From: Leptospiraceae bacterium
Lineage (GTDB): Bacteria; Spirochaetota; Leptospiria; Leptospirales; Leptonemataceae
Length of the DNA: 42,848 nt
Reading direction: 5' to 3'
NCBI GenBank assembly: GCA_020440915.1
Contig: JAGRNE010000002.1
Span: forward strand, 1 to 42,848
The translations under genes and the position numbers were made by a program. This document shows, piece after piece, positions 1-42,848 of this stretch. A model generated the notes under the pieces. It was not told where the DNA came from and made no database searches. It saw nothing but the letters and a program-made list of their open reading frames with translations. Each line of letters opens with the position of its first letter. Positions within the stretch are counted from its first letter, which is position 1.

Positions 1-192
1 CTTTCGCTCATCCTGCGAAACCCAGGTTGAATCAATCTGGAAGATGGATGGACCAATTGGTTCTGCCTTTTCCTTCTTACAGGCAAGCCCCGGGCTACAG
101 AATAGAACGGCGATGATCAGTAATCCGACAGCCTTTCTGAACGGACAAGCTACCGCTGTGGTGGCTTTTGCTTGTGATTTATGGTTCTTCAT
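1..192 (-). CDS. Lipoprotein, C-terminus outside window (possible SCO-like)
   Basis: An ATG at 190-192 has a good AGGAG ribosome binding site 7 nt upstream. The frame stays open to the window edge, so only about 64 residues are visible. They comprise a basic N-region, a hydrophobic segment (AVGLLIIAVLFC) and a lipobox-like SPGLAC at about residue 38, predicting a membrane-anchored periplasmic lipoprotein. The last visible residues (FQIDSTWVSQDER) resemble the start of the thioredoxin fold in SCO/SenC copper chaperones, which often begins with a 'tW.dQdG' strand, but the CxxxC motif would lie outside the window. It follows nirK and an FGE-like gene on the same strand, so a role in copper delivery to NirK is an inference. 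The SCO assignment is weak; the lipoprotein call is firmer. Confidence 0.6.
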   Translation of the reverse strand, partial: MKNHKSQAKATTAVACPFRKAVGLLIIAVLFCSPGLACKKEKAEPIGPSIFQIDSTWVSQDERK

Positions 193-216
193 TGTAATCT
201 CCTGTACTCCGGGATT

Positions 217-1083
217 TCAAAGGCTTCGCGCGCAGCGAAAACCCAGGTTTTTTGATGAGTAGCGGGCCTGCAGCCCGGAACGAAAGGCATAGCGCATGAA
301 AGTAGCGTAGAGAGATGGATCATTTGCAGCTGTGGCTGCTGCGCCACAGAAGAGACCGCTTTCCTTTGTATCCCTTGAATCTCCTCCTACCGTTGCTGAA
401 TTGAAATCAATGGTCCATTCCCAGATCAGGCCGTGCAAATCGTGTATTCCCAGAACATTCTGGAATCCCTGTCCTACCGGGCGAAGATCGTTTCCAGTCC
501 GACCGTACCAGTCCAGTATCCTGCGGGAGAAAGCTTCCTCGGACTCATTGGGAGCCAGGGCAGAGCGAAACCCGGCAGCATATTCCCATTCCAGAGTGGA
601 AGGAAGGCGAAGCCCTCTGGACTCACAATAGACTCTGGCTGCGAAATAGCTGACGTTGGTTACCGGCCGGGTATTTCTGGCATTTTGCCCATTGACTCTC
701 CAATGTCTCAGATAGTTTTCGTCGCTGAATAGGTCCGGCTTACGATCCATGGACCATTCAGGATTTTGCCTTACAAATTGGAGGAATTCCCGATTCGTCA
801 CCGGGTACTTCTGCAATTGAAAAGCGTGCACAGTTTGCTGTTCTTCGCCGTCCAGAAAGGGTTTGTACCTTCCGGCAGGAACATTGATCAAGATCCCTTC
901 GGAAGCGGAAAAAAGGGCAGATCCCAGGAAAAGAAGCAAACCAGCCGTGACCGCATAAAACGGCAGGCGACGGGTATGTCTTTCATCGTGCCTGATTGCG
1001 CCTCCGGTTTCGGTTCGCCCCTTCTCGACAGGTTCGCCGCCCTCGGCCCTCTTGCGAAACACTGTGCACAGTAATTCCTTCAT
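217..1083 (-). CDS. Formylglycine-generating-enzyme-like (SUMF/FGE family) protein of the nirK cluster
   Basis: About 288 residues starting at the ATG with an AAGGGA upstream; an earlier in-frame ATG at 1158 has no clear ribosome binding site. A single hydrophobic segment near residues 40-60 (FYAVTAGLLLFLGSALFSA) is a signal anchor, so the domain should face the periplasm. The rest matches the FGE-sulfatase (C-type lectin) fold: 'VPAG' start, 'YPVTNREFLQFV', 'RPVTNVSYFAARVYCESRGLRLPSTLEWEYAA', the G-IHDLHG-IWEWT block and the C-terminal 'GFRCAR'. True FGEs oxidise a sulfatase cysteine with a Cys pair; only the family fold is visible here, so enzymatic activity is not assured. It lies 150 bp downstream of nirK on the same strand. 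An accessory role in NirK maturation or electron transfer is an inference from this position. Confidence 0.8.
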   Translation of the reverse strand: MKELLCTVFRKRAEGGEPVEKGRTETGGAIRHDERHTRRLPFYAVTAGLLLFLGSALFSASEGILINVPAGRYKPFLDGEEQQTVHAFQLQKYPVTNREFLQFVRQNPEWSMDRKPDLFSDENYLRHWRVNGQNARNTRPVTNVSYFAARVYCESRGLRLPSTLEWEYAAGFRSALAPNESEEAFSRRILDWYGRTGNDLRPVGQGFQNVLGIHDLHGLIWEWTIDFNSATVGGDSRDTKESGLFCGAAATAANDPSLYATFMRYAFRSGLQARYSSKNLGFRCARSL

Positions 1084-1192
1084 TGGTATCCCTTTTTCTG
1101 CGCCGCCGAAAGAGCCGGCCGCCGAGCCTGATCCTTTGCCGGCGGTCCTGCACTCCATCCAACGGATCTTCCATTCGCTCTTCTTTGTCCCC

Positions 1193-1240
1193 TCGCAGTC
1201 GTTTCCCGGTCCTATCGCAGTCGTTCCCCGGTCCTATCGC
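1193..1240. repeat. 22-bp tandem duplication at the nirK stop
   Basis: A 22-bp unit beginning TCGCAGTCGTT and ending GGTCCTA occurs twice back to back (1193-1214 and 1215-1236, one mismatch), followed by the first four bases of a third copy. It overlaps the nirK stop codon and lies in the 150-bp gap before the FGE-like gene. It looks like replication slippage. Confidence 0.8.
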
Positions 1241-2607
1241 TGCGATCGCACCTCGGCAGGGCTTATCTCATATCCCGGGTTGTTCCATTTACTGTTTATG
1301 TAGGTGAGAACATTGGCTATTTCGGAATCGCTCAGACCCAGGGCCGGCATAACCCCATTGAACTGTTTTCCATTTACCGTAACCGGACCTTTGAGCCCGT
1401 GTAGAACGGTGCGAATACTTGCCTGCTTGTTCCTCAGGTAGTCGGAACCGGCCAGAGGAGGAAAGGATCCTGGAATGCCCTGCCCGCTCATCTGATGACA
1501 TGCAGCACAGTTATGCTCATAAACATTTTTCCCGGCCTCAATCCGCTGCGCTAACGTCTCGAGCTCTGGCTTGCGCACATCGTCGTCCAGCGTTTGAATG
1601 GCGCCACCCTCCGGCCTGTAGATCTCATCCGATACCTTGCCCGAGTACACAACCCTGTTCTCTTCGCCCTCGACCTTCAGCATTCCCAGAGCTCCTTTGT
1701 TGAAGGCTCGAAATATGGAATGATCCACCAGGATGTAGGTACCCGGCGCATCCACCTGGAATTCCACCATGGTAGCGCCCCCGGCCGGAATCAGAGTTGT
1801 CTGCACGTTTTCCTGATTGGGGTGGATCCCTCCCTCGGAATAGAGCCGATCGAAAATCTCTCCAATTACGTGAAAGGAACTGACCAGGTTGGGTCCTCCG
1901 TTCCCCACATAAAGACGGACGGTCTCGCCCACCTTCGCCTTCAATGCCTTTTCGTCGGAGAGCGCTCCCACTGCTCCATTGAATACTACATATTCGGCGT
2001 CTTCGCGAATCGCTTTGGCCATATCGAAAGGCTGATGTCCTGGCTTTCCGAATCCCTGTTTCGTATAGAATTCGGACTGAAGCACATAGTACTCTCGATC
2101 AACTTCTGGCAATCCTCCGGAAGGTTCCACCAGCACAAGACCGTACATTCCATTTGCAATGTGCATTCCTACAGGAGCTGTAGCGCAATGGTAGATGTAC
2201 AGACCCGGTTTTAAGGCCTGGAACCTGAATGTCGAAGTGTGTCCCGGTGCCGTGAAGGACGAAACCGCCCCGCCACCCGGTCCTGTCACCGCATGAAGAT
2301 CAATGTTGTGCGGCATCTTGCTGTCGGGGTGATTGCTCAACCGGAACTCAACCTCATCGTCCTGCCGAATTCTGATGAAAGGGCCCGGCACATGCCCTCC
2401 AAAAGTCCAGAAGGTGTAGGTCACTCCGTCCGCCAGCTGCATCTCTACTTCGCTGGTCTCCAGTTTGATGATTACGTGGGCCGGCCCCCTGTCCAGGGGA
2501 GCGGGGACGTTGGGCGCGAAAGTCAATTCCGCTTCAATGGTTGGCTTTTCGCATGCCACTGCTAAAAGCAGAAGTGTGGCTGCGAGAACTCCGATTCGTG
2601 GATTCAT
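1234..2607 (-). CDS. nirK: Copper-containing nitrite reductase fused to a C-terminal cytochrome c, lipoprotein
   Basis: 457 residues. Reduces nitrite to nitric oxide in the periplasm. The N-terminus is a lipoprotein signal with Cys19 as the lipidated residue (LLLLAVAC). Two cupredoxin domains follow. The type 1 copper ligands are His100, Cys141, His149 and Met154; the type 2 ligands are His105, His140 and His296; the catalytic Asp and His appear to be Asp103 and His246. The loop between Cys141 and His149 is short compared with classical NirK. Residues about 350-440 are a class I cytochrome c with CAACH at 367-371 and a likely axial Met420, so the electron donor is built in. The start has GGAGG 6 nt upstream. 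A perfect FNR box with a -10 lies just upstream. The copper ligands leave little doubt about the family. Confidence 0.95.
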   Translation of the reverse strand: MNPRIGVLAATLLLLAVACEKPTIEAELTFAPNVPAPLDRGPAHVIIKLETSEVEMQLADGVTYTFWTFGGHVPGPFIRIRQDDEVEFRLSNHPDSKMPHNIDLHAVTGPGGGAVSSFTAPGHTSTFRFQALKPGLYIYHCATAPVGMHIANGMYGLVLVEPSGGLPEVDREYYVLQSEFYTKQGFGKPGHQPFDMAKAIREDAEYVVFNGAVGALSDEKALKAKVGETVRLYVGNGGPNLVSSFHVIGEIFDRLYSEGGIHPNQENVQTTLIPAGGATMVEFQVDAPGTYILVDHSIFRAFNKGALGMLKVEGEENRVVYSGKVSDEIYRPEGGAIQTLDDDVRKPELETLAQRIEAGKNVYEHNCAACHQMSGQGIPGSFPPLAGSDYLRNKQASIRTVLHGLKGPVTVNGKQFNGVMPALGLSDSEIANVLTYINSKWNNPGYEISPAEVRSQR

Positions 2608-2626
2608 AGTTGCCTCCGATGCTATC

Positions 2627-2668
2627 AGAGTATCCTGAAAGGAGGCCAGCTGCCTTGATAACGATCAA
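2627..2668 (-). promoter_or_regulatory. FNR/DNR-activated promoter of nirK
   Basis: The perfect palindrome TTGATAACGATCAA at 2655-2668 matches the FNR/DNR/NNR consensus. Reading on the minus strand, 22 nt separate it from the -10 hexamer TACTCT (2627-2632). This places the box near -41.5, the class II activator position. The predicted start near 2620 leaves a leader of only about 13 nt ahead of the nirK ATG. The box overlaps the last codons of the upstream thioredoxin gene, giving nirK its own promoter inside a same-strand gene series. Confidence 0.85.
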
Positions 2669-3309
2669 GGCAGTCGAAAAAACCCTTGTTCCAGTAACTT
2701 CTTCAGGAACTCCCGAACTGGTGGATCTTGCCAGTTTAGCGCCCCTCTCATGCGCGCACGAATTTTACCCGAAGCGTCGATAACGTAAGACATGGGCAGA
2801 GCATCCACCTGGTAGGCCTGGCGGAGGGATGAAGAGCGGTCCCGGAGAGCGATAAATGCATGGAGCTTTCTTTCCCTTAGAAATCGCAGCACCGAAGAAT
2901 CCAGAGCATCGATGGAAATGGTAACCACCTGTAACCCTTTCATGTTCGGATCTGTCTGGAGCTCGTGCAATGATTTCATCTCTGGCCCGCAGGGCGCACA
3001 GAATGTGGCCCAGAAATGTAGAATGACCACTTGCCCCCGAAACTGCGAAAGAGACACCTGGGATCCATCCATCGCTTCCAAGCGAAAAGCCGGAGCGCGA
3101 ACCGCCTCCCGGGGAAATTCCAGATTCTCGGCCGATCGTCGATACTCCTGGACCGGTTGCGACTCACCCACCGAAGGAATCATGGCAAGGAAGCTAAAAG
3201 CGATGGTCTTTGAAACGCCGAAGGCGAAGAATACTGATTTCAGTACTCGTCCGCGCTCAAACTTTCGCACTCCATACCAGGGGTTACCTTTCCCGCCAGG
3301 GCTAATCAT
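2665..3309 (-). CDS. TlpA/ResA-like thioredoxin-fold protein
   Basis: 214 residues from the ATG at 3309, which overlaps the stop of the upstream cytochrome gene by 8 nt and has GGAG upstream; an in-frame start at 3333 lacks such a site. An N-terminal hydrophobic stretch (about residues 25-45) should export or anchor it. The AhpC/TSA-Redoxin fold follows, with WATFCAPC (Cys104, Cys107) and the cis-proline region ALPMSYVID. Proteins of this family reduce cysteines of apocytochromes or copper sites in the periplasm. Placement between a cytochrome c gene and nirK suggests service to heme or copper maturation during denitrification; that is inference. The 3' end carries the nirK FNR box. Confidence 0.85.
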   Translation of the reverse strand: MISPGGKGNPWYGVRKFERGRVLKSVFFAFGVSKTIAFSFLAMIPSVGESQPVQEYRRSAENLEFPREAVRAPAFRLEAMDGSQVSLSQFRGQVVILHFWATFCAPCGPEMKSLHELQTDPNMKGLQVVTISIDALDSSVLRFLRERKLHAFIALRDRSSSLRQAYQVDALPMSYVIDASGKIRARMRGALNWQDPPVREFLKKLLEQGFFRLP

Positions 3310-3682
3310 TGGCTGCTTTCTCCAGATAAGCACGAAGGACCCGTAGTTCCTGCCGATCCAGGGGTTCCATACCCCTGGATCGACGATATCTCTCCATTCG
3401 CAGGATTACCGGAGCCCATTCGTCGGACTTTTTCTGCCGGGGATCTGGCAACGCGTGACAGCCGCTGCAAATGGTCAGGAATCTACGAACTCCCGGTACC
3501 GGGCTGCTGCGGATTTCTGCTACAGGCCGAGCATTCCGGGATGGTGACTCGGTCTTTGGCACAACCGTGCAGGAGCCCAAGCAGCCGACGGTCCAGAGCA
3601 GAGTTGCTGTTGCCCCAAATGAAACCAATGCCGTGCTCACCCGGGCAAACCCGATCTCTGATTTTTCTCTTCTGGCTGGCAT
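3302..3682 (-). CDS. Small monoheme c-type cytochrome, membrane-anchored
   Basis: 126 residues. A hydrophobic N-terminal segment (about 17-37) ends in a cysteine-containing stretch (TVGCLGSC) that could be a relaxed lipobox. The heme site is CSGCH at 72-76, and Met96 or Met105 is the probable sixth ligand (ILRMERYRRSRGM). The sequence 'SDEWAPVILRM' is typical of small cytochromes that donate to periplasmic reductases. The ATG overlaps the preceding stop in TAATG, and its own end overlaps the thioredoxin start, so translation of the three genes looks coupled. A donor to NirK or another oxidoreductase is plausible but not shown. Confidence 0.8.
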   Translation of the reverse strand: MPARREKSEIGFARVSTALVSFGATATLLWTVGCLGSCTVVPKTESPSRNARPVAEIRSSPVPGVRRFLTICSGCHALPDPRQKKSDEWAPVILRMERYRRSRGMEPLDRQELRVLRAYLEKAAND

Positions 3683-4956
3683 TAGAAACCCAGGGTATCA
3701 GGTGCGCTTTTCCCTTTCCTTTCCTGTCTAACGCTTCCCGACGTAGGAATCTCTATATAATAGGCCAGAACAACTGTGTATTCTCGCTTCATCTGCAAGC
3801 CATTCCACCGTTGGGAAACGGGAACCGTGGCCGTAAGCTCAACAATCTGCAATGGGATGGGCTGCCATTGGATTCCTGCGCTGATGGAAACCACTTCCCC
3901 GCCATAATTCCCTGGATCCCAGGCCGGACTCATGTACTCGGACAGGAAGTTTCCGTCTATGCTTCGTCCCGCATCGCCCCGATAAGCCTCCTCATGCTCG
4001 CCGCGGAGTCGTTGGATCCATTCTGCGTTCATCTGGATATGGGAGACGATGTTATAGCTAATCTGGTACATCGCATAGACATCCAGCCGGGCTTCGTCTC
4101 CGGGTGCATAGCCGTGCTTGTTTTTATAGGCTCTTCCGCGGTACAGAAAGGTTGCTCCCCACCAATACGGCGAAGCCGATCCCTGGTAGGCCAGGCCGGC
4201 CAGAGGGTCGAAGGTACCGGAGCCGTTTTGCATACTGTAAGGCAGGGGCTCGCTTTTTCTATCCGGAACCGAATTGTTATAGCTGGTCTGATTTAGCGGC
4301 GACGTTGGATTTCCCAACGGATGCCGGGAGTTTTTTTCGTCGATAGAGCCTGTGGGCAAAGTCAGACCCGCAATGATGGAAAGCTAATTTGTAGGCGCCA
4401 GCGAATCGTCCTCCAGAATGCGATACTTTCCCATAATCATTGTATCGCTCATACCCCTGGATTCCATGGTATAGTGGCTCATTCCCAGCATCGATTGCAT
4501 CATGGGATTGAATTTCATCTTCATGTACTTCTCCTGGTACATAGCCATCACCATGCCTACAAATCGATCCGAGAAGCTGTAAGCGGCCGAAAGATCGTAC
4601 ATATTCATATACATTCTTTGCGGGGCAGCCATGTATTTTTGACCGGTGAGTTCTCCGCGGATTCGATTGTTTATGGCCATTATGTTCTGGTCCATACCCA
4701 TAGTCATGGCGCCGGGCACAGACAGCACTTCGGCCACGGAGCGGTCCTGGAACCCGGCCTGCAGGCCGCGCATGCTCATATGGCTGGCCTTAATCTTGAA
4801 GCGAAACTCATGGGTTTCGGGAATACCGGCCCCCAGTATATTCAGAGGCATGTTGCCTCCGCAATGCAGACAGCACAGCCCGGTATCCGCAAGAATCGGC
4901 CCCGGGGAAACCAGCATTGCTGTAATAACCAACGATACGAAAGATAACGTTTTCAT
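3682..4956 (-). pseudogene. Met-rich outer-membrane-type protein gene interrupted by an in-frame TAG
   Basis: The frame is open from the ATG at 4956 (AGGAG, 8 nt spacing) to 3682 except for one amber codon at 4384-4386, after residue 190. Both halves read as one protein: a signal peptide, a CCLHC-GGNMPLN segment, then about 150 residues dense in Met motifs (MTMGM, MYMNMY, MAMYQEKYMKMKF, MIMGKYR), then 'LSIIAGLTLPTGSIDEKN' and a beta-strand-rich half with SGTFDP, QGSASPYWWGA and WDPGNYGG. This resembles 'transporter'-annotated barrels seen beside copper and cytochrome genes in other bacteria, from memory. Met-rich segments suggest copper handling. The second half lacks a good start (only a TTG at 4359 with no ribosome binding site). 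It may be a true nonsense mutation, a sequencing error, or readthrough. Confidence 0.75.
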
Positions 4957-5018
4957 GGATTGTCTCCTTTTCACGGCTTCGAAGTTAAATTTCGAAGACA
5001 GTCTTCGATACGAAGCCT

Positions 5019-5480
5019 TTAATCTGCGAAGAGGATAACGGGAGGTCCCCTGGCCCTGGGCGCAGGACTCTGCCCGGACCGGGAGGCTGGAGGCGAAGGC
5101 AGAGGAATCCCGACATCAATGCAGGAAACGAAGAAAATGACGGCGCCCTGAAACCCCAGGGTTTGCAGACACATATAGCCCTGACAGACGACACAACTGC
5201 CATGGTCATGGCCATCGCCGTGGGAAGATTCGGACTGTTTGGCGGCAACGTTTTCTTCGCCGCGTCGCCCTTCCGGGGAATCCGGCGCAAATACTCCGCG
5301 GGCAGGCATGCGATGGCAGTGGGATGGAGCCGAAGAGTCGGTCTGGCTCAAACCAGGTGAGCCAATCTGCGGGCAACGATGCAGAACCGGCGTAGCAAAG
5401 GACATGGCAAAGGCCAGGGTTGCCATACCGGCGGCCATCCTCTGTAGAGGAGAGCAGGACTGTTTCATCCTGAGTAACAT
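5019..5480 (-). CDS. Small exported His/Cys-rich protein, DUF2946-like
   Basis: About 153 residues from the ATG at 5480; a second ATG at 5468 is possible. A hydrophobic segment (MAAGMATLAFAMSFATPVL) near the N-terminus suggests export. The middle carries His/Asp/Cys metal-binding-looking sequence (SSHGDGHDHGSCVVCQGYMC), a second hydrophobic stretch follows, and the end reads RARGPPVILFAD. The 'CxxC ... RGPP' ending recalls DUF2946, a family often found with copper genes, but the match is from memory. It is the first gene after an FNR-box promoter and precedes the Met-rich barrel gene by 62 nt, so copper supply to the NirK/NosZ machinery is an inference. Confidence 0.6.
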   Translation of the reverse strand: MLLRMKQSCSPLQRMAAGMATLAFAMSFATPVLHRCPQIGSPGLSQTDSSAPSHCHRMPARGVFAPDSPEGRRGEENVAAKQSESSHGDGHDHGSCVVCQGYMCLQTLGFQGAVIFFVSCIDVGIPLPSPPASRSGQSPAPRARGPPVILFAD

Positions 5481-5556
5481 TTGTCCAAACCGCACATACC
5501 GGCCCTGTACTTCCGATCCAGGATCCGTCTCTTCGCCAGGGCCTTTCCCGAAACAG

Positions 5557-5597
5557 ATAGTAGCAGATCCAAAGGTAGGGGCCTTGATCAGGATCAA
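5557..5597 (-). promoter_or_regulatory. FNR/DNR-activated promoter of the DUF2946-like/barrel/cytochrome genes
   Basis: TTGATCAGGATCAA at 5584-5597 is a perfect half-site pair. On the minus strand a 21-nt gap leads to the -10 hexamer TACTAT (5557-5562), consistent with class II activation. No equivalent -10 is present on the plus strand at that distance, so the box points leftward to the genes at 5480-2665. Confidence 0.8.
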
Positions 5598-5657
5598 TTT
5601 AGAATGATGTTTTCCGCCTTCTTTCCAACGCGAACCTCACAGAAAAAACCTCTGGTC

Positions 5658-5699
5658 TTGATCTGAAGCAAGGGCAGAAAACCGTCAGACCCCTACCAT
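5658..5699 (+). promoter_or_regulatory. FNR/DNR-type promoter of norE-norF
   Basis: TTGATCTGAAGCAA at 5658-5671 departs from the consensus at one position. On the plus strand 22 nt separate it from the -10 hexamer TACCAT at 5694-5699. The predicted start near 5706 gives a leader of about 130 nt before norE. The identical spacing to the other boxes is the main reason to accept it despite the mismatch. Confidence 0.65.
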
Positions 5700-5835
5700 G
5701 AAGCAAGGAACAGGTGCCCCCAACGTTACCGGGGAAACATGGTTGCGTAGTTCCAACAGATCACTTACAATACAGGTATTGCATTAGAACGCAAAAAGGC
5801 CGGTAAGCCCTGCAGAAAGCATTGGAGAGATTATC

Positions 5836-6441
5836 ATGGATTACTATTTGAAAGAGTCAGAAAGAGAGCCTTTGCTTTATCCTCCCGGTGGTATACTCAT
5901 ATGGATGGTGCTTTCGCTGGAATTACTGACGTTCATTCCGGCCCTCATCGCCTTCTTCTACTACAGGCAGGCGGCCCCGGACAGCTTTGCGCAGTCTGCT
6001 TCGCAATTGAATCTGGAAATCGCCACCATCAATACTGCCCTGCTCATCGTCGGCGGATGGTTTGTGGCGCGGGCTTTGCACGCTCTTCGTCAGCGGCAAA
6101 ACCTCCAGGCCCGATCCTTTCTGGGAGGAGGGCTGCTTTCTGGACTGCTCTTTCTTGCCCTGAAGGGTTACGAGTACGCCCACAAGTACTCGCAGGGTCT
6201 GGACCTGGCCTACAACGATTTCTTCACGATGTACTGGCTCATTACCGGGTTCCACTTTCTGCACGTTGTGGTGGCGGCTTTGCTATTGATCGTGGCGATG
6301 CGGGGAATCGCCAGAGGACGGTACAATGCGACAAATTCCGAGGATGTGGAAACCATAGGTGTTTTCTGGCATATGTGCGATCTCATCTGGATTCTGGTTT
6401 TTCCCTCACTTTACATCTTTCCTCTGGGAGGTATGCAATGA
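5836..6441 (+). CDS. norE: NorE-like cytochrome c oxidase subunit III family protein
   Basis: 201 residues with five predicted membrane segments. The sequence fits the heme-copper oxidase subunit III superfamily in its short NorE form: a Pro-Gly-Gly near the first helix, 'GYEYAHKYSQGL' and 'TMYWLITGFHFLHVVVAALLL', ending 'IGVFWHMCDLIWILVFPSLYI'. NorE is not catalytic; in denitrifiers it supports nitric oxide reductase activity or assembly. Its stop overlaps the start of the next gene in ATGA. It is separated from the leftward genes by an intergenic region with two FNR boxes. No norB or norC lies in this window, so the reductase it would serve is elsewhere or is the oxidase-like protein at 7003-8328. 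Confidence 0.85.
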   Translation: MDYYLKESEREPLLYPPGGILIWMVLSLELLTFIPALIAFFYYRQAAPDSFAQSASQLNLEIATINTALLIVGGWFVARALHALRQRQNLQARSFLGGGLLSGLLFLALKGYEYAHKYSQGLDLAYNDFFTMYWLITGFHFLHVVVAALLLIVAMRGIARGRYNATNSEDVETIGVFWHMCDLIWILVFPSLYIFPLGGMQ

Positions 6442-6680
6442 AGGATCATGCAAACAACGTGGCTTTGATACTGCTGCTTTCGCTGGTAGCCATGATGTAT
6501 TTTTTTACCGAAGAGGCCGCCGCTTCGGTGGGTCTGATTCTGGGGCTCGGTGCTTTAAAATTTGGACTGGTAGCTCTTCAGTTTATGGAAGTCAAGAAGG
6601 CCCACCCGGTGTATGGTATGTGGTTGCTTCTTCTTTTTGCTGGCTACGCTGTAGGCGCTATCTGGCTGCTTCCGTGGTAG
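6438..6680 (+). CDS. norF: NorF-like cytochrome c oxidase subunit IV family protein
   Basis: 80 residues with three membrane segments (about 7-24, 29-48, 58-78) and the subunit IV family signature 'LKFGLVALQFMEVKKAHPVYGMWLLLL'. The ATG overlaps the norE stop (ATGA), so the pair is translationally coupled as norEF usually is. Loss of NorF in other denitrifiers lowers nitric oxide reductase activity; here the function is inferred from size, topology and partner gene. The gene converges on the MIP18-like gene that ends at 6707. Confidence 0.8.
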   Translation: MKDHANNVALILLLSLVAMMYFFTEEAAASVGLILGLGALKFGLVALQFMEVKKAHPVYGMWLLLLFAGYAVGAIWLLPW

Positions 6681-6706
6681 CTTCCGATGGTTTTTTCTCC
6701 TGGCCC

Positions 6707-7006
6707 CTACAACTCCAGGAGCCGCTTCCCTTCTTCCGTAATGCGCTCCGGAGTCCAGGGAGGGTCAAAGACCAGAGAGATCAAGATCTGCCGATCCGGA
6801 AGCGCCGCCTCAAGGGTAGATTGTACATCTTCAACGATCATGGGTCCCACAGGACAGCCGGCCGATGTAAGAGTCATGGTTATTCGAACACTCCCTCCGT
6901 CCACTTCCAGGTTATAGATCAGACCCAGGTCCATGACATTGATCCCGGCCTCCGGATCCAGAACCGTTCTCAGGCTATTCTCAATGCTTATCCTTTCCTG
7001 GTTCAT
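6707..7006 (-). CDS. MIP18/DUF59 family Fe-S cluster assembly factor
   Basis: 99 residues from an ATG that overlaps the upstream stop in ATGA; longer in-frame readings only shadow the neighbouring gene. It has the compact MIP18 fold: 'LDPEAGINVMDLGLIYNLEVDGGSVRITMTLTSAGCPVGPMI', with the conserved reactive cysteine at Cys51 in SAGCPVGP, and a C-terminal 'VFDPPWTPERITEEGKRLL'. This family (SufT, PaaD and relatives) assists Fe-S cluster insertion. As the last gene of the DUF2249 operon it may help repair or assemble a nitric-oxide-sensitive metal centre; this is inferred from context. Confidence 0.88.
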   Translation of the reverse strand: MNQERISIENSLRTVLDPEAGINVMDLGLIYNLEVDGGSVRITMTLTSAGCPVGPMIVEDVQSTLEAALPDRQILISLVFDPPWTPERITEEGKRLLEL

Positions 7007-8328
7007 ACATGGCTCCTGATGGCAGTGGAAATAGTCCAGAGGAAGTGGAATGCATTCAGAATGGCGCTTACGAGAAAAAGCAGCAAGCCGGGATAAAGAA
7101 GCGGGCTGGCCAGAAGACCGGCAGCAAGGAACAGGATGGACGGCGGATACGTCCAGAGCAGGATCTTCGACAGGATGCCCGGCGCCATATCCCTGGGAAG
7201 TAAGGTCGATGCCGCTGACCTGGAGGATACCCGGGATTTCGCTGACCGGGCGGGACCCGAGGACTGCTCGGGAACCGATGTAGCAGAATCCATTCGGGTC
7301 TGAAGGGCCATCCAGCTCATAAAGGGCAGCACCTTGAGTGACATACCCATGGTGGCCCCTCCCACGAAACCAGGCAACATCAGCAGAACAAGCGCTGTAT
7401 CCCATCTGTGGGATGGGCTGAAAAGCTTTCCCTCCAGACCCACCGATTCCGCTGCAGCCAGCGCCCAGGCCAGAACAGGAAAGAGAAAGGAAAGCAGAAA
7501 CATCGTCATTCCAGACTCAAGGCGCTTTCGCATTCTGTGGCGAAAGCACTGAAGAAGAAATGCCAGAAAAAGCCCCAGGGCCAGTCCGCCCACAATAAGT
7601 ACAGGAAATTGCGAAAGCGACCCTGGCAACGCTCTACCGGCAAACAGTGCCACCGGACAAAGGCCAAGGAGCAGGGCAGATACATGGGCCAGGGATTCCC
7701 GAAGATTATGGCTGAGCAGAAACATGGGTAGCAACTGGCTGCCCAGCGCTACAATCATAAGAGAAAACCAGGCAAGAATGCCGGTCCATGCATGCCAGTG
7801 CAAGAGCTGCAGAGGCAAAAACCAGGTCTGACCTCCCCATGCCATCAGACTTCCAGAAAGGGCCATAATCAAAAGCCAGCCCAGCGCTGCCATTACCTGC
7901 AACGCCCGGGCATTCCAGTGTCCCCGTCGTATTGTGAAGGCCACCAGAACAATGAGACCGGATATGGCCAGAACCAGCAGCCCGGCAAACCATACCAGCC
8001 AGCCAGGTTTCTGCCAACGGCAGATCAGGAAGCCTCCGGCCCCCAACCACCAGAGAATGGAAAGGATCCAGCCACCCGGACGGCTGGCCAGGGTGCCTCC
8101 CACCACAACGGGCAATAGCTGAAACAGAACGGCCAGGATACATGGACTGATTGTTAACAGAGTGAAAGTATGCACCAGAAGAATGGCAACACTGCTGTAA
8201 TAGTGATCGGAAAGGACGTTCGTATTCAGTAAGAGGCCAACCGCTGCGGCCAGCCAGCCTGCGCTGCTCAGTCCAAAGTTCGCCGCGAACACTCCGAAAT
8301 GGATTTCCCGGGGCTGTGATTGTATCAT
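7003..8328 (-). CDS. Polytopic membrane protein, heme-copper oxidase subunit I/NnrS-like
   Basis: 441 residues with about 12 hydrophobic helices. Histidines occur in oxidase-like places: 'SVAILLVHTFTLLTISPCILAVLFQLLPVVVG' early on and 'LLHWHAWTGILAWFSLMIVALGSQLLPMFLLSH' in the middle, resembling the single-subunit oxidase-like proteins found with DUF2249 genes in denitrifiers, and more loosely NnrS. The catalytic HPEVY and HH motifs of NorB/CcoN are not evident, so nitric oxide reductase activity cannot be claimed. Start and stop both overlap neighbours in ATGA, fixing it in the operon. A Ser/Arg-rich stretch (about 350-375) interrupts the helices near the C-terminus. A heme-binding protein in nitric oxide tolerance is the best guess. 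Confidence 0.7.
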   Translation of the reverse strand: MIQSQPREIHFGVFAANFGLSSAGWLAAAVGLLLNTNVLSDHYYSSVAILLVHTFTLLTISPCILAVLFQLLPVVVGGTLASRPGGWILSILWWLGAGGFLICRWQKPGWLVWFAGLLVLAISGLIVLVAFTIRRGHWNARALQVMAALGWLLIMALSGSLMAWGGQTWFLPLQLLHWHAWTGILAWFSLMIVALGSQLLPMFLLSHNLRESLAHVSALLLGLCPVALFAGRALPGSLSQFPVLIVGGLALGLFLAFLLQCFRHRMRKRLESGMTMFLLSFLFPVLAWALAAAESVGLEGKLFSPSHRWDTALVLLMLPGFVGGATMGMSLKVLPFMSWMALQTRMDSATSVPEQSSGPARSAKSRVSSRSAASTLLPRDMAPGILSKILLWTYPPSILFLAAGLLASPLLYPGLLLFLVSAILNAFHFLWTISTAIRSHV

Positions 8329-9356
8329 CGTTGCCGACCTATGAGAATTCGCACGTCTTGCGGACCTCGCTCGGAGATCCTGTAGCTGTAGCCTGCCTCC
8401 ACAAGCTGTGGCAAAAGGAAACGAGGCATTCTGTCATGGAATACATACAGAACCTGCTCTGGCTTCATTTGTTCAAGACATCCCATGATGCGGATCATGG
8501 GCCCCGGAGGCCTGCCTCCACGCACATCCATGCGAATAACGACAGACTTCGAAAGAGAAACCTCCATCGCCATTGGTTCCATTCCTTGATTGTCGGCGGA
8601 TGAAACAGGCTCGGCAAAGGCCTGCCGCGAATCTTCCGCTCGGTTTCCGGAAGGCCGGGCGGAAGGTCGATCTGTAAAACGCGAAGGCGCAGCGGAGGCA
8701 AATGATTGAAGAGAATTCACAAATCGCGCCTCATAGTGTCCATCCACGGATACGATATAGCCAGTGAGTCCCTTATGGGCAAGCAGGGGCAAAAGCGGCT
8801 CCGGGGGAAAAGAGTTCACTATACAGAGCCCCTCACCGGGTGCGATTCGCCCAACAACATCCAGAATGGCCGAAAGCGGCTCCTGACCTCTTTCCATCAT
8901 GGGTCTTACATCCAGGAAGGTAATTCGCTCTGACGGAAGGCCAGCGTAGATATCTCTGGCGGCGGCTGCGCCAGGATTCTCGGACAGAATCTCGTCCTCC
9001 ACTCCGTACCCCCCGGCCCCCGGGCCCCCGTCGCCCGGCCAACCGGTCCCTGCTGGTCCACTCCTGCCGCCTGCCCGGGGTTGCTCCGATGCAGGATCAC
9101 GGCCTTCCCCATGCGTCCGGGAATCGGGTAGCTTCACAGGCAGACCGAGCTTCTGTAGCGCCAGAAGGATCTGCTCCTCGCCAAGACCTGCGATTCGCGC
9201 TGCCATGGCAACGGTTACCTGCCCGGCCATAACTCTTCGCAGAACAGGATTTCTGAGCTTCTTGAATCGCGGGCTGAGAGCGATGAGCGTCTCGATGACG
9301 CGACCATCGGCTGCGATAATTGTGGCGATTCGCGTCTGCCGATGAATGGGTTTCAT
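8325..9356 (-). CDS. DUF1858 plus two DUF2249 domains
   Basis: 343 residues from the ATG 2 nt after the upstream stop; earlier in-frame codons shadow the preceding gene. Residues about 10-75 form a DUF1858-like helical domain ('VIETLIALSPRFKKLRNPVLRRVMAGQVTVAMAARIAGL'). A Gly/Pro-rich linker (about 92-118) follows, then two DUF2249 copies near 146-215 ('FLDVRPMMERGQEPLSAILDVVGRIAPGEGLCIVNSF') and 265-340 ('VVIRMDVRGGRPPGPMIRIMGCLEQMKPEQVLYVFHD'). DUF2249 is related to the TusA-like fold, and its function in denitrifiers is poorly known. The operon setting with a Fe-S factor and an oxidase-like protein suggests a nitric oxide or metal-centre role. Confidence 0.8.
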   Translation of the reverse strand: MKPIHRQTRIATIIAADGRVIETLIALSPRFKKLRNPVLRRVMAGQVTVAMAARIAGLGEEQILLALQKLGLPVKLPDSRTHGEGRDPASEQPRAGGRSGPAGTGWPGDGGPGAGGYGVEDEILSENPGAAAARDIYAGLPSERITFLDVRPMMERGQEPLSAILDVVGRIAPGEGLCIVNSFPPEPLLPLLAHKGLTGYIVSVDGHYEARFVNSLQSFASAAPSRFTDRPSARPSGNRAEDSRQAFAEPVSSADNQGMEPMAMEVSLSKSVVIRMDVRGGRPPGPMIRIMGCLEQMKPEQVLYVFHDRMPRFLLPQLVEAGYSYRISERGPQDVRILIGRQR

Positions 9357-9357
9357 A

Positions 9358-9630
9358 TCAACTGCAACATCCGCCGCCGGCATCCAGCAATCCATCGCCG
9401 GTACGGGTAATGCGAACTCGAAATACTTCGGGTCCCTGCTGCTCATATTCCCAGCGAAAGGCTCCCGGCAGGGCAGCCTCCATTTGAAAATACAGCGGTC
9501 GCGGGTCATGATCATTATGAATGATAAAACTCTGACCTATGTCCAGTTCGTTGAATCGCCCAAATATTGTGGGGTGCTTTTGCCTGGGCTCCAGCACCGT
9601 AACGTCCAGAATGTCTCCTTTGCTTTGCAT
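9358..9630 (-). CDS. Single-domain DUF2249 protein
   Basis: 90 residues from the ATG at 9630, chosen because AGGAG sits 5 nt upstream; an in-frame ATG at 9657 would place that site inside the gene. It is a complete DUF2249 domain: 'LDVTVLEPRQKHPTIFGRFNELDIGQSFIIHNDHDPRPLYFQMEAALPGAFRWEYEQQGPEVFRVRI', with the NDHDP-PLYFQ core, and a cysteine pair at the very end (GGGCCS). The same protein is common beside hemerythrin and nor/nos genes. It is the first gene after a bidirectional FNR-box promoter. Confidence 0.88.
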   Translation of the reverse strand: MQSKGDILDVTVLEPRQKHPTIFGRFNELDIGQSFIIHNDHDPRPLYFQMEAALPGAFRWEYEQQGPEVFRVRITRTGDGLLDAGGGCCS

Positions 9631-9743
9631 TTTTTCTCCTGAATTTTTGCCGAGCATCGATCCGACCTCCCGGCAGGGATTTTCGATGCGAGCAATCCAG
9701 CCGCTTTGTTGAGCGGGACTCTGTGCATCGAAGATATGCGATC

Positions 9744-9814
9744 AGTATAGGTCCTGCTACAGACCAGGGCCTTGATTCAGATCAAGGATATCTATGAATA
9801 TTCCATGCTACGTT
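9744..9814. promoter_or_regulatory. Bidirectional FNR/DNR-activated promoter
   Basis: One palindrome, TTGATTCAGATCAA at 9772-9785, has -10 hexamers on both sides. Leftward, 22 nt lead to TATACT (9744-9749) for the DUF2249 operon. Rightward, 23 nt lead to TACGTT (9809-9814), preceded by TG one base upstream as in an extended -10, for the hemerythrin gene. One bound regulator dimer could therefore switch on both units. Confidence 0.8.
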
Positions 9815-9862
9815 CTCCGGCAGGCCTGCATACGAAACCGATGAAGGCCGAGGAGCAGTGCC

Positions 9863-10336
9863 ATGCACGAAGAGCGATTCAGACTCCAGGAGGAAGGCGA
9901 ACAGTGTGATATCCCAACTCTGCTGCATCTACTTACAGCCGATCATGAATACTTTCTGCAAGCGGCCATACCTGAACTGGAGAAATGGGCCCTGAAACGT
10001 TCCAATGGACCATTGAGACAGTTCCTGCAGAATCTGCATGACGAGCTTCTCATCCATTTCAGAATGGAGGAACGTCTGGTTTTTCCCGTTATTTTGTCTT
10101 CTCTGGATGGGGCCGGGGCCATGGCCGCTGCGCTGCGCCTGGCCTGTGATCATATGCGCGACGATCACCGTAGTCATCTGAGGCATATTCTGGTTCTGCA
10201 GGAATTTCAAAGAACCGGTAAGCAGGGCGGCAAGCTGGAAGAAATGCTTGAAGAATTCTGCAGCAGTATGCGCTTTCACGCCGACCTGGAGAATAGACGC
10301 CTCTTCCAGAACTGGGCCATGCTGCAGGACTATTAA
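9863..10336 (+). CDS. Hemerythrin HHE-domain protein, Ric/YtfE-like
   Basis: 157 residues forming a four-helix bundle with the expected di-iron ligands: His28 in 'TADHEYF', His59 and His65 with Glu69/70 in 'LHDELLIHFRMEERLVFP', 'DHMRDDHRSHL', and a C-terminal 'FHADLENRRLF'. The ScdA N-terminal DUF542 domain is absent. Proteins of this class bind oxygen or nitric oxide or repair nitrosylated Fe-S clusters. Transcription from the shared FNR-box promoter, opposite the DUF2249/Fe-S operon, supports a role in nitric oxide stress during denitrification. The gene converges with the predicted small RNA, whose terminator starts at its stop codon. Confidence 0.85.
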   Translation: MHEERFRLQEEGEQCDIPTLLHLLTADHEYFLQAAIPELEKWALKRSNGPLRQFLQNLHDELLIHFRMEERLVFPVILSSLDGAGAMAAALRLACDHMRDDHRSHLRHILVLQEFQRTGKQGGKLEEMLEEFCSSMRFHADLENRRLFQNWAMLQDY

Positions 10337-10360
10337 AAAAAAGCCGGGACGGACCCGGCT
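10335..10360 (-). terminator. Intrinsic terminator of the predicted small RNA (and possibly of the dnr gene)
   Basis: On the minus strand a perfect 7-bp stem AGCCGGG/CCCGGCT with a 5-nt loop (10342-10360) is followed at once by eight T (10335-10342). The T run is on the minus-strand side only, so it stops leftward transcription and not the hemerythrin gene, whose stop codon it overlaps. Confidence 0.88.
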
Positions 10361-10455
10361 CGGATTCCCGATGCGGATTAGCTGACTCACAGGACCATTT
10401 CTGAGAAGGGATCGATCAGTAAGGCCTCTGCATGGACTGTAATCCTGTAGAGCTG
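10335..10455 (-). ncRNA. Predicted FNR/DNR-activated small RNA, about 120 nt
   Basis: A complete transcription unit without a gene lies between two converging genes. A perfect FNR box (10491-10504) is followed after 23 nt by TATAAA (10462-10467), predicting a start near 10455; a strong terminator ends the transcript at about 10335. The only ATG frames inside are about five codons or fewer, so it is probably non-coding. A pyrimidine-rich segment (CCCTTCTC, around 10403-10410) lies between potential stems and could pair with purine-rich ribosome binding sites. In design it parallels FNR-induced FnrS of enterobacteria (also about 120 nt), but no sequence relationship is claimed. An alternative is that part of this is the dnr 3' leader. 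Confidence 0.65.
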
Positions 10456-10461
10456 TATTTG

Positions 10462-10504
10462 TTTATACCACAAGGGGCTGCAGACGAGCCTTGATCTCGA
10501 TCAA
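10462..10504 (-). promoter_or_regulatory. FNR/DNR-activated promoter with no downstream protein gene
   Basis: TTGATCTCGATCAA at 10491-10504 is a perfect box located 8 nt beyond the stop of the regulator gene. The -10 TATAAA at 10462-10467 is the best of all the -10 hexamers in the island, at 23 nt from the box. No matching -10 exists rightward. It points into a 150-bp gap that ends at a terminator. Confidence 0.82.
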
Positions 10505-10512
10505 GGATTCCT

Positions 10513-11142
10513 TTATTCTTCAGAAACTTCGGGAAGCAATCGAACGTAGCCTTCGGATTCCGAGACCCTTCCCTGCTTCTTCAACGTGCTGAAGGCCCGA
10601 CTGAAAGCCTCCGGCGAAACACCCAGATACAGAGCGACCTGATTCTTGGGAATATTTAAATAGACTTCGCGCTCCGCGGCACCCAGAGCTTCCAGAAAAA
10701 ACAGGACGCGCTCTTCCGTTGTATGCAGCATGAGTAACGTTGTCTTATCCTTGAAAAACTCGGCATTAGAAACGAAATCCTCCTGAAAACACTGTTTGAG
10801 TTCCGGATACTCCGCCATCATGGAAATACATTCGTTCACAGGAATAAAGATTACGGAACCATCGCGAACTGCTTCACAGGAAGCGGGATAGACCGGTATG
10901 TTTTTTAGGATTGGTAGCGCTGCAATAATGCTACCTGGAAAAAAGAAATTCAAAATGGCTTCTTTGCCGGCTTCATTTAGCTGGTAGATCTTGAATATTC
11001 CCCTTTCAATGACGTAAGGCCCCTTGAAGGAATCCCCCTGGAGAAAAACGGTATCGCCGGCCCGGAACTTGATTTGCCGCGACAGCTTCTCCAGTTTTCC
11101 GCGGCAAGGCTCGGGCACTCTATTCCAAAATTCCCTGGACAC
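10513..11142 (-). CDS. Crp/FNR-family nitrogen-oxide regulator, Dnr/Nnr-like
   Basis: 209 residues with a GTG start and no strong ribosome binding site. Residues about 20-115 form the cNMP-type sensor fold ('AGDTVFLQGDSFKGPYVIERGIFKIYQLNEAGKEAILNFFFPGSIIAA'), then a dimer helix and a winged helix 'NIPKNQVALYLGVSPEAFSRAFSTLKKQGRV'. The recognition helix has E-x-x-S-R (Glu178, Ser181, Arg182), the signature that reads TTGAT half-sites. The N-terminal Cys cluster of oxygen-sensing FNR is missing, so it fits the Dnr/NnrR class that responds to nitric oxide, probably through heme. It lies 95 bp after the nos-operon thioredoxin on the same strand and probably controls the six boxes listed here. Confidence 0.88.
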   Translation of the reverse strand: MSREFWNRVPEPCRGKLEKLSRQIKFRAGDTVFLQGDSFKGPYVIERGIFKIYQLNEAGKEAILNFFFPGSIIAALPILKNIPVYPASCEAVRDGSVIFIPVNECISMMAEYPELKQCFQEDFVSNAEFFKDKTTLLMLHTTEERVLFFLEALGAAEREVYLNIPKNQVALYLGVSPEAFSRAFSTLKKQGRVSESEGYVRLLPEVSEE

Positions 11143-11237
11143 ATTGGCATACTCTGTACCGCACTCAATCTTTCAATTGATTTGCCGGGCCCTGCCGAGC
11201 GCCACCCATGGATGTTACACCTGGACCCTGGGACCCA

Positions 11238-11867
11238 TCACGGTTCGGTTCTTTTCAGGTTATTGAGCATATTCTCCAACCCTTGCTCTCCCCGAAATAT
11301 TTCGAATCCGCTGTTGGTGCCATCCCTTCTATGAAAAAGGAGATAGGTCGGAACTACCAGGGGACCGGCATCCAGCCTTCGGAATAGTTCCTGTTCTTCT
11401 GCAGGTTGCAACCGGGCCATATAGAACTCCCGGGAAAGCATTTGCCGGGCCTGAGTGTACAATTCTTGATCCCCGGAATCCTGCACCGCAAGTGCCAGGA
11501 TCGGTATTGCCGAAAAACTGGCGCTCCGCTCCCGGGATAAACGAAACAGTCCCGGAAGGCAGGGCTCGCACCAGGTGGCCCAGACGGCAACGATGAGAGG
11601 ATCCTCGGTATGCAACAATACATGGATCTCATCCTGACTCAGAACCCCGTCCTCTACCATGCCGCTCAAGCTCTGTTCAAGGTGTGGCCCACTACAGAAC
11701 GAAGAACCGAGGAAGAAAAGGAGGGACAGTACCATACGCCACCGACTGGCCAGGGCCGGCACCCGCCCCGAACCACTTTCCCTTTTGCGCCGGTGCGGAC
11801 GATTCGGCCCGAAAACAGAAATGAAGCATAGAATGCAAGGGTACGCCGTACATACTCCAGATCTCAT
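11238..11867 (-). CDS. TlpA-like thioredoxin of the nos operon
   Basis: About 209 residues from an ATG 2 nt after the nosY stop, with AAGGA upstream; a shorter form from 11735 would begin directly at a lipoprotein-type signal (MVLSLLFFLGSSFC). The fold carries WATWCEPC, 'ARLQPAEEQELFRRLDAGPLVVPTYLLFHRRDG' with the cis-proline, and an acidic helix after the signal. It probably faces the periplasm as a thiol reductase. Downstream of nosY a reductase could keep copper-ligand cysteines (the CuA cysteines of NosZ, the NosL CxxC) reduced; this job is inferred. Confidence 0.78.
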   Translation of the reverse strand: MRSGVCTAYPCILCFISVFGPNRPHRRKRESGSGRVPALASRWRMVLSLLFFLGSSFCSGPHLEQSLSGMVEDGVLSQDEIHVLLHTEDPLIVAVWATWCEPCLPGLFRLSRERSASFSAIPILALAVQDSGDQELYTQARQMLSREFYMARLQPAEEQELFRRLDAGPLVVPTYLLFHRRDGTNSGFEIFRGEQGLENMLNNLKRTEP

Positions 11868-11869
11868 AG

Positions 11870-12775
11870 CTAAAGATTCCTTCGCTGAAACAAATGCAGC
11901 CCGGCATACACAGGAACTCCAATCCAGGCAGCCATCAAAGTCGCGCCCACAAGAATGCCCGTCCAGCCTCCAAAGAAATCCTGGAATAGACTGGCGGAGT
12001 AGCCCATCATGGCAGACATATCCAGCCGCAGAGCAACCAGAACTCGAATCAAATCAATGGGATTCAAGGCCACCATGATCATCAAGGGCACCTTCAGCGG
12101 ATAGCTGCCCAGCAGGGTAACCATACCGAAAATCAGCAAATCGTGCAAAACGAACAAATAGAACCAGACGGCCAGTACCATTCCAAACACCACCTCCCTG
12201 CGTCGACTCAGGTTGGCGGCCAGAAAGGAAAGCGCCACAGAAGCAAAAGTGAGGAGGGCCCCGGGCACCAATAAAAGCAACACAGAGCCGCTAAATCCCT
12301 GTCGCATCAATACCCCTGTCCCCATGCCCAGCATGAAGCTCAACGAAAGACCCGTGCCAAGTCCCAAAAGCTTGCCCAGATAAATGTCGCTTCTGCGAAT
12401 GGGCTGGGCGGCCAGCAATTCCACAAAGCCCAGCGAATCGGTGAAGGAAATGCTTCCGAACATTAGCGAAAAAAGAGGCCCCAGAAGCAGCATGAGACTC
12501 AGAAGGGAGCTTGCGGCACGAACGTCGTTTTCGCCGGACAAAAACAGAATCAGATTTCCAAAAATCAGAAAGGCGGCGCCGTACAGGATAAGCCAGCGAT
12601 TGCGAACGCTTTCTTTGAATTCGAACAGCGCGATCACCATTAGAGGATGGCGCAAGAACCGCTGCCAGAGCGATCCCGCCGCTCCGGTACTGTGATCGTG
12701 CTTCCGGCCGTTTTCCGACTCCAGGTATTCGCCGGACACGGATTCTCGTAAGGTTGTAGAACATTCAGTTTGCAT
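11870..12775 (-). CDS. nosY: NosY, ABC-2 type permease of the nos maturation system
   Basis: 301 residues from the ATG with AAGGA upstream, overlapping the nosF stop by 11 nt. After about 45 polar residues it has the ABC-2 permease pattern 'VIALFEFKESVRNRWLILYGAAFLIFG', 'SISFTDSLGFVELLAAQPIRRSDIYLGKLLGL', and six membrane segments. With NosF and periplasmic NosD it forms the transporter that supports copper-site (CuZ) assembly in NosZ, now thought to involve copper transfer with NosL. The extended N-terminus is unusual, but the core is standard. Confidence 0.93.
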   Translation of the reverse strand: MQTECSTTLRESVSGEYLESENGRKHDHSTGAAGSLWQRFLRHPLMVIALFEFKESVRNRWLILYGAAFLIFGNLILFLSGENDVRAASSLLSLMLLLGPLFSLMFGSISFTDSLGFVELLAAQPIRRSDIYLGKLLGLGTGLSLSFMLGMGTGVLMRQGFSGSVLLLLVPGALLTFASVALSFLAANLSRRREVVFGMVLAVWFYLFVLHDLLIFGMVTLLGSYPLKVPLMIMVALNPIDLIRVLVALRLDMSAMMGYSASLFQDFFGGWTGILVGATLMAAWIGVPVYAGLHLFQRRNL

Positions 12776-13478
12776 AGCTATCCTTCCAGTATTCCAGAAC
12801 TGCCTGTTCCAGGGAATCGGCTCCGCTCTTATGGATGAATTCCCGGGGAGAATCCACAACGTGCACGCGACCGTTCACCAGAAGGGCCATATGCATTGCC
12901 AGTTCCTCCACCTCGGCCATAATGTGCGAAGTGAACAGCACCGTTCGACCCGACCCGGCGAGTTTGTGGATGAGGGCCTTCAAATAGTACGCGATGCCGG
13001 GATCAAGGCTGGCTGTGGGTTCGTCCAGCACTGCCAGCTCGAAATCAAACATCAAAGCCTGGAGTATATTCACTTTCTGTCGCATCCCACCGGAAAGATC
13101 CCCCAGTCTTCGATTCCAGAATGTGCCTATTCCCAGATCCTGGATGATTTCATCGGCGCGGATCGGCTGTTGCTGCCGTATTCCCTGCACCAGGCCCACA
13201 AGCTCCCGGACCTTCAAATGCGGTAGAAAGGCAGGGACCTGCGGCATGTACACTATGGATCGCCGGCAGCTCTCCGAATGGATCTCCTTACCGTTGAGCC
13301 GAATCTCGGCTCCTTTTTCCGGCGCCACCAGGCCCAGCAGAATTTTAAGCAAGGTAGTCTTGCCGGATCCATTGGGACCCGGAAGCGCAAAAACGCTACC
13401 GTCCGGGATTTCCAGATCAATTCCCTGCAGGGCGTGGAAATCCCCGTACTTCTTTTGTACATTCTCAAGGGTTAGCAT
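12765..13478 (-). CDS. nosF: NosF, ATPase of the nos maturation ABC transporter
   Basis: 237 residues. Walker A is GPNGSGKT at 34-41, the signature is LSGGMRQK, Walker B is LAVLDEPTASLDP and the switch histidine is in TSHIM. The sequence 'MPQVPAFLPHLKVRELV' is the Q-loop region. Domain size equals a stand-alone ABC ATPase with a short C-terminal tail. It overlaps nosD by 14 nt and nosY by 11 nt, so the three are translationally coupled. It powers NosDFY in cofactor assembly of nitrous oxide reductase. Confidence 0.95.
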   Translation of the reverse strand: MLTLENVQKKYGDFHALQGIDLEIPDGSVFALPGPNGSGKTTLLKILLGLVAPEKGAEIRLNGKEIHSESCRRSIVYMPQVPAFLPHLKVRELVGLVQGIRQQQPIRADEIIQDLGIGTFWNRRLGDLSGGMRQKVNILQALMFDFELAVLDEPTASLDPGIAYYLKALIHKLAGSGRTVLFTSHIMAEVEELAMHMALLVNGRVHVVDSPREFIHKSGADSLEQAVLEYWKDSYAN

Positions 13479-14790
13479 TGACTATGTCCTCCCGGCGCAC
13501 TGGATTCTTCATCAGTGGGCGACCATCTTCCATGTTATCGGGCGTAATTACGGGAAAGACTCGCTCCGCCGCCTCCAGAAAATCCACCACCGGCGAATTC
13601 ATTAATATAGCAAGTTCGGAGTTGCGATTTACCCAGAGTGCAAATACGCTCATAGGGCGATAGGGAACATCGCCGGCGCCGTCGCCGTCGCCATCATATC
13701 CGTGGTGTCGGTCCCAGTAGTTCCCATCATAGGTATTCTCCGACCTGCGGGAATTTGTAGTTATATCAAAGTGATTTCCGACAAAGGAATTTCCGGTTAT
13801 CCGGTTTCCGTAGTTGTTTCCATAGACATCGATGGCCCATCCGTTCATCCGAAAGGAGTTTCCCTGGATCAAATTTCGATTGGAGCTATCCAGCAAGATC
13901 CCGTTGGTATTTCCTTCGATGAGGTTGCCCTGGATGTAACTGTCTGAAATCTCCTTTAGCAGCAACCCGTAGAATGCGCCACCCCAGCTGCGCAAAAAGA
14001 TGTTTCCCTTTACGTCAATGTCATGGGAATACATGACAGCAACACCCGTTGTATTTTTTCTAAATACGTTGTTATGAAAATGGTTATGATGCGAAAACAT
14101 GAAGTGCATGCCATATCGAATGTTCTTTTCAAATGTATTTTTTCGTATCCGCAAATTCTCCGAGAACTCCATGTACAAACCGTCACGATGGCCTTCTACC
14201 TGATTCCCTTCTATGGACATCTCCTGCGAATACCATAGATGAATTCCGTTGCCTCCGGACACTTCGCTTCTGGACTGCCCTATGATTCGATTTCTTTCAA
14301 TGGCACAATCCCGGGATCGCTCCAGATAGATTCCGTAAGTAGCGCCCAGAATGACGTTGTCTCTTACAGAACAACGGTGGATTTCGTGGAATCGAATGGC
14401 GGCAAACTCGGTAACGCTGCTCACTCCCGTACGATAAAGCGTCAGCCCCTGAATATGCACATCCGGTGCCGTGACGTAGAATATGTGACCTTTCCCCAGA
14501 CCATCCAGGATGGGATATCCATTCCCCCGAAGGGTTACTGGTTTGCTGATTTGTAAGCTGCCTTCCGGATAGTACCCGCTATGGACTGTAACGGTGGCGC
14601 CCGCAGGGGCTCGCTCCAGGGCCTCATGAACCGTGGTAAAGGCACAACCAGGGCAAACGTGGAGTTCCGGAGAGGCCCCTTCCACGGGGCGAACGAATCC
14701 GAAACCTGCGGTAGCAAGAGTCAGGGCAACCAGCAGTGCAACGGGCCTATTTCTCTGAGGCGAACGCCTTCGCGAATTAGTGGAATCCAT
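13465..14790 (-). CDS. nosD: NosD, periplasmic copper-maturation beta-helix protein
   Basis: 441 residues from the ATG with GGAGGG upstream, overlapping nosL by 14 nt; a longer in-frame reading has no support. After a signal peptide (about 15-40, ending near VEGAS) it has a carbohydrate-binding/sugar-hydrolase-type right-handed beta-helix: repeated 'N..I.GN...' turns such as 'IRKNTFEKNIRYGMHFMFSHHNHFHNNVFRKNTTGVAVMYS' and 'NRITGNSFVGNHFDITTNSRRSENTYDGNYWD'. Repeated His and Met residues in the middle are typical of NosD metal sites. It hands copper to apo-NosZ together with NosFY and NosL. Confidence 0.94.
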   Translation of the reverse strand: MDSTNSRRRSPQRNRPVALLVALTLATAGFGFVRPVEGASPELHVCPGCAFTTVHEALERAPAGATVTVHSGYYPEGSLQISKPVTLRGNGYPILDGLGKGHIFYVTAPDVHIQGLTLYRTGVSSVTEFAAIRFHEIHRCSVRDNVILGATYGIYLERSRDCAIERNRIIGQSRSEVSGGNGIHLWYSQEMSIEGNQVEGHRDGLYMEFSENLRIRKNTFEKNIRYGMHFMFSHHNHFHNNVFRKNTTGVAVMYSHDIDVKGNIFLRSWGGAFYGLLLKEISDSYIQGNLIEGNTNGILLDSSNRNLIQGNSFRMNGWAIDVYGNNYGNRITGNSFVGNHFDITTNSRRSENTYDGNYWDRHHGYDGDGDGAGDVPYRPMSVFALWVNRNSELAILMNSPVVDFLEAAERVFPVITPDNMEDGRPLMKNPVRREDIVNANP

Positions 14791-15286
14791 GGCCGCCCTC
14801 CGATGGTTTTGCGCGCAGCCCTTTGTCCAGGTAGACCGACAACTCCGCAAAGGAAAGTATGCGCCCCTCCTGCAAGGTATCCAGAGCCTTCCGTGCCTGC
14901 GACCGGCTGCTGTATGCGCTGATGTTGGCTCCCATGGGCGAAGGTCGTTTCTGCGAAACAACGTAATGGGCCCGGGATGACTTTAGCCAGGTACCCGGCC
15001 GATCAAAATCCGAAACGTAGCTTTCCTGGATCTCCTCGCTACTTTTCTTACGCCAGGATTCCAGGCATTCCACGGAGTCAAAGTGATGGCGTTTGCCCCG
15101 TACGGTTAGACTCTGTGCTGCGAATCGCATATCCACAATACCCATTCTGCAATGTTCGCAATGGTAACGGTTCTCCCCGAATTCCTCCGGGCCCTGGCTT
15201 CCGCAACCAGCCACCAGCAGGGCAGAAACCAGAGCGGCACAAAGCCACAGTACCCCGGCTTTTCTTTCCCCGGCAGTTCTAACCAT
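14777..15286 (-). CDS. nosL: NosL, copper chaperone lipoprotein
   Basis: 169 residues. A lipoprotein signal ends in LVAGC (Cys28). The NosL copper motif CEHCRMGI has Cys43, Cys46 and Met48, followed by 'VRGKRHHFDSVECL' and 'SRAHYVVSQKRPSPMGANISAYSSRSQARK', the usual family landmarks. NosL binds Cu(I) on the outer face of the membrane and passes it to NosD. The start overlaps the upstream membrane-protein gene by 8 nt and has GGAGGGACC upstream. Confidence 0.94.
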   Translation of the reverse strand: MVRTAGERKAGVLWLCAALVSALLVAGCGSQGPEEFGENRYHCEHCRMGIVDMRFAAQSLTVRGKRHHFDSVECLESWRKKSSEEIQESYVSDFDRPGTWLKSSRAHYVVSQKRPSPMGANISAYSSRSQARKALDTLQEGRILSFAELSVYLDKGLRAKPSEGGHGFH

Positions 15287-15902
15287 GGCCGGTCCCTCCT
15301 GCGCTGGTCCCTTCGAAGAACGGAAGTCCCCGGATTTCGTCGTATAGAATCAATATCAGGATCAATCCACTGAGCACTAGAAGCCATCCGCCCCAGTGCG
15401 GCCAGCTACACGCCACGAAATTGAGCAATTCTTTGCATCCCAGCAAGGGCGGCTGATAGGCCATGCCCGGGATGACCAGCGGAGCTCCTTCTTTCAGATT
15501 ATGACCATAATCGTGGGCCCATTTATAGTAATCGAACAGGCCAGCGGCCCCTACAATCACCAGGTTTCCCAGTCCCAGATAGACCAGCAGCCTGCGCGGG
15601 AACAGAACGGTAATAATTGCGCCAAGGATCATAAATCCCATAATGTAGGGCATTATCAGAAATTCCGGAAACATGGACTTATGAATCTCTTTCATGCCCA
15701 CGTAATGGTTCAGAAGATTAATGTTTCGAAGATCGAATTCTTCACCGCCGGTTACATTGTAGAGCCAGATATGCATGCTCAGACCTTCGGGGTACATGGG
15801 CGCTTCCAGGTTTACCTGCCATACAGGCAGAACGTAGACCAGCAGCATGAGTACCGCCACCACTCCCACAAGGATTCTGTTTCGATTCTTTAGAGTTTTC
15901 AT
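15279..15902 (-). CDS. Nos-cluster membrane protein between nosZ and nosL
   Basis: 207 residues with a good AAGGA site 9 nt upstream. It has a signal-anchor helix (about 11-28), a periplasmic segment 'EAPMYPEGLSMHIWLYNVTGG', then about three more helices, and a Trp/Cys/His-containing stretch 'GCKELLNFVACSWPHWGGWLLVLSG'. I recall such a protein in the same position in clade II nos operons. NosB of epsilonproteobacteria is another clade II membrane protein, but I cannot prove identity. It overlaps nosL and is 63 bp from nosZ. A role in quinol or cytochrome electron delivery or in NosZ maturation is conjecture. Confidence 0.75.
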   Translation of the reverse strand: MKTLKNRNRILVGVVAVLMLLVYVLPVWQVNLEAPMYPEGLSMHIWLYNVTGGEEFDLRNINLLNHYVGMKEIHKSMFPEFLIMPYIMGFMILGAIITVLFPRRLLVYLGLGNLVIVGAAGLFDYYKWAHDYGHNLKEGAPLVIPGMAYQPPLLGCKELLNFVACSWPHWGGWLLVLSGLILILILYDEIRGLPFFEGTSAGGTGHG

Positions 15903-15965
15903 TTTGAATTCCTTTTATGGATTTCCATAGCAGCCGGCGCATGGAATCATGCGCCGGCCACAATC

Positions 15966-17906
15966 TCAAGGGCTCACCCGAATATACTGTTGCATCTCCT
16001 GATGCAGTGCCGAACAGAAGTCGGTGCAATAGAAGGGATACACTCCCGGTCTATTCGCTTCGAAGATTACTGTTTTCGTCTGGCCTGGCATAACCAGTAT
16101 GTTGGGAAGATTCGCTCCATAGACTGCGAAGCCATGGGGAATGTCGAAGTCCTGCTCTATGTTGGTTACATGGAAGTAGACTTTGTCCCCCACCCGCGCT
16201 TCCACAATGTCAGGCTTGAAGTGAGAGCGAATGGCTGTCATGTACACATGCAGTTCCTTGCCATTTCTTTCCACTCTTGCCTTGTTTTCGGACTTTGTGA
16301 CCCTGGGGTGGTTGTTTTCTTCCAGGCGAAAGAATCTGGCAGACTTATCCTTGATCCGATCCGCCGGAATCGCCTGCGCATAATGGGGCTCGCCCATGGT
16401 GGGGAAGTCCAGAAGCATCTCCACTTTGTCGCCACTGATGTCATAGAGTTGCGCGGAGTGAGCCATTTCCATCCCCACGGGAAGATACCGGTCTTTGGTA
16501 ATCTTGTTCAAGGATACCATGTACTTCCCATACGGATTGGCCGAGTCGCCACCAACAATGCTCAGATGGCCGATGTTATAGTAGGCCGGAATATCCTGAA
16601 CGGGCTCCCAGGTTCCGAGTTCCCATTTCAGAATCTGGTTATTCAGAAAGCAGGAAGTGTAGGCAAAGCCTTTTCCATCGAACTCGGTATGCAACGGACC
16701 CATGCAATGCTTGGATTTTACAACCTCTACTTCTCCGGCGATGGTCGCTTCGTATTTCAGAACCGGGATGTCGAAGATCGTAGTCTCCACGGCACTCTTA
16801 TCCGAAGTGGCCTTGAGAAACTTTTCAAAGGAGTGCACCGGAATAACGGTGGCCAGTTTTCCCCCGGCCACAATGTACTTTCCGTCCGGAGAGATATCCA
16901 CTCCATGGGGACTCTTGGGAGTAGGCAGATAGAACAGAGTGTCCGGGCAATCCTTTGGATGGAGCAACCTCACTCCATTTTCCCGAACCGAGACAGCAGG
17001 CATGTTCTCTTCGTGGTAGTTATGCCTGTATTCGCCGGTAAATGGCTTTGCCTTCCCTTCGGCCACACATTTCTTCGCCTTCACCCAGTTAACGGCAAGG
17101 ATGTAATCCTTATCATTCTTCGAAGCTTCCACCTCGATCATCTTGTAGGCCTGTTCGGTGTTGTAAGAAGTGAAGAAACACCAGTCATGGGAAGGCCCTT
17201 TTCCACAATGCGAAAGGTCATAGTCAAAGCCCGGCACCAGGATCTGAAAATCCAGGCTCATTTTCTTGTTCGATTCGGTATCTCCATTCACCTTGATGAA
17301 AGAGAGAGTTCCGTTGAACTTGCCGTCGCCGTAGCTTTCCACCGGCAGGGGTCGCTGAGGAATGGGTACACTGAAGCGAGTGGCCGCCATAATGTACTCG
17401 GTGTTCTCGGTCAGAAATGGGGAAGCGTGGTTACCCGCGCTGTTCGGAATCTCGATGATTTCCACGGTTTCGAATGTGGAAAGATCGATACGAGCAATGC
17501 GAGGAGTATTGTTCCCATTAATGAAAATCCAGCGGCCATCGTCCTCCCCGTCGGTCTTGGAGAGCTCGGGATGGTGAGCATCGTCCCAGGGAAGATGCCC
17601 TTGCGATGTCATTAGCATTGCTTTCGTTTCCTCTTCGAAGCCATAGCCGTTTTCGGGAAAAACCGAAAACACCGGTATGGTCTTGAGAAGTCTGCCGGAA
17701 GGAATGCCGTGCACCGTCATCTGTCCGCTGAATCCGCCGGACATGAACCAGTAGATCTCATCATGCTCCCCGGGAGGAACATATACCTTTTCTGCCGCAT
17801 CGCTGGCCAGGATTCCCCCGGAGCCTGCATCGCCGCAGCCTGTTACCAGAGTGGAGAGACCGACAAGCAAAGCTAACAGTCCTCCCGTAATTGTTCTAGT
17901 TTTCAT
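15966..17906 (-). CDS. nosZ: Clade II nitrous oxide reductase, predicted lipoprotein
   Basis: 646 residues from the ATG with GGAGG 8 nt upstream; an in-frame extension to 18011 overlaps the cytochrome gene. Reduces N2O to N2. There is no twin-arginine signal; instead a Sec lipoprotein signal with LVTGC (Cys24). The N-terminal beta-propeller carries CuZ histidines in DDAHHP (His111, His112), SPHGVD, GPLHTEF and EPHYAQ. The C-terminal cupredoxin has the CuA site CTDFCSALHQEM with Cys627, Cys631, His635 and Met638. The Sec signal and the DxHH form are clade II marks. The predicted lipid anchor would hold the enzyme at the membrane near the cytochrome lipoprotein encoded 55 bp upstream. Confidence 0.97.
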   Translation of the reverse strand: MKTRTITGGLLALLVGLSTLVTGCGDAGSGGILASDAAEKVYVPPGEHDEIYWFMSGGFSGQMTVHGIPSGRLLKTIPVFSVFPENGYGFEEETKAMLMTSQGHLPWDDAHHPELSKTDGEDDGRWIFINGNNTPRIARIDLSTFETVEIIEIPNSAGNHASPFLTENTEYIMAATRFSVPIPQRPLPVESYGDGKFNGTLSFIKVNGDTESNKKMSLDFQILVPGFDYDLSHCGKGPSHDWCFFTSYNTEQAYKMIEVEASKNDKDYILAVNWVKAKKCVAEGKAKPFTGEYRHNYHEENMPAVSVRENGVRLLHPKDCPDTLFYLPTPKSPHGVDISPDGKYIVAGGKLATVIPVHSFEKFLKATSDKSAVETTIFDIPVLKYEATIAGEVEVVKSKHCMGPLHTEFDGKGFAYTSCFLNNQILKWELGTWEPVQDIPAYYNIGHLSIVGGDSANPYGKYMVSLNKITKDRYLPVGMEMAHSAQLYDISGDKVEMLLDFPTMGEPHYAQAIPADRIKDKSARFFRLEENNHPRVTKSENKARVERNGKELHVYMTAIRSHFKPDIVEARVGDKVYFHVTNIEQDFDIPHGFAVYGANLPNILVMPGQTKTVIFEANRPGVYPFYCTDFCSALHQEMQQYIRVSP

Positions 17907-17961
17907 CCTTTTTGCCTCCGTTTTGCAGGCGGTTCGCTCGCCTGAAGCCTCCAAACTCGCA

Positions 17962-18411
17962 CTATTTCTTTGCCTGTTTTCGCAGGTACTCCAGGACTGC
18001 CCTGGCCTCATCCTGACTGAGGTTCTGATTGGCCATAGGAGTCATATAGGTAGCATAGAGCTCCTCGGCGATGGGGTCCTTGTTGATCATCTCTTCTGGA
18101 TTCAGGATCATGTTCATGATCCATTCCGGGGAACGCCTGGTGGTTACTTCGCCCAGGGCAGGGCCCACGTGCCGCTCATCCATCTTGTGGCAGGAAGAAC
18201 ATTTGATTTCAAAAATCTGTGCCCCTTTCTGCGCCAGAGCAGGATCGATGTCCGTCAGCTCCAATGCCGTTACGGGACCAATGCCTTTGTTCTGCATTGG
18301 GTCCTGCGTCGATTCCTCTGCCTGATTGTCTTCTTCCGCTGCCTTTCTGCAGGCCGGAAAAACCAGGGATGCAACAAGTATCAAAACCGCTACGCCAATG
18401 ATATGTTTCAT
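17962..18411 (-). CDS. Monoheme cytochrome c lipoprotein, first gene of the nos operon
   Basis: 149 residues. Lipoprotein signal with Cys21 (LVFPAC), then an acidic linker, then a class I cytochrome c with CSSCH at 71-75, 'HVGPALGEVTTRRSPEWIMNMILNPEEM' and a probable axial Met123 or Met126 in TYMTPM. Such cytochromes (NosC-like) deliver electrons from the quinol pool to NosZ in clade II organisms. It has AGGTAAG upstream of ATG and is preceded by an FNR-box promoter, so it opens the nos transcript. Confidence 0.88.
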   Translation of the reverse strand: MKHIIGVAVLILVASLVFPACRKAAEEDNQAEESTQDPMQNKGIGPVTALELTDIDPALAQKGAQIFEIKCSSCHKMDERHVGPALGEVTTRRSPEWIMNMILNPEEMINKDPIAEELYATYMTPMANQNLSQDEARAVLEYLRKQAKK

Positions 18412-18468
18412 TTCTTACCTCCGCTACACGCTGGGGAGATAGAACCTCCGGGGCAGCATGCATTCAGG

Positions 18469-18510
18469 AGGTTACAGCAAGCTTGGCAGCATTGCCTTGA
18501 TCAGAATCAA
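18469..18510 (-). promoter_or_regulatory. FNR/DNR-activated promoter of the nos operon
   Basis: TTGATCAGAATCAA at 18497-18510 is a perfect pair of half-sites. On the minus strand 22 nt lead to the -10 hexamer TAACCT (18469-18474). The predicted start near 18462 gives a leader of about 50 nt. No -10 is found at this spacing on the other strand. Confidence 0.85.
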
Positions 18511-18673
18511 TTAGGATTGGCTTTTCTCGTGGGCAGGACAGGCGGACAGAAAGGAATTTTCGGGCGGCCACCGGAGTCTTTTATAGTAACTAGCCTGGTG
18601 TCGCCAGGGTCTGAGACGATCGGGGCGCAGGAAGGGCGGAAGGAAAGCGCGACCCGGAAAGAAAGCTGGATTG

Positions 18674-18699
18674 AGGGGCCCGCACGCCGCGAGGCCCCT
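18674..18699 (-). terminator. Hairpin downstream of the DUF4168 gene
   Basis: A perfect 7-bp stem AGGGGCC/GGCCCCT with a 12-nt GC-rich loop, 34-59 nt beyond the DUF4168 stop. It lacks a T tract on either strand, so it may be a factor-dependent terminator or an RNA stabiliser. Confidence 0.35.
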
Positions 18700-18732
18700 G
18701 ATTTCTAAATTGGATCAGCGTTTTGCTCAGCT

Positions 18733-19167
18733 TTACTTTTCCGGACTATCTGAATCCTTCCCTTTCTGCAGCAGAGACTCCAGTCTTTTGCGCAGATCGG
18801 GATCGGTATCCAGTTTTTGAATGATCTGGTTGAAGCGCTTGACGGTGAGTCCGGTTCCGGTAATGGCCTTTCGCATCTTCTGTCCGGCTTCCTTCTTGAG
18901 TTGCTTTTTCTTAGCATCGTTTTGTAGATCTTTAAGCCGGGGACCAATCTCTTTTCGAATCTGTACCACCTTTCTATAGGCCTGGGCGAAGCTAATCAGA
19001 TCCTCATCGGTGGGTAGCCTGGAGGCTGGCTTCGAATCGCCCACCACGGCCCCTTCCGGCTGGCCCTGTATTTCCTGGCCGGCCCTGGATGGCTGTGCCA
19101 TAAGAGCGCCGGAAACGCTAAAGATTAGCAGAGCAAGTACGGTAAGAATCGCTTTTGAAAATTTCAT
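18733..19167 (-). CDS. Exported DUF4168-type protein
   Basis: 144 residues from the ATG with GGGAG 5 nt upstream. A signal peptide (about 1-26, ending near LMAQP) is followed by a disordered linker and a helical domain: 'DLISFAQAYRKVVQIRKEIGPRLKDL' and 'KAITGTGLTVKRFNQIIQKLDTDPDLRKRLESLL'. The 'LT..RFNqI....D.dL..rl' ending is the DUF4168 pattern. The function of this family is unknown; many members are periplasmic. It stands alone, with about 390 bp of non-coding DNA upstream. Confidence 0.75.
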   Translation of the reverse strand: MKFSKAILTVLALLIFSVSGALMAQPSRAGQEIQGQPEGAVVGDSKPASRLPTDEDLISFAQAYRKVVQIRKEIGPRLKDLQNDAKKKQLKKEAGQKMRKAITGTGLTVKRFNQIIQKLDTDPDLRKRLESLLQKGKDSDSPEK

Positions 19168-19555
19168 TTTTTCTCCCTTTTCTCGTTGAACGATAAACTT
19201 TGGATTGAGCGTGAAGAATGGAAGCGGGCCACCCGGATTGCGCTGTCGCTGTCGGGCATCCGCTGCCTGTTCGCCTTGCAGCCGAACCATTCAGCAAGCT
19301 CTCCCGGGCACCCCGAAGCAGAGTATTGTGAAGGCAAGGAAGTGATGAAAAAATCCTGTCCGACCTGAAAACGTCCGACTCCCACGGCGCCCTTCGCGCT
19401 GAATCCAGGGGCGCTGCAGGACGCCGGGGGTTAGCAGCGATAGAAGGCGGTAGATGGCCGTAGCCATGGAAAGCAATAGATGGCCATAGAAGGCCGTAGC
19501 AAGCCATAAAGGGCGGTAGAAAGCGATAGAAGGCGATAGAAACTCCAGACGGATT
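19168..19555. other. Intergenic region with decamer repeats
   Basis: This 388-bp gap between the DUF4168 and 3D-domain genes contains the 10-bp repeat array at 19437-19542. The rest shows no gene that I can support; open frames here are read through the repeats and lack ribosome binding sites. Confidence 0.6.
19437..19542. repeat. Degenerate 10-bp tandem repeat array
   Basis: About ten copies of a decamer with consensus GC(G/C)(A/G)TAGA(A/T)G, for example GCGATAGAAG, GCGGTAGATG, GCCATAGAAG and GCGATAGAAA, in near-perfect register except for one slightly longer segment at 457-472 of this kilobase. A period of 10 bp is close to one helical turn, so the TAGA steps would lie on one face. Confidence 0.85.
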
Positions 19556-20740
19556 CTACCGGGGATTCTTCTTACATCGCAAAGGCTGACCATCCGGACG
19601 AAACACAGCCTGAAGGGTCAGCGCTTTTTCCGGCGCGGTATTGCGAAAATCATGCACACACTGCCCGGACTCGGCGGCGGCCTGATCGCACCAAACCCGT
19701 TTCGTATCGGTCTTCCAGATCTTCCAATCCGATGGAACCAGATTCTTGATTCCCCCATCCATGAAATGGTTACCCTGACGCGCGGTGGGAAGATAGGGAT
19801 TGCCTCCGCCGTGGGTTCCTACGAACATATCGATGCGCTCCTCGCGGATATAGTACGGCGATCCGGTATCGGTAATGCAGAAATAGCCATCATGCTCGGC
19901 GCCGCCTGGCATCTTGATTCTTTTTTCCGCCACTTCTGGAATGAATACCATGAGTCCGATCAAAGACTTTTTGGAGCAACCGGGTATTTGTGCCCGGAGA
20001 TGACGGCAGAGGCCCGAAAAGTTCACTGCAATAGTCCGGTACGGAAAGACCTGGTAGTTGTACCCGGCGCCGTGGCCCCAGCGAAGATCGTAGGTATTGT
20101 ACTGTCCGGGCCGGCCCGCATAGTGGTATTTCTTTCCATCCAGAGCGACGCCGCTCCCTTCCCAGCGCACCTGCTCCAGAAAATCTCCGGAGGCTTCGCC
20201 AATCTTTTTCCCGGCAGGATTTCGCACATCCACCCTGGGCCCTGGATGGAACTCTTCCATGGCAAGATGATAAAATGTAGGCCATACGCGACGAATCTCC
20301 ACTCGCTTGAATCCCTTGAGCGTATCCGCATTGATCTCGCCGGACAGCTCCACCAGTTGATCCAGGCGAAGGGGCGTGTGATCCAGAAGCTGGATCTTTG
20401 ATTTTAACACCGGACTGTATTTCATTGGAATCAAGGAATCGCGAGCAATATAGCAGGATTGGCCAGGAGTGGTTATGACAGAATTCCGTACCACGGGCAC
20501 AAATTCCTTGCCGGCCACCGTCTTGCTGCTTCCTTCCCTGCGCAACGCCTCGGCATGATAATACTTTCGACTGATTTCCGGTTCGCCCGGGCTTTTGTAG
20601 CAGGGACATCCAGAAGCATTATTCAGACACCTTCCTTTGAAGATCTCCGGAAAATCGAGTTCAGTATCCGCATCTACAACGGCGGGACCGGGAGCACAAA
20701 AGAATACCAGCAACAAAGCCAGGAGTTGTCCATAACGCAT
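19556..20740 (-). CDS. Exported 3D-domain (MltA-type) protein
   Basis: 394 residues from an ATG at the start of a clear signal peptide (MRYGQLLALLLVFFCAPGPAVVDA); the ribosome binding site is poor, and longer readings have no better one. The C-terminal half has the 3D domain named for its aspartates: 'IPGCSKKSLIGLMVFIPEVAEKRIKMPGGAEHDGYFCITDTGSPYYIREERIDMFVG'. In MltA and related proteins this domain forms the double-psi barrel of peptidoglycan-cleaving lytic transglycosylases. The N-terminal 200 residues are not recognisable to me. Cysteines at 'NNASGCPCYK' and elsewhere suggest disulfides. A periplasmic cell-wall enzyme is likely but not certain. Confidence 0.75.
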   Translation of the reverse strand: MRYGQLLALLLVFFCAPGPAVVDADTELDFPEIFKGRCLNNASGCPCYKSPGEPEISRKYYHAEALRREGSSKTVAGKEFVPVVRNSVITTPGQSCYIARDSLIPMKYSPVLKSKIQLLDHTPLRLDQLVELSGEINADTLKGFKRVEIRRVWPTFYHLAMEEFHPGPRVDVRNPAGKKIGEASGDFLEQVRWEGSGVALDGKKYHYAGRPGQYNTYDLRWGHGAGYNYQVFPYRTIAVNFSGLCRHLRAQIPGCSKKSLIGLMVFIPEVAEKRIKMPGGAEHDGYFCITDTGSPYYIREERIDMFVGTHGGGNPYLPTARQGNHFMDGGIKNLVPSDWKIWKTDTKRVWCDQAAAESGQCVHDFRNTAPEKALTLQAVFRPDGQPLRCKKNPR

Positions 20741-20842
20741 GAGAGCAGTTAGACAGAATTGCTTGGACAGGCAAGCAAAAGCCGGGACGCATTCCTGAAG
20801 GCCCGGTTCTTCAAGACCCGGCTGAGGAAAGGCAGTGGGATG

Positions 20843-20871
20843 CATGGCGCCTTTGCCAGGAAGGCGCCATG
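20843..20871. terminator. Strong hairpin after the outer-membrane protein gene
   Basis: A perfect 11-bp inverted repeat CATGGCGCCTT/AAGGCGCCATG with a 7-nt loop, 20 nt beyond the stop of the barrel gene and before the 3D-domain gene. There is no T tract. It probably ends or stabilises the leftward transcript. Confidence 0.5.
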
Positions 20872-20890
20872 TATTCACGAAACCGGTGTA

Positions 20891-21895
20891 TTATCGAAAT
20901 TCGAAGAACTTTTCGATACCGAAGTAGATTCCCTCTACCCGCTCCTTCTTGCGGCCGTTGTAGGCAGAGGCAGCGTCAATAATGCTTTCGGCCAGATTCA
21001 CCTGAAAGTTCTGCGAGGACGGAGTTGTAACAAACGTACCATTCAATCCGCGGTAACCGCTATAGGATACCAGGTCGACTTCAGAACGATAGGTCAATCG
21101 AAGCATGAAGTCTTTTGTTACATTGTAAACCAGACCGGCCTCGTACATGTTGCGAATTACATTTACGTCGGCTTTCATGTTTTCTGCGGTGGTGGTGAGT
21201 GTGGTGCCGGACGGAGCATAGGTCATGCGAAGGTAGTCCAGGCTTTCCGAACCTTTGCGACTGAAATCGGCGCCGGCCATAATGGACAGACCGCTGGCCC
21301 CCAGAGGTACTTTGAATTCCACGCCAACGGTAGGCATAAACATTTTGATGTCGCGATTGCCAATGTAATTGGTTACGCTGGCCAGTCCGGAATTGTTAAA
21401 AGTAAAGATCTCTTCGCTGCTGAACTGATGGTTGTACAGCAGGCCGCCGCGAACGATGAAATCGATGGGCGCTCTTTGCCGGGTATCCAGAAAGAAGATG
21501 GCCAGTCGAAATGCGGCCCTTTCCCGCATGCCTTCGATATTTGCCTGACTCAGGGAATTAAAGGAAAATCCCTCGCCGCTCCAGTTGCTTCTTTGAAGTC
21601 CGTAGTATTCGGTCTCAAAACGGATTCCGGCGGGCCATCCTGCGGGTCCGTAGTACAACATGAACGGATACGTAAAGCTGGCGTCCGAGCGAAAATCGCC
21701 GTAGGCCGTTCCTGCCGTGTAGGTGTTTGTGCCGCTACCAACAATGGCATCGTCGGCTGCTATTCTCTGCTGAAGGTCCAGGTTAAAGGCCCCTTCCTGG
21801 ATATCCCAGTAGCCAAACCGCAGTCCAAATTCGCCGGCAAATACTGGCGCTGCACTGAATAGTAATACCAGGGTAACGATTCGTGATATCTTCAT
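20891..21895 (-). CDS. Outer-membrane beta-barrel protein
   Basis: 334 residues from the ATG with GGAG 7 nt upstream. Signal peptide MKISRIVTLVLLFSAAPVFAG, then alternating amphipathic strands throughout: 'EFGLRFGYWDIQEGAFNL', 'RAAFRLAIFFLDTRQRAPIDFIVRGGLLYNHQF', 'MFMPTVGVEFKVPLGASGLSIMAGADFS', 'MYEAGLVYNVTKDFMLRLTYRSEVDLVS', and a C-terminal aromatic 'GIYFGIEKFFEFR'. The strand pattern predicts a 10-14 strand barrel. I do not recognise a specific family. It stands alone between two hairpins. Confidence 0.8.
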   Translation of the reverse strand: MKISRIVTLVLLFSAAPVFAGEFGLRFGYWDIQEGAFNLDLQQRIAADDAIVGSGTNTYTAGTAYGDFRSDASFTYPFMLYYGPAGWPAGIRFETEYYGLQRSNWSGEGFSFNSLSQANIEGMRERAAFRLAIFFLDTRQRAPIDFIVRGGLLYNHQFSSEEIFTFNNSGLASVTNYIGNRDIKMFMPTVGVEFKVPLGASGLSIMAGADFSRKGSESLDYLRMTYAPSGTTLTTTAENMKADVNVIRNMYEAGLVYNVTKDFMLRLTYRSEVDLVSYSGYRGLNGTFVTTPSSQNFQVNLAESIIDAASAYNGRKKERVEGIYFGIEKFFEFR

Positions 21896-21968
21896 AGAAT
21901 CTCCTTTCTGTGTCTGCTTCCACGATTGTCGCGGTCGCAGAATCCGCGAAATGCGCGGTGTGTTTTTG

Positions 21969-22006
21969 TTCCGTTCCATGGGATCAAAGAATACCACGGA
22001 GCGGAA
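21969..22006. repeat. Imperfect 13-bp inverted repeat between serS and the barrel gene
   Basis: TTCCGTTCCATGG (21969-21981) pairs with CCACGGAGCGGAA (21994-22006) with one mismatch and one G-T pair, around a 12-nt loop. It could be an operator or leader structure for the barrel gene, 74 bp downstream. No T tract follows on the minus strand. Confidence 0.5.
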
Positions 22007-22165
22007 CCACTCTCAAACCCGGTGCAGGAAACATATGATCCCGGCACTGGCATTTAGACATCAGAGAAGACGCCCTGGTTCAGCTTTCAATCCTTTTCGT
22101 GGTAAATATGCGCGTCGATCCGCAGGCCTGAGCAGAGCTGTTTTCTGCCACCGGAGGCCGGGCCC

Positions 22166-22182
22166 AAAAAAGCGCTCAGCGC
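22166..22182 (-). terminator. Compact terminator overlapping the serS stop codon
   Basis: On the minus strand GCGC-TGA-GCGC is followed by six T. The loop is the serS stop codon itself. The four-pair stem is short, so it may be weak. Confidence 0.35.
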
Positions 22183-23444
22183 CCCTGGACTCTATCGGTA
22201 CCCAGGTATGGTTGGAGAGCCTCTGGAATCAGAAAGGAGCCGTCTGCCTGCTGGTAATTCTCTATGATAGCAATCATGGTTCTACCTGCGGCCAGCCCGC
22301 TGCCATTCAAGGTATGGACATAGCGGTTCCCTTTGTCGGTCTTATACCGAATCATACCGCGCCGGGCCTGAAACTCCCCGCAATTGCTGATCGAGGAAAT
22401 CTCGAGCCAGCGATTCAACCCCGGCATCCAGACTTCCAGATCGTAGGTGCGCATGGCGGTGGCGCCCATGTCCCCGGTAGAAAGAAGGAGAACTCGATAG
22501 TGCAGGCCCAGGGCTTTCAGAATGCCCTCGGCATGCGCAAGCATTTCTTCGTGGATTCGCGCGGAATCCTCGGGCGCACAGATTTGCACAAGCTCCACTT
22601 TCTGGAACTGATGCACTCGCACCAACCCACGGGTATCCTTGCCGGCCGCCCCGGCTTCCCGGCGAAAGCAACTGGAGGCCGCCGTTACCGCTACGGGAAG
22701 TTCGGTCAGAATACTATCTCGAAACAGATTCACCAGCGGAACTTCGGCGGTGGGAATGAGCGAAAGCTCATCCGCATCCATGCGATAGTACTCGCCTTTA
22801 AATTTGGGATACTGGCCCGTGGTGACCATGCAATCATCAATGACAACTGAAGGAACCCAGGTCTCTTCGTAGCCATTTTTCTTCTGGCTTTCCAGCATAA
22901 AGTTTATGATGGCTCTTTCCAGGCTTGCTGCCATGCCCCGGTAGGTATAGAATCGCGATCCTGCCAGTTTTACGCCACTTTCGAAATCCAGAATACCCAG
23001 CGTTTCGCCGATTTCATAGTGCGGCTTTGGCTCAAAATCGAAGGAAGGTTTTTTCCCTTCCTGTCGCAACTCTTTGTTGGCGCTTTCATCCGGCCCTATC
23101 GGCACTTCCGGATCCAGCCAGTTTGGCAAACCAAGAACAAGATCACTCAAGGAGTTTTCCAGCGCGGATAGTTCGGCTTCCAGATCCGCGATTTCTTCAC
23201 CGATCTTTCGCACCTCTTCTTTCTGTTTCTCCGCCTGGTCTTTCTGTCCGGCCCCTATAAGCTTTCCGATTTCCTTGCTGGAGCGATTTCTTTCGTTTCG
23301 AAGTTCGTCGGCCCGTTGCCTCTTCTCTTTAGATTTCTCAATGAGAACCTTGATGTCGTCCACCGACACCCGATCGTAGAAACGATCGGAGAGCATTTTT
23401 TCCAGTTCGGCAGGATTTTCCTGTATTCTTTTGAGTTCCAGCAT
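22176..23444 (-). CDS. serS: Seryl-tRNA synthetase
   Basis: 422 residues, the usual bacterial length. The N-terminal tRNA-binding coiled coil spans about 25-100 ('IEKSKEKRQRADELRNERNRSSKEIGKLIGAGQKDQAEKQKEEVRKIGEEI'). Class II motifs follow: motif 2 'FRREAGAAGKDTRGLVRVHQFQKVELV', the serine-binding 'TAEVPLVNLF' region, and motif 3 'LNGSGLAAGRTMIAIIENYQ'. It charges tRNA-Ser in the cytoplasm. The ribosome binding site is weak. It is divergent from the membrane-protein gene at 23565. Confidence 0.97.
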   Translation of the reverse strand: MLELKRIQENPAELEKMLSDRFYDRVSVDDIKVLIEKSKEKRQRADELRNERNRSSKEIGKLIGAGQKDQAEKQKEEVRKIGEEIADLEAELSALENSLSDLVLGLPNWLDPEVPIGPDESANKELRQEGKKPSFDFEPKPHYEIGETLGILDFESGVKLAGSRFYTYRGMAASLERAIINFMLESQKKNGYEETWVPSVVIDDCMVTTGQYPKFKGEYYRMDADELSLIPTAEVPLVNLFRDSILTELPVAVTAASSCFRREAGAAGKDTRGLVRVHQFQKVELVQICAPEDSARIHEEMLAHAEGILKALGLHYRVLLLSTGDMGATAMRTYDLEVWMPGLNRWLEISSISNCGEFQARRGMIRYKTDKGNRYVHTLNGSGLAAGRTMIAIIENYQQADGSFLIPEALQPYLGTDRVQGR

Positions 23445-23564
23445 GGCAAACTATTGACCTCCTGAAGGCGGCATTCATTTTCCGAACCCGGACTCCAGGA
23501 AGTATTCCTCGAGGCGACAGCCAGATTACTACTGGCTTCGGCCGGGCCAGGCGTCAAGTATATC

Positions 23565-25199
23565 ATGCAGATAAGCGAACAGAACAGATTGTATCCGGAA
23601 AAGGGACCCGGACGTATTTCGGATTCGCTGCTTTCGCTGATCCTGGCCCTGTGCGGTACCCTTTTTGTGCAGAACCAGGAATTGTTCCAGTCCGATGTTC
23701 TTTACATTCCTGCCTTCATCGAAGATCTTTTTCGCGGGATTTCACCCGGAGGGTGGTCCTTCAGCCCGGCTCCCTATGTATTTCCAGATATGCTGGCCTA
23801 TTTTCTTTTCTTCGCCGTGTCCGGGCTGCATCAGATCGCTCTGCGAATCTACGGCATTGTCCAGGCCGGTCTGATCCTTTTTCTACTATTGCGATTGTTC
23901 AGTCCTCCCGGAAAAAGACAGGGATGGTTCAGGCTTTTCTTCTCAGCGCAATTTGTCTCTTTGATGGCCTTCCAGGACTTCTACGCCTTTCTTTTTCTGC
24001 CGGGAATGCATTGCAGCGCTTTTCTGATGACCCTGGCGCTATTTCATCGGATTCGGAAGGAAACGCTTCTCCCCTGGAGAGGCATCTACATAGTACTTCT
24101 TTCCCTTTCTTTGTTGGCCGACCCCATCCTTCTGGTGTACGCCCATTTGCCCATACTCTTATCTCTTCTCTTTGCGCGAAAGTTGCGCAAGAGGAATCCG
24201 GATTACGGAAAACGAGTCCCTTCGGAGAGAATCAAATACTGGCTGAAAGTCATAATCCCTTCTTCGCTGATCGGGCTTGTTCTCTACGGTCTCTTTCGAG
24301 CCTTCTTTCGCATTGGCCGGCCGGGTCGGATCTCTCCCCTGGATTCTGTGGAGCGGCTGGCCGCGGACTTTGGCGACGGTTTTGGAATCCCCTGGCTTTT
24401 CTATGCACAATGCGTAGGAATTCTCATTTTCAGCCTCTTTCTTCTGCAGCGAGTACTGCTGGCCACGGAAAAGGAAATTCGCAAACAGGATGAACCGTCG
24501 CTGGTCTTCTACGGGCGCATTAGTTCATCCAGTCTTCTGGGTTTTATCTGGATCCCTCCGCTATTTGCTGTTCTCTTCGGAAACTACGTCGACCCCTATT
24601 CCATACGATACTTCGCCGGCAGTTTTATCGTCTCCAATGCTGGCTTGCTTTCTATTCTATGCAATGTAGCCCATCGTCCCACGGCCCGGGTTTCGCGCTT
24701 CACCGGGCCACTGCCGGTTCTCCTGCGTAAATGGGGGGCCCTTGCGGCTGCCTCTGTTTTGCTTCCGATTCTAATCTGGGAGCACAGGCAGACGGCAGGG
24801 CCGGAGTCCCCGGTTGTGTGGAAAACGTATTACCCGAATTATGTTCAATGCCTGGATTCCCTGGATGTGGATCTGGTGATGGCCGATTACTGGCATGCGA
24901 AGTCCATTTATCTGTTCAGTCATCGTCCCATCGTTGCCTATCATGCGGACTATGCCACCGGAAAGCCATCTCGCACCATCGCCAACGAAAACTGGTGGAA
25001 AGCGACCCGAAAGGGATCTAGCGACGATGAGCCTCGCGTTTCGGATTCCCGGGAATGGAACGGACGACCCGATGCGGTGTACATGCAGAGTCTTTCGCCG
25101 GACGTTATCCGGACCGCACTGGGAGCGCCGGATACCATCAAGGAATGTCCGGGAGCAGACCTTGCTCCTGTATGGATTTATAAAGAGCCTTCCCCTTGA
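23565..25199 (+). CDS. Polytopic membrane protein with C-terminal soluble domain
   Basis: 544 residues with about ten hydrophobic helices between residues 20 and 405, and a soluble C-terminal domain from about 415 ('VVWKTYYPNYVQCLDSLDVDLVMADYWHAKSIYLFSHRPIVAYHADYATGKP'). The layout, with a first extracytoplasmic loop holding acidic residues (QSDVLYIPAFIEDLFRG), resembles GT-C type glycosyltransferases of cell-envelope biosynthesis, but no diagnostic motif settles it. The start has no clear ribosome binding site. It is divergent from serS and convergent with tatD. Confidence 0.7.
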   Translation: MQISEQNRLYPEKGPGRISDSLLSLILALCGTLFVQNQELFQSDVLYIPAFIEDLFRGISPGGWSFSPAPYVFPDMLAYFLFFAVSGLHQIALRIYGIVQAGLILFLLLRLFSPPGKRQGWFRLFFSAQFVSLMAFQDFYAFLFLPGMHCSAFLMTLALFHRIRKETLLPWRGIYIVLLSLSLLADPILLVYAHLPILLSLLFARKLRKRNPDYGKRVPSERIKYWLKVIIPSSLIGLVLYGLFRAFFRIGRPGRISPLDSVERLAADFGDGFGIPWLFYAQCVGILIFSLFLLQRVLLATEKEIRKQDEPSLVFYGRISSSSLLGFIWIPPLFAVLFGNYVDPYSIRYFAGSFIVSNAGLLSILCNVAHRPTARVSRFTGPLPVLLRKWGALAAASVLLPILIWEHRQTAGPESPVVWKTYYPNYVQCLDSLDVDLVMADYWHAKSIYLFSHRPIVAYHADYATGKPSRTIANENWWKATRKGSSDDEPRVSDSREWNGRPDAVYMQSLSPDVIRTALGAPDTIKECPGADLAPVWIYKEPSP

Positions 25200-25214
25200 T
25201 CTAGTTTTCGGCCG

Positions 25215-25290
25215 TGACTGCTTGCGGCCTGCCGTGACTGCTTGCGGCCTGCAATGACTGCTTGCGGCCGGCAATGACTGTTTGCGCACC
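25215..25290. repeat. 20-bp tandem repeat, 3.8 copies
   Basis: Units start at 25215, 25235, 25255 and 25275 (the last partial). Each begins TGACTG(C/T)TTGCG and differs mainly in the last four bases. The array lies directly after the membrane-protein gene in a 194-bp convergent gap. Confidence 0.9.
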
Positions 25291-25393
25291 CCTGGTTATG
25301 ATGCCCCTTTGCGGCACTACGAAGAAGCCGGGTTCCCACCCGCACAGTGTCCCGGGGCGCGGCCTGTCCCAGGCGAAAGCCCCTTTCCCCTGG

Positions 25394-26239
25394 TTATTTC
25401 TTGAATGCCAGAAAGTCCCGGGTATTTTTTTCGATGGCGGCCTGAACCTGCTCCGGATCTTCGCCCAGCTTTTCGGCGCGAAGGTTCTTCAGAAATTCAA
25501 GGGTATGCACAACATAGGCGGGCTGATTGGTCTTGCCCCGGTTCGGCACCGGAGCCAGGAAGGGAGCATCTGTTTCCACCATCAAGCAATCCAGCGGAAG
25601 TCTGACGGCGGCCTCGTGCAGGGTATGGGAATTCTTGAACGTTAGAATGCCGCTAAAGCTCACTTTCCAGCCCAGATCCACAAAGGGCATTGCTTCTTCG
25701 TAGCTGTAAGTGAAGCAATGCAATACCCCGCGAATCCCCCCCACATCTTGTACGGCTTGCAAGGTGTCCTGTACCGATTGGGTCTTTCCGGGCTCATACT
25801 GTCGAGTATCCCGGGTATGAATGACGATGGGCAGTTGCAACTCGCGGGCCAGCTCCAGGTGCCGCTTGAGGGATTGCTTTTGCTGCTCTACAAATTCTGT
25901 GGAGTGGAAATAATCCAATCCGGTTTCGCCAATACCCAGAAACTCGCGGTCGTCGCGATGCTTGCGAACGATCGAGAATATGTCTTCCAGAGTTTCCAGT
26001 TGATCGGCAGCCTCCGGATGTAAGCCGGCTGTCCAGCGAAGCTGAAAGTCCGGTCGCGCCTCAAGAAGGTGTTTGAGCCGCTGAGGAAGCTGCGAGTTAA
26101 AAGTGGCCGATCGTAGATCTGTGGAAATCTGGACCAGACCTTCCAGTCCAGCCTCCATGGCGTTTTGAACGCCGGCTTCTACCGGGATTCCCTGGGAAGC
26201 CACGATATCCAGATGGCAATGGGTGTCAAAGACGGCCAT
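25394..26239 (-). CDS. TatD-family metal-dependent DNase
   Basis: 281 residues from ATG at 26239; an in-frame TTG at 26263 is an alternative. The amidohydrolase-type metal site is complete: 'FDTHCHLD', 'GIGETGLDYF', 'LPIVIHTRD', 'LHCFTYSYEEA' and 'VETDAPFLAPVPNRGK'. TatD enzymes are cytoplasmic 3'-5' exonucleases acting in DNA repair or quality control. It stands alone and converges on the membrane-protein gene. A 152-bp region with a palindrome separates it from cstA. Confidence 0.92.
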   Translation of the reverse strand: MAVFDTHCHLDIVASQGIPVEAGVQNAMEAGLEGLVQISTDLRSATFNSQLPQRLKHLLEARPDFQLRWTAGLHPEAADQLETLEDIFSIVRKHRDDREFLGIGETGLDYFHSTEFVEQQKQSLKRHLELARELQLPIVIHTRDTRQYEPGKTQSVQDTLQAVQDVGGIRGVLHCFTYSYEEAMPFVDLGWKVSFSGILTFKNSHTLHEAAVRLPLDCLMVETDAPFLAPVPNRGKTNQPAYVVHTLEFLKNLRAEKLGEDPEQVQAAIEKNTRDFLAFKK

Positions 26240-26266
26240 CCTTCCAGATCGTGCCGGCCCCAACTC

Positions 26267-26291
26267 ATGTCAAGTCTCGATTGCTTGACAT
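26267..26291. promoter_or_regulatory. Palindrome between tatD and cstA
   Basis: A perfect 8-bp inverted repeat ATGTCAAG/CTTGACAT with a 9-nt spacer. Each arm contains TTGACA in outward orientation, which equals the sigma-70 -35 consensus, so this could be a divergent promoter core, an operator, or both. No matching -10 is convincing on either side. Confidence 0.45.
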
Positions 26292-26391
26292 AGCAAGGCC
26301 GGGTATGGGTGCTATCTACTGTTCTGCAGCTTCCTCGCGCAAGCTCACCGAGTTGGCCGAAGTAGAATAGAACGTCTGTTGAGGCATTATT

Positions 26392-28152
26392 GTGAACGCT
26401 ACCTTACCCGCTATCGCCGTGCTTCTGGCCTATGCCGGAGGCTATTTTCTTTACAGCAAGTTTCTGTCCGAAAAGGTTTTCCGACTCCGCAAGGAGGCCA
26501 TCACTCCGGCGCATAGCGAAAAGGACGGCATTGACTTTGTGCCCACCAACAAGTACGTGCTGTTCGGCCACCATTACGCATCCATAGCCGGCCTTGCTCC
26601 CATGCTGGGGCCTGCCGTAGCGGTGGTATGGGGATGGCTTCCTGCCCTTCTCTGGGTTACTCTTGGCGCCATCTTCATTGGCTGCGTTCATGACTTCGGT
26701 TCGCTGGTTGTGAGCGCCCGGGCAAAGGGCCAATCCATTGGAGCGGTGGCCCAGGGAATTATTCATCCCAGAGCACGACTATTGTTCCACATTATTATCT
26801 TCTTTCTGGTAGCACTGGCCATGGGCGTCTTTGTCTATGTCATCGCTCTGCTCTTCAGCCCTGCGCCCAGCGCCGAGAATGCGGACATTCATTTTCCGCA
26901 GGCGGTGACTCCTTCCTTTGGCCTTATGCTCATCGCCGCTGTGATGGGCTATTTGATCTATAAGAAGAATGCATCCTTAAAGGTGCTTACGCCCGTTGGC
27001 TTGCTTCTGCTTTTCGCATTGATTGGTTTTTCCAGTTTTTCCCATTACGGGGACTGGCTGGGACTGGGTTACGTTGGCAAAGAGGGAATGTTTCGCGCGG
27101 TGCAGATCTGGAGCGCCGTTCTACTCTTTTATGCTTTTCTGGCCTCCATCTTGCCCGTCTGGTCCTTGCTCCAGCCCAGAGACTTTTTAAATAGCCTGCT
27201 CCTTTATGTGGGCCTGATTGGAATCTTCGCAGGATTCTTCGTTGTTCAGCCGGACTTTGTGGCCCCCGCCACACGAATGGACGTAGAGGGCTCCCCGGGA
27301 CTTTTTCCCTTTGTATTCATAATAATCGCCTGCGGCGCCGCCTCGGGATTTCACAGCCTGGTGGCCAGCGGCACAACAGCTCGTCAGCTGGATAAAGAAA
27401 CCGATGCTCGATTCATCGGCTACGGAGGCATGCTGGGCGAATCGTTGCTGGGCTTCATTGCTGTGCTCGCTACCACAGCCGGCATGGCCAGCGAAATGGA
27501 ATGGGGAGAGCGCTACGCCAACTGGGGCGCCATCCAGAGTCTGGGTCCGCAGGTTGGAGTATTCATTCAGGGATGCAGTCGTTTTCTGGCCGGCATTGGC
27601 ATTCCGCTGGACATTGGGGCCTCTTTCATAAGCGTTATTGTTGTAAGTTACGCCCTGACATCACTGGACAGCGCCACTCGCCTGCTTCGATACAATATTG
27701 AAGAAATTGGAGCCTTTCTCCATATCAGGCTTTTACAGGACCGCTACCTGGCAAGCCTGCTGGCCATTGCATCCATCGCTTTCTTCGCGTACTACGAAAT
27801 CGGCGGCAAACCCGCCGGACTGGCTCTCTGGCAGCTGTTCGGGACGACAAATCAGATTCTTGCCGGTCTTGCATTGCTTGTTATTACCGTTTACCTGCTC
27901 AAGCGAAAATGGGCCTGGTATGTTTCCGGAATTCCCATGGTTCTGCTTCTGGTCGTAACCATCGATGCCATGGTAATCAAGATTCAGGAGTTTTATAATG
28001 GGGGACAGGATCCGGAATGGCCGCTGGTTATCCTGGGAAGCTTCCTACTGGTGCTGGCAGTCTGGCTGATCGTAGAAGGCATTCTGGCCATCTACAGATA
28101 CAAGAAAAAAGGCGTCGTCATCAAGGAGTACGAAGTGGAAACGCAGCATTGA
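26392..28152 (+). CDS. cstA: CstA-family carbon-starvation transporter
   Basis: 586 residues with a GTG start and GAGG 9 nt upstream. About 15 membrane segments. Family landmarks: 'DFVPTNKYVLFGHHYASIAGLAPMLGPAVAVVWGWLPALLWVTLGAIFIGCVHDFGSLVVSARAKGQSIG', 'CGAASGFHSLVASGTTARQLDKETDARFIGYGGMLGE' and 'LTSLDSATRLLRYNIEE'. CstA and BtsT import pyruvate or peptides across the inner membrane. The length fits the short CstA form. It is a single-gene unit. Confidence 0.93.
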   Translation: MNATLPAIAVLLAYAGGYFLYSKFLSEKVFRLRKEAITPAHSEKDGIDFVPTNKYVLFGHHYASIAGLAPMLGPAVAVVWGWLPALLWVTLGAIFIGCVHDFGSLVVSARAKGQSIGAVAQGIIHPRARLLFHIIIFFLVALAMGVFVYVIALLFSPAPSAENADIHFPQAVTPSFGLMLIAAVMGYLIYKKNASLKVLTPVGLLLLFALIGFSSFSHYGDWLGLGYVGKEGMFRAVQIWSAVLLFYAFLASILPVWSLLQPRDFLNSLLLYVGLIGIFAGFFVVQPDFVAPATRMDVEGSPGLFPFVFIIIACGAASGFHSLVASGTTARQLDKETDARFIGYGGMLGESLLGFIAVLATTAGMASEMEWGERYANWGAIQSLGPQVGVFIQGCSRFLAGIGIPLDIGASFISVIVVSYALTSLDSATRLLRYNIEEIGAFLHIRLLQDRYLASLLAIASIAFFAYYEIGGKPAGLALWQLFGTTNQILAGLALLVITVYLLKRKWAWYVSGIPMVLLLVVTIDAMVIKIQEFYNGGQDPEWPLVILGSFLLVLAVWLIVEGILAIYRYKKKGVVIKEYEVETQH

Positions 28153-28182
28153 AATGTTTGTCCGCGCATAGAGGCTTCCTTA

Positions 28183-28587
28183 TCAGGCCCCTGGCTGCTG
28201 CGCGGCCTCCAACTTATGACGTAGATCTGTATGGATGGGCGCCGTGGATTTCTTTTCATGATCCCAGTACGCCTGTACGGTGCGGGCGGTACAATGCACA
28301 TCCTGGCTTATTCGATTTCTGGCTTCGTATATGAAATCCCAGGATGCCTTTCCAATCCTTCCTACCCCAATTCCCATCTCGATCTCATCGGTGATGACCA
28401 CCGGCTTCTTATAATCCAGCTCCGCATGGACAATCAGAAAAGGGAAATCCAGAGCGCTCTTCAAAGGAAACAGGCTGTCATAGTAGCGCACCCGGGCCTG
28501 TTCGCAATAGGTTAGAAAGATGGCATTGTTCACATGCCCAAATGCATCCAGGTCCTGGAAACGTACTTCCACCGAATAGTAGGTCAT
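28183..28587 (-). CDS. 4HBT-family acyl-CoA thioesterase
   Basis: 134 residues from an ATG chosen because the hotdog domain begins there (MTYYSVEVRFQDLDAFGHVNNAIFLTYCEQARVRYYDSL); upstream in-frame sequence is not domain-like. The D-x-x-G-H-V-N-N motif is the 4-hydroxybenzoyl-CoA thioesterase/YbgC active site. It hydrolyses acyl-CoA thioesters in the cytoplasm; substrate unknown. The C-terminal tail after 'TARTVQAYWDHEKKS' is short. It converges with cstA. Confidence 0.88.
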   Translation of the reverse strand: MTYYSVEVRFQDLDAFGHVNNAIFLTYCEQARVRYYDSLFPLKSALDFPFLIVHAELDYKKPVVITDEIEMGIGVGRIGKASWDFIYEARNRISQDVHCTARTVQAYWDHEKKSTAPIHTDLRHKLEAAQQPGA

Positions 28588-28815
28588 GATGCAGATTTGA
28601 AAATCCACTCCTGGATACAACCGCAACTCCTGCCCCAGGGAAGACCGGTCTTTCCTGACGACTCCCACCCCTGGGCCCATCGAAGAGTGGATCACCCCTG
28701 GCAATCCCTGCCCTCATCGGAAATTCGATACGGACCATCTTTCGCTTGCCAGACCAATGGGCTCCCTTTCAGGTGCCCTTGAGACTGCGTCTCAGTCTTT
28801 TTAAGGCGGTGTATC
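28588..28815. other. Divergent intergenic region with the exbB operator candidate
   Basis: This 228-bp region separates the thioesterase and exbB starts. Apart from the inverted repeat at 28780-28798 I see no gene or recognisable element. Confidence 0.5.
28780..28798 (+). promoter_or_regulatory. Inverted-repeat operator candidate upstream of exbB
   Basis: TGAGACTGCGTCTCA (28780-28794) is a perfect 6-3-6 palindrome and also fits a 7-1-7 layout with one mismatch, as in Fur-family sites. A near-copy lies upstream of hmuT. It ends 21 nt before the exbB start. An overlapping hairpin AGACTG/CAGTCT followed by T5 means a transcript structure is possible too. Confidence 0.55.
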
Positions 28816-29466
28816 ATGGATCCCATCACTCTCTTTCATATGGGCGGCCCGTTCATGTGGCCCATTCTGGCACTTCTGCTTCTGGCGCTCAGCCTGGCTG
28901 TGGAAAGACTGATCTACTACGCCTACACCTACTCGGCTCCAGGCGAGCCACAAGACTTCTGTCCGGATGGTCATTTGAGGCCACCGAAACCCACCTCCTG
29001 GCTGGATCGTTCTCTGCCGGCAGCAGAAGCCAGATTTCATCGGTTTGCCCCGGTGCGTCTGATCGAGTCCGTTTCCTCCCAGAGCCCGGGTAGACCCCCG
29101 GATGCAATCCTGCAGAGAACCGGAAATGCACTATCAGAAGAATTGAGCCGAAGGCTTTCTGTGCTGCCCATTGTCAGCTCCGTGGCCCCCATGATAGGTC
29201 TTCTGGGAACGGTGGCAGGAATGATGGATTCCTTTCAGGCCATAGCTGCCAGCGGAGGACAGGCCAGCATGGGGGAACTGGCCGATGGCATTTGGGTGGC
29301 CATGACCACCACTGCTTTCGGATTGATGACCGGCATTCCTGCCTATCTGTTTCATGGGGCCTTTTTGAGTATCGTAAATCGCCGAATCGCGCTTATGAAT
29401 CGCACGGCTCATTACCTGGAAGAAGTGGGCCTGGTGCAACCTTCCAGGGATTCAGAGGCAGCCTGA
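28816..29466 (+). CDS. exbB: ExbB, MotA/TolQ/ExbB proton-channel protein
   Basis: 216 residues with AAGGCGG upstream. Three membrane segments: about 13-32, 120-142 and 158-180. The conserved core is 'LPIVSSVAPMIGLLGTVAGMMDSFQAIAASGGQASMGELADGIWVAMTTTAFGLMTGIPAYLFH'. With ExbD it uses the proton motive force to energise TonB and so the heme receptor encoded 7 kb away. The stop overlaps exbD in TGATG. Confidence 0.94.
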   Translation: MDPITLFHMGGPFMWPILALLLLALSLAVERLIYYAYTYSAPGEPQDFCPDGHLRPPKPTSWLDRSLPAAEARFHRFAPVRLIESVSSQSPGRPPDAILQRTGNALSEELSRRLSVLPIVSSVAPMIGLLGTVAGMMDSFQAIAASGGQASMGELADGIWVAMTTTAFGLMTGIPAYLFHGAFLSIVNRRIALMNRTAHYLEEVGLVQPSRDSEAA

Positions 29467-29864
29467 TGCGATTCCCTCCGCTGACGCAGAAGTCCTCGGT
29501 CATGGACATTGCGCCCATGGTGGATCTTGTATTTCTGCTTCTGGTCTTCTTCATGATAGGCAGTCGATTCGCACAGCCTTCCATGGAGATGCAGCTGCCG
29601 GAGGCTTCCACAGGAAACATCAGCCAAAGCAACTCCATCGTAATCTCCGTGAACCGGGAAAGGAATATCAGCCTGAACGGCCGTTTCTTCACCATGGAAG
29701 AACTGAGCCGGGGCCTGAAAGCTGCCATGCAGGAGAATTCGAATTCCGAAGTAATTCTTCGCCTGGATGGACGGATACCCTACGAGTATTTCGTACGAAT
29801 TATGGACCGGTGTAGAGAGGCCGGCGCCACGAATTTGAGGCTGGAATATGAACCAACGAAATAA
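29466..29864 (+). CDS. exbD: ExbD, TonB-energising protein
   Basis: 132 residues. One membrane helix with the essential Asp20 in 'MVDLVFLLLVFFMIG', preceded by 'SVMDIAPM', and a periplasmic domain ending 'YFVRIMDRCREAGATNLRLEYEP', all standard for ExbD. The start overlaps the exbB stop by one base, and tonB starts inside its last codons. Confidence 0.94.
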   Translation: MRFPPLTQKSSVMDIAPMVDLVFLLLVFFMIGSRFAQPSMEMQLPEASTGNISQSNSIVISVNRERNISLNGRFFTMEELSRGLKAAMQENSNSEVILRLDGRIPYEYFVRIMDRCREAGATNLRLEYEPTK

Positions 29865-30399
29865 GCTGGATACGCTGCTTCGCAGAGGAACCATAGTTCC
29901 CTTTCTCTGGATTGGATCCCTTTCTGCATCGGCATTTGCATTGCAGGCCTGGACTGTGGCACCGGACTCCACGGAAGAGAAGCGAACCATATCCGCCATA
30001 CATTTTCAGCTAGCTTCGCCGGATGCCAGGCAGAGTCAGGAGATTCCCGATCGACGAGAAAATGCCACGGGAAAGGAAAACCCGTCCAGCTCGCAGTCCG
30101 CAACTTCGGAAGGCAAAAATCAGTATCTAAGCCAGGTATTGAATCGAATCGAAGCCCATAAGAGGTATCCTCTACGAGAAAAGCAGGACAACATTGAAGG
30201 AAGCGTAAAGGTGCATTTTCGCATCTCCTCCAGCGGTCAGTTGCTGCAGGTAAGTGTGGCCGGTCCAAGCCCGGTGTCCTCGTTCAATGTGGAAGCAATG
30301 TCCTGCATCAAACGAGCTTCCCCGTTTCCTCCTTTTCCGGAAGATATGAAACAGGATTCGGTAGCCCTGACCATTCGCATGGATTTCCGTCTTCGCTGA
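29848..30399 (+). CDS. tonB: TonB-type energy transducer
   Basis: 183 residues, starting 17 nt inside exbD with GAGG upstream. One membrane helix (about 16-36), a 65-residue linker that is Ser/Glu/Asn-rich rather than Pro-rich, and a C-terminal TonB domain from about 90: 'YLSQVLNRIEAHKRYPLREKQDNIEGSVKVHFRISSSGQLLQVSVAGPSPVSSFNVEAMSCIKRASPFPPFPEDM'. It transmits energy from ExbBD to outer-membrane receptors. The linker is short for a TonB that must cross the periplasm. Confidence 0.9.
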   Translation: MNQRNKLDTLLRRGTIVPFLWIGSLSASAFALQAWTVAPDSTEEKRTISAIHFQLASPDARQSQEIPDRRENATGKENPSSSQSATSEGKNQYLSQVLNRIEAHKRYPLREKQDNIEGSVKVHFRISSSGQLLQVSVAGPSPVSSFNVEAMSCIKRASPFPPFPEDMKQDSVALTIRMDFRLR

Positions 30400-30528
30400 A
30401 TTTCCCGGTCCAACAGGGCTCGGGCTGTGCACACAGATCCAGGCGCCATCGCAAAACGTCTGGACCAGGATCAGGCATTCCTTTTATGCAGGGCCCCGCA
30501 GGGCCCCACAATCATTCATTCTCAATTC

Positions 30529-31128
30529 TCAGTTCACAATTCGAATGGCGGGTCGAGGATCGGAAGCGGGGATGGGATCCGGGACGCCCGGAGGGGAGCC
30601 ACCTGTATCCCCCGTATACAGCTGAATCTGGTAGGTACCCGCCTGCAGAAACTCAATGTATCTGGGTGAGGAGCTGGCACTGGTCTCCTGATATTCCGTA
30701 CCGGCCGTAGTCTTTTTGGACGCGGACGTCAAATCAGCCGGGCAGCCCGAATTCTTGTAAGGCGTGACCACTCGAATGCCCGGCGAAGACTGGGCAAAGT
30801 TTGTAAGCTCCAGCCGGGTTCCTACATTCGCAGTAACCTCCAAATAGACTGTCAGGGCCTCAGTGGAGTCCACCCCCTCTGAATGGGAAGTAAACATATC
30901 CTGAGAGGTAACCGCCGGGAAATAAAGAACGCGCGTCTGGGTACTGGAATTTCCCGGACTGGTCTCTACCGTGAAATCACAATTCCGCGGAGGTACAACG
31001 GCTGTTAGCAAAGCCACTGCTGCCAGAGCTGTCTCTGCGTCGTTTCCTTCTCCTGTTTCACAGGATAGACTGCCGGCCATGGCCAGCAGACAGCCCAGGG
31101 CTATTGAAATTCTTCTTCTTGGTTTCAT
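30529..31128 (-). CDS. Lipoprotein of unknown function in the heme locus
   Basis: 199 residues from the ATG with AGGAG upstream. Lipoprotein signal ending AGSLSC (Cys23). The mature part has a small-residue-rich start, two widely spaced cysteines (CDFTV, GCPADL) and beta-rich sequence such as 'TLTVYLEVTANVGTRLELTN' style strands, ending 'SPRYIEFLQAGTYQIQLYTGDTGGSPPG', which suggests a beta-sandwich. I do not recognise the family. It is divergent from hmuT and shares the 148-bp regulatory region, so co-regulation with heme uptake and a surface role are inferences. Confidence 0.7.
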   Translation of the reverse strand: MKPRRRISIALGCLLAMAGSLSCETGEGNDAETALAAVALLTAVVPPRNCDFTVETSPGNSSTQTRVLYFPAVTSQDMFTSHSEGVDSTEALTVYLEVTANVGTRLELTNFAQSSPGIRVVTPYKNSGCPADLTSASKKTTAGTEYQETSASSSPRYIEFLQAGTYQIQLYTGDTGGSPPGVPDPIPASDPRPAIRIVN

Positions 31129-31169
31129 TTAAGGTTCTCCTTGACTTTCCGGATCTCAGATCCGGTTTT

Positions 31170-31188
31170 TGCGACTGCGTCTCAATCT
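31170..31188 (+). promoter_or_regulatory. Second copy of the exbB-type operator word
   Basis: The 18-bp stretch at 31171-31188 matches the exbB upstream word at 16 of 18 positions, sharing GACTGCGTCTCA exactly. It lies between the divergent lipoprotein gene and hmuT. Confidence 0.55.
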
Positions 31189-31220
31189 CGTACGACCATT
31201 CGGCTGTCAGTAATTATTTT

Positions 31221-31241
31221 GCGAATCATTCTCATTCTCGC
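31221..31241. promoter_or_regulatory. Fur-box-like sequence upstream of hmuT
   Basis: Read on the minus strand this segment has GAGAAT-GAGAAT-GATTCG, three hexamers close to the NATWAT-type repeats of Fur boxes. It sits 36 nt before hmuT, next to a TAATTAT stretch that could serve as -10. Iron control of heme uptake would be expected. Confidence 0.5.
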
Positions 31242-31276
31242 TTGCCAGGATTCAGAGAGGTTTTTTTTTCGACCGC

Positions 31277-32125
31277 ATGAAGTTCTGGAATCAGTCAGGT
31301 CGAATTTCGGCCGTACTCTTTGCACTGTCGGTCCTGGTCTCTGCGCCCCTACTTGCATCCCCGCAGAGGATCGTTTCTTTGAATGGTAGCATGACCGAGG
31401 CCCTGTTTGCGGTGGGAGCAGGAGATAGAGTCGTAGGGAGCGACACCTCCTCTGTTTACCCACAGGCAGCCAGGAATATGCCCAAGGTTGGGTACCAGCG
31501 GAAGCTTTCCGCGGAAGGGATTCTCTCTCTGAAGCCTGATATCATCATTGGAACCCACGAAGCCGGTCCGCCCGAGGTAATTGCACAGCTGAAAGCCAGC
31601 GGAGTGCCGGTGGTGCTCTACGAGGACAAAGGTGGCCTGGAAGGGGCCTACGGTAAGATACTGTTTGCTGGAAAACACTCAGGCAATGAAGACGCCGCCC
31701 AAAGCCTGGTGCAGCAGATGAAGTCTCATATTCAGGGGCTGAAGCGCCCGGATTTCAATGCGAAGGTACTCTTCATCTATGCAAGAGGTCCGGGAATGGT
31801 ACAGGTTTCAGGCAAGGGCACCCCTGCCCATGACATGATTGAGCTGGCTGGCGCTCAAAATGCGATGAATAGCTTCCAGGGCTTCCGCCCTCTTACTGCA
31901 GAGGCCCTGGTGGCGGCGAATCCAGACATTATCCTCATTCCTTCGCGAGCTCTTCAGAGTATGGGAGGAGAATCCGGGCTTCTGAAGGTTCCTGGAGTGG
32001 CCCTTACAGATGCAGGCAAGAATCGTAAACTCGTGGTGATGGATGATCTACTCTTGCTGGGTTTCAGCGCTAGAACGCACATCGCTCTGGAAGAGCTTAT
32101 TCAGAAACTCAACAGAGCCAGGTAA
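31277..32125 (+). CDS. hmuT: HmuT, periplasmic heme-binding protein
   Basis: 282 residues. Signal peptide (about 1-28, ending LLASP), then a helical-backbone class III binding protein: 'QRIVSLNGSMTEALFAVGAGDRVVGSDTSSVYPQAARNMPKVGYQRKLSAEGILSLKPDIIIGT', and later 'VSGKGTPAHDMIELAGAQNAM', all HmuT/PhuT landmarks. A tyrosine in 'VGYQRKLS' matches the usual axial heme ligand. It delivers heme to the HmuUV permease. The start has a poor ribosome binding site after a T8 tract. Confidence 0.92.
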   Translation: MKFWNQSGRISAVLFALSVLVSAPLLASPQRIVSLNGSMTEALFAVGAGDRVVGSDTSSVYPQAARNMPKVGYQRKLSAEGILSLKPDIIIGTHEAGPPEVIAQLKASGVPVVLYEDKGGLEGAYGKILFAGKHSGNEDAAQSLVQQMKSHIQGLKRPDFNAKVLFIYARGPGMVQVSGKGTPAHDMIELAGAQNAMNSFQGFRPLTAEALVAANPDIILIPSRALQSMGGESGLLKVPGVALTDAGKNRKLVVMDDLLLLGFSARTHIALEELIQKLNRAR

Positions 32126-32331
32126 GGACCTCCTGCCTGGATAATCTGGAACGCTGGGATACGAAAATAGACAGAAGCCCGCGACCGGTAGGATTCTACA
32201 GACGTCGGCTGGTGCGGTAGCGCAAAGAATCTCGGCAGCGAAGTGGCACTTTTCGCCGAAGCCGCAGTGGAGGCAAAATGCGCAGGAAGACGTTTAGTAC
32301 ACAAGGACAAACCATCGGAGAGTAACAGGAA
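32126..32331 (+). other. hmuT-hmuU spacer with a 15-codon leader frame
   Basis: This 206-bp gap interrupts an otherwise tight operon. It contains a short frame at 32278-32325 (15 codons, Lys/Arg-rich start, ending GQTIGE) with an excellent GGAGG 4 nt upstream, which stops 6 nt before hmuU. Upstream of it are several GC-rich self-complementary stretches. It could be a translated leader or a regulatory RNA segment. Confidence 0.45.
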
Positions 32332-33357
32332 ATGAATCCTACCAGAAATACAATCGTCGGACTTCTGGGAATACTGACTCTCATTTCTGTGGCTGTGTTT
32401 TCCATGAGCAGCGGGGCGTTTTCCATTCCTGTGAACTGGATTCCTTCTCTACTTCTGGGAGATGTAAGCGAAGAGCAACAGATGGCTCATCAGGTGCTGT
32501 GGGCCATTCGATTACCGCGCATACTGTTCGGAGTGTTTCTGGGAGGGGCGCTGGCTTTTTCAGGAGCGCTCATGCAGGGCCTATTTCGCAATCCCATTGT
32601 GGATCCCGGACTCATAGGAATCTCCTCCGGCGCTGCATTGATGGCAGCCATATCCATTGTTCTGGGTCATATGATTCCTTTGCTTCAAGGCAATGCTGCT
32701 CTTTCCATTTCAGCCTTCATTGGAGGTGTAGGCACCTGTCTTCTGGTCTATGTGATTTCCACGCGTTCCGGTCGCACCAACATTGTAACCCTCCTTCTCT
32801 CTGGTGTGGCAATTATGGCTCTGGCAGAAGCGATCATAGGTTTCATGATCTTTCTGGCCGACGACGATCAGCTAAGGGACCTGACCTTCTGGAGGATGGG
32901 AAGCCTGAGCGGCGCGACCTGGGAGAAGCTACCCTACGTTCTTCCTGTTCTTGCACTACCTCTGCTTTCCTTTCCTTTTCTTGGCAAAGGACTGAACGCT
33001 CTTTCCCTGGGAGAAAGGGAAGCAGGCCATCTGGGTCTTTCCGTAGAACGATTCAAGCGACTACTGGTAGTGCTGGCCGGACTTTGCGTGGGCGCAGGAG
33101 TGGCCGTAGCCGGAATCGTGGTATTTGTCGGTCTGGTGGTTCCCCACCTGGTTCGGCTTCTGAGCGGCCCGGATCACAGAACCCTGCTGCCATTCAGTTT
33201 CCTGCTGGGAGCCATCGTGCTCTCGGTTGCCGATCTACTTGCACGCACTGTTGTGGCGCCTGCAGAACTTCCCATTGGCATCATTACTGCATTTCTGGGA
33301 GCGCCCTTCTTTCTCTATCTGATCCAGCGAAAGAAAGGAGAGCTTTCATGGGCCTGA
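32332..33357 (+). CDS. hmuU: HmuU, heme ABC transporter permease
   Basis: 341 residues of the FecCD/BtuC family with about nine membrane segments: 'IRLPRILFGVFLGGALAFSGALMQGLFRNPIVDPGLIGISSGAALMAA', 'LSLGEREAGHLGLSVERFKRLLVVLAGLCVGAGVAVAGIVVFVGLVVPHLVRLLSGPDHRTLLPFSFLLGA'. It moves heme across the inner membrane. The stop overlaps hmuV by 10 nt. Confidence 0.94.
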   Translation: MNPTRNTIVGLLGILTLISVAVFSMSSGAFSIPVNWIPSLLLGDVSEEQQMAHQVLWAIRLPRILFGVFLGGALAFSGALMQGLFRNPIVDPGLIGISSGAALMAAISIVLGHMIPLLQGNAALSISAFIGGVGTCLLVYVISTRSGRTNIVTLLLSGVAIMALAEAIIGFMIFLADDDQLRDLTFWRMGSLSGATWEKLPYVLPVLALPLLSFPFLGKGLNALSLGEREAGHLGLSVERFKRLLVVLAGLCVGAGVAVAGIVVFVGLVVPHLVRLLSGPDHRTLLPFSFLLGAIVLSVADLLARTVVAPAELPIGIITAFLGAPFFLYLIQRKKGELSWA

Positions 33358-35264
33358 CTTTAAATAGCGTAGATTACTACATTGGCTCTCGCGCATTGCT
33401 TTCCGGGGCCAGTCTACAAATCCTGCCAGGCGAAATCCATGTACTCCTGGGGCCCAATGGAGCGGGAAAATCAACCCTTCTGGCTCTGCTTAGCGGAGAT
33501 CTCCAGCCCGCCGCTGGAGAGATTCGCTTCGAAGGAAAAGAGCTCAAGGGGCTGAAAAGCCCTGAACTGGCCAGAAAAAGATCGGTCTTGCTTCAATCCA
33601 GCAACGTTCCTTTCGCATTCAAGGCTCTGGATATTGTGCGACTGGGCAGAATGCCGCATCCCAGGTCCGCTTTCGACGCAGTGGCCGTGGAGAAATCCAT
33701 AGAAAAAACTTCTGCTCAATCCTTCAAAGAACAGGTCTATCTCACTCTTTCCGGAGGAGAGAAGCAGAGAATCCAGTTGGCCAGGGTTATATGTCAGCTG
33801 GAAGGGCAGACAGGAAATCGATATCTGCTTCTGGATGAACCGGTTACCGGGCTGGATTTACATCATCAGCTTCGCATGCTGGAAATTGCAAAAAGCATGG
33901 CCGAAGAAGGATGCGCCGTGTTTCTAATTTTGCACGATCCTGGCCTGGCCGCCCGCTATGCCCATAGAATTACGCTACTAAAAGCAGGAAGGATTCTGGC
34001 CAGCGGAACTCCGCAGGCCGTGATGAATGAGCATCTGTTGAGCGAGCTCTATGACATAGATGTGCATGTGTATAGCAGGCATGGAGAGATAGAAGCCATT
34101 GTCCCTGCAGGCGTGCGCGAAGCGAAAACGAATGGGCAAAAGCCACATAGAATAACGCTGTCAGGCGAAGCCTCCGGGCAAAGAGAATCAGAAATATCAG
34201 AAGAAAAGATCAAACAGGAGAAAGTTATGAACAGGGAACTAAAGGAACGCTGGGATCAATTGAAGAAGGAAGACCCGCGGCTCAGAATTCGAGATGCGGC
34301 TCATCGGCTGCAGGTAAGCGAGATGGATCTACTGTGCACGCGCACGGACGATGTTGTGTATCTTCGTCCAGAATTCAAAGAAATCATGGCAGCGATGGGC
34401 TCGGCGGGAAAGGTGATGGCCCTGACTCGAAACGAAGCCTGCGTACATGAGCGAAAAGGAACATACCAGGACATTTCTGCCAATGGTCCCATGGGACTGG
34501 TAGTGGGACCGGACATTGACCTGAGGATTTTCTACTCCGGTTGGAGGCATGCCTTTCTAGTAACGGACAACATTCGAGGAACCATTCGCAAGAGTATACA
34601 GTTCTTCGACGGATACGGACAGGCCATCCATAAGATCTATGAAACGGAAGACTCTCAGCCAGGGGCTCTGGAAGCTCTGGCACAGAAGTTCAGAAATGAC
34701 GATCAGTCTATGGATCTGGAAGTAAATCCCGTGCCAGAGCCCACGCCCTTGAACGATCAATATGGAGAAGTAGATAAAGCAGCCCTTCTTCAAGAATGGT
34801 CGGAGCTCAAGGATACCCATGACTTCTTTGGAATGCTAAAAAAGCACAAATGTCACAGACTGCAGAGCATGGAACTGGCGGAAGGAAAGTTCACCACCCT
34901 TCTGCAGAACCAGAGCCCCACTCGCATGCTGGAGCTGGCTGCCCAGAAGGAACAGGAGATCATGGTCTTTGTGGGAAATCCAGGAATGATACAGATCCAT
35001 ACAGGGCCTGTAGAGAACATAAAGCCACTGAATGAATGGATCAATGTAATGGATCCTGATTTCAATCTACATCTTCGCACGGATCTAATTGTAAAGGTGT
35101 ATCTGGTAGAGAAACCCACCAGCGAAGGCACGGTCACTTCTGTAGAATGCTTTGATCAATTCGGAGAGATGATCGTTCAGTTTTTCGGTAAGAGAAAACC
35201 AGGAATTCCGGAGCAGGAATCCTGGAGAGAACTGGCCCATTCCCTGAAAGCGGTGGGTGTCTGA
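33348..35264 (+). CDS. hmuV-hmuS: Heme ABC ATPase HmuV fused in frame to cytoplasmic heme protein HmuS
   Basis: 638 residues. Residues 1-262 are HmuV: Walker A GPNGAGKST (35-43), LSGGEKQRIQLARV, LLLDEPVTGLD and LILHDPG. A charged, low-complexity linker follows (about 263-293). Residues 294-638 are a full 345-residue HmuS/HemS with the family block 'KVMALTRNEACVHERKG' and the heme-ligand histidine in DTHDFF, which falls at HmuS position 198 (HemS uses His196). HmuS carries heme in the cytosol and may degrade it. Met294 (34227) has AGGAG with 6-nt spacing, so HmuS could also be made alone. Normally these are two genes. Confidence 0.9.
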   Translation: MGLTLNSVDYYIGSRALLSGASLQILPGEIHVLLGPNGAGKSTLLALLSGDLQPAAGEIRFEGKELKGLKSPELARKRSVLLQSSNVPFAFKALDIVRLGRMPHPRSAFDAVAVEKSIEKTSAQSFKEQVYLTLSGGEKQRIQLARVICQLEGQTGNRYLLLDEPVTGLDLHHQLRMLEIAKSMAEEGCAVFLILHDPGLAARYAHRITLLKAGRILASGTPQAVMNEHLLSELYDIDVHVYSRHGEIEAIVPAGVREAKTNGQKPHRITLSGEASGQRESEISEEKIKQEKVMNRELKERWDQLKKEDPRLRIRDAAHRLQVSEMDLLCTRTDDVVYLRPEFKEIMAAMGSAGKVMALTRNEACVHERKGTYQDISANGPMGLVVGPDIDLRIFYSGWRHAFLVTDNIRGTIRKSIQFFDGYGQAIHKIYETEDSQPGALEALAQKFRNDDQSMDLEVNPVPEPTPLNDQYGEVDKAALLQEWSELKDTHDFFGMLKKHKCHRLQSMELAEGKFTTLLQNQSPTRMLELAAQKEQEIMVFVGNPGMIQIHTGPVENIKPLNEWINVMDPDFNLHLRTDLIVKVYLVEKPTSEGTVTSVECFDQFGEMIVQFFGKRKPGIPEQESWRELAHSLKAVGV

Positions 35265-35336
35265 TTGGTCAGGTCGCCAGCGATGGCATTCTGATCAAGA
35301 GCAGAGAGGAATAAGAGAGAGTTAAGAGGAAGGCAA

Positions 35337-36164
35337 ATGAGAGGAAAGGCAAGTATCGGCAACGCTTTCACTGAGATCGATTCTCAGACTTATTATCAGA
35401 ATACTTCTCCTCCCCGGGCTCGAAGAACCGGCCCGGGAATTTGCACCGAAAAGAGGGGCCGGGCCGAAAGCTCCATAAAGCCTCAAGCGGGATTTCTGCG
35501 CTCCTTTTGCGGGTTAATGTCCATTGCTCTACTCGTTTCCCTTTCGCAAACAGCCTGTCGTCATCCGGCTCATGACGATAATCTGCAGGCCCTACTGGAT
35601 GTGGTGGCTCCACAGGATTCTCAGGCCGGTAGCGGATCCTGCAGTACCGTGGCCCAGCCGGGATTTAACGAAACCGTCGTGCAGGCCACCTCCCAGGTAG
35701 AGTGGACCCATTGCGATCTGAGCATTGGTGCCACCACCACTTTCGCAGGCCCATGGGATATTCGATTTCGCAGATTCGCAACGGCCACCCATGGAGGTAG
35801 TACTGCTTCTGGAAGCGGCGCAGCCTGCAACACCGGGCTCACGGATCTGGGAGCCGCCACTTCCTTCTCTCAATTCTCTTCGAGCACTAGCGGAATCTGC
35901 CCCAATCTGGTGGCGGATTCCCAGCTCACTGCATCCTCCGGAGGCCAGAGCGGATCGAGTAGTACGGCATTCAGCGGTTCCTCCATAATGCTGGAATGGT
36001 ACAACTACGACAGTGAAACCCATGTATTGAGCGCTAAGAGCGAGGTCTATGTGGTGCGATCCTCGGATGGCGCAGATTACTATGCCATCCAATTCCAGGA
36101 CTACTATTCTGAGGCCGGCACATCCGGTTTCCCCACCATTCGATGGAAGAGGTTGAATCCATGA
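35337..36164 (+). CDS. hmuY: HmuY-like surface heme-binding lipoprotein
   Basis: 275 residues from the ATG with AGGAAGG upstream. The signal begins only at about residue 53 and ends at a relaxed lipobox SQTAC (Cys74), so a start at Met61 (35517) is a real alternative. The C-terminal half has the HmuY pattern: 'GPWDIRFRRFATATHGG' and 'VYVVRSSDGADYYAIQFQDYYSEAGTSGFPTIRWKRL'. HmuY-type proteins capture heme at the surface and pass it to the adjacent TonB-dependent receptor. The stop overlaps the receptor start (ATGA). The middle is Ser/Gly/Thr-rich. Confidence 0.85.
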   Translation: MRGKASIGNAFTEIDSQTYYQNTSPPRARRTGPGICTEKRGRAESSIKPQAGFLRSFCGLMSIALLVSLSQTACRHPAHDDNLQALLDVVAPQDSQAGSGSCSTVAQPGFNETVVQATSQVEWTHCDLSIGATTTFAGPWDIRFRRFATATHGGSTASGSGAACNTGLTDLGAATSFSQFSSSTSGICPNLVADSQLTASSGGQSGSSSTAFSGSSIMLEWYNYDSETHVLSAKSEVYVVRSSDGADYYAIQFQDYYSEAGTSGFPTIRWKRLNP

Positions 36165-38560
36165 TGAGTTTCGTTTCCAGCGGATTCGCCCGCCCGCCAG
36201 GAATTCCTGTACCCATTGCTTTTCCTGGTTCTCTGTTTCTTTCTACGGAAGCGAAGATGGCCGGAGAGCATTCTGGAACGCGCTTGAATGATGGACCTCC
36301 TGTGATCGGCGCCAATGCAGCGGAGTCCATGAGTAGTCGGCTTCGAGCGTTCTCTTTTGCAGCAGTAGTCCGAAGCATTTTCATGTATGGAATTACCGGA
36401 GGATTGTCCAGCGCTGCTCTGTTCTGCCTAATCTGCGCTCCAGCAATCCAGGCAGAAGAAGATGCCACCATTGTAGTCACCGGAGACAAACGTCCCCGAC
36501 CCATAAGCGAATCCATCACCCGCACGGAGGTAGTGGATCGAGATCAGATCGAACGTCAGGGCTCCAGGAATCTATCCGATATCCTTCGCAGCCAGCCCGG
36601 AATCGAAGTAAGGGAAGGGATTCGAGGCCAGGAGATACGAATGCAGGGTCTGGATCCTGAATACGTGCTTATCCTGGTGGATGGAAATCGGATTACTGGA
36701 AGAATTGACGGAGCCATCGACCTGAGTCGAATTAAAGCAGAAGAGATAGAAAGAATCGAAATCATCAAGGGTCCTGCCTCGGCTCTGTATGGCTCCGAGG
36801 CCATGGCAGGGGTGATCAATATTATTACCAGAAGAAGCCGTTCCCCTTTCTTTGCCCAGGCAGAGATTCAGTACGGTAGCGGAAGAGAAATTCACTTTGG
36901 GAGCGGAAATGAAACCCATGCCAGCGCAGCGGTGGGCACAAGTAGCGAGACGTTCTCCAATATGTTCATAGCAGGATGGCATAGAAGCGATGGATTCGAT
37001 CTGAACCCGGAAACGGAACAGAAGAAGAGGGCGCGAGTCCTGGGTCGTTTCCTGCCAGGCTTTGAAGATGAAAGCATTCCCAGCACGGAGGATCAGACAG
37101 GGAGCGCCTTTAGAGATCTGAATGTGTCCGATCGCTTCAGCTACTCCATCCAGGAAAACTGGGAAGTGGATGGAAGCCTGTCCTATCGTTATCTGGATCA
37201 GGAGATTGTGGATTTTTCCCCTCCCAGGGCGGTACTGGATCGTCGAAATGAAACCCACGATGCCCAGGCCGGAATCTCCACCCGCTACGAATGGAGCTAT
37301 CCCACGGCCTTATCCCTGCACTATTCCCATGCGCGGTTTCTGGACACATTGACTATCGACCAGAGAAGAGCAGACGATCTGGACTCGGAGGAAACCCAGG
37401 AGGATCGCACGCATGAGTTTCGCACACAGTTCGACTATGGACTGGACAGACATGTACTTTCCGTGGGCCTGGAAGGACTCATAGAAGAGTATGTGTCTCC
37501 CAGGATTGAAGGCAGCGGCTATGGGTACAGACAACGCACCGCAGGATTCGTTCAGGATGAATGGCAGCCTCTGGATGAATTTCTGTACATTACCCCCGGC
37601 GTTCGATTCGAGCATGACTCTCAGTTTGGCTCCCAGGCACTTCCCAGGCTTTCTGCCCGGTGGGATCCAGCGGAAAAGTGGACCGTAAGGGTGGGCGCAG
37701 GCCAGGGGTATCGGGCGCCTTCCTTTAAGGACCTGTACTTCGCATTCCAGAATCCAGGGGTGGGTTATCAGGTGGTTGGTAATCCGGACCTGGAACCAGA
37801 AAAGTCCAATGGTTACAATGCTTCGGTGGATTATGCGGCGACGAAATGGCTATGGCTGAGCGTCAGCGGATTCTACAACTCCATTACGAATCTAATCGAC
37901 TTTCGCAGGCTTCCAGAAAGAAGCAACGACCTTACCACTTACCAGACAGTGAACATCTCCAAAGCCTTCACCAGAGGCCTGGAGACCATGGCGGAATTCC
38001 GCTTTATGGAGCGCTGGGTGGCCGGCCTGGGTTACACCTTCACCGACACCTACGATCGCTTCCAGGAGATTCCGCTGGAAGGCAGGGCCAGACATCGTGG
38101 ATTCTATTCCCTTTCCTACTCCCCGGAAACCGGTTTTGGCTTCTCAATTAGAGGAAACATCGAAGGCAACCAACCATTCTACTATGAAAAGGATGCTCTT
38201 CTAACCTTTCAGAATAATCGCTTCGAATTAGACTCATCGGTAGTGCTGCCTGCAGTCTACCAGAAGCGAGACTTTCAGCTGATCGACCTTGACCCGGACA
38301 CTCCGGACTATGGGTACTATCTGGCCAATGCAAACCATACCCTGGATATTCGAATCAGATACAGATTTCTGGAATACTACGAGGCATTCGCAGGAGTGGA
38401 CAATGTATTTGATCACTACGATGCGGAGCTGGATCCCAGACGCCCGCGGTTCATCTACTTTGGAATTCGCATGACCGTGGAAACGGCACCGGCCCGTCCG
38501 CTGCCTTCGGAGCCGGACTCTGTGGAAAGGAATGAAATTGAATTGATAGAAAGCGAATAG
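36161..38560 (+). CDS. hmuR: TonB-dependent heme receptor, HmuR-like
   Basis: About 799 residues from the ATG overlapping the hmuY stop, with GAGG upstream; an ATG at 36329 would give a conventional signal peptide (ending APAIQA). The plug domain begins 'ATIVVTGDKRPRPISESITRTEVVDRDQIE' (TonB-box region) and has 'LSDILRSQPGIEVREG', 'VLILVDGNRITG' and 'IERIEIIKGPASALYGSEAMAGVINIIT'. The barrel has YRAPSF and GNPDLEPEKS, the FRAP/NPNL analogues of heme receptors, but no histidine between them. The protein continues about 27 residues past the last strand with an acidic tail. HmuY, HmuTUV and TonB genes nearby define its role. Confidence 0.92.
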   Translation: MMSFVSSGFARPPGIPVPIAFPGSLFLSTEAKMAGEHSGTRLNDGPPVIGANAAESMSSRLRAFSFAAVVRSIFMYGITGGLSSAALFCLICAPAIQAEEDATIVVTGDKRPRPISESITRTEVVDRDQIERQGSRNLSDILRSQPGIEVREGIRGQEIRMQGLDPEYVLILVDGNRITGRIDGAIDLSRIKAEEIERIEIIKGPASALYGSEAMAGVINIITRRSRSPFFAQAEIQYGSGREIHFGSGNETHASAAVGTSSETFSNMFIAGWHRSDGFDLNPETEQKKRARVLGRFLPGFEDESIPSTEDQTGSAFRDLNVSDRFSYSIQENWEVDGSLSYRYLDQEIVDFSPPRAVLDRRNETHDAQAGISTRYEWSYPTALSLHYSHARFLDTLTIDQRRADDLDSEETQEDRTHEFRTQFDYGLDRHVLSVGLEGLIEEYVSPRIEGSGYGYRQRTAGFVQDEWQPLDEFLYITPGVRFEHDSQFGSQALPRLSARWDPAEKWTVRVGAGQGYRAPSFKDLYFAFQNPGVGYQVVGNPDLEPEKSNGYNASVDYAATKWLWLSVSGFYNSITNLIDFRRLPERSNDLTTYQTVNISKAFTRGLETMAEFRFMERWVAGLGYTFTDTYDRFQEIPLEGRARHRGFYSLSYSPETGFGFSIRGNIEGNQPFYYEKDALLTFQNNRFELDSSVVLPAVYQKRDFQLIDLDPDTPDYGYYLANANHTLDIRIRYRFLEYYEAFAGVDNVFDHYDAELDPRRPRFIYFGIRMTVETAPARPLPSEPDSVERNEIELIESE

Positions 38561-38573
38561 GAACCCTTCGCTT

Positions 38574-39746
38574 TCAGACTTCCCTTCTCTGAAGCGCCGC
38601 CCGGAGATGGTATTCGATGATGGAATACATCTCTTCTCTGTGCACCGGTTTGGAAAGATAATCATCCATACCCGTCTGCAGACAAATATCTCTGTCCTGT
38701 TTCAGAGCATGGGCGGTGAGAGCTACAATTGGAACCACGCTTCCCTGTGTGCCTCCTCCTTCGCCGGAAAGCTTGCGAATCTCTGTCGTGGCTTCGAAGC
38801 CATCCATTTCCGGCATCTGTACATCCATCAGAATAATGTCGAAGACCTGATTCCTGCATGCTTCCAGGGCCTCTTTTCCGTTGGAAGCAAGTCGGACTTG
38901 CCATCCCATGGCCCGCAGATGATGCTCTACAAGATAACGGCTATCCGGATCATCCTCCGCGCAAAGAATACGAATGCCTTTTGTATGGGGCTTGTCTTCG
39001 CCGCCGGTAAGCTGCATATCGGAAGAAACTCTCTTCTCTACCGGTTGTACGGGAAATAGGAATCGAAAGATGCTACCCTCACCTGGTTCGCTTTCCACTT
39101 CGACGCTCGCTTCCAGCTTTCGGACCATCCGAGACACCAGAAGCAGCCCCAACCCGGTACCATCGAATCCGGACCGATAGCTGATTTCCTCGCTGGGTCC
39201 TTCGAAAAGCTTTTCCAGTCGGTTGTGCGCAATTCCAATTCCGGTATCCTTTACCTCGATGCAAATATGCGGCCGATCCACTTGCCCGGAAGGAGGAATC
39301 TCTGCCCGCCTCACATGAACTTCAATGGAACCTTTTTCTGTGAACTTGATCGCATTATCCAGAAGCTGCGAAAGCGCTTTACGGACCAGGAAAGGATCCG
39401 CCACACAGGGATTTATGATGCTGGAGTCCACGAAGACATCCATCTTCAGACCCTTGGCGGCTGCCGCGGTCTTGCGAAACTTCACGGCTTCCAGAACCAG
39501 CTCTTCCAGGTTGAATTCCTGAGGCTCAGCGCGAATACCGCCCGAATTCAGTTCATAGAGATCCAGAAGGGAATCGCTGGCATCCATGAGCTGCTGAGCA
39601 GATCTCTGCACCATGTCCAGGCAATGCTCCTGCTCTGGAGTCATTTGCGTGGTGCGATGAAGGTCCAGAGTTCCCATGATCACATTGATAGGGTTGCGAA
39701 TGGCAAAGCTTAGCTGCTGAATCAAGCGATCCGAAAAGTCCGACAT
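38574..39746 (-). CDS. Hybrid sensor kinase-like protein without phosphoacceptor histidine, with receiver
   Basis: 390 residues with no sensor or membrane domain. Residues about 5-70 align with HisKA, but the motif reads S-F-A-I-R-N-P-I-N, with Phe14 in place of the phosphorylated His. The HATPase domain is intact (NAIKFTEKG, DTGIGIAHNRLEKLFE, GTGLGLLLVSRM). A complete receiver follows: CAEDDPDS acidic pair, ILMDVQMPEMDGFE phosphorylation site, ALTAHA and LSKPV lysine. It could be a pseudokinase, act on another kinase, or be driven through the receiver. It lies 13 bp beyond the heme receptor on the other strand and 9 bp after the dehydrogenase. Confidence 0.85.
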   Translation of the reverse strand: MSDFSDRLIQQLSFAIRNPINVIMGTLDLHRTTQMTPEQEHCLDMVQRSAQQLMDASDSLLDLYELNSGGIRAEPQEFNLEELVLEAVKFRKTAAAAKGLKMDVFVDSSIINPCVADPFLVRKALSQLLDNAIKFTEKGSIEVHVRRAEIPPSGQVDRPHICIEVKDTGIGIAHNRLEKLFEGPSEEISYRSGFDGTGLGLLLVSRMVRKLEASVEVESEPGEGSIFRFLFPVQPVEKRVSSDMQLTGGEDKPHTKGIRILCAEDDPDSRYLVEHHLRAMGWQVRLASNGKEALEACRNQVFDIILMDVQMPEMDGFEATTEIRKLSGEGGGTQGSVVPIVALTAHALKQDRDICLQTGMDDYLSKPVHREEMYSIIEYHLRAALQRREV

Positions 39747-39755
39747 GCTTACAGA

Positions 39756-40721
39756 TTAAGCAGTGGCCTTTTGTTCGTCTAATGAAATTTCTTTCACGAT
39801 TTTATAGTATTCTTGAATTTGCTGTTGATTCAGCGTTGTTTTCTTCATTCGGTGGATGGGTCGCACCTCCCGATCGCAGAAGAATTCTCCAGAAGCAGCC
39901 AGATTCGGTCTGCAGCAAAGATAGAGAATGGTATCGGCCCCTTGCTCCGGCGTTCGCAGAAATGGGGCAGTGATGGTTCGAAAGAGCGGAAGACTCTGCT
40001 TCACAGAATTGGTGTCGGCCCAGCCAGGATGCATGCTGTTAACCTTGATGGAAGTATCCTTCCAGAGCTCTGCCCATCGCTTCGTCAGCAGGACCTCGCC
40101 CCTCTTGGTTTCTGCATAGGCAAGCACTCCGTCGTACGGCCGATTCTGCCAGAGTAGATCCTCGAAATGAATGGAAGCCAGATACATTCCGCCGGAGGAA
40201 ACCTGAATTACGCGCGCATCCGGGGATGCCTGGAGCAGAGGAAAGAGCATCTCGTTGATCAAGAAAGGGGCGCGGATGTTTACAGCAAAGGTCATCTCCA
40301 GGCCATCGGGCGCTTCATTCCTTTCGTTCAAGAGAACGCCGGCATTGTTCACCAGCATATCCAGACGATCATGGGACTGTCTGAAGCCTTCCAGAAAATC
40401 CTGAAGGGCCGCCGCATCCGCCAGATCCACAATATGTAACTCTGCGCTGCCAGGAACAGAACCCCGCATCATGGACTCATAGGCTTTGCCTGCCCGCTCG
40501 GCATTTCTGCAAACCATGTGCACCCGGGCTCCTCGGGCCAGCAGACCTTCCGTAACGGCCCGCCCAATGCCCTGGTTGGCGCCGGTCACCAGGGCCCTCC
40601 TGCCGGAAAGGTCCACATCGGTATCCGATTTTTTCCATCCCAGCTTTCTCAAGTGATATCCGGTGGCATCGTAGCCGGGAAATACCATCCAATCCAGGGC
40701 GCGGTCCAGAAATGAAGACAT
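39756..40721 (-). CDS. Short-chain dehydrogenase/reductase, DHRS12-like
   Basis: 321 residues. Rossmann fold with [10 protein letters not shown] near 48-57, NNAGVLL, '[18 protein letters not shown]' and the catalytic Y-x-x-x-K in YAETKRGE. '[18 protein letters not shown]' is the substrate-side loop typical of the DHRS12/retinol-dehydrogenase-like subgroup. It probably oxidises or reduces a lipid or retinoid-like substrate with NAD(P). It is divergent from the GMC flavoprotein (87 bp), a common pairing in lipid metabolism, which is only suggestive. Confidence 0.9.
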
Positions 40722-40808
40722 GCTGGAAATATAATAAAAGATGACGCAGGCGTCAGGAAAATTGCTGGCATCCAGGTCCGGCCCGGTCTATGCTTGGTCG
40801 GGGGAAAC

Positions 40809-42479
40809 ATGAACGAGAACTCATTTGATTTTGATTATGTGGTCATTGGCTCCGGATTCGGCGGAAGCGTTTCGGCCATGCGATTGGCCCAAAAAGGCTA
40901 CCGGGTGGCCGTTCTGGAAGCGGGCAAGAGATACCGGGATGAGGATTATGCGAAGACCAACTGGAGAATGAATAAGTTCCTCTGGATGCCTAAGCTGTTC
41001 TGCTATGGAATCCAGCGAATTTCGCTGTTGCGTGATGTGCTGGTGCTCTCCGGCGCCGGCGTAGGCGGTGGTAGTCTGGTGTATGCAAATACACTGTACG
41101 TTCCCCTGCCTCAGTTTTTCCAGCATCCTACGGTGCAAAAGATGGGCGGAGAAAACGGACTCACTCCCTTCTATGATATTGCGAAGCGAATGCTGGGTGT
41201 AGAGACCAATCCAAAGCTATGGGAGGCCGATGACCTGCTGAAGGATACAGCCTCGGATATGGGATTTGGCGATACCTTTAAGCCCACGCCAGCCGGCGTC
41301 TTCTTTGGAGAAGCAGGCAAGACAGTCCCTGATCCATACTTTGGCGGCGAAGGCCCGGAACGCACCGGCTGTAACTATTGCGGCGGCTGCATGGTGGGTT
41401 GTCGCTACAATGCAAAAAACACACTGGATAAGAATTATCTGTACTTTGCGGAGAAGCTGGGAGCGCAAATCTTTCCCGAAACCACAGTAATGCGCATTAC
41501 TCCTCTTTCCCAGGATGGGTCCGAAGGATACGAAATTCGCACACGTTCCACTACTGGCCTTTTTGGCGCGCCTCATAAAACTTTTCGCACAAAGGGCGTG
41601 GTCCTTTCAGCGGGCGTTCTTGGAACGCTGAAGCTGCTTCTGAAGCATAAACAAAATGGCTGGCTACCCGGACTTTCACCCAGCCTGGGGGATGTGGTAC
41701 GAACCAACAGCGAAGCTCTGATCGGCGTCTCCTCGTTGGACAGGAAACATGATTTCTCCAGAGGCATCGCCATCACATCCAGCGTTTATCCGGATGCGGA
41801 CACGCACATTGAGCCGGTTCGCTATCCCAAAGGCTCCGATGCCATGAACTTCCTGGCGGCGCCAGTGCTGGTAGACGGAGGGGGCAAGATTCCCCGACAA
41901 GTACGATTCTTCCTGGGATTACTTCGGCATCCCATTCGCGCTATTCGCCTGTTGATTCCCTTTGGATTCGCGAAGAAAAGCATTATCCTGCTGGTTATGC
42001 AGTCTTCGGACAACTACATCCGAATTCTGCGAAAACGCAGATGGTTCTGGCCATTTACGAAGACCATCACCAGTCGTCAGGATCATGACAACAAAATCCC
42101 AACCTACATACCCATCGCAAATGAATTTGCTCGCAGGCTGGCCCGGAAGATCAAGGGCGTGGCGCGATCCAGCATCAATGAAGTGATCCTGGACATCCCT
42201 TCGACAGCCCATGTTCTGGGCGGCGCCTGCATTTCAGAATCCAAAGAGCAGGGAGTCATTGATCTGGAAAACCGGGTTCATGGTTACAAAAACTTCATCG
42301 TCTGCGATGGATCCATGATTCCCGCCAACCTGGGAGTAAATCCCAGTCTGACCATTACAGCCCTGAGCGAAAGGGCCATGAGTATGGTGCCTCCGAAAGA
42401 GAGTCATCATACCTTCCAGTTTGAAAAAAACTGGGGAGTGGAAAAGACGCTGACTACTGCCGGCCCAGGTCATAGCTGA
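40809..42479 (+). CDS. GMC-type FAD oxidoreductase (cholesterol-oxidase-like)
   Basis: 556 residues from the ATG with GGGGG upstream. FAD-binding [14 protein letters not shown] near 15-28 and 'VLEAGKRY'; '[21 protein letters not shown]' is the GMC signature region, and '[25 protein letters not shown]' the C-terminal flavin motif. A Cys cluster [18 protein letters not shown] recalls an Fe-S or zinc site seen in this oxidoreductase branch. The family oxidises alcohols such as sterols or long-chain lipids. The substrate is unknown here. Confidence 0.9.
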
Positions 42480-42572
42480 TACAGCTGACCTGGCGGCTAC
42501 GGAGCCCTCCGGCGCTCCGAGGCTCGATATTGCAGCGCGGAAAATCGGAAGTGAGGGAACTGCGTTGGGGCA

Positions 42573-42848
42573 TCAGGCATCCGGGCCGTGGATCATTCGC
42601 ATGAAGATGGCTTTCCAGACTTTGCGATTCTTTTCCGGCATCTGAGGGGATGGGTAGATGTATCTTGTGTCCAGGATTTCATTCTCCCCGCTACGAATGA
42701 TCCCCAGGTAATCCATGGCAGGACGATCGCCGCAACCGGCATGCCTCCCTTCCAGAAAGATGACCCCGGGTTTCATTTCCTGGAAATCGAAGTACGGGTC
42801 CTTGCAATGTTCCATGATCTTTTTCTTTCTATGTTCCAGAAATCCGCG
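42573..42848 (-). CDS. Hypothetical protein, N-terminus outside window
   Basis: The frame is open from the right window edge to the stop at 42573, giving at least 91 C-terminal residues. Visible sequence includes 'DPYFDFQEMKPGVIFLEGRHAGCGDRPAMDYLGII' and 'DTRYIYPSPQMPEKNRKVWKAIFMRMIHG'. Codon usage and amino-acid mix look real, but I do not recognise a family. An internal Met at 42815 should not be taken as the start, because the sequence upstream continues in frame. Confidence 0.55.
   Translation of the reverse strand, partial: RGFLEHRKKKIMEHCKDPYFDFQEMKPGVIFLEGRHAGCGDRPAMDYLGIIRSGENEILDTRYIYPSPQMPEKNRKVWKAIFMRMIHGPDA

Follow-up and report, generated by a model that had tools for sequence, protein, structure and literature searches.

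A predicted FNR/DNR-switched small RNA gene in the denitrification island of uncultured marine Leptospira relatives

What does a perfect FNR box control when no protein gene stands behind it? A gap between two convergent genes in the denitrification island of an uncultured marine Leptospira relative raises this question, and we addressed it in a window of 42,848 nt (the whole stretch of DNA analysed) and in genomes of the same genus.

Promoter and terminator in the window and in sister genomes

A motif scan of the window identified a perfect FNR box, TTGATCTCGATCAA, at positions 10491-10504 (TTGATCGAGATCAA as the minus strand reads), followed 23 nt further along the minus strand by the -10 element TATAAA (10462-10467). 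The box is centred at about -42.5 from the predicted start. On the basis of this promoter geometry and of the terminator, a small RNA of ~120 nt is predicted on the minus strand at 10335-10455, with its 5' end near 10455 and its 3' end within a run of T. The intrinsic terminator (AGCCGGG-TCCGT-CCCGGCT, 10342-10360, minus strand) has a 7-bp G+C stem and a 5-nt loop, and its right arm continues into T8 (10342-10335). It was the first-listed terminator-like site between positions 5000 and 20000 when sites were sorted by pairs and G+C. The unit is placed between a hemerythrin-domain gene on the plus strand (9863-10336, stop 10334-10336), which has its own FNR box at 9772-9785, and dnr on the minus strand (10513-11142, stop 10513-10515), which encodes a Crp/FNR-family regulator, likely an activator, and is the upstream neighbour of the unit in the window only. 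The ~100-120 nt between the -10 element and the terminator contain no credible gene on the minus strand. A mechanical ORF of 153 codons (9929-10390, start at 10390) crosses the terminator, is antisense to the hemerythrin gene and was rejected. The sequence-only reading, made earlier on this DNA, had described the same box, -10 element, terminator with T8 and convergent gap; its coordinates and description proved correct, and its statement that no protein frame is present holds in substance, given the nature of the 153-codon ORF. The locus combines three features expected of Crp/FNR-activated sRNA genes, namely, a box near -41.5 with a matching -10 element, an intrinsic terminator and no conserved frame. 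Judging from the DNA itself, an FNR/DNR-switched short non-coding RNA gene very probably adjoins the denitrification genes of this organism.

A search with the dnr protein led to three marine MAGs, NP120 (G004), NP47 (G003) and SP332 (G001), which are labelled Spirochaetaceae/Leptospiraceae and belong to the same genus as the window genome (G000). Their norE is ~60% identical to that of the window. Box, spacing, -10 element and terminator recur in every genus genome with a contig covering the region (4/4); the fifth, G002, is outside this count, as its contig ends before the place. At the equivalent place in each of the three sister loci (contigs PBUB01000009, PBEB01000050 and PCBI01000018), a perfect box and a 22-nt spacing lead to a -10 element and a gene-free stretch of 100-150 nt, and then to a strong terminator. 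The unit runs from position 9774 onward in L062 (TATATG, ~150 nt, terminator GCCGGGGACCACCCGGCATTTTTTTT), from 11937 downward in L063 (TATCTA, ~140 nt, terminator GCCGGGCTAGCCCGGCTTTTTTTTT) and from 17776 downward in L064 (TATAAA, ~115 nt, terminator GGCCGGGGAATCCGGCCGCTTTTTT), and terminator tails across units are T6-T9. At the level of sequence, promoter elements and a terminator are present, no ORF is conserved and the unit is kept in four species.

The common gene order in the relatives is dnr, a box, norE, a small orf and the orphan unit, which faces a hemerythrin gene in opposite orientation, followed by a box and DUF2249; in G004, the hemerythrin gene is absent from the place downstream of the unit. 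In the window, norE is on the plus strand at 5836 and has a separate box (5658), while in the relatives it directly follows dnr. Since norE has moved away in the window, the unit there directly follows dnr. The unit is more than a dnr 3' UTR because it follows norE-orf in the three relatives and dnr in the window, and the predicted promoter is kept despite this swap of the upstream gene. Among the outcomes that the sequence-only reading had named as counting against it was the loss of box and -10, with nothing conserved beyond a dnr 3' UTR; the reverse was found, with both elements kept beside norE-orf. Other rearrangements were also seen in the island. In the window, norE and its box are relocated and inverted (5584-6441); norE lies between o7003 and o5019 there and in G002 (L097), and directly after dnr in the three sister genomes. 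A Rrf2/NsrR-like gene (NsrR model 3e-37, below the model cut-off) and a small lipoprotein-like gene, convergent with the unit, lie between it and the hemerythrin gene in two relatives (L062, 10074-11233; L063, 10233-11394) and are absent from that place in the window.

Beyond these four genomes, a search of 22 family genomes with the intergenic DNA gave no significant match outside the window, which is expected because divergence is high (norE ~60%). In a more distant norE locus (L098, G012), the gap after norE-orf is too small for a unit, and the unit was seen in one genus only. A Markov terminator test missed the terminators of the window and L064 because its slices and thresholds were too strict, and it is not evidence for them.

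The pattern is rare outside the island. The window contains five perfect FNR boxes, and seven with up to one mismatch against 1.8 expected (0/100 shuffles reached 7); no more than ten boxes occur across the entire 3.7-Mb draft. A strict pattern of box, 21-23 nt and TAT occurred 2, 3, 4 and 6 times in G000, G001, G003 and G004, respectively, and the reversed (backwards) control pattern 0 times. Island contigs (C222, C50, C9 and C18) held 14/15 of these matches, and both matches in G000 are inside the window, at the orphan unit and at the DUF2249 promoter. For 68 further directed boxes in the island loci, hexamers resembling a -10 element (TA plus at least 4/6) are most frequent at spacings of 21 nt (6 cases) and 22 nt (8 cases), against 0-3 at other spacings, and the spacing of the unit, 23 nt in the window and 22 nt in the relatives, fits this genus-wide peak. 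The DUF2249 genes of the window are two adjacent genes (8325-9657) with an FNR box ahead and a DUF1858-like stretch in the larger, and they are kept beside the hemerythrin gene in two relatives.

The RNA body and other explanations of the box

As no other terminator follows the upstream operon, the predicted transcript could also form the 3' end of a longer mRNA. One explanation is, therefore, a 3'-UTR-type sRNA with two sources, its own FNR/DNR promoter and the trimming of read-through mRNA. The terminator would be common to the unit and to dnr or norE-orf, and NarS, which maps to the narK 3' end in E. coli, provides a precedent (PMC8139620). This explanation differs from a stand-alone sRNA merely by the extra source, and we regard it as possible, if on the whole unlikely. 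It is less probable still that the unit is a mere 3' UTR and terminator of the upstream operon. The box would then be incidental or a relic, or would act as a roadblock, and would yield no RNA of its own. In none of the four genomes was a terminator seen between the upstream stop codon, which in the window is that of dnr, and the box, and the box begins within a few nt of the upstream stop codon in 3/4. However, neither a pure 3' UTR nor a relic would explain why four diverged genomes, with two different upstream genes, retain a perfect box and, 22-23 nt on, a -10 element, and conservation between L062 and L063 is highest past the predicted +1.

L062 and L063 are 97% identical in dnr and 81% in norE, and allow the body of the predicted RNA to be followed along its length. 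The spacer from box to -10 matches at 13/22 positions. A block directly behind the predicted +1 is fully shared (12/12), the two arms of a 13-bp helix agree at 20/26 positions and the inner loop at 22/49, and a 22-nt block before the terminator hairpin agrees at 21/22. All of the differing pairs in the helix (six/six) still pair, with no double changes, and slid helix controls pair in 40-50% of cells vs 100%, a comparison of two sequences only; retention of helix pairing under change is thus supportive, not conclusive. Both RNAs also fold better than shuffles (z of -3.7 and -3.1 for L062 and L063), and the window and L064 RNAs show no unusual folding against shuffles (z of -0.95 and -0.76). 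For the window, the fold includes a predicted hairpin with a pyrimidine-rich loop, CGATCCCTTC, at approximately 10401-10418 (minus strand), which is weak and species-specific. No alignable body was detected between the window and L064 RNAs and those of L062 and L063, and a covariance model built from the latter two (R1) recovered, across 22 family genomes, no sequence other than its two source RNAs. The homology of the four units rests on place, promoter and terminator because the window and L064 bodies share no alignable sequence. The lack of a shared RNA body is not surprising where norE itself is ~60% identical.

A protein-titrating RNA of the CsrA/RsmY type would explain such fast sequence change, and 3/4 RNAs have five GGA motifs, a number exceeding shuffles at the 3-7% level. 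Only 2 are present in the window RNA, which is at chance level and gives the idea no support there, and the conserved blocks of L062 and L063 fit base pairing better, making a CsrA sponge very unlikely. Even less probable is a very small protein under the control of the box. A start, ATGC[AG]GTCGCTACCTGCAAAGGAACTCGA, is common to L062 and L063, with a synonymous difference, but these frames have no ribosome-binding site ahead, cross the terminator and diverge after ~12 codons. No counterpart exists in the window or L064, and window frames past +1 are all tiny or cross the terminator; the missing ribosome site and the terminator read-through speak against the protein. A relict promoter of a deleted or moved gene, for example, the relocated norE of the window, has next to nothing to recommend it, since norE has a distinct box of its own (TTGATCTGAAGCAA or close) in the window and relatives, and relatives carry norE and the orphan unit together.

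Regulator, proposed mechanism and target searches

The dnr product carries the Pfam domains cNMP_binding and HTH_Crp_2 and an EAFSR recognition helix of the E-x-x-S-R form. Its cysteines are at 13, 89, 105 and 118, with no N-terminal cluster of the FNR type, and among solved structures DNR (3dkw) matched weakly. Because of this combination, we read the protein as a DNR/NnrR-type, putatively NO-responsive activator. Hfq is encoded in 5/5 genus genomes. Each of these (G000-G004) has two Hfq-family proteins, at ~103 and ~56 bits.

With a probability of roughly 0.7, we favour reading the unit as an sRNA gene in its own right. The sRNA would be activated by DNR/FNR, would probably be assisted by Hfq and would base-pair with mRNAs. 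Transcription, the identity of the activator, the dependence on Hfq and the action in trans are what we infer beyond the sequence elements. Under low oxygen and in the presence of nitrogen oxides, an activator of the Crp/FNR family, with the island-encoded DNR-type protein as the likeliest candidate, would bind the box at about -41.5/-42.5 and recruit RNA polymerase (class II activation). The resulting transcript, ~120 nt in the window genome and 115-150 nt in the sister species, would stop at the strong terminator and, probably with the help of Hfq, pair with mRNAs via short exposed segments. Candidate segments in the two closest relatives are the 5' block GCUCAUCAGUCA and, after the long hairpin, the 22-nt block GCUACCUGCAAAGGAACUCGAA. 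Class II activation of a trans-pairing short RNA is the most economical mechanism.

Searches for targets revealed no convincing candidate. The complements of the two conserved segments had no shared gene start in G001 and G003 among the loci examined; match counts in these genomes were like the reversed control for the 17-mer segment and above the control for the 14-mer. RNAduplex comparisons with island leaders (~24 tests) gave nothing convincing. The nosZ leader alone stood out (z of -2.7), with no contiguous seed of at least 8 under the filters used, and given the ~24 tests and the lack of a long seed, it was treated as chance. The sequence-only reading had also proposed that the pyrimidine-rich segment CCCTTCTC pairs with ribosome-binding sites. 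No such pairing stood out among the gene starts of the window, and the segment is largely inside a hairpin loop of the predicted fold. This idea is not supported, as leader pairing was not convincing and the segment is not conserved. Hence, the core of the earlier proposal, an FNR/DNR-activated sRNA in the denitrification island, gains considerable strength from the retention of the promoter and terminator unit in three relatives, and the CCCTTCTC pairing does not.

Comparison with known regulatory RNAs

In its available part, a review of nitrate respiration lists few denitrification sRNAs and none shown to be directly DNR/NnrR-activated (PMC8139620), and words starting with anaerob-, nitr- or Fnr are absent from a survey of Leptospira sRNAs (PMC13224635). 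The predicted unit is similar in part to several described RNAs. PaiI of Pseudomonas aeruginosa is likewise an anaerobic RNA (126 nt) tied to denitrification, but is reported to be NarXL-dependent with a NarL site, and not directly under an FNR/DNR box (PMC8139620, PMC5703892). DenR/sRNA-29 of Paracoccus denitrificans, set beside the unit by description, acts on denitrification genes and works via a GntR regulator (PMC6686037); its own regulator is not known according to the review (PMC8139620). RoxS/RsaE of Bacillus and Staphylococcus is an NO-induced base-pairing RNA, but its activator is a two-component system, ResDE or the homologue in Staphylococcus, and not a Crp/FNR protein (PMC8139620). 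NarS is FNR-controlled and ends at a terminator that it has in common with a nitrogen-oxide gene (PMC8139620), whereas the unit has a clear promoter of its own and an exchangeable upstream gene (dnr or norE-orf).

The window genome carries nirK (1234-2607, a copper nitrite reductase with a fused cytochrome c domain at its C terminus) and nosZ (15966-18011, Sec-dependent type, TIGR04246, with nosD/F/Y-like genes), and can therefore affect N2O; no nosZ match was found in the island segments retrieved from the three relatives. We tentatively suggest, at somewhat less than even odds, that a denitrification regulon in Spirochaetota has a post-transcriptional arm, an sRNA directly activated by an NO-responsive DNR-type regulator. 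Its promoter and terminator would be kept while the body is rewritten between species, as in a fast-evolving regulatory slot.

The nearest parallel is FnrS of enterobacteria, with which the unit shares a non-coding RNA of ~120 nt, an FNR-box promoter, a terminator, the availability of Hfq and an anaerobic logic. The likeness noted in the sequence-only reading does not extend to family membership: no Rfam covariance model, FnrS included, came near its gathering score, and, unlike FnrS, the unit belongs to a denitrification island of Leptospira relatives and adjoins a DNR-type gene. If confirmed, it would extend an FnrS-like logic to marine relatives of Leptospira, at a concrete locus with two conserved candidate pairing segments.
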